DNA of 25,042 nucleotides from a virus: positions 1 through 25,042 of the IMG/VR virus record IMGVR_UViG_3300049489_000639; one strand, given 5' to 3'. The notes under the pieces were generated by a model. It ran no database searches. It was not told the DNA's origin and saw nothing but the letters and a program-made list of their open reading frames with translations. Each line of letters begins with the position of its first letter. Position 1 is the first letter of the stretch. This document shows positions 1 to 25,042 of the stretch, in pieces. The translations under genes and the position numbers were made by a program.

Positions 1-1203
1 GGTAAATACAACGCCAAACACGCCCCAGTACCATGTCAATGCCCAGAAAGCTACAGTCCCTAATTCCCAATAGAGACCCTGATTTCTTACACTGTTGCTT
101 TCAGAGAGTCCGCCATCGTAATAAAAATCCATCAGGCCAGCGCCGCTGGTCTGATAGTTAAAGGTTAAATAGTAGTGTTGCCCCGCTTCGAGAACGATCG
201 CCTCAGAAAATCCTAGGCTCAGGTCGTACTCCCCGGCCGCGTTGGCGAGCGTACTTGTGTCGTAGATGCATGTGGCGAGAATCGTTCCGGGCGCGCTCGT
301 GGGCGATGCGGTCTGACTGAGGTCAGCCTTGCGTAACCTTACCGTTAGAATGCCACCAGTGTCCGTTCCGACACGCTTGTATAATCTGATGTAGGCGTTC
401 GAAAGAATGTAGGAGGTAGTAACGGTGAATCGCTTTCCATATTCAGTTGTGCTTGTCGCCCAAGGGGCATTCGTTTTACCCGAAACTTGGGTATTACCAT
501 AAAGAATAGTTCCGACCGCCCCGGCGCTAGAAACCTGTTGATATTTCCCGTCTCGGTCTTTAGCGAAGTATCCAGCCACCCCCCCGACCGGATACTTAGT
601 GCTCAGGGTGGTGGCATAGGCGAATTCCGGCGAAGAATCAGCGTCCGCCGCAATCTGTATTGCCTCGCACTGCACTCCCACCCCGAACACCATCGGAAGA
701 TGTTTTCCGAGGCTTTTTGCCGGCGCATTCGGAAACGCCCCCGGGGTGATCGCCTTAGTAATAACGCGCCGAGGGATGATGTCCGAAGCAACCTCAATCC
801 GCAGCCTATCACCGTCTATCCGATAGCGAGACACGATGCCTTGCCATTGCAGCGAGAAGTTGCCCGATACGTCCAGGTCTTCGTAGTCCGTGACTGCCGA
901 ATAGATTTTGATCGTCTGCGTTATGAGCGTGTACCGCTCAAAGAGATCCGAGAATTTTCGCTGGTGGCCGTAAGAGCCCGGCGAGTTATCGATCTCAATT
1001 GCCCCGCGCGTTGGCTCGGGTAGATACCGTCCGGCGACGTTCCCGATGCCGCTAATGCCTCTCAGGATGGGGACATACCGCCCCTTGTTCGTGTCGTCGA
1101 TAATTGCGCGGTTGGATAAATAGACCGTCTTCGACGTGCCGTCAGCCTTCGCCTTCAGTGTCAGCTCTGCATAGAACCACACCTGAAGATTCGAAGATGT
1201 CAT
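1..1203 (-). CDS. Tail hub-like protein with internal jelly-roll-like domain (partial, runs off left edge)
   Basis: An open frame of 401 codons starts at the ATG overlapping the stop of the upstream gene (TAATG at 1201-1205) and is still open at base 1, so the C-terminus is missing. I translated it by hand. Residues 1 to about 185 are mixed beta and read like the N-terminal half of siphovirus tail hub or baseplate proteins, ending in a KHLPMVFG segment. After a linker, residues about 265-360 form a beta-rich block with motifs such as LTVRLRKAD, PGTILAT and LEAGQHYYLTF, typical of the jelly-roll 'choice-of-anchor' and carbohydrate-binding-like modules found in exposed phage proteins. Its place after the tape measure and distal tail-like genes fits the tail tip. 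The hub role is inferred from order and fold impression, not from a specific signature. Confidence 0.7.
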   Translation of the reverse strand, partial: MTSSNLQVWFYAELTLKAKADGTSKTVYLSNRAIIDDTNKGRYVPILRGISGIGNVAGRYLPEPTRGAIEIDNSPGSYGHQRKFSDLFERYTLITQTIKIYSAVTDYEDLDVSGNFSLQWQGIVSRYRIDGDRLRIEVASDIIPRRVITKAITPGAFPNAPAKSLGKHLPMVFGVGVQCEAIQIAADADSSPEFAYATTLSTKYPVGGVAGYFAKDRDGKYQQVSSAGAVGTILYGNTQVSGKTNAPWATSTTEYGKRFTVTTSYILSNAYIRLYKRVGTDTGGILTVRLRKADLSQTASPTSAPGTILATCIYDTSTLANAAGEYDLSLGFSEAIVLEAGQHYYLTFNYQTSGAGLMDFYYDGGLSESNSVRNQGLYWELGTVAFWALTWYWGVFGVVFT

Positions 1204-1994
1204 TAGATCAGCTCCTCAAAATCAATTGTTACGCGGTTGCTGTTCGTGCTCAGATACTTGAAAGATGCCTTCGTAATTTTCCCGTACAAGGTCCGATGCT
1301 CGTTCAGAATGTCGTGATAACTCACGGTGTAGAGCACAATCGGCATGATATCTTTGTAATTCACAATCTCGGCGAAGAATGAATTCCTGACGGCGTCTGT
1401 TATGCCGACCCACTCAAGGGAAAGCTTGATGCCTGCGCGCCGCTCGCTCGGATCGTTCTTGTCCCTTGCAATCGGGCGAACGAATGACGGGTCGCGACCC
1501 ATGTCGAACCACGGGCCGAACATGGCCTTGCCGAATTCCCAGACCTTTGAGCTGCCGGAGTTGCCGGTATAAAGCCGCCAGTAACGGTAAGCCGTCACGT
1601 TCAGCGCGGTCACGTCGTCGTTAAATGCGCTTGTGAAGATCAGATCCTCGGATCTTGGCCCCGAGTATGTCCGGGTCGAGAGTGCCGCCGTTGTGCCGAG
1701 CCTGCTGGTGTAAGAGGCATCGTCGGAGCTGGAACTGAGCGTCAGCCGGATAGCGCCCTTCGCCTTTAGTAGATTCGCTTTGGCAACAAACAGAAACTCA
1801 ACTGCCGACGTAAGCGAAGCGCCGAGGTCGTGCTTTATGTACGGCTCGGTCGCTGCGCTGCCAAATTTCACTCTGTCCGCCCGCCCGCCCATTACCGAAT
1901 TGGTGAATGGATAACTTGCGTCAGCACTTATGCTGCCGGTCAGTGTGGCCTTGCGCCCGATGTAGGGCCTGCCGATCAGGAGGTTCGTTGTCAT
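1203..1994 (-). CDS. Distal tail-like protein, discoidin-like domain, paralog 2
   Basis: This 263-residue protein begins TNLLIGRPYIG and has the same plan as the upstream gene: a short N-terminal strand starting with NLLI, then a beta-sandwich of the F5/8 type C (galactose-binding-like) kind ending at the AYRYWRLY motif, then FDMGRDP, then a C-terminal domain with WVGITD, an NSFFAEI helix and a YKDIMP turn. The two genes therefore look like an old tandem duplication. The ATG overlaps the preceding stop by four bases (ATGA). Being placed after the tape measure gene, the two probably form parts of the distal tail or a tail-tip ring that may bind sugars. The discoidin assignment rests on the YRYWRL signature and the beta pattern, and receptor binding is only inferred. 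Confidence 0.75.
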   Translation of the reverse strand: MTTNLLIGRPYIGRKATLTGSISADASYPFTNSVMGGRADRVKFGSAATEPYIKHDLGASLTSAVEFLFVAKANLLKAKGAIRLTLSSSSDDASYTSRLGTTAALSTRTYSGPRSEDLIFTSAFNDDVTALNVTAYRYWRLYTGNSGSSKVWEFGKAMFGPWFDMGRDPSFVRPIARDKNDPSERRAGIKLSLEWVGITDAVRNSFFAEIVNYKDIMPIVLYTVSYHDILNEHRTLYGKITKASFKYLSTNSNRVTIDFEELI

Positions 1995-2818
1995 CCGAGC
2001 ACCTCGGTGAAGGTGGCACTAATTCGATTCCAGTCGATTATCTTGCTCGACGGCTTGGAGCTTACCTTCGACACCTCGCAATGAATGATTCGCTGACTAT
2101 CGAGAATCGTGTGATCCGTGCCTGTGAAAAGAAAGACGCGATTCACATCTTTGTAAGCGTCGATCTTTGAGTAGAAGTCTCGCACCTTATCATCTGTGAT
2201 TCCGTCCCATGTAATCTCGAACTGATAGACCGGCTCGTCGGTTCTGACGACGTGCTCGACCCCGCTGTCGCCCCTGAATCGCCCCTGCTTCGCCGGGTTG
2301 CGAGTCGGCACAACATCAACCGGATCTTTCCCCATGTCGAACGCCAGACCAAAATGCGCTTTTGAGTGCGTAAACTTCTGCGAGCTCGAAGTGTAAACCA
2401 GTCGCCAGTAGCGATAGGCCGACGACGGCGTATAGCTCCCGCTTGGTATATCGTAGTAGTCATCCGAGCGCGGCCCGTAGAGCGTCGCAGATGCCATGCT
2501 GGCGTTAACGTATTGGTTCGTCCATGCCGACCCGTCGCTCGACCGGTCGATCTCTATTTTAGTTAGCCCCGCCGCCTTTAGAATGTCGCAGCGAGCAAGC
2601 ACGATGTGATTTAGCGTGTTCTGCTTCGATGCGTATCCCGAGCCCAGATCGTAAGTGAGCGTCAGTACCGTCTGATTCGCCGCCGTCTGAAAGTGACTGT
2701 CTCGCCTGCCCGAAATCAAATTGTAATGCGGAAAGTCCGAATCGTCTGTTACTGAGCATGTAACTTTGTTGCAGTTGAAAGAGATATCTGGGTGAGAGAT
2801 AAGGAGGTTGCTGGTCAT
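1991..2818 (-). CDS. Distal tail-like protein, discoidin-like domain, paralog 1
   Basis: A 275-residue protein starting SNLLISHPDIS. Residues about 10-150 form a beta-rich block ending in AYRYWRLVYTSS, the hallmark of F5/8 type C sandwich domains, where the last strand carries a W-R-L motif. FDMGKDPVDVV follows, then a charged insert (about 175-195) absent from the paralog, then FEITWDGITD and a helix, FYSKIDAYKDV, matching the downstream gene. The start overlaps the stop of the tape measure gene (ATGA at 2815-2818), so expression is probably coupled. Position directly after the tape measure suggests a distal tail protein. Function is inferred from gene order and no catalytic motif is seen. 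Confidence 0.75.
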   Translation of the reverse strand: MTSNLLISHPDISFNCNKVTCSVTDDSDFPHYNLISGRRDSHFQTAANQTVLTLTYDLGSGYASKQNTLNHIVLARCDILKAAGLTKIEIDRSSDGSAWTNQYVNASMASATLYGPRSDDYYDIPSGSYTPSSAYRYWRLVYTSSSQKFTHSKAHFGLAFDMGKDPVDVVPTRNPAKQGRFRGDSGVEHVVRTDEPVYQFEITWDGITDDKVRDFYSKIDAYKDVNRVFLFTGTDHTILDSQRIIHCEVSKVSSKPSSKIIDWNRISATFTEVLG

Positions 2819-5268
2819 TGCACACGTCCTTCTCCTATCTGCCTAGTTGAGCCGCTCGAAACTGCATTAATAACCTCTTGGGCTCCGTTCTCGTAGTTCG
2901 CCTTCACGTTGATCGTGATGTCTTTCTCTTTCGGGATATTGTTGATTTTGTCTATCAGCGACTCGGCTTGTTCTTCCGCCTCGGTCAGGATGTCGTTAGC
3001 CTGAAGGTTTGAGAGGATGGCGATAAGCTGCTCATCGGTGGCGTTCGACAGTTCGGTCATGCTGTCGATACCGGATTCGGCGAGGGCTGCGAAGAGGCCT
3101 TCAATCTGGTCTTGAGTGAATTTGCCGCTCGATACGAGCATTTGCTCAAGCTCCGGTAGTGTATCCTGCCCAAGCTCAAGCATTTCAAATCCGATATCCT
3201 GCAAGGCGTCTATCGTTGCCAGCCCGCCCTTTGAGCCTGCCGCAAACAAATTCTCGAAGGCTTCAACGGCGAATCCAACGCCGTCGGGGATTCCATCCTC
3301 CATCGCCTTGTTGACGCCGTTAATCGCTGACTGTGTCTCTAGGAATGAGAGCTCGCCCTTCTTTGCGGCCGCAACAAGCGCGCCGGTCATCTGCTCCGCC
3401 GTCTGCCCGGTCGATTGGATCAGCAGACCAAGGTTATTCAGCGACCCGCCGACATTGTTGAAGAAGACTGCCGCGAGCTGTCCGCCGAGGGATTCCCCGG
3501 TAGGCAAGAGAGCATTCATCGCCTCGCCCACGCCGATGAACGCGCCCTTGATGTTGTCGGCACTTGCGAGTAGTGCGTCATCAAATTCGCCGGTGTCGAA
3601 ACCCCCGGGGCCGCCGAAGTCTAAATCGTGTAATTGCTTTAGCTGCCCGTCTATAACAACCTGCAGTCCGGCAGCGTCGAACAATTCGGCAAACTTTTTA
3701 TCGAGTGCCTTGCGAGCCGATACCTGCTTATCTTCCCCGAACAGGGCCTCGATAATTTGATATGTAGGATCGAATTTTTCTAATTCACTAAAGAGATCAA
3801 CGCCGATGGCCTGAATGACCAGCTCAGATATGCCAAAGGTAAAAAACGCGGCGACCGCTCTCTTTGCGGCTTGATGACCGGCTTTGAGTTTGTCTTCCCC
3901 GCTGGCGTCGGAATCAAGTGTGTCGCCAAGTGAGCTTGCAAGCTGCGAGAATAGTCCGGCGTATTGTTTAAACCCATCGCCAAACAGATCCGAAAACTGC
4001 CCGCCACCGAACGCAGAATCACCGCCGAGTCCCTCGCCAAAACCTTTGGCTGTCTTCTTCCCGGCATCTCTTCCTAACTCCTCCCATTTGAACTCTTCAA
4101 ACTCATCGGATATTCTGATAATGCCCGCGTCACCGCCCAGCTCATCGACTATGTGATTGAAGGCATTTTCGAATGTGTCGGCTGTCTTCGATGCCTCATC
4201 AGCTACCTTTTTGAGGGCTGAGGCCGTGTCGTCTGCACCCTTGGGCACATCGAACGTAAGCGTGTCTGATACTGTGCCGAGTGAATCGTCTAGCTGCTCG
4301 GTACTCGTTTTGGAGTCGCGCAGGGCCACCTTTAAATCGCGCTGTAGGGTTATCTCTACCTCTTGGGCCGCATTGTCGAAGTCGACATATCCCTCAGATA
4401 TTTGCCGCATCACGACTTGAAGGACGCGCAGCCCTCTGACGAAGTTTTCTATTTCGTCTTGTATTCGCTTGAAGGCCTTATCGGCGAGCTGAATGAGCCC
4501 TTTCGCGAAGTCCACCAACTTATTGGTGACAGCGACGACAACCTTGCCCATGAGTAAGGTGATGTCTCGCAGGGCCTTGCTTTGCTCTACCGCAACGGCT
4601 ACGCGATCGTAGGCGTTCGTGATTGCCGTTTTGACCTGCAGGTATGTTCCATAAAGACCCAACTGCTGATTGTTCAGCTCAGATGTGGCACGATCAAATG
4701 CCTGCAGCTTGATTTTGCCTTCGCTCAACAGTCCGAGCTGTTCAAGCTGCTTTTCGTTTCCCTTTGTGATGGCTGTCACAAACGTATCGAGCGCTTGAGC
4801 CGCGTCCCCGCCTGTTTTGTCGGCGTACTGTTGAGCTGCCTGCGCGACGGCGGCAAAAACCTCGGGCTTGAGACCCTTAGTCAAGCCCTCGTTGGCGATC
4901 TCCATCAACTTCAGGTTGTCAATTGCCCCCTCGGTCGCAAGGCGCAAATCGCCAAGGAGGACGTCCGACGCAGCGCCAGCCTTCGCTGTCAACTCTTCGA
5001 ATGCGCTTGAGACGTCTAGAACGGCATCGCCGCGCTCTGCTATGGTGATGAGGCCAGCATACGCTGCCGTCACGGCACCCAAAGTAAGAGTCGCGGCCCC
5101 AAGCGCAGCCGCCAGCTTGCCGGTGCTTGTGCTGAAGAAACTTGCCGCCTCCGAAGCCAAGCCAGAGCTCTCCGTTACCTTCCCGAGTTCCTTGTCGAGC
5201 TGATCAAACTTAGCATTGGCGTCATTGGTGTCGACGTCAACTTTGATCTCTAAGGTATCGTCGGCCAT
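2815..5268 (-). CDS. Tail tape measure protein
   Basis: At 817 residues this is the longest gene in the window, as is usual for siphovirus tape measures, which fix tail length and are ejected with the DNA. It is Ala/Gly/Leu-rich and largely helical. The N-terminus (1-50) is an acidic, coiled-coil-like segment, a hydrophobic stretch lies at about 52-76, and a second hydrophobic region near the middle reads AAFFTFGISELVIQAIGV. The region after the first hydrophobic stretch (SSAFEELTAKAG ... DTFVTAITKGN) has the look of phage minor tail and tape measure N-terminal domains. It follows the G/GT chaperone genes and a small gene, the standard order. With the family rule of about 0.15 nm per residue the tail would be roughly 120 nm, an inference only. 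The ATG starts just after the preceding TAG. Confidence 0.92.
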   Translation of the reverse strand: MADDTLEIKVDVDTNDANAKFDQLDKELGKVTESSGLASEAASFFSTSTGKLAAALGAATLTLGAVTAAYAGLITIAERGDAVLDVSSAFEELTAKAGAASDVLLGDLRLATEGAIDNLKLMEIANEGLTKGLKPEVFAAVAQAAQQYADKTGGDAAQALDTFVTAITKGNEKQLEQLGLLSEGKIKLQAFDRATSELNNQQLGLYGTYLQVKTAITNAYDRVAVAVEQSKALRDITLLMGKVVVAVTNKLVDFAKGLIQLADKAFKRIQDEIENFVRGLRVLQVVMRQISEGYVDFDNAAQEVEITLQRDLKVALRDSKTSTEQLDDSLGTVSDTLTFDVPKGADDTASALKKVADEASKTADTFENAFNHIVDELGGDAGIIRISDEFEEFKWEELGRDAGKKTAKGFGEGLGGDSAFGGGQFSDLFGDGFKQYAGLFSQLASSLGDTLDSDASGEDKLKAGHQAAKRAVAAFFTFGISELVIQAIGVDLFSELEKFDPTYQIIEALFGEDKQVSARKALDKKFAELFDAAGLQVVIDGQLKQLHDLDFGGPGGFDTGEFDDALLASADNIKGAFIGVGEAMNALLPTGESLGGQLAAVFFNNVGGSLNNLGLLIQSTGQTAEQMTGALVAAAKKGELSFLETQSAINGVNKAMEDGIPDGVGFAVEAFENLFAAGSKGGLATIDALQDIGFEMLELGQDTLPELEQMLVSSGKFTQDQIEGLFAALAESGIDSMTELSNATDEQLIAILSNLQANDILTEAEEQAESLIDKINNIPKEKDITINVKANYENGAQEVINAVSSGSTRQIGEGRVQ

Positions 5269-5586
5269 CTATAGCTTCTTCTTTTGATACATGAGTTTTA
5301 GGTATTCGCTTTTCAATTCATCGCACCGTTCGCGCAGAGCGAGCACGTCGTGAAAGAACGCCTGATTCATATGGAACAGGAAGACGAGGTCCTCTAGTTC
5401 CGCTTTGCCTTCAGCCAGCCGAGTATGGATCTCGAACACGTGGACGAGGTTCTCTGCGTTCGCAATGCCGACGTTTTTCGTTTCCTGCGGTATTCCGTGC
5501 CTCCGGAAATCAGCCTCGCGATTGCCAGATAGACCGGTGGCCTCGGGCCTTTCGAATCCCAAATCGAGCGGGTTGATGTTGTTCAT
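5269..5586 (-). CDS. Small tail-region protein of unknown function
   Basis: A 105-residue charged protein. The N-terminal third is polar and Gly/Pro-containing (NPLDLGFERPEATG), and the remainder is helical with a likely coiled coil ending in a basic KKKKL tail. Its ATG overlaps the TGA that ends the frameshifted GT product (ATGA at 5583-5586), and its own TAG lies directly before the tape measure ATG. It therefore sits between the tail chaperones and the tape measure, where some phages carry an extra small tail-assembly gene. No family was recognised. Coupling at both ends argues that it is genuinely translated. Confidence 0.7.
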   Translation of the reverse strand: MNNINPLDLGFERPEATGLSGNREADFRRHGIPQETKNVGIANAENLVHVFEIHTRLAEGKAELEDLVFLFHMNQAFFHDVLALRERCDELKSEYLKLMYQKKKL

Positions 5587-6274
5587 TTTCTGAATTGTTT
5601 TCTGAAGGTTTCGCGCTGTTGTCTTGCAGCAGTGCCATCGAGGTAAATTAGTTCGAGGTCCCGGAGAAGCTCAGGATCGTCAAGCAATCCCAGGTCACGG
5701 AACTCCGCCATGAGAAGCTCCGAGATGTGATTAATCTCGTAAATCTTGCGGGCCAACGTGTATCGCGTAACGAATTCCTGAAGCGCCGAATCAGAAAGAA
5801 CGTCCTCGGCAATGCACCCTGCCGCTGTCTTGCAGGCAGGGATTGCAGCGCCCCCCGAGTCAGTCAGGAACTTAAAACACTTCCGACAGTTGAGGTTCGG
5901 GGCATCAAAAGAGAGCTTTAGGCTTCTCTTGGCTCGGCTCCTGAAGGCTTTTTTTCGGCACTTTCGCCTGCGCCAGAGGCTTCGTTGAATGCCCTGATTA
6001 TCTGCAAGGCTAAATCAAGCGGGATGTCGAGATTCTTGATTTGCTCAACGGTAATTGGATCGCCGTCCTCTGCTTCTAGGCCGGTAACGCTCACTAGGCC
6101 GTCCAATACATTCTTGTAATTCGCCCTGGCACGCTCGCGCTTGTCTTCGATCTTTCGCGTCTCATGCTCCAGATCGAGCACCTTGTTTAGCGGCATACGC
6201 TTAAATTCGAGTTCAAACTCGCCGCCATCGAGGGCAATCTTTACAGGGAATGTGTTTTTGTAAACGTAGGACAT
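5583..6274 (-). CDS. Tail assembly chaperone GT (-1 frameshift fusion)
   Basis: The first 109 codons are shared with G. At the in-phase heptamer A AAA AAG (5954 to 5948) a -1 slip continues for 121 codons to a TGA at 5583-5585, giving a predicted 230-residue fusion. I translated this extension by hand. It has no in-frame stop and fills the 330-base gap that otherwise lacks a gene. The T part begins AFRSRAKRSLKL, then has four cysteines in the pattern C-x2-C-x14-C-x5-C, then a helical C-terminus (EINHISELLMAEFRDLG). In lambda, GT binds the tape measure through T while G recruits tube subunits. The T stop overlaps the next ATG. The frame is directly visible, while slip efficiency is unknown. 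Confidence 0.85.
5918..6274 (-). CDS. Tail assembly chaperone G (short product)
   Basis: I choose the ATG at 6274 (MSYVYKNTFPV) because an AAGGAAA ribosome-binding site lies about eight bases upstream. The longer open frame to 6340 would run into the tail tube gene and has no such site. The product is 118 residues: a beta-rich start (VKIALDGGEFELEFKRM), then charged helices and an acidic, Ala/Gly-rich end. This is the usual look of the G protein, which together with GT loads tube subunits around the tape measure. It lies between the tail tube and tape measure genes, exactly where lambda G/GT-type chaperones occur, and carries a slippery heptamer near its 3' end (5948-5954). Assignment rests on position, size and the frameshift signal. 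Confidence 0.85.
   Translation of the reverse strand: MSYVYKNTFPVKIALDGGEFELEFKRMPLNKVLDLEHETRKIEDKRERARANYKNVLDGLVSVTGLEAEDGDPITVEQIKNLDIPLDLALQIIRAFNEASGAGESAEKKPSGAEPREA
5948..5954 (-). promoter_or_regulatory. -1 ribosomal frameshift slippery site, A AAA AAG
   Basis: Seven consecutive A followed by G on the minus strand. Counted from the ATG at 6274, the codons are GAA AAA AAG, so the heptamer is in the X XXY YYZ phase needed for tandem -1 slippage, the same heptamer used in E. coli dnaX. I see no strong downstream hairpin, only a weak CTTC/GAAG pairing. Confidence 0.85.
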
Positions 6275-6302
6275 TATTGTTTTCCTTTTTATTTGAGACA
6301 AA

Positions 6303-7355
6303 CTACGCGTTGTACGAAGTGGCCTTCGTGTTCCAGACAAAGAAGTACGGATAGGCGCTGATCATCCCAGTCGGGTTGGACGCCGCGACCAGAATCTTGA
6401 ACGTCAGATTGAGCGGGTTCACGCCTGCGCTTGTGAGGTTGTACTGAGGATCAGAAACAAGCTTCATGCGCGGGATGTTCACGACAAACTTGCGATAGAC
6501 TGATCCGCCGATGAGAGAGCCGGTGATCGTGAAGCTCAACTTGTACTCCGTGCCTGCCGCCGCAGCCGTGAAATATGTGAGGTCGTCCAAAGACTTCAGC
6601 TCAAGCGCAAGTTCGCCGCTGAAAGGGGGTGCGCCGACAGGAATCGGGACGCCATTACCAGCCGCGCCTTTGAATTCTCTCGGGAACTCCTGCTCTTTGT
6701 TGAGACTCAGGGTGAAGGACCGGACGTTGAGACGGTCGCCGGGAGAGGCTAAAGCGCCGCCGCTGGATGCGTTGATCAGGATCTCGTCGCTTAACTGAGG
6801 AATAATTCTCACGGTATCGGGAATTGTTCCCGCCGCGACGTCCGAATAACTGTTGGTTGTGCCGCTGATTACTCGGTCGTTAGCGAGAAGCTGAAACGCG
6901 CCCTTCAGATATGCAGGAGGTTCTGCAACCGACAGCTCTACCGAGTTAACCACGCAGCTCGGGAACTCCATCACGTTTGAGGAATCCGGCTGCAATGCGG
7001 CGGTGAGGTATTGAGCGTTGAATGTGGTGTTATGGAGAATCGAGTGACAGTACCCGCCCGAGCCCATGCTCATGACGTTATCGGTTCCCATGAAGCACGC
7101 GAGCGCGGCAATCTCTGCGGCGTTGTAGTGCATGAGCGCCTCGAAGTCGATAGACGGTGCAATCGCGCCTTGCTGCGAATCGCTCGCCATGCTGTTACCC
7201 GAGCCGATTGGGTTCGCCGAAAGGTCTTCAGCGTTCGTGCTCTGGTTAAGGTTCTCAACCTCAAGCTTGTCGCCTGCGACGATGGTAACGGCTGTGCCAA
7301 AAGTCCCGGCTTTCTTCAAGCCAATATTGATATCCGCTCCAGTCTTGTAAGACAT
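6303..7355 (-). CDS. Major tail tube protein
   Basis: A 350-residue, mostly beta protein starting MSYKTGADINIGLKKAGTFGT. The N-terminal pattern (GLKKAGTFGTAVT...GDKLEVENLN) and the later ELALELKSLDDL and KLSFTITGSLIGG strands resemble the tail tube family whose subunits stack as hexamers to form the non-contractile tube. A GGAGATC ribosome-binding site lies before the ATG. Gene order supports the call: tail terminator candidate before it, G/GT chaperones straight after it. The length is larger than a minimal tube protein (about 150-250 residues), so an extra surface domain is likely, perhaps the C-terminal part with MKLVSDPQYNLTSAG. The 28-base gap to G holds the ribosome-binding site of G. 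Confidence 0.85.
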   Translation of the reverse strand: MSYKTGADINIGLKKAGTFGTAVTIVAGDKLEVENLNQSTNAEDLSANPIGSGNSMASDSQQGAIAPSIDFEALMHYNAAEIAALACFMGTDNVMSMGSGGYCHSILHNTTFNAQYLTAALQPDSSNVMEFPSCVVNSVELSVAEPPAYLKGAFQLLANDRVISGTTNSYSDVAAGTIPDTVRIIPQLSDEILINASSGGALASPGDRLNVRSFTLSLNKEQEFPREFKGAAGNGVPIPVGAPPFSGELALELKSLDDLTYFTAAAAGTEYKLSFTITGSLIGGSVYRKFVVNIPRMKLVSDPQYNLTSAGVNPLNLTFKILVAASNPTGMISAYPYFFVWNTKATSYNA

Positions 7356-7398
7356 AGGCTTTGATCTCCAAAAATTTAATGTGTGGGAATTGTGCTAA

Positions 7399-7857
7399 CT
7401 AAACTGATTCGCGCTTGGTGCCGAAGTAGACGGCGCGCGCTCGCCAGCAGGGCGTACTGCCGACTCTTACTTCCTGCGGGTTGGTGATGTCCTCGACGAT
7501 GCGCCAGTAATCAACCGTGCTGGTCCAGGTGTCACCGAGAACCGACTTCACGCCTGCATAGAGCGTTTCAAATGCTGTGCGCACGGCATTGAAGTTTGCG
7601 CCGGTCGGCTCCTTCTCTAGCGTGTATTCGACAGTCACGCGGAAGGTATGCTCTTCCGTGTGGATCATCTGCTTGGTCTGATTCCGCACGACCGTGTACT
7701 GAAAGTAATTCACCACCTGACTTGAATAGAGGTCGTCCGCCTCTGTCTCTCCATCGGGAGACACCTGATAGCCGATGGCGTTCGGGGTAACAGCAATCAT
7801 CGACGCATCCTCGAAGAGGGTCGCCCACGCTGCGGATACCGCTGCCGCTGTCGTCAT
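7399..7857 (-). CDS. Tail terminator / tail completion-like protein
   Basis: A 152-residue protein with an N-terminal helix (AAVSAAWATLFED), a beta region with VEYTLEKEPTGANF, and a helix containing FNAVRTAFETLYAGVKSVLG. This alpha/beta arrangement, with a helix flanked by strands, resembles tail terminator proteins (lambda gpU type), which cap the tube at the head-proximal end. It lies just upstream of the tail tube gene, the usual position. Its ATG overlaps the stop of the upstream connector gene (ATGA at 7854-7857), implying coupled translation. No diagnostic motif is visible, so the call rests on size, fold impression and gene order. Confidence 0.55.
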   Translation of the reverse strand: MTTAAAVSAAWATLFEDASMIAVTPNAIGYQVSPDGETEADDLYSSQVVNYFQYTVVRNQTKQMIHTEEHTFRVTVEYTLEKEPTGANFNAVRTAFETLYAGVKSVLGDTWTSTVDYWRIVEDITNPQEVRVGSTPCWRARAVYFGTKRESV

Positions 7858-8585
7858 CTAGTGATAAAAATCGTTGAAGATGCGCCCTTAACCGTTCCGT
7901 CTGGCGTCCCGGTGTTTCTGGTGTCGACTGGCAGATCAAGCTGCCCCATCAGGCCGGTGTATTTTTCGGAATACACCTCGTATCGCTTATAAAACTTGTC
8001 GCCGACCTCTTTGAAGTTTGCGAGACATGCGTTTGCAATCGCCTTGTAAGCGAGGGCGAGGCGCACCTTGAACAGATTGTAATACTGGTGATACTTGAAG
8101 CCCTTTGCCTCAAGCTCGATCCTCATTTCCGTTTCCGCGTCGCTGATAAACGTCGTCAGAACATTCGCGGCAAAATAGGAGGTGATCGAAGGATAGACAT
8201 TTGAAAGATCGATGTAGGTTGTGCCCGGAACTGAATCAAGCTCCTCAAGTATCTCGAGCTCGAACGCCCGAATGATTACTTGGGTCTGGCCTGCCGCCGT
8301 CGCAACGAAGTTGATCGCCTCGTAATACGTCCAGCCTGCGACAAATGAGTTAATGTCTGGATTGTTGATAGCTGCGACCGTATAGGTGCAGCCGTATGGG
8401 GGTGTGGTCGATTGCGACCATGCTGAAATTGTTTGCAGCGCCCCGTTGCCAGAGAGCGCATTTGTAACGCCGGGGTAATCGCGGAAAATGTAGATTGTTG
8501 GATTCTGGGTCGGAAGCTGCAGCGGCGATCCGTCCTGAATCGGGTAAAGCACCCGACTGAATGACTTGCCGTAAGTGTATTTCAT
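7854..8585 (-). CDS. Head-tail connector region protein
   Basis: A 243-residue protein. The N-terminal 90 residues are beta-rich (NPTIYIFRDYPGVTNAL, CTYTVAAINNPDINSFVAG) and the C-terminal half is helical (AETEMRIELEAKGFKYHQYYNLFKVRLALAYKAIA, split by me into adjoining helices). The helical part resembles the bundle of head-tail adaptor proteins that dock under the portal, here apparently fused to a beta domain. It lies between the gp10-like neck gene and the tail terminator candidate. An AGGAAG ribosome-binding site precedes the ATG, which is three bases after the upstream stop. The adaptor role is inferred and a neck or tail-attachment accessory function is equally possible. Confidence 0.5.
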   Translation of the reverse strand: MKYTYGKSFSRVLYPIQDGSPLQLPTQNPTIYIFRDYPGVTNALSGNGALQTISAWSQSTTPPYGCTYTVAAINNPDINSFVAGWTYYEAINFVATAAGQTQVIIRAFELEILEELDSVPGTTYIDLSNVYPSITSYFAANVLTTFISDAETEMRIELEAKGFKYHQYYNLFKVRLALAYKAIANACLANFKEVGDKFYKRYEVYSEKYTGLMGQLDLPVDTRNTGTPDGTVKGASSTIFITR

Positions 8586-8588
8586 CTC

Positions 8589-9023
8589 TTAGCTTCCTGC
8601 CTTTAGTGCGTTTCTGAGTCTTTCCGTAATTCGCTCGCGGGCCTCTTTTGATAGGCCAAAGAACTTTCTAGTGCGCATATTTCCGCGCGCCTTGGCGGCC
8701 TGATCTGCTGGAACGTAAATGATCCCACGCAGAAGGCTTCCAAGTTGCTCAACCTTGGTCGTAATGGAATTCAACATGCGTCCGGAGAATGTCAGGTCGA
8801 TGTTCCCCTTTCTCCCCTTGCTCACCTTGTATTCGAGATACTTAGGGTCATACTCTGCATAGGAGCTGAACGGGCGCCCGTCGTAACCAATCCCCTTTTG
8901 CGTCTGGTCGATGATTTCTTGGGCCTCTTCCTGAATCGCTACGCTCAACTCACGCTCGATCCGGTCTTTGCGAGCCTGAAGCTGTTTCCTCAGGTCGACA
9001 TTATTTGTAACCTCAATGCCCAT
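8589..9023 (-). CDS. Neck protein, HK97 gp10-like / virion morphogenesis type
   Basis: A 144-residue protein with a long N-terminal charged helix (LRKQLQARKDRIERELSVA), then IIDQTQKGIGYDGRPFSSY, a strand pair around LTFSGRMLNSITTKV, and a basic C-terminal helix with FFGLSKEARERI. The order helix, 'G.D..G.PF..Y', 'L..SG.ml.si' and 'R.F.GLs......i' is typical of phage virion morphogenesis and HK97 gp10-like proteins, which act in neck assembly and tail attachment. Its ATG overlaps the preceding stop (TAATG at 9021-9025). Position between the head genes and tail tube agrees. Confidence 0.75.
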   Translation of the reverse strand: MGIEVTNNVDLRKQLQARKDRIERELSVAIQEEAQEIIDQTQKGIGYDGRPFSSYAEYDPKYLEYKVSKGRKGNIDLTFSGRMLNSITTKVEQLGSLLRGIIYVPADQAAKARGNMRTRKFFGLSKEARERITERLRNALKAGS

Positions 9024-9343
9024 TAATCATCGTCCTCGTTTGGGGTGTTTTCGCGCTCGAACTTGTACGGGTCTAAAAGCTCCGGGTGAGCATAAACGCA
9101 TCCATCCGTTATCGAGCGCGGCAGCTTGTCGAGAATCGTCTCGATGCGGGCGCACTCAACTGGCTTCTTCTTGCCCTTCCATTTTACGAAACCGATACGG
9201 ACCAAGTCGGGCTGCCCGGGGGCGAATCGTGTCTCGTATATCGTGCACCGGGAGTCCTTACCGAGCTTCGGGCACCTCTTACCTGCACCGATGCGGCAGC
9301 ATTTCGCCTTGCACACACCGATGCAGTATTGGTCCTTGGTCAC
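9023..9343 (-). CDS. YkgJ-like cysteine-cluster protein
   Basis: A 106-residue protein with a GTG start at 9343 overlapping the upstream stop (GTGA). Cysteines come early and close together: YCIGVCKAKCCRIG, then RCPKL, then SRCTIYETRF. The order C-x3-C-x3-CC, C-P-x-L, x-R-C-x-I-Y-E-x-R is that of the YkgJ family of small zinc/iron-chelating proteins, where the Cys cluster holds metal. Two further cysteines lie in the C-terminal half (VECARI and TDGCVYAHPE). YkgJ-like proteins are of poorly known function in bacteria. Here the gene is inside the neck gene cluster, tightly coupled on both sides, so a role in virion assembly is possible but unproven. Confidence 0.65.
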   Translation of the reverse strand: MTKDQYCIGVCKAKCCRIGAGKRCPKLGKDSRCTIYETRFAPGQPDLVRIGFVKWKGKKKPVECARIETILDKLPRSITDGCVYAHPELLDPYKFERENTPNEDDD

Positions 9344-9675
9344 TGCTTTTGCTTGTCGGACTTCTCGGCAAGACCAACGGCATAGTCACGGGCCTCAGCG
9401 TCGGATACATCCTTGCCGGTCCTGAGTTCGTCCATGTCCTTCTTGACCTTGGTCATTCGATCGATGGCGTCCTTGGCGCGCGCTTCCTTGGTCATGTTTC
9501 GCCACGCGATCACGTCGGGGTGATTCTCGTACTTATCCTTCTGCTCCTGCCGCTGCTGTGCGATTGCGCGGTCGTACCGTGCGCACATGGCCTTGAACGC
9601 TGGCGTCTGCGAGAGTTGCTGTGTAAGCACCTGCAGCCTTTCCGGCTCGATATTCCTAATTCTGATTCTGCTCAT
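9340..9675 (-). CDS. Small charged protein, unknown function
   Basis: The ATG at 9675 (MSRIRIRNIEPERL) is preferred because GGGAGG lies six bases upstream. The open frame extends to 9729, but the longer version begins with an implausible Arg/Lys run inside the upstream gene. The 111-residue product is mostly helical and highly charged (QQRQEQKDKYENHP, MTKVKKDMDEL). It overlaps the upstream coding region by 20 bases, and its stop overlaps the next gene. It lies in the slot between the capsid and neck genes where small connector or head-completion proteins are common. No family was recognised. Confidence 0.7.
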   Translation of the reverse strand: MSRIRIRNIEPERLQVLTQQLSQTPAFKAMCARYDRAIAQQRQEQKDKYENHPDVIAWRNMTKEARAKDAIDRMTKVKKDMDELRTGKDVSDAEARDYAVGLAEKSDKQKQ

Positions 9676-10309
9676 TCTTGCCTCCCTTCTTTTCGGCCTT
9701 TTCCTTGTCCTTGGCCTTCGCTTCCTCAAGCTCGCGCTTCATGGCTTCGATGCGGCCCTCAAGGTCATTTACCTGCTTGTCCTTGAGTGCGATCTCTTCG
9801 CTCATGGCGCTGATCTTGCCCTGCACCTCGGCACTCTGAACCTCGCGGTCCTTGATTTTGCTGAATAGGTGCCGCTCAAGCTGGTCCCACGGATTCGAGC
9901 CGTTCGGGCCGGAATAGATCCTGGCCTTCTTTGCCCGCTCGGGATTCGGATCGTTGAGCTTCGGGAAGTTCCCCCAATGCAGAACGCGGAAGTTCTTCGG
10001 GTAGGTCGTGTACTCGTCAATCTTCGACGTCTGCTCAGGCCTTGCCTCAACAGAGAGCGTCATGAGTCCCCCGCCCCACTCACCGGAGCCTTCGCCCGTT
10101 AGGTTCCACTGCTTCTTCTCGAAAAGGATATACGCCCCGCCATCGGCGGGCGGTCGCCAGCCTTTGAGGGCGTTAACTGTATCCTCGTGCATCGGGGCTA
10201 CGTTGGTTTTGAAGGGCTCCAACTTGAGCCGCCTCTCTTCGCGCTCGACCGCTTTTTTCTCGTCCTTCGCCTGCTTCGCGAGACTGGTAAATAACTCTTC
10301 AACTTGCAT
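9656..10309 (-). CDS. Coiled-coil protein downstream of the capsid gene, unknown function
   Basis: A 217-residue protein with AGGAAAG seven bases before the ATG at 10309. The first 35 residues form a charged helix. The middle has a compact Trp/Gly-rich part (ALKGWRPPADGGAYILFE, KQWNLTGEGSGEW). Residues about 145-210 form a long coiled coil (SAEVQGKISAMSEEI, VNDLEGRIEAMKREL) ending in a Lys/Asn/Gln-rich tail. It is the first gene after the capsid gene and is separated from it by a strong hairpin. No known family is recognised. A head-associated or assembly role is possible from position only. Confidence 0.75.
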   Translation of the reverse strand: MQVEELFTSLAKQAKDEKKAVEREERRLKLEPFKTNVAPMHEDTVNALKGWRPPADGGAYILFEKKQWNLTGEGSGEWGGGLMTLSVEARPEQTSKIDEYTTYPKNFRVLHWGNFPKLNDPNPERAKKARIYSGPNGSNPWDQLERHLFSKIKDREVQSAEVQGKISAMSEEIALKDKQVNDLEGRIEAMKRELEEAKAKDKEKAEKKGGKNEQNQN

Positions 10310-10345
10310 CGGTCTTTCCTGTTTTTAGTTTGATGGGGGTTAAAT

Positions 10346-10379
10346 GGGGGCTTTGGAAAAGGAAGAAACCAAAGCCCCC
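10346..10379 (-). terminator. Strong hairpin after the capsid gene (likely partial terminator)
   Basis: An 11-bp perfect stem (GGGGGCTTTGG / CCAAAGCCCCC) with a 12-base loop starts 24 bases after the capsid stop codon. On the minus strand it is followed by ATTTAA rather than a full T run, so termination may be partial, or the structure may shield the capsid mRNA 3' end. Confidence 0.7.
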
Positions 10380-10403
10380 GGCGATCTTTTACTGCGAGAT
10401 TAA

Positions 10404-11270
10404 TTAGGTGTCGGAAAGGAGTTCAACGCCGCAAAGGTCGTTGTACTCATAGGTGTCGAAGAAGTAGAACGTAACGTGTTCCTCGTAGAGTCCCTCCGAG
10501 CCCTTCTTAATGCTCCATGTCTCGGGAGCTGGCGCGAAGTTTCCGCCGAGGCACCACATCGGATGAATGATGCCCTGCGCGGTATCGCCGCCAGAGGTCT
10601 GGTGTCCAGAGGTAGCATAGAAGTCGAGCCCAGGAAGCGAGCCGACATAGCAGTTTGCTTGTGGGGTGCTGTTCAGAATCGCAAGCCACTGCTGACTTGT
10701 GAAAGCCGATGCACCGGACTGGAGTGCTTCCTTCTTGATGTTGTAATGCCCTTTGTGGGACAGCACGACAGCCAGAGGGACCTCTTTGTTCGGGCATTCG
10801 GAATTGAAGATGTTGTACTGTCCGAGCATGATGTCATCGAGAGTCATGATGCTGGTGGAAGTAACAACGGTCGAAAGCCCGGTGAACAAAGAGAGCGCAT
10901 CGTTATCAACATACCGAGCGATTGCGGAAGCCTGATCCTCGACAACGCGAACGTCGTCGATATTTCCGAACTTGAGCTGCTCAATGCTGATACCGGTCGA
11001 CACTGCACACTTTGCAATCGTGCTAGAGGCCGAGGAATCTGCTAACTCGCCGTTCGAGTTAATTGCCAAGGCGGTGGATTCCGCCAAGGAGGCCGCCGTT
11101 AGCGAGCCCTTTTTGCCGTGAAGCTTGGTCATCGTTCCCTCGGGCAAGCTTTCGGCGTGCATGAGGTTCATCATGCAAGTAGCCTTTACGAGGGCTGGCG
11201 ACATTACGTCGCTCACTACGTTCGTCGGATTTACCGAGTTCGAGAACTCGGTGATATTTGCGACTGCCAT
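10404..11270 (-). CDS. Major capsid protein (HK97-fold type, by context)
   Basis: A 288-residue protein with one of the best ribosome-binding sites in the window (GAGGAG, eight bases before the ATG). The N-terminus (AVANITEFSNSVNPTNVVSD) is short and lacks a long cleavable delta domain, which fits the separate scaffold gene upstream. The middle has a spine-like helix region (VRVVEDQASAIARYVDNDAL), and the C-terminal half holds DDIMLGQYNIFN, VVLSHKGHYNIKKEAL and PGLDFYATSGH, the alternation of A-domain strands and helices expected for this fold. Neighbours are scaffold and decoration candidates upstream and connector genes downstream. Hairpins on both sides suggest separately adjusted transcript levels. 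The fold itself is inferred. Confidence 0.85.
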   Translation of the reverse strand: MAVANITEFSNSVNPTNVVSDVMSPALVKATCMMNLMHAESLPEGTMTKLHGKKGSLTAASLAESTALAINSNGELADSSASSTIAKCAVSTGISIEQLKFGNIDDVRVVEDQASAIARYVDNDALSLFTGLSTVVTSTSIMTLDDIMLGQYNIFNSECPNKEVPLAVVLSHKGHYNIKKEALQSGASAFTSQQWLAILNSTPQANCYVGSLPGLDFYATSGHQTSGGDTAQGIIHPMWCLGGNFAPAPETWSIKKGSEGLYEEHVTFYFFDTYEYNDLCGVELLSDT

Positions 11271-11291
11271 AGAAAATTCTCCTCAAATGAA

Positions 11292-11320
11292 AAAAGGCAC
11301 CCGGGTTAGGGGTGCCTTTT
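11292..11320 (-). terminator. Intrinsic terminator upstream of the capsid gene
   Basis: AAAAGGCACCC at 11292-11302 pairs with GGGTGCCTTTT at 11310-11320 around a seven-base loop, and on the minus strand the stem is followed by TTTTTT. It has a T run on both strands, so it could act in both directions. It stands 22 bases before the capsid start codon, so capsid expression needs read-through or a promoter inside the upstream genes. Confidence 0.85.
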
Positions 11321-11342
11321 CTGGTAAAATATTTTTGTGCCG

Positions 11343-11654
11343 TTATGCGGCCGGGGCTTCCCCTTCCGCTTCGTCCTCGGCCTCTGGCTCTTTGTCCTTG
11401 GGGGCCTCGGAGTCCTTAACTTCGACTTTGATTTCCACGTTCACCGGGATGGTGAGTGCTGCAACAGGTTCGGCTGCGGCCTCGACTGGCTCCGGGTAAA
11501 ACTCGTACTTCGCATCAAACTCGGCGCGGTCGATCAATGTCACCGTTTTACCATCATCGACCTTGACCTTTTCGCCCTCATCACCAATGACCAAGGCCAA
11601 CACATCAACTGGCTTGGTCTTTGCGAACCTGAATGTCTTCTTTTCGATACCCAT
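11343..11654 (-). CDS. Small acidic protein of the head region, unknown function
   Basis: A 103-residue protein with AGGAAG before the ATG at 11654. The first 60 residues look folded (KKTFRFAKTKPVDVLALVIG, VTLIDRAEFDAKYEFYP). The rest is a low-complexity acidic Ala/Glu/Pro tail (EVKDSEAPKDKEPEAEDEAEG). It lies between a candidate decoration gene and the terminator before the capsid gene. Small proteins with acidic tails occur among head accessory genes, but no family was recognised and the function is open. Confidence 0.7.
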   Translation of the reverse strand: MGIEKKTFRFAKTKPVDVLALVIGDEGEKVKVDDGKTVTLIDRAEFDAKYEFYPEPVEAAAEPVAALTIPVNVEIKVEVKDSEAPKDKEPEAEDEAEGEAPAA

Positions 11655-11694
11655 GGCGAGCTTCCTAAAATTAAATTATTGGTTGTTTATGAAA

Positions 11695-12111
11695 TTACTT
11701 GATCTTCGTGTACCGGAAGTTGACCTCCCATCTCCAAGTTTCAGCGGCGACGCCGGTGACCTTGAGCTCTACCGTCTGGTCTGTGGTGTTCGCTACCCAT
11801 GCAAAGGTGGGCGATCCGGCGTGGTCCTCGCGGGCTGTCGCTACAGGTGTGCCATTTGCAGTAACGTTGCCGCCGCTGGCTCTCCGCCATCCACCATCAA
11901 AGATTCCATCCACCATCGCAGACAGGTCGGACTTGATCCCGATGATGTGCCCTTGAATCTTTACTGCCTCAAGTTCGGATAAGGGAACTGATAGGATTAC
12001 CGTTGCCGTGGCGTCGGCTGTGCTGAGAACCTTATTCTCTTTGACCGTCCCACCATTGTACGATCCACTGGCCCCGATGAGGGTCTGCGCTCCTCGCTGT
12101 ACTGTTGGCAT
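11695..12111 (-). CDS. Beta-rich head protein, possible capsid decoration protein
   Basis: A 138-residue, almost wholly beta protein with AGGAGA nine bases before the ATG. It opens MPTVQRGAQTLIGASGSYNGG and continues with alternating strands (ATATVILSVPLSELEAVKIQG, TVELKVTGVAAETWRWEV, given here as two pieces) and a Gly/Asn-rich loop (RRASGGNVTANGTP). Size, beta content and location between the scaffold and capsid genes match the slot used by capsid decoration or stabilising proteins in many siphoviruses (lambda gpD position). No sequence-specific signature is visible, so the function is inferred from context only. Confidence 0.5.
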   Translation of the reverse strand: MPTVQRGAQTLIGASGSYNGGTVKENKVLSTADATATVILSVPLSELEAVKIQGHIIGIKSDLSAMVDGIFDGGWRRASGGNVTANGTPVATAREDHAGSPTFAWVANTTDQTVELKVTGVAAETWRWEVNFRYTKIK

Positions 12112-12135
12112 GTTTGAAATCTCCTAAAATATAAA

Positions 12136-12879
12136 TTATTTGCCCGCGCTGCTGCGCTCTGCCGCCTTCATGTCGCGAAGGTAGCTTTTCTTTTCGTCGA
12201 GACTGAGGGCGTCGTATGCCTGCTTGTGTAGTGCCGGGGCAAGCGCCGACATTTCTCTAAATGTCTTGGGAAGCCCGCCGCGATGCGCCACTTTCTCGCC
12301 TTCTTTCTTCGTGCCGCCGATCCCGGTCGGCTTTGCAAGTGACGGATAATCCTTTGCGAGCTTCTCGCCGAATTCCTTCACGCTAATCGGCAGGCCGTTC
12401 TGCCCGTAAATGACATGGCCTTTCTCGTCCTTGAAAATGATGTCGCCATCTTCCAAGTCACCGGCTCGCTCGATCTCCATCTTGATAAACCGGCGGGCGT
12501 CGTCGTTGAATAGCCCGCCGATTTCGAGCATTACCTTATCGGTAACACGAAGGGTTTTAAGCTCTGCCGCCATGCGCTCGGATGCGGTCTTGTGCTCGTC
12601 CAGCTCCTTCCCGAGCTGCGCGCGAAGTTCCTTTTCTTTCTTCTCCCACCGCTTTTCGTTCTCGGCCGGGTCTTTCTCGGCTTGTGCCTTGCTCAGATTT
12701 TCCAGCTCTTCGAGAGTCGCCTTGTACTTATCAGGATCAATGTTCTTGTATCGCTCAAGCTTTTTTTCGAGGTCTCTGGTCATACCCTCGAACCGCTCGG
12801 CCCTAGCGCGGAGCTTTGCTAATTCGTTCTGTCCTTCTCCCTGCGCGTTGCTTCCTTCCTGATTTTCTACATCAGCCAT
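12136..12879 (-). CDS. Head scaffolding protein
   Basis: A 247-residue, highly charged protein with AAAGG before the ATG. Residues about 18-110 form a long coiled coil rich in Glu/Lys (LAKLRARAERFEGM, LEELENLSKAQAEKD, KELRAQLGKELDEHK). A compact middle part (KVMLEIGGLFNDDARRFIK, then IIFKDEKGHVIYGQNGLPIS) and a basic C-terminus (YLRDMKAAERSSAGK) follow. This is the standard architecture of phage scaffolds, which nucleate procapsid assembly and leave before packaging, with a basic C-terminal helix binding the coat. It sits two genes upstream of the capsid gene. No protease domain is present in it. Confidence 0.85.
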   Translation of the reverse strand: MADVENQEGSNAQGEGQNELAKLRARAERFEGMTRDLEKKLERYKNIDPDKYKATLEELENLSKAQAEKDPAENEKRWEKKEKELRAQLGKELDEHKTASERMAAELKTLRVTDKVMLEIGGLFNDDARRFIKMEIERAGDLEDGDIIFKDEKGHVIYGQNGLPISVKEFGEKLAKDYPSLAKPTGIGGTKKEGEKVAHRGGLPKTFREMSALAPALHKQAYDALSLDEKKSYLRDMKAAERSSAGK

Positions 12880-12919
12880 GTCATTACCTTTCGTTCGATC
12901 AACTTCATTTTGTGTTTGT

Positions 12920-12937
12920 CCTCTGAGGCATCAGAGG
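12920..12937. other. Stem-loop in the leader of the scaffold gene
   Basis: A perfect 7-bp stem (CCTCTGA / TCAGAGG) with a four-base loop (TGCC on the minus strand) lies in the 76-base gap between the metallopeptidase-like gene and the scaffold ATG. No T run follows on the minus strand, so it is more likely a leader or RNA-processing structure than a terminator. Confidence 0.55.
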
Positions 12938-12955
12938 TGCGATTTTGATATTTAT

Positions 12956-13309
12956 TTACTGGCGATAAGCCGCAACGAGGGCGTATGCCGTGAGGTCTAT
13001 GGCCTGCTCAAGCGCAACGTGCTGCGGGCTGTCTCGCTCGGGTTCTAGTGCGGCAAAATGCAGGTGCAAAAGCTCATGAACGAGCGTCACTTCGATATCC
13101 TGCGCCGTTATTGACTCGGGTGGATAATCGCTCGGGTCAAGGATCTGGATCAAAGCCGCCTTCAATTGGTGCGAGTAGTTGCAAGAGCCCTGAGTGCCTT
13201 CAATGCACATATCGCGCTCGCGGCAGGTCGAAACCTTAACATTCCAGTCCTGGAGCCTAAGCCGCTTTTGCCAGATCGTGCAGAGCTCCGTCAGCGTGAT
13301 TTCGTCCAT
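12956..13309 (-). CDS. HExxH metallopeptidase-like protein in the head gene cluster
   Basis: A 117-residue protein starting MDEITLTELC at the ATG of 13309, which overlaps the upstream stop (TAATG) and has GGGGGAG just before it. Residues 78-82 are HELLH within EVTLVHELLHLHF, the zinc-binding signature in which two His bind metal and Glu is catalytic. A possible third ligand is E101. The N-terminal part (WQKRLRLQDWNVKVST) and the strand ALIQILDPSDYPPE resemble small SprT- or gluzincin-like minimal peptidases. It lies between the MuF-like minor head gene and the scaffold, the slot where many phages carry a prohead protease, but a role in head maturation is speculation. Confidence 0.7.
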   Translation of the reverse strand: MDEITLTELCTIWQKRLRLQDWNVKVSTCRERDMCIEGTQGSCNYSHQLKAALIQILDPSDYPPESITAQDIEVTLVHELLHLHFAALEPERDSPQHVALEQAIDLTAYALVAAYRQ

Positions 13310-14094
13310 TACTCCCCCGTCCATCCGAGACTTCTCGCCTTTTGTTCTGTTAGAGCTCGCCACTGGTGGCGACAATTATAGCCGCCGCCGTACACAGATA
13401 CAGAAAGCCCTTGATCGTTATCCATGCCATCGATTTCTTCGCTCGTATAAATCGCGGGTTTTTTCTGTAGCAGCTCGTGGCAGAATGGCCGCGTTACCTT
13501 GTCGTCCGGCCCCATGTAGATGAACAGGTTCAGCCCTGCTTCCTCTGCTTTGGCCTTCGTTACCGTTCGGTTAAACCCCATCATCGAGGTGGTGAGATCA
13601 GTTTGAATCGAGGCAAAGGCCCGGTCGCCGATCTTCCTTTGTATCTCGGCAACATTGGGGGCCTCTCCCCCGATCACTGACCGCACAATCGAACTTGATA
13701 ATTCATTGCTGTATGTATCGAGCTGCCCCGATATCTGGGCCGTGTCGAACGTAATCAGGTTCTGCACTACTGTGAGATCAGAATCCGTTAGCGCGATTTC
13801 CGCGCCTGAACTGGCTTTCAGCTCCTGCGCTATCTGGCGAAGCTCCCGCCCGTATATCACATTGATTTCGGCCAGCCGGTCGCCAAGCCCGCCCTGAATT
13901 AGCGTCTGCTTGAGCTTTCCGAGGGCATAGGCGACGTCGATAGCGGTCGGGTCGTCCGCCATAACACCGCCGAGAATTTCGTCCAGCTTGTCAGCGTAGA
14001 GCGATTTCAGGCGTTCAATAAACCGCTCGATCTCTCGGTCAGTCGCCTCAACCGAGCGTCTGACGCCCTGCTTGATCTCCTTGAGGTCTGCCAT
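13309..14094 (-). CDS. Minor head protein, MuF-like C-terminal domain
   Basis: A 261-residue protein following the portal gene with a three-base gap (TGATGAATG), so probably translated by re-initiation. The first 160 residues are helical. The C-terminal part, from about residue 185, reads FIYMGPDDKVTRPFCHELL, then a disordered stretch, then YGGGYNCRHQWRAL. The order 'D..TRp.C', then 'gg..CRH.w' is the signature of the MuF/gp7 minor head domain, found in proteins that bind the portal inside the head and are sometimes ejected. Portal next to MuF is a standard pair. No toxin domain is fused to the C-terminus. Confidence 0.88.
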   Translation of the reverse strand: MADLKEIKQGVRRSVEATDREIERFIERLKSLYADKLDEILGGVMADDPTAIDVAYALGKLKQTLIQGGLGDRLAEINVIYGRELRQIAQELKASSGAEIALTDSDLTVVQNLITFDTAQISGQLDTYSNELSSSIVRSVIGGEAPNVAEIQRKIGDRAFASIQTDLTTSMMGFNRTVTKAKAEEAGLNLFIYMGPDDKVTRPFCHELLQKKPAIYTSEEIDGMDNDQGLSVSVYGGGYNCRHQWRALTEQKARSLGWTGE

Positions 14095-14097
14095 TCA

Positions 14098-15630
14098 TCA
14101 CGCCGCCTGATCTTCTGGGTCTGTCCCGGCCTTTGGGCCTTCCTCGGAGTCGTCCTGCGCCGGGTCTTTCTTCTCCCCGCCAAACTGCCCCATGAGGGCC
14201 TCACGGGCTTGCGCCTGCTTCGTGGCATCCACTCCACTATAGTCGTGGGCCTCGATATCCTTCTGGAGTTTTTCCGCGTCCGGCAGGTTCATCTGCTGAA
14301 CCGCCTTCTTGAGTACGGCCTTGCGCACTGACTCGATAGGCTTCAGGTCGTCGGCAAATGCTTGAAAGAGCCTCACCTGCTGGTCGATGTCCTCAACCGT
14401 GATGTTTTTATCGAGAGTGATTTTGCCTTCGAAATTCTTGTTACCGGTCTTGAACGCGGCGTATTGCTGGATCATGTGATTTGCAAGATTCTCAATCTCG
14501 GCCAGTGCCGACTTGAGAAACGCGACCAGCTCGTCCTTCATCTCGCGGAGTGTGTCAGCGCCGGGAGCCTCGTTACTGGTGGAGGCAAGGCGCTTGGTCT
14601 GGTTGAATGCGACCTTGTAAATCTGGTCAACGGTGCGCTCGATAGCGCCTTCGAGTGCTGCGGTATTCGAGGGCTCGATTGTGTGCACATTGCTATCTTT
14701 AGGCACCCGGGTGATCGAAAACTCGGTGAGTGCCATCATGTTCTCTTCGTTCAGATCGCCCGCGATGATAATCCGCTGGTAAGCCTGATTGTTTAGCTGG
14801 CTGTAGTACGCGCTCATGAGGTTGAAGAGAACGAGGCATAGTTCCGAAACATCCTTCACCCATGAATCGCCGTTCATGATGGCGCTAATTGGAAGCTCGT
14901 CAAGCTGCTCGACTACCTGCGGCGCTCCTTCGATCGTCCAAGTGGCTGAATCGCCCTCGCCCTCCTGCCGGAAGGTCTGAACCGTATAACCTACAGCTTC
15001 TTTTTGGTACACCCGGCAATACTTGACGCATTGCGGCTTTTCGATGAGAGACATGCGCGGCGCGATGGCCTCGTATTCATACCGAAATGAGTTGAACTTC
15101 CCGAATCGTTTCGAGTCCCGTGATTCCCGCTCCCAGTCCTTGAATTCGAGAACGTCCAGAACCTCGAAGAATGCCCGGTGACCGAGGGCGTTCTGCTGAC
15201 CAAGGCTTGTCACCTCGTCGAGGTCATAAGCGTCTGTTAGAACAATCGGGCGACCGTCCCGCACATATGCGGTGAATACCGGACCTTTTAGGAAGGTCAT
15301 AAAGTCGCTACCGTTACCGTCGACGTTCTGCCAGTCGTCGCCAAACAAGGCCTGAACCGATGGATCTATCTGCGGGTCGTTCTTGAAACAGAGTGATGTC
15401 CAGTTCGAGACAATCGCCTCCATGAGATTGAAGTATCTGGATCGCTGCTCGCGCCTAGCGCGGAGCTTTGCACCATGCCCGGGCACTGCCTCAAGGTCAT
15501 GCGCCCACAGGTATTTTAGCTGGCACAGTACCGAGTGAATCCCCTCGTATAGCGCACGATAGGTTTCCCATGAGTCCTGTTTCGCTTTGAACTCAGGGTG
15601 CTCATAAAAATCAATCTGCTCGTTTGCCAT
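14098..15630 (-). CDS. Portal protein
   Basis: A 510-residue protein between the large terminase and the MuF-like gene, the usual place and size for a portal, the dodecameric channel at the packaging vertex. The start (FYEHPEFKAKQDSWETYRALYEG) and RYFNLMEAIVSNWTSLCFK resemble the family in which the N-terminus carries 'W..yr..yeG' and 'R...y.N......v....g..F'. LFNLMSAYYSQLNNQAYQR is the helical stem region, and NQTKRLASTSNEAPGADTL the crown-proximal helix. The C-terminal 50 residues are acidic and Gln/Gly-rich, often disordered in portals. AGGAA precedes the ATG. Confidence 0.88.
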   Translation of the reverse strand: MANEQIDFYEHPEFKAKQDSWETYRALYEGIHSVLCQLKYLWAHDLEAVPGHGAKLRARREQRSRYFNLMEAIVSNWTSLCFKNDPQIDPSVQALFGDDWQNVDGNGSDFMTFLKGPVFTAYVRDGRPIVLTDAYDLDEVTSLGQQNALGHRAFFEVLDVLEFKDWERESRDSKRFGKFNSFRYEYEAIAPRMSLIEKPQCVKYCRVYQKEAVGYTVQTFRQEGEGDSATWTIEGAPQVVEQLDELPISAIMNGDSWVKDVSELCLVLFNLMSAYYSQLNNQAYQRIIIAGDLNEENMMALTEFSITRVPKDSNVHTIEPSNTAALEGAIERTVDQIYKVAFNQTKRLASTSNEAPGADTLREMKDELVAFLKSALAEIENLANHMIQQYAAFKTGNKNFEGKITLDKNITVEDIDQQVRLFQAFADDLKPIESVRKAVLKKAVQQMNLPDAEKLQKDIEAHDYSGVDATKQAQAREALMGQFGGEKKDPAQDDSEEGPKAGTDPEDQAA

Positions 15631-15636
15631 CGGTTC

Positions 15637-17013
15637 CTAATTTGTTCCGTACTGTTCCCGCGCGCGGGGGTTTACGATATTTGTGTGCTTATAGAGCTGG
15701 AACAGGCAGTAGCGCGGCCCGTCCCCATAGTGGGTCCAGTCCTCACCTGCCGGCTTGTCAAAGTTCCAAGTGCCGTCTATGAGCGTGGTTTTTGCGAATG
15801 CGTTGATCGTCTTCGTGCATTCAGGGCTCACCGCAAACATGTCGTAGGACATGAGGGCTGCCATCTTTTCGAGACTGTTTCTGATACTTGGTGCGTGATC
15901 GTCAGCGAGGATTTCAACATCTACAAACTGACCGGCCTTCAGGTACTGCTGGATCATCTGAAAGTCACAGGCCTCGGTGTTGTGCCTCTCTGACCAACCG
16001 TCGTGACCGCCGTATATCTTGATAGGGGTCCGCCCGAATCTCTCCTTCGGGAATTGCGCCATGAACTCCGCGCAGCCATCCATCAGGCCCCGGGATTTCC
16101 CGGATGACTCGGCAATCGCTACCCACCGCTGAGAGCGGATATAGTTCTTCTCTGTGGTGAATTTCTGCAGCACTACCCAAGCAAGCGGCGTGCGGTTAAA
16201 GTCCCAACAGAACATCAGCTCCACGCCGGGGATCGGCTTTGGTATGTACTTGAGGACGTTTCGCGACTCGTAGAATTCCCAATAGGCCGTTCCTCGAGTA
16301 AACGAGACGAACAGGCCGAACAGGTAGCTCTCTAACTTACCCGGGTCGTAAGAGTACGCATTCCGAAGATTGTCGATGTAGTCGGCTTCGAGCGTCGGAT
16401 TGTCCGACGTGTGGAGAATGATGCGCCGGTAATTGCGCTTGAGGTCTATTCCCTCCGGGAAATTCGCCTCTTTCTCGTACCAGTTAAACCCCTCCGGAGT
16501 TCCTTCGAGAAGGAATTGCTTTACCTTCGCCAAGGAACAGCGGATACGTGCCCGGGTCTTTTCGTATGCGACACGCCTCCAGAGTCCAACCTCGGTCCCA
16601 GATGCGTGTGAAATCGACGGTCCGACAAACCTCTCGGCTTTCTCTGCCGAGAAGAAATGAATCTCCTGCGGGCCGCGCCGGGTCTTCCAGCACTTCATGA
16701 CGATGCGCGGTCGCTTCGACATTACGACGTCGAAGTGTAGCCCCTCTAAGAGACCGAAATAGTCGTACAGAACCTTGATAAACTCAGGTATGAGAGTGTT
16801 CTCAACCTGGGTGAATGTCGGGCCTATTGACCAGCTATACCGTGATTCCGGGTTCTCCCTGCATGTAAGCAGATGCCAGAGCACCGCGCCGTGCGTACCG
16901 CCAGCGCCGAGGCCCTTCGTTATCCAGTGACAACGGTAATTTGTTTGATCGTGTAGGAGGTTCCAGACCCAGAACGGTGCGGTAAGTTTTCGCTCACCTT
17001 CCCGAATCCTCAT
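15637..17013 (-). CDS. Terminase large subunit (packaging ATPase/nuclease) with atypical P-loop
   Basis: A 458-residue two-domain packaging motor. The P-loop region at 31-41 reads ITKGLGAGGTH: the usual GKT lysine is replaced by Gly, while a Lys stands at 33, before the loop. A Walker B-like segment near 138-142 has GTEVG rather than a clear Asp-Glu, with E141 the candidate catalytic Glu. A coupling motif lies at 170-180 (EGTPEGFNWYE). The nuclease domain shows CWDFN (D271), IYGGHDG (about 333-339) and DWTHYGDGPRY (about 425-435), the three acidic clusters of the RNase H-like fold. The start overlaps the small terminase gene by 20 bases. Family is certain from order and the nuclease motifs, and the ATPase motif variation is real in the sequence. 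Confidence 0.9.
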   Translation of the reverse strand: MRIREGERKLTAPFWVWNLLHDQTNYRCHWITKGLGAGGTHGAVLWHLLTCRENPESRYSWSIGPTFTQVENTLIPEFIKVLYDYFGLLEGLHFDVVMSKRPRIVMKCWKTRRGPQEIHFFSAEKAERFVGPSISHASGTEVGLWRRVAYEKTRARIRCSLAKVKQFLLEGTPEGFNWYEKEANFPEGIDLKRNYRRIILHTSDNPTLEADYIDNLRNAYSYDPGKLESYLFGLFVSFTRGTAYWEFYESRNVLKYIPKPIPGVELMFCWDFNRTPLAWVVLQKFTTEKNYIRSQRWVAIAESSGKSRGLMDGCAEFMAQFPKERFGRTPIKIYGGHDGWSERHNTEACDFQMIQQYLKAGQFVDVEILADDHAPSIRNSLEKMAALMSYDMFAVSPECTKTINAFAKTTLIDGTWNFDKPAGEDWTHYGDGPRYCLFQLYKHTNIVNPRAREQYGTN

Positions 17014-17404
17014 CTGTGTTGCTCTTTAACCGCTCGGGTATAGGGCCTTGAACGAGCACGATCTTGGTCGGGACCGCATCCTCGCTTGAGGGTCCGTGCT
17101 CGTCGACGTATCGACGTTGCCGAATTGCATCGTCGTACTTTTCGGGGGCCAGCGACTTCAGCATGAAGATAAGTAGCATGTCGCTCTTCTCGATGGCGCG
17201 CTTTACCGCTACCGCTTCGAGGGCCTCTAACCGGTCTGTCCTGAGTTTCTCTAGGTACTGTTGAAATGGTTTTGTCTTCAGCCACAGTCGCGCTGTGCTG
17301 TAGGGCACGTCAGCTTTCTTCGCGGCCTGCTTAACGATACCCTGCGCCTCGATGTAGGCTTCGGCGAATTTCTCCTGCTTGACCTTATTCGTCGAGCGGG
17401 ACAT
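16994..17404 (-). CDS. Terminase small subunit
   Basis: A 136-residue protein directly before and overlapping the large terminase gene. Residues 8-50 (KQEKFAEAYIEAQGIVKQAA, then a turn and STARLWLKTKPFQQYL) form a helix-turn-helix typical of small terminases that recognise the packaging start site. The central helices (LEALEAVAVKRAIEKSD) and FMLKSLAPEKYDD match the oligomerisation region, and the acidic, polar C-terminus fits the tail that contacts the large subunit. Its ATG lies inside the 3' end of the methyltransferase gene (20-base overlap), so the packaging genes are probably transcribed together with it. Confidence 0.88.
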   Translation of the reverse strand: MSRSTNKVKQEKFAEAYIEAQGIVKQAAKKADVPYSTARLWLKTKPFQQYLEKLRTDRLEALEAVAVKRAIEKSDMLLIFMLKSLAPEKYDDAIRQRRYVDEHGPSSEDAVPTKIVLVQGPIPERLKSNTDEDSGR

Positions 17405-18617
17405 ACGGTTCGCCGTTTATGGTGCATTCGAAATCTTTGCCGGAGGCTTCGCAGTGGCGCTTGTAGCGGTCGATTATCACTTGGCAGTATTGTGGTTCCA
17501 GCTCGATCCCGACACAGGTACGATTCAACTGATCGCAGGCAATAAGCGTTGTGCCAGTGCCTAGGAACGGATCGATCACCGTTTCGCCGCCGGTAATCTT
17601 CAGAACTTCCGCTGCGAACGTCAGCGGCATCGTTGCTCCGTGTATAGAAGCGAACTCTAATGAGCGCGTCGGATCGACGTTAATCACCGCATCCTTGTCG
17701 CCATGAAAAGCGGCTGTCGGTATAGCCCGGGAGGGTAACTCTTCGGGCGACAACAGAAATACGAACTCAAAATTTGAGTTGATCACGTTCTTCGCCGCCG
17801 CTGGCGCCGATAAACGCTTGTTCCAAATTAGAACATCAATCAGATGATTGCCGAAATCGTACAACCAGCCAACCAGATCGACCTTGTTGCCAGCTAGCAT
17901 TTGGATATTTATAGCCGCGCAATTGGTCTTCTGCAGTGCATTGTGGGCGACCTTGCCGATGAATGCTCGATACTCCCCGACATCTAGGTCGTCAGTAAAT
18001 CCGAGATACGAGCTCGTCTGAAGGCTCTTGTTTGCCATCTTCACGTTATCGCCTCGGTTGTAAGGCGGGCTGGTGAAGCAAACGTCCGCCTCCCGCCAGT
18101 TCGAAATGTCCTGACAATCGCCGCAAACTACTCGATGCCGCCCGAGCGTGATCAGATCGCCCCGCTTGATGAAGCATTCCTTTTCGAGGTCTGGCTCGAA
18201 GTCGTCGTCCACTACCTCTGGCTCGGCTTCCTCTTCTTCTGGGAGCAGATCACGGAGCGCCCACTCATCAACATCGAATCCGAGGTCTTCGAGCGCCTCG
18301 ATTTCAATCTTGATGTTGTCGATGTCCCACTCGGCGTCCGCGGCGAGTTTGTTGTCGAGAATTCGGTATGCCTTCTTCTGCGCTTCGGTGAGACCCTTGA
18401 TTTGGTAGACCGGTGCTTTCTCCAGCCCGAGCTTTTTTGCGGCGGCCAAGCGTCCATGACCAACCAACACGATAAAATCTTCGTCGCAAACTATCGGCTG
18501 CGCCCAGCCCACCATCTTGATTGAGTTCGCAATATGGTCAACCTGCGTCTCCGGGTGCTTCTTGTTGTTGAAGCTGTACGGGATGAGCCTAGAAAGTTCA
18601 ACTTCTTCGACTTTCAT
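17385..18617 (-). CDS. ParB-like domain fused to a DNA methyltransferase (beta class, N4-C or N6-A)
   Basis: A 410-residue fusion. Residues 1 to about 110 form a ParB/sulfiredoxin-like domain, with LIPYSFNNKKHP and the GHGRLAAAKKLG motif at 53-64. An acidic linker (125-145) follows. The methyltransferase has HRVVCGDCQD (161-170), the catalytic TSPPYNRG at 182-189 and the cofactor-binding DPFLGTGTT at 349-357. With the catalytic motif before the SAM motif it belongs to the beta class, and SPPY is commonest in N4-cytosine enzymes, although adenine modification is possible. Such fusions are frequent in phages beside the terminase and may modify phage DNA against restriction. The product ends 20 bases inside the small terminase gene. 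No cognate endonuclease is seen. Confidence 0.9.
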   Translation of the reverse strand: MKVEEVELSRLIPYSFNNKKHPETQVDHIANSIKMVGWAQPIVCDEDFIVLVGHGRLAAAKKLGLEKAPVYQIKGLTEAQKKAYRILDNKLAADAEWDIDNIKIEIEALEDLGFDVDEWALRDLLPEEEEAEPEVVDDDFEPDLEKECFIKRGDLITLGRHRVVCGDCQDISNWREADVCFTSPPYNRGDNVKMANKSLQTSSYLGFTDDLDVGEYRAFIGKVAHNALQKTNCAAINIQMLAGNKVDLVGWLYDFGNHLIDVLIWNKRLSAPAAAKNVINSNFEFVFLLSPEELPSRAIPTAAFHGDKDAVINVDPTRSLEFASIHGATMPLTFAAEVLKITGGETVIDPFLGTGTTLIACDQLNRTCVGIELEPQYCQVIIDRYKRHCEASGKDFECTINGEPYVPLDE

Positions 18618-18674
18618 CTTTTTATATGTGTGCTAAGTAAGGCTAGTAAAACGACCGAGACTAATTGAAAATGT

Positions 18675-18752
18675 AAGACGGCCCCCGATTCGAACGGGGC
18701 ATCCCGGGTCGCTGTTAGGCTCCCGTACATAAACCCTCATGCTCTACCGCCC
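18675..18752 (-). tRNA. tRNA-like element with aberrant anticodon arm, identity unresolved
   Basis: The 78 bases directly after the stop of the upstream gene end with a perfect T arm (CCCCG, loop TTCGAAT, CGGGG) and a 7-bp acceptor stem GGGCGGT / GCCGTCT (three G-T wobbles), then T73 without an encoded CCA. A D-arm-like GCAT / ATGT hairpin can be drawn. The anticodon arm does not give a normal five-pair stem with a seven-base loop: the best fold is CGGG / CCCG with an inner GC / GC pair around CTAACA. It could be a decayed tRNA, a highly divergent one, or a tRNA-derived RNA. No integrase is nearby to support an attachment site. Confidence 0.5.
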
Positions 18753-19214
18753 CTATGCGTCGAAATCAGGGGGCTCAAGGAGCCCTTTGCGAATAAGCCT
18801 GTTCTCTATCTCGTCCGTCACTTCCTTAACGAGCTGCTGAACCCTGCGGGTCGAGAGCCCAAGCTTGTCGGCTATTTCATCAACCGATGTCCGCCGCTCG
18901 TTGTCGACCTTCCAGTACATGACGAACACCTCCCGCGCCTTCGTGCTGTTGTGGTATCTGAGCGCGTCCCTGATCGCCATCGTTATCTTGTGCCAGTGAT
19001 CGAGCGGGTCGAGCCCGTCGTCTAGCGGTAGCCGAGGCGGCCGGGCTTCAGGGTCGAATTCCTGCGATGAGCGGTCGTGCTTTATTCCCTGCCAGAGAGA
19101 GGGCTTTTTGATGTCGGCGGGGCGATTGAGAAACCAGAATGTGAGGGCTTGCCCTACGGTGGAAAAGCGGTAGAGGCGCTTGCGAGTTTGTTTCGGTGAC
19201 GGGTCTTCTACCAT
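18753..19214 (-). CDS. Helix-turn-helix protein, candidate late-gene regulator
   Basis: A 153-residue protein. The C-terminal part (about 110-140) reads SVDEIADKLGLSTRRVQQLV followed by a charged helix, a sigma-70 region 4-like helix-turn-helix. Upstream of it are a helix with LRYHNSTKAREVFVMYW and a polar N-terminal half. The combination 'A...L.......v...yw......s...iA..l..s...v.....' is common in phage late transcription regulators of the antiterminator-Q or ArpU type, encoded just before the packaging genes, as here. It is followed immediately by a tRNA-like element and the methyltransferase. No ribosome-binding site is obvious before its ATG, and a small inverted repeat overlaps the start, so autoregulation is possible. 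The activator role is inferred. Confidence 0.65.
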   Translation of the reverse strand: MVEDPSPKQTRKRLYRFSTVGQALTFWFLNRPADIKKPSLWQGIKHDRSSQEFDPEARPPRLPLDDGLDPLDHWHKITMAIRDALRYHNSTKAREVFVMYWKVDNERRTSVDEIADKLGLSTRRVQQLVKEVTDEIENRLIRKGLLEPPDFDA

Positions 19215-19245
19215 GTAGAGTAACCATAGAAATTACGAAATGTCA

Positions 19246-19596
19246 CTACACTCGACGAGACTTTCTTCCCGGATGCTTAGAAAAGATGCACTTCGATGAT
19301 CCGTTACTCTGAAATATCGCTTCAAAATCGCCAGCAGCAAGAAACGTGCGAATGCGATTTACCATTCCCTCCCAATCGGGATAGAGCGCCTGACAAAGAA
19401 ATACAAAAGAGAAATGGGTGTCGCTGCTCACGCCATCGCTCCAGAACCACTTATGTAGAATGTCGAATGTTTCCCAAGACCGCTGACCGTCCAGCATTTT
19501 TCGCCGCGCATATATTGCGTAGTCCTTTACGGCTTTTAGAAGTACGGAAGCCAGAACGCGATGCTCGCCCGACTTGATCGTCGGCTCCGCGTTCAA
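19246..19596 (-). CDS. Conserved phage protein of unknown function (TTG start proposed)
   Basis: The convincing coding part begins around LNAEPTIKSGEHRVLASVLL. A TTG at 19596 in the TTTGTTTTTTG stretch is the best start I can see, with GCAGG about eight bases before it, giving 116 residues. The frame is open further upstream to 19857, but that part lies within the RusA gene and reads as nonsense. The pattern AVKDYAIYARR, then a Trp-rich segment (HKWFWSDG), then FSFVFLCQALYPDWEGMVNR recalls a widespread phage protein family with 'W..sd....fsF..lC..l' whose function is unknown. A rival ATG at about 19649 in another frame has a better ribosome-binding site but leads to a sequence without protein character. 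Confidence 0.6.
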   Translation of the reverse strand: MNAEPTIKSGEHRVLASVLLKAVKDYAIYARRKMLDGQRSWETFDILHKWFWSDGVSSDTHFSFVFLCQALYPDWEGMVNRIRTFLAAGDFEAIFQSNGSSKCIFSKHPGRKSRRV

Positions 19597-19684
19597 AAAA
19601 CAAACCTGCGCGACGGGGAGTGAATTGATAAACAAGGCGCACCATAAAAGTAAAACCTTCCGGCACAGCCCTGTTGAGATGGTT

Positions 19685-19698
19685 GCTCTATGTAGAGC
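19685..19698. promoter_or_regulatory. Palindrome, possible operator
   Basis: GCTCTACATAGAGC is a perfect inverted repeat (6-bp arms, two-base centre) in the 131-base gap between the RusA gene and the next gene, the largest gap in this operon. A related half-site, CTCTACAT, recurs over the start codon of the helix-turn-helix gene near 19206-19218. I see no convincing -35/-10 pair around it. Confidence 0.35.
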
Positions 19699-19727
19699 GA
19701 ATGTACTGATATTGTAAGAACTATTGC

Positions 19728-20288
19728 TTAGTCCGCAGGCGCAATAATCGAGTCGAGGAGGTAGCGCATACTTGCGCGGTGGATGTACGCCGCTGACACG
19801 TTGATCACGGTCTTCTCTGCGGGGAGATCGAACCAAGTCGCGCGGGACGCCCAACACTGCGCGCGGGAATCGTCATCGATCAGGCCAATATCTTCGAGCC
19901 AATCGCACACGGCTTTCGGCGTATTGTGGCAGTCCCACCGTCCTTTCCGGTGGCCAAGAACGATGTGAATATGCACGGGGTTCTTGCCGAATGTCGGCGG
20001 CGGCAGTCCTTCCGTGACGAGTGCCTGGGTATAGAGTTGTGTCATGGCGTCGAGGCGGGCGGCACCCTCCTTGTGCCAATCGAGGGTCAGGAATCTGCCT
20101 GCGCGAAATGGCACGCGGTCGTTGGACGAAGGAAGTTGCAGGAGTGCTCCGGTGAATTCGATTTGAATATTCATTAGTTCATCGCCGGTCGAGCGTGGGC
20201 AGATCACTTTGCAAGTCGAGTTCTTTATCAGCTCTGCGGCGATTTTCTTACGGGGGAGAAGCTTGAATGCGACCTTAATCGAAGTCAC
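19728..20288 (-). CDS. RusA-like Holliday junction resolvase
   Basis: A 186-residue protein with a GTG start overlapping the upstream stop (GTGA at 20285-20288). An internal ATG at MNIQIEFTG is an alternative start. The core from about residue 100 reads NPVHIHIVLGHRKGRWDCHN, then TPKAVCDWLEDIGLIDDDS, matching the RusA pattern of a conserved Asp in 'D..N..K...D.L...g...DD', with the acidic residues forming the metal-dependent active site that cuts branched DNA. The WFDLPAEKTVINVS strand closes the fold. RusA is a frequent phage replication/recombination gene, used to resolve junctions before packaging, and it lies close to the late regulator candidate as in many lambdoid phages. Confidence 0.85.
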   Translation of the reverse strand: MTSIKVAFKLLPRKKIAAELIKNSTCKVICPRSTGDELMNIQIEFTGALLQLPSSNDRVPFRAGRFLTLDWHKEGAARLDAMTQLYTQALVTEGLPPPTFGKNPVHIHIVLGHRKGRWDCHNTPKAVCDWLEDIGLIDDDSRAQCWASRATWFDLPAEKTVINVSAAYIHRASMRYLLDSIIAPAD

Positions 20289-20494
20289 GAAAGCCCGTTG
20301 TATAGGACCGCTGTGTACCTCTGCAGCCTGAGCGCAATCAAACCGAGAAGATATGCCGCTTTGAAATTGCTCCGCTCGTTGTCTGACTCTATGAGCCTCG
20401 CTATACGGGCGAGAGTGCCCTTGCGTTGGATTCGAGCGAGAAAATCGCTGGCTTCTTGGGCAAGGTCTGGATTCATGGTGTTGAGATGCTCCAT
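20285..20494 (-). CDS. Small helical protein, unknown function
   Basis: A 69-residue protein beginning MEHLNTMNPDLAQEASDFLA. It is basic and predicted helical throughout, with LLGLIALRLQR a hydrophobic helix near the end. Its stop overlaps the GTG of the RusA-like gene, and its ATG is two bases from the previous stop, so it belongs to the same coupled run. No family is recognised. Confidence 0.6.
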   Translation of the reverse strand: MEHLNTMNPDLAQEASDFLARIQRKGTLARIARLIESDNERSNFKAAYLLGLIALRLQRYTAVLYNGLS

Positions 20495-20495
20495 A

Positions 20496-20726
20496 TCAGC
20501 AAATCAGTGCGTGCGTTCCGCGTGCTAGGTCTATTGTCATACTCGGCAGTAATTGCCCGCCCTTGAATGATTGTGCATCGTATAGCTGGATCTCGACGCC
20601 GCGCACCCCGGCGAGCGTTCGTGCCACATCCGCCTTGGTTCCCTGAAGCGTTGGCACCTGCCGCCCGGCTTCGTCGAAGGTCATCACCATCCCGTTGTTC
20701 ATTTCGTACATGTTGAGCTTTTGCAT
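20496..20726 (-). CDS. Small protein of unknown function
   Basis: A 76-residue protein, MQKLNMYEMNNGMVMTFDEA, with a mixed alpha/beta pattern (KADVARTLAGVRGVEIQLYD as a helix and strand). The ATG overlaps the preceding stop (TAATG). It is kept because of the coupling and the absence of any rival frame. Function is unknown. Confidence 0.6.
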   Translation of the reverse strand: MQKLNMYEMNNGMVMTFDEAGRQVPTLQGTKADVARTLAGVRGVEIQLYDAQSFKGGQLLPSMTIDLARGTHALIC

Positions 20727-21019
20727 TAGTCCTCAAACATCTTTTTCATTATTGCGGAGATGTCCTCGGGCGTGATGGCGCGAGCATACCCTAATCGTGG
20801 GTCCAGCTTGCCGGTGAATATGCTCATAGCTACGGGGTCCACATCGCCCTCGATTTCATGGCTCACGTATTTGGGAAGCTGGCTTGCTCGCCAATCCTTG
20901 AAGTCGGGGCTGGCCTCGCACCGAGCGCAAGCGCGGGCAAATCGGAAACTCATCTCACCTGTGGTGATCGTCGTCGTCATCTCCTTCTCATGCCCGCAGT
21001 GCTCGCATTTGTCGGTCAT
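20726..21019 (-). CDS. Small zinc-binding-like protein
   Basis: A 97-residue protein with two CxxC pairs: CEHCGHEKE at residues 5-13 and ACARCEAS around 30-37, enough for one zinc site of the ribbon type. The rest includes SHEIEGDVDPVAMSIFTGKL and a C-terminal helix. The ATG overlaps the stop of the J-domain gene (ATGA), so the two are coupled. Zinc ribbons in phage early operons are common, and the partner (DNA, RNA or protein) cannot be told from the sequence. Confidence 0.65.
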   Translation of the reverse strand: MTDKCEHCGHEKEMTTTITTGEMSFRFARACARCEASPDFKDWRASQLPKYVSHEIEGDVDPVAMSIFTGKLDPRLGYARAITPEDISAIMKKMFED

Positions 21020-21444
21020 GTGGTGCCGTGCCCCTTATCAAACCACTTTAAGCAGACGGCTATAAGAGCTTCACGTGACATGCCGTTGATTGCCGTTTTG
21101 TACACTTCCCGCTTCCTTTGTCTTTCGCCCAGCCGGATGCGCTCCGCCTCTTCGCCTGCGCGCTTCAGATTCTCAAATGCCTCGGTGACCGGGTCTTTCT
21201 TAGGCCCTGTCCGAAACTGCGCGAAGATATCGTCCCTCTCGGGAGTCCTTTGCCATTGCCAGCCGCCTGCGCCTTCCCGCGAGCCTTGCTGTCGATTCCT
21301 CAACTCAATCGCCACATCCATCTGCCGATTAATCTCGGCCATGACCTTCGTGTCGCCGCCGCGATCCGGGTGATGCTTTTTCACCAGAGTCTTCCATCGT
21401 TCTTGGATTTCGGCTTCGGTCTGACAGCCTTGGAAGTAGTTCAT
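21016..21444 (-). CDS. J-domain (DnaJ-like) protein
   Basis: The ATG at 21444 (MNYFQGCQTEAEIQERWKTL) is chosen because AAAGG lies about nine bases upstream, and a GTG at 21471 is possible but lacks this. The product is 142 residues. Residues about 13-50 are a J-domain: helix II WKTLVKKHHPDRGGDTK carries the conserved HPD tripeptide that stimulates Hsp70 ATPase, followed by helix III. The remainder is a charged, linker-like region and a C-terminal helix with MSREALIAVCLKWFDK. Phage J-domain proteins may recruit host DnaK for replication or assembly. No glycine-rich or zinc-finger DnaJ segments follow, so this is a J-only protein. Confidence 0.8.
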   Translation of the reverse strand: MNYFQGCQTEAEIQERWKTLVKKHHPDRGGDTKVMAEINRQMDVAIELRNRQQGSREGAGGWQWQRTPERDDIFAQFRTGPKKDPVTEAFENLKRAGEEAERIRLGERQRKREVYKTAINGMSREALIAVCLKWFDKGHGTT

Positions 21445-21474
21445 TGGTTTGGCCTTTAGTCGGTAGGTCACAGC

Positions 21475-21771
21475 CTAAAAACTCCCGTCCGTTCCGTCGA
21501 TGGCCATCCAATAATTCAGATCAATCTGCGAGAACTCCCTCATGTGCTCTCGAATAGATTGCGGCAGCGAAGCCAGAACCTCATTGCGCCGAGCGGGAGT
21601 TTCATATTCGTACCAAAGCCACACGCAATCACACATCGTCTGCGGAATCCACTGACGGCGCGACAGTCCCTCGCTGTGCTTGGCCATGTATGCGTCTAAG
21701 TCGTGCGGCGAGAGTCCTGGATAGACAGAAACGCTGAACGTGATTGCTCGGTTTTTGGTGATAGCTTTCAT
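21475..21771 (-). CDS. Unknown phage protein
   Basis: The ATG at 21771 (MKAITKNRAITFSVSVYPGL) overlaps the upstream TGA (ATGA) and is preferred over the longer reading that starts inside the upstream gene. The 98-residue product has a beta start, then LDAYMAKHSEGLSRRQWIPQ, a WLWYEYETPARR segment and a C-terminal helix (SIREHMREFSQIDLNYW). It is Trp/Tyr-rich. No known family was recognised. It is in the coupled early run. Confidence 0.6.
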   Translation of the reverse strand: MKAITKNRAITFSVSVYPGLSPHDLDAYMAKHSEGLSRRQWIPQTMCDCVWLWYEYETPARRNEVLASLPQSIREHMREFSQIDLNYWMAIDGTDGSF

Positions 21772-22052
21772 CCCTTCATCCTCTCCCAAGCGTCTGACTC
21801 ATTATTTGCTACACGCCAGCGCATGTATCTGGCACATGCCGACGTCGCTATAAAGGTCAGCCGCCAGCCCTCTAGTAGTTCGTCCACTTCGATTTGATAG
21901 TCGTGGCCGAGGTCCAGAAGGAACTCCATTTCGAGTATGCTCTGCCAGCGCCGGGCCGCGTAGTGTGCCGCTATCTCGTGCGGGTAGACGTGACGTAGTG
22001 TTAGCTCCGGATCTACGATATCGGCGAGAGAAGGAATCATTAAATTGGTCAT
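21768..22052 (-). CDS. Unknown phage protein
   Basis: The ATG at 22052 (MTNLMIPSLADIVDPEL) overlaps the TGA of the upstream gene (ATGA). An earlier open frame exists but lies in the other gene. The 94-residue product is helical, with IAAHYAARRWQSILEMEFLL and a C-terminal helix with Arg/Trp (ACARYMRWRVANNE). No motif identifies its role. Its stop overlaps the next start. Confidence 0.6.
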   Translation of the reverse strand: MTNLMIPSLADIVDPELTLRHVYPHEIAAHYAARRWQSILEMEFLLDLGHDYQIEVDELLEGWRLTFIATSACARYMRWRVANNESDAWERMKG

Positions 22053-22279
22053 CCCAACACCCTCCTCACCGCCTCCTCCAGCGAGCAATCTGTATCCTTC
22101 GCGTAACCAACTCCACACTTTGCGCACTCGTAATGGTCCTCCGGTGGCGGCCATTTGTTCGGCTTCCATGTTTTCGGCTCCCTCGTGTAAGACTTCCAGT
22201 CGATACGGCCTCCACACTGGCACCGAGAGCCGGGTGGCTTGATGGGCATTACGGCAGGGGCGAATAAGTCCAGTTGCAT
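22049..22279 (-). CDS. Small zinc-ribbon-like protein
   Basis: A 76-residue protein starting at the ATG of 22279 (MQLDLFAPAVMPIKPPGSRC), overlapping the previous stop by one base (TGATG). It carries CQCGGRIDW near residues 20-28 and ECAKCGVGY near 52-60, a two-CxxC arrangement as in a zinc ribbon, with Pro/Trp-rich residues between. The C-terminus is a short helix. The metal role is inferred from cysteine spacing. Confidence 0.65.
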   Translation of the reverse strand: MQLDLFAPAVMPIKPPGSRCQCGGRIDWKSYTREPKTWKPNKWPPPEDHYECAKCGVGYAKDTDCSLEEAVRRVLG

Positions 22280-22875
22280 CACGCCGCCAAAGTATAAATC
22301 TTCGCCTGTATCACCGGCTTCTGAACCTCGCCGGGCTCGAACTTCTTGCGCTCGGGGAACTGGAGCTGCAGGATTCTATTCAGACACTCGTCGACCGATT
22401 GGTATGGGATGATTATCTCCTTCGAGGTTTCCGTGTACTTGAACAGCTCCAGCTCGTCGAATCTCTTCGTTTCGTAACTCAAGACACGAGCGAAACCGTC
22501 GCAGGGTCGCATGGAGCTGAGGGCGCGCCAATCCTCGGCCTTAATCTCGTAATACCGGCAAACGGAGCCGCCCCGATACTCCTGCATCTCGACACCGCCA
22601 TGATAGAGCAACTCAACTAGCCCTTGCGGACCATGATAAAGATGCTCCATGCCTATCTCGGCCCGACCGGATATCATGATGTCGTTCTCCGGGTGCTTTA
22701 GCGCGAGTCGGATTTCTTTTGCGTAGGCATCCCGGCACATACCCTCATGCACAAACGCTTGCCAGCCCTGCCGCCTGAGCGTGTAGGTATCCGACGACCA
22801 CCCCTTCCAATGGACCTTGATAGGAACCTCGGTAAAGGTCGGCCGTCCGTTTCGCCACCCCTCGAAATACGGCAC
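22279..22875 (-). CDS. Unknown phage protein
   Basis: A 198-residue protein with a GTG start overlapping the upstream TAG (TAGTG). It has an aromatic-rich start (YFEGWRNGRPTFTEVPIKVH), a middle with MISGRAEIGMEHLYHGPQG and a C-terminal half with DECLNRILQLQFPERKK. Residues are balanced and the pattern is mixed alpha/beta, so it looks like a folded single-domain protein. No active-site motif was recognised. It is the largest unknown gene in the early run. Confidence 0.65.
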   Translation of the reverse strand: MPYFEGWRNGRPTFTEVPIKVHWKGWSSDTYTLRRQGWQAFVHEGMCRDAYAKEIRLALKHPENDIMISGRAEIGMEHLYHGPQGLVELLYHGGVEMQEYRGGSVCRYYEIKAEDWRALSSMRPCDGFARVLSYETKRFDELELFKYTETSKEIIIPYQSVDECLNRILQLQFPERKKFEPGEVQKPVIQAKIYTLAA

Positions 22876-23099
22876 TAAAGCTTGCTACCAGTATCAACCC
22901 CGGCTGACTCGTACACCGTCAGCTCGGTAATCTCCGCAAGGTATCCGTCGATCTCGCGCTCGATGTTCTTCAAAACGAGCTGTGCCTTCTCGCGTCGGGA
23001 GTACAAGTCCTTCAGCTTCTCGACGGCCTTCTTGGTGACCTCTTCCGAAATTTCCTTCCTCGCCTGCTCCTGTACCGCCTTCACGTCTATCAGTGTCAT
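22875..23099 (-). CDS. Small coiled-coil protein
   Basis: The ATG at 23099 (MTLIDVKAVQEQARKEISEE) follows AAAGGAGAT at ideal distance, so I reject the longer reading into the previous gene. The 74-residue product is one long amphipathic helix (KKAVEKLKDLYSRREKAQLV) with a short strand at the end. It is probably a small oligomeric or accessory protein. Function is unknown. Confidence 0.65.
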   Translation of the reverse strand: MTLIDVKAVQEQARKEISEEVTKKAVEKLKDLYSRREKAQLVLKNIEREIDGYLAEITELTVYESAGVDTGSKL

Positions 23100-23101
23100 G
23101 T

Positions 23102-23389
23102 CTATCTCCTTTCGATTTTCATTTGGATGCGCCAAGGGAAGATCCGTTGCCACCACGGCATCGAAAGCCTCCGCTTTTCTCGCTCTACCGCTTCACGAAG
23201 TTTCTCTTCCTGTAACTCAGCAATGGCTTTTTCAACCGCCCTCTGAGATAGGCACGTTCGGTCGAACACCTGTGCGTCTATCGGCTTCCACGCTGCGCCC
23301 ATGCTGTCTCGCCACAACCCCTCCTCGTCGACCGTGAGCGTCAGGGATTTGGTTAGTGGTCGAGCCGATTTGGTGTTCTCTGTTATCAT
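23102..23389 (-). CDS. Small protein with aromatic basic C-terminus
   Basis: AAGGAG lies six bases before the ATG at 23389. The 95-residue product has a beta N-terminal part (LTKSLTLTVDEEGLWRDS), a charged helix (AIAELQEEKLREAVEREKRR), and a C-terminal segment MPWWQRIFPWRIQMKIERR that is aromatic and basic and could be membrane-associating. The ribosome-binding site starts directly after the encoded CCA of the tRNA-His gene. No family was recognised. Confidence 0.6.
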   Translation of the reverse strand: MITENTKSARPLTKSLTLTVDEEGLWRDSMGAAWKPIDAQVFDRTCLSQRAVEKAIAELQEEKLREAVEREKRRLSMPWWQRIFPWRIQMKIERR

Positions 23390-23400
23390 GTCTTTCTCCT

Positions 23401-23474
23401 TGGTGTGACTATCGGGATTCGAACCCGAACCGCTAGAGCCACGGTCTAGCGTGCAGCCTTTACACCATAGTCAC
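23401..23474 (-). tRNA. tRNA-His (anticodon GTG), unusual C33 and A73
   Basis: The acceptor GTGACTA / TAGTCAC, D stem GTGT / GCAC, anticodon stem CTAGA / TCTAG and T arm TCGGG, TTCGAAT, CCCGA all pair fully. The seven-base anticodon loop CCGTGGC puts GTG at 34-36, reading His codons, but position 33 is C instead of the near-universal U. Discriminator 73 is A, and CCA is encoded. Classic bacterial tRNA-His has C73 paired with G-1. A genomic G stands at -1 here. The variable loop is four bases. Confidence 0.88.
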
Positions 23475-23665
23475 CGTATAGCAGGCCCGCAGCGGCGTCG
23501 GTTTTGAGTTCCTGCGCAACCGAAGAACAGAAACCATCTCCACCGCCGAAGGCCACAAGTAATAAAGACGTTTTTGGAAACGCACACCAAACCTCGTGAC
23601 TATTCGAACTTGTGCCGCGTTCACGTCCACGGCGGGGCTTTCATTTCTGTTTGTCGTCTGTCTTT
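23475..23665 (-). other. Spacer between two tRNA genes, no gene supported
   Basis: This 191-base spacer has no supported coding frame: the open minus frame across it continues through both tRNA genes and is a shadow. A TTCGAAT core at 23602-23608 is not flanked by a T stem. Nothing else is recognised. It could carry tRNA processing signals. Confidence 0.5.
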
Positions 23666-23739
23666 GGAACGGAGAAGGATTCGAACCATCGCCCTCTTGC
23701 ACACATGGCAAGCGCTCTACCAACTGAGCTACCCGCTCC
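23666..23739 (-). tRNA. tRNA, anticodon most likely TGT (Thr), unusual A33
   Basis: The acceptor GAGCGGG / TCCGTTC, D arm GCTC, AGTTGGTA, GAGC and anticodon stem CTTGC / GCAAG pair fully. The T arm is GATGG, TTCGAAT, CCTTC with one T-T mismatch. The loop CATGTGT gives TGT at 34-36 (Thr, ACA) with A at position 33. Base 73 is C with a G at -1, the pair typical of tRNA-His rather than Thr. No CCA is encoded. Amino acid identity is therefore uncertain. Confidence 0.82.
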
Positions 23740-23740
23740 A

Positions 23741-23852
23741 TAAGTGCCGCCACTTACGCGGACGGCTTACGGGGCAGTTTATTCAGTAAGCTTGGCGGGT
23801 TTCCCCGCGTCAGCTCTCCATGCCCAGCTGCTTATCTATTTGGGAATTCTTT
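23741..23852. other. Spacer with two hairpins before the tRNA gene
   Basis: Between the sponge-like gene and the tRNA are two small stem-loops: TAAGTG / CACTTA at 23741-23756, touching the tRNA 5' end, and GCGGG-GAAA-CCCGC (a GNRA tetraloop on the minus strand) at 23795-23808. Neither has a T run. They may be processing or stability elements. No gene is seen here. Confidence 0.45.
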
Positions 23853-24116
23853 CTATGCGGCCTGCGCGAACTCCGTGTTGCGCGGCTGCACCGGCGCGGT
23901 CAGCACAAGGCTCGCAATCGCCATCTGCTGGCCCTGCTGGAAGTGAGTGAACCACACCGACGCCTCGCGGCTATCCGGGATGATTGCGGCGACCGCCTTG
24001 GCGTACTCAATACCGAGCGTGCGAATCTGCTCGATGCTCTTCTGCGTATCTTCGTCCGGCTTGTGATACTCAAGTGCGTTTACCATCTCTGCGACTTTCT
24101 TCTCGTTCATTGGCAT
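23853..24116 (-). CDS. Acb2/Tad1-like cyclic-nucleotide sponge (candidate anti-CBASS/anti-Thoeris)
   Basis: An 87-residue all-helical protein with AAGGAAAG before its ATG. It contains LEYHKPDEDTQKSIEQIR, then AAIIPDSREASVWFTHFQQG and QQMAIASLVL. The order Y-H-x-P, I-R, then P-D-S-R-E-x-S and a following helix is the pattern I know from the Acb2/Tad1 helical hairpin family, whose members assemble as oligomers and bind cyclic oligonucleotides or gcADPR, depriving CBASS or Thoeris of their signal. The THFQQG piece matches the Acb2 branch. Length (about 70-100) agrees. It lies next to tRNA genes in the accessory early region, as expected of a counter-defence gene. The family call is from memory of the consensus, and the ligand is not deducible. 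Confidence 0.7.
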   Translation of the reverse strand: MPMNEKKVAEMVNALEYHKPDEDTQKSIEQIRTLGIEYAKAVAAIIPDSREASVWFTHFQQGQQMAIASLVLTAPVQPRNTEFAQAA

Positions 24117-24169
24117 ACGTTCTTTCCTTTTTCAATGTGCCTTTCGGCGGTAAATTTTATTCTCTGATC

Positions 24170-24502
24170 CTAAACGGTCCTCCAGGTCTTCCCCTGAATG
24201 ATGTGACTGATGGCCGTTTGGCTCACGCCGAAGCGGTCGGCGATTGCTTTCTGCCCCTCGCCTTTCACGAACCTCGCGCGAATGTCCCGCACCTTCTCGA
24301 CCGTGAGCTTTGCCTGCGGCGCAAGACACTCGCCGACCAAGATCGCCCGATGCGGCGCGAGGTCCGGCCAACTGGCGTCGGCCCGCGCAGCATACTCCTC
24401 GGCTTCCGCCCTGTCGTCAAAATCGGCCCGAGCGCCATCATTTGGCTCAATCGTCCCGCGACCGTCCTGATTCACCACGATCCACCAAGACCTTTTCGTC
24501 AT
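24170..24502 (-). CDS. Helix-turn-helix protein
   Basis: The ATG at 24502 (MTKRSWWIVVNQDG) overlaps the upstream TGA (ATGA). The product is 110 residues. The N-terminal half is a small alpha/beta part (FDDRAEAEEYAARADASWP) with an ILVGECLAPQAK strand. The C-terminal 45 residues, LTVEKVRDIRARFVKGEGQK then AIADRFGVSQTAISHIIQGK, form a helix-turn-helix of the type seen at the end of phage homing-endonuclease-like and small regulator proteins ('G.s...IA..fgvs...is.I..g..w'). Without a nuclease motif I take it to be a DNA-binding protein of unknown target. Confidence 0.7.
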   Translation of the reverse strand: MTKRSWWIVVNQDGRGTIEPNDGARADFDDRAEAEEYAARADASWPDLAPHRAILVGECLAPQAKLTVEKVRDIRARFVKGEGQKAIADRFGVSQTAISHIIQGKTWRTV

Positions 24503-24702
24503 ACCCTTGCCGCGCAAAAGCTAATCACCGAGCGATCCGCGCCCTCCTTGTCTTTCGCCCGCCTCACGGCACTAATGGCGCGGGATCGCTCATACACTGC
24601 AAGCCGCTTTCTCAGCCTTGCGTTTTCAGTCATCTCATACCCAAGCAAAAACAAACTCGTGCCAGAAACCGCCGAACAAATTATTACAAAAATCGCTATC
24701 AT
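24499..24702 (-). CDS. Small membrane protein
   Basis: A 67-residue protein with GGGGGC before its ATG at 24702. Residues 1-20 are hydrophobic (MIAIFVIICSAVSGTSLFLL), a likely N-terminal membrane anchor, followed by a basic helical part (ENARLRKRLAVYERSRAISA). No lipobox is clear. It could be an accessory small membrane protein, but nothing indicates a lysis function. It is coupled to the next gene by a four-base overlap. Confidence 0.6.
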   Translation of the reverse strand: MIAIFVIICSAVSGTSLFLLGYEMTENARLRKRLAVYERSRAISAVRRAKDKEGADRSVISFCAARV

Positions 24703-24775
24703 CTGAGCCCCCTTTTGTATCCCCGCCCCACGGCGCGAGCCGCAGGGCGAGAAACTTTTTTTCGTGCTTATCGCA

Positions 24776-25042
24776 CTATTGGCCGGTCTTTACTTCGACC
24801 GGGCCTTGCGAGTTGGTGCCTTCTTCGTGCTCGAAGGTGTTGAAGCCGTCCGCGTGTTCTTGGTCGGCTTCTTGCCTGTCGTGTTTGTTTTCTTGTTCAT
24901 GCTTTTCCTTTTCATTAAAATCGCCCGGGGAAATTCCCGGACTACGTTTCAAACCTTTTCTACCGCTGGCAATCCGGCTCATGTGAGCGCGGTCCCTGCT
25001 CACAGATAGGCCGCCCAAGCGTCCGGCCGCCCTCGCCTCCTC
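24776..25042 (-). CDS. KGG-repeat-like protein (partial, runs off right edge)
   Basis: A minus frame is open from 25042 to a TAG at 24776, 88 residues visible and the start missing. The first part, EARAAGRLGGLSVSRDRAHM then SRIASGRKGLKRSPG, resembles stress-protein KGG repeats ('A...G.kGG.a.s.d..hm..ig.kGg'), and the second part is acidic and His/Gln-rich (EKEKHEQENKHDRQEADQEH), probably disordered. Codons in this frame mostly end in C or G where possible, as in other genes here. A competing frame for a Lys/Thr-rich 36-mer lies inside it. The call is tentative because the N-terminus is cut off. Confidence 0.5.
   Translation of the reverse strand, partial: EEARAAGRLGGLSVSRDRAHMSRIASGRKGLKRSPGISPGDFNEKEKHEQENKHDRQEADQEHADGFNTFEHEEGTNSQGPVEVKTGQ
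24790..24900 (-). CDS. Alternative: 36-residue Lys-rich peptide overlapping the KGG-like frame
   Basis: An ATG at 24900 is preceded by AAAAGGAAAAGC, a good ribosome-binding site, and opens a 36-residue Lys/Thr/Arg-rich reading (NKKTNTTGKKPTKNTR, ending KARSK) before TAA. Such basic peptides resemble small histone H1-like phage proteins, but a Glu/Asp-rich neighbouring frame can also generate Lys/Thr runs by chance. It cannot be decided from sequence alone which of the two frames is used, or whether both are. Confidence 0.35.
   Translation of the reverse strand: MNKKTNTTGKKPTKNTRTASTPSSTKKAPTRKARSK
24901..25042 (-). other. Hairpin near the right edge
   Basis: CCGGG-AATTTC-CCCGG followed by GCGATTTT on the minus strand, near 24925-24940, lies inside the KGG-like frame. 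It could be a weak terminator if that frame is not a gene. No promoter is recognised here. Confidence 0.25.

Follow-up and report, generated by a model that had tools for sequence, protein, structure and literature searches.

The phage proteins Acb2 and Tad1 are hexameric hairpins with inter-chain pockets that hold cyclic immune signals (PMC12043709). In T4 Acb2, the Y8A substitution disrupts cyclic dinucleotide binding (PMC12657218, PMC12657230), T68M is reported to reduce binding (PMC12657230), and F82 stacks on dinucleotides (PMC12657218). A putative Acb2 has also been announced from a Microbacterium phage (PMC13348362), and the structure 9ptq carries the PDB title 'Acb2 homolog 43 in complex with 3'cADPR'.

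An analysis was conducted of a window of 25,042 bases, which is a whole virus record. A gene near its end encodes a protein of 87 residues with the translation MPMNEKKVAEMVNALEYHKPDEDTQKSIEQIRTLGIEYAKAVAAIIPDSREASVWFTHFQQGQQMAIASLVLTAPVQPRNTEFAQAA. Read from the sequence, the gene starts with ATG and stops with TAG, has AGGA 8 nt upstream of the start codon, and lies in an open frame of only 92 aa in all. The features of the locus are collected in Table 1.

Table 1. Features of the sponge candidate locus and its surroundings, with positions in the 25,042-base window.
Feature	Position	Strand	Basis or remark
Acb2/Tad1-type stand-alone hairpin protein (87 aa), putative immune-signal sponge	23853..24116	(-)	PF24729, phrog_1454, model, 9ptq match
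Likely ribosome-binding site AAAGGAAAG	24122..24130	(-)	read from sequence, 5' of ATG
Codon of Y17 (= T4 Acb2 Y8)	24066..24068	(-)	Y in 65/68 relatives
Codon of R32 (= PaAcb2 K26 / T4 K23, basic ligand position)	24021..24023	(-)	R in 67/68 relatives
Codon of R50 (SRE motif; = PaAcb2 R67, homolog 43 R)	23967..23969	(-)	R in 66/68 relatives
Codon of T57 (= T4 Acb2 T68)	23946..23948	(-)	T in 66/68 relatives
Small ORF	24499..24702	(-)	
Helix-turn-helix protein	24170..24517	(-)	helix-turn-helix at C-terminal end
tRNA-Thr (tgt)	23665..23739	(-)	just downstream of the 87-aa protein gene
tRNA-His (gtg)	23401..23474	(-)	downstream of the 87-aa protein gene, after tRNA-Thr
Small protein with J-domain-like motif	21016..21471	(-)	HPD motif (KKHHPDRGGD)
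ParB-methylase fusion	17385..18617	(-)	phrog_498, PF01555

The protein scores 31 bits against the HMM of the Pfam family PF24729 (Acb2_Tad1_hairpin), whose curated cut-off is 27 bits; the match covers residues 17-69 with E 3e-7. It also matches phrog_1454 (E 8e-9), for which no function is named. Starting from an alignment of the protein with four phage relatives, 160 relatives were collected from IMG/VR and 80 of them retained as loci; the family alignment contains 68 of these relatives and the 87-aa protein, and all 69 rows match PF24729. An HMM of the 68 relatives, built without the 87-aa protein, scores it at 59.1 bits, where 2,000 shuffles of its sequence reach at most 9.2 bits and the next best among the 506 stop-to-stop ORFs of the window 5.2 bits. 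With these controls, membership of the hairpin family is not in doubt. In the PDB, 9ptq is the best match to the profile of the family alignment (1.1e-8), and Tad1 chains (0.014) and T4 Vs.4 (0.47) point more weakly the same way. A phmmer search of the PDB with the 87-aa protein alone returned nothing relevant.

A monomer model was made with AlphaFold2 from the 69-row alignment, with a mean pLDDT of 89.5. It has a short first helix (residues 3-14) followed by an antiparallel hairpin of two helices (22-45 and 50-73, pLDDT mostly above 90), with no extra domain. In a Foldseek search of the PDB, 9ptq comes out on top (probability 0.96, TM-scores 0.64 and 0.79), at a weak E of 0.87. VIA-align places the model on 9ptq with Z 8.0 over 65 residues (rmsd 2.4), and on Acb2 (8h2x) and T4 Vs.4 (7uq2) with Z 6.2 and 6.0. 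For a helical hairpin a Z of 8 is modest, and values near 6 are also obtained with other helical hairpins, so those for 8h2x and 7uq2 alone are no proof of kinship; the kinship to 9ptq is proven by the sequence profile rather than by the Z of the fold. The family and the helical-hairpin fold that the sequence-only reading had proposed are thus borne out by the Pfam score, the PDB profile matches and the model, with 9ptq as the best solved match.

The same reading had named the motifs Y-H-x-P, I-R, P-D-S-R-E-x-S and THFQQG, and every one of them is in the protein (Y17-H-K-P20, I31-R32, P47-D-S-R-E-A-S53 and T57-H-F-Q-Q-G62). Its further suggestion, that the sequence seems to mix features of two branches, finds little support as an unusual combination. 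Among the 68 relatives, Y-H-x-P is present in 65, an I/L/V-R pair in 67 and P-x-S-R-E-x-S in 63, the last being followed by T-H in 13. The combination of YHxP, I/L-R and PxSREKS is, by sequence, what a large branch of stand-alone hairpins, here called the SRE branch, normally shows, and the protein is therefore no odd hybrid. Only Q60-x-G62 recalls the T-x-[LI]-Q-x-G of canonical Acb2, a likeness of two residues. An HMM of canonical Acb2 gives the protein 3.0 bits, a score reached by 151 of 2,000 shuffles, so that it has no affinity to canonical Acb2 beyond chance. An Acb2/Tad1 hybrid was accordingly rejected as the main reading. In a tree, canonical Acb2 (nine sequences) forms its own clade (support 100/99) apart from the SRE branch, and the 87-aa protein and homolog 43 (9ptq) are on the side of the SRE-type hairpins, outside that clade. 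The 87-aa protein sits at the most divergent edge of the SRE branch, and because there are few columns and its end branch is long, its exact place within the branch is unsure.

Used as a tblastn query, an SRE-branch member finds 326 phage records (Mycobacterium, Paenibacillus, Gordonia, Streptomyces and others), and nearly all of those listed are named 'hypothetical protein'. Some relatives in Paenibacillus and Brevibacillus phages (KT361655, KT361654, NC_028805) and in Cyanophage S-2L (MW334946) are called 'phosphomannomutase' or 'tail assembly protein', and these names look like misannotation.

The protein is divergent within its branch. When rows were scored by HMMs trained on rows under 50% identity, it was the lowest of the 38 scorable rows at 59.1 bits, the next being at 71 to 79. 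The departures lie in helix 3. There is A52 in place of a lysine in 63 of the 68 relatives, W55 in place of an alanine in all 68, and I67 in place of an asparagine in 66; F59 (L, I or V in relatives), Q64, M65 and V71 also depart. These changes may stem from drift, or they may alter hexamer contacts or the choice of ligand; sequence does not distinguish between these. A scan of viral contigs with the single protein found no closer relatives, and a search with an alignment of the protein and its two nearest tree neighbours finds only ordinary SRE members, the best of them 43% identical over 60 residues. The full set of substitutions recurs in no further relative that was inspected, although one (L166) shares the isoleucine at the N67 position.

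The residues at ligand positions are conserved. In three MAFFT modes, Y8, K23 and T68 of T4 Acb2 align with Y17, R32 and T57, and Y11, K26, R67 and T74 of Pseudomonas Acb2 (PaAcb2) align with Y17, R32, R50 and T57. R32 is a conservative replacement of the Acb2 lysine K23/K26; K26 and R67 of PaAcb2 are presumably ligand positions. The position of T4 F82 is V71 in the 87-aa protein and alanine in Pseudomonas Acb2, so the missing aromatic is not decisive.

Taken together, the protein very likely serves the phage as a counter-defence sponge, and it belongs to the Acb2/Tad1 hairpin family as a stand-alone hairpin. What the analysis establishes is its membership, its predicted monomer fold and its conserved ligand residues; the hexamer, the binding and the ligand we infer. 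Each chain would form a helical hairpin and six chains a hexamer, by analogy with Acb2, Tad1 and homolog 43. The inter-chain pockets would bind and hold small cyclic signals, namely those made after infection by bacterial TIR (Thoeris) or cGAS-like (CBASS) sensors, and with the signal held the killing effector would stay off. A sponge for Thoeris and/or CBASS signals appears to be the best reading, and signal capture is well motivated because the ligand residues are conserved and the nearest solved homologue is bound to 3'cADPR. Since that homologue, 9ptq, is a 3'cADPR complex by its PDB title, an ADP-ribose-type Thoeris signal (3'cADPR) would be favoured by a small margin over CBASS signals. 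Cyclic di- and trinucleotides are fully possible as ligands, because Y17, R50 and T57 are kept.

It is possible, if rather doubtful, that the protein takes CBASS signals only (cyclic di- and/or trinucleotides), like PaAcb2 and T4 Vs.4, and has no Thoeris activity. Against this, the profile and the tree separate it from canonical Acb2 and join it to homolog 43 and the SRE branch, and V71 stands at the position of the dinucleotide-stacking T4 F82 (PMC12657218). However, all four counterparts of the Acb2 residues (Y17, R32, R50 and T57) are present, and homolog 43, a 3'cADPR binder, has lost the tyrosine to a threonine where the 87-aa protein has kept Y17, which makes a dinucleotide pocket plausible. 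In another reading, an improbable one, the helix-3 changes (K52A, A55W, F59, N67I and V71) would reshape one pocket such that it prefers a signal new for hairpin sponges, for example a product, other than 3'cADPR, made by another type of Thoeris; cyclic dinucleotides would still go into the Y17/R32 pocket.

Departures at the near-invariant helix-3 positions 52, 55, 64, 65 and 67, and a gene that lies beside tRNA genes and upstream of packaging genes in transcription order, might instead suggest a degenerate or repurposed hairpin that binds no signal, such as a structural or regulatory phage helper. This is unlikely, as Y17, H18, P20, R32, P47, S49, R50, E51, S53 and T57 are all kept: of the positions at or next to known ligand residues, these are under the strongest constraint. 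The reading frame is also unbroken, and a good ribosome-binding site precedes it. A true Tad1, with beta-domain and hairpin, that has been cut short is barely credible. SRE and T-H are indeed common to the Tad1 hairpin (SRENACALTH), but the model of the 87 residues is strandless and the 92-aa open frame leaves no room for a beta-domain; open-frame length and fold rule it out. The chance that the gene is an accidental ORF is next to nothing: the opposite strand does carry overlapping ORFs, but this is ruled out by the shuffle and six-frame profile controls (59.1 bits against 9.2 and 5.2).

On the minus strand, in transcription order, a small ORF and a helix-turn-helix protein precede the 87-aa protein gene, and the two tRNA genes follow it. 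After tRNA-His there are several small ORFs, then genes for a J-domain-like protein, a RusA-like resolvase and a ParB-methylase fusion, and then terminase, portal, scaffold, a likely capsid protein and tail genes. The J-domain-like protein matches phrogs of unknown function and is possibly a DnaJ-type phage co-chaperone. The fusion joins a ParB-like N-terminal domain to an N6/N4 DNA methylase, and may possibly provide protective DNA modification.

The phage is remote from sequenced phages. There is no nucleotide match to the record among 50,697 phage records, and the terminase is about 25% identical to known phages in the best of the matches listed from phage records. A close-relative scan of IMG/VR viral contigs found no relatives of the terminase, portal or capsid protein. 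In two other phages, a hairpin gene follows the portal gene. In Gordonia phage Chidiebere (L005, 2489-4780), gp24, a relative of the 87-aa protein, comes after the portal gene and before an RNA ligase and an annotated VIP2-like ADP-ribosyltransferase, and in Vibrio phage D96a (L089, 1-479) a canonical Acb2 likewise comes after the portal gene.

The 87-aa protein is a divergent, otherwise ordinary new member of a known hairpin sponge family. A family whose choice of ligand is being actively studied thereby gains a divergent natural variant, and the variant's substitutions at near-invariant helix-3 positions make it a useful natural test of the residues that set this choice. The stand-alone SRE-type hairpins, present in hundreds of phage records, should be read as candidate CBASS/Thoeris counter-defence.

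Compared with the described systems, the protein shares with Tad1 (cbTad1 7uav/8smd, 8kbb-8kbh) a hairpin with SRE...LTHxEEA. Tad1, however, has an N-terminal beta-sheet domain (beta1-beta4) before the hairpin and is about 120-135 aa long; the model of the 87-aa protein is all-helical, with no strand and no Tad1 beta-domain, and it is therefore not a Tad1. Canonical Acb2, as in Pseudomonas phage p26 (8h2j/8ixz) and T4 Vs.4 (7uq2), has the same short first helix and hairpin, with Y, K/R, R (not in T4) and T at the ligand positions, and differs in a GYR-type start, a usually longer inter-helix part and K-T-D-[LI]-Q-x-G. Homolog 43 (9ptq) is likewise a stand-alone helical hairpin, with the P-x-[SG]-R-E-x-S...T motif and on the same side of the tree, but is only 17% identical and has T for Y17 and K for R32. 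The SREKS-type PF24729 hairpins, such as Lactococcus phage 1706 gp70, Paenibacillus phage Tripp gp59 and Gordonia phage Chidiebere gp24, have K52, A55, N67 and a terminal A-R that are missing from the 87-aa protein, which has a short extra C-terminal tail. At about 26-33% identity to it, they are alike in YHxP, I/L-R, PxSREKS or a near version, the threonine, and a length of about 65-106 aa.
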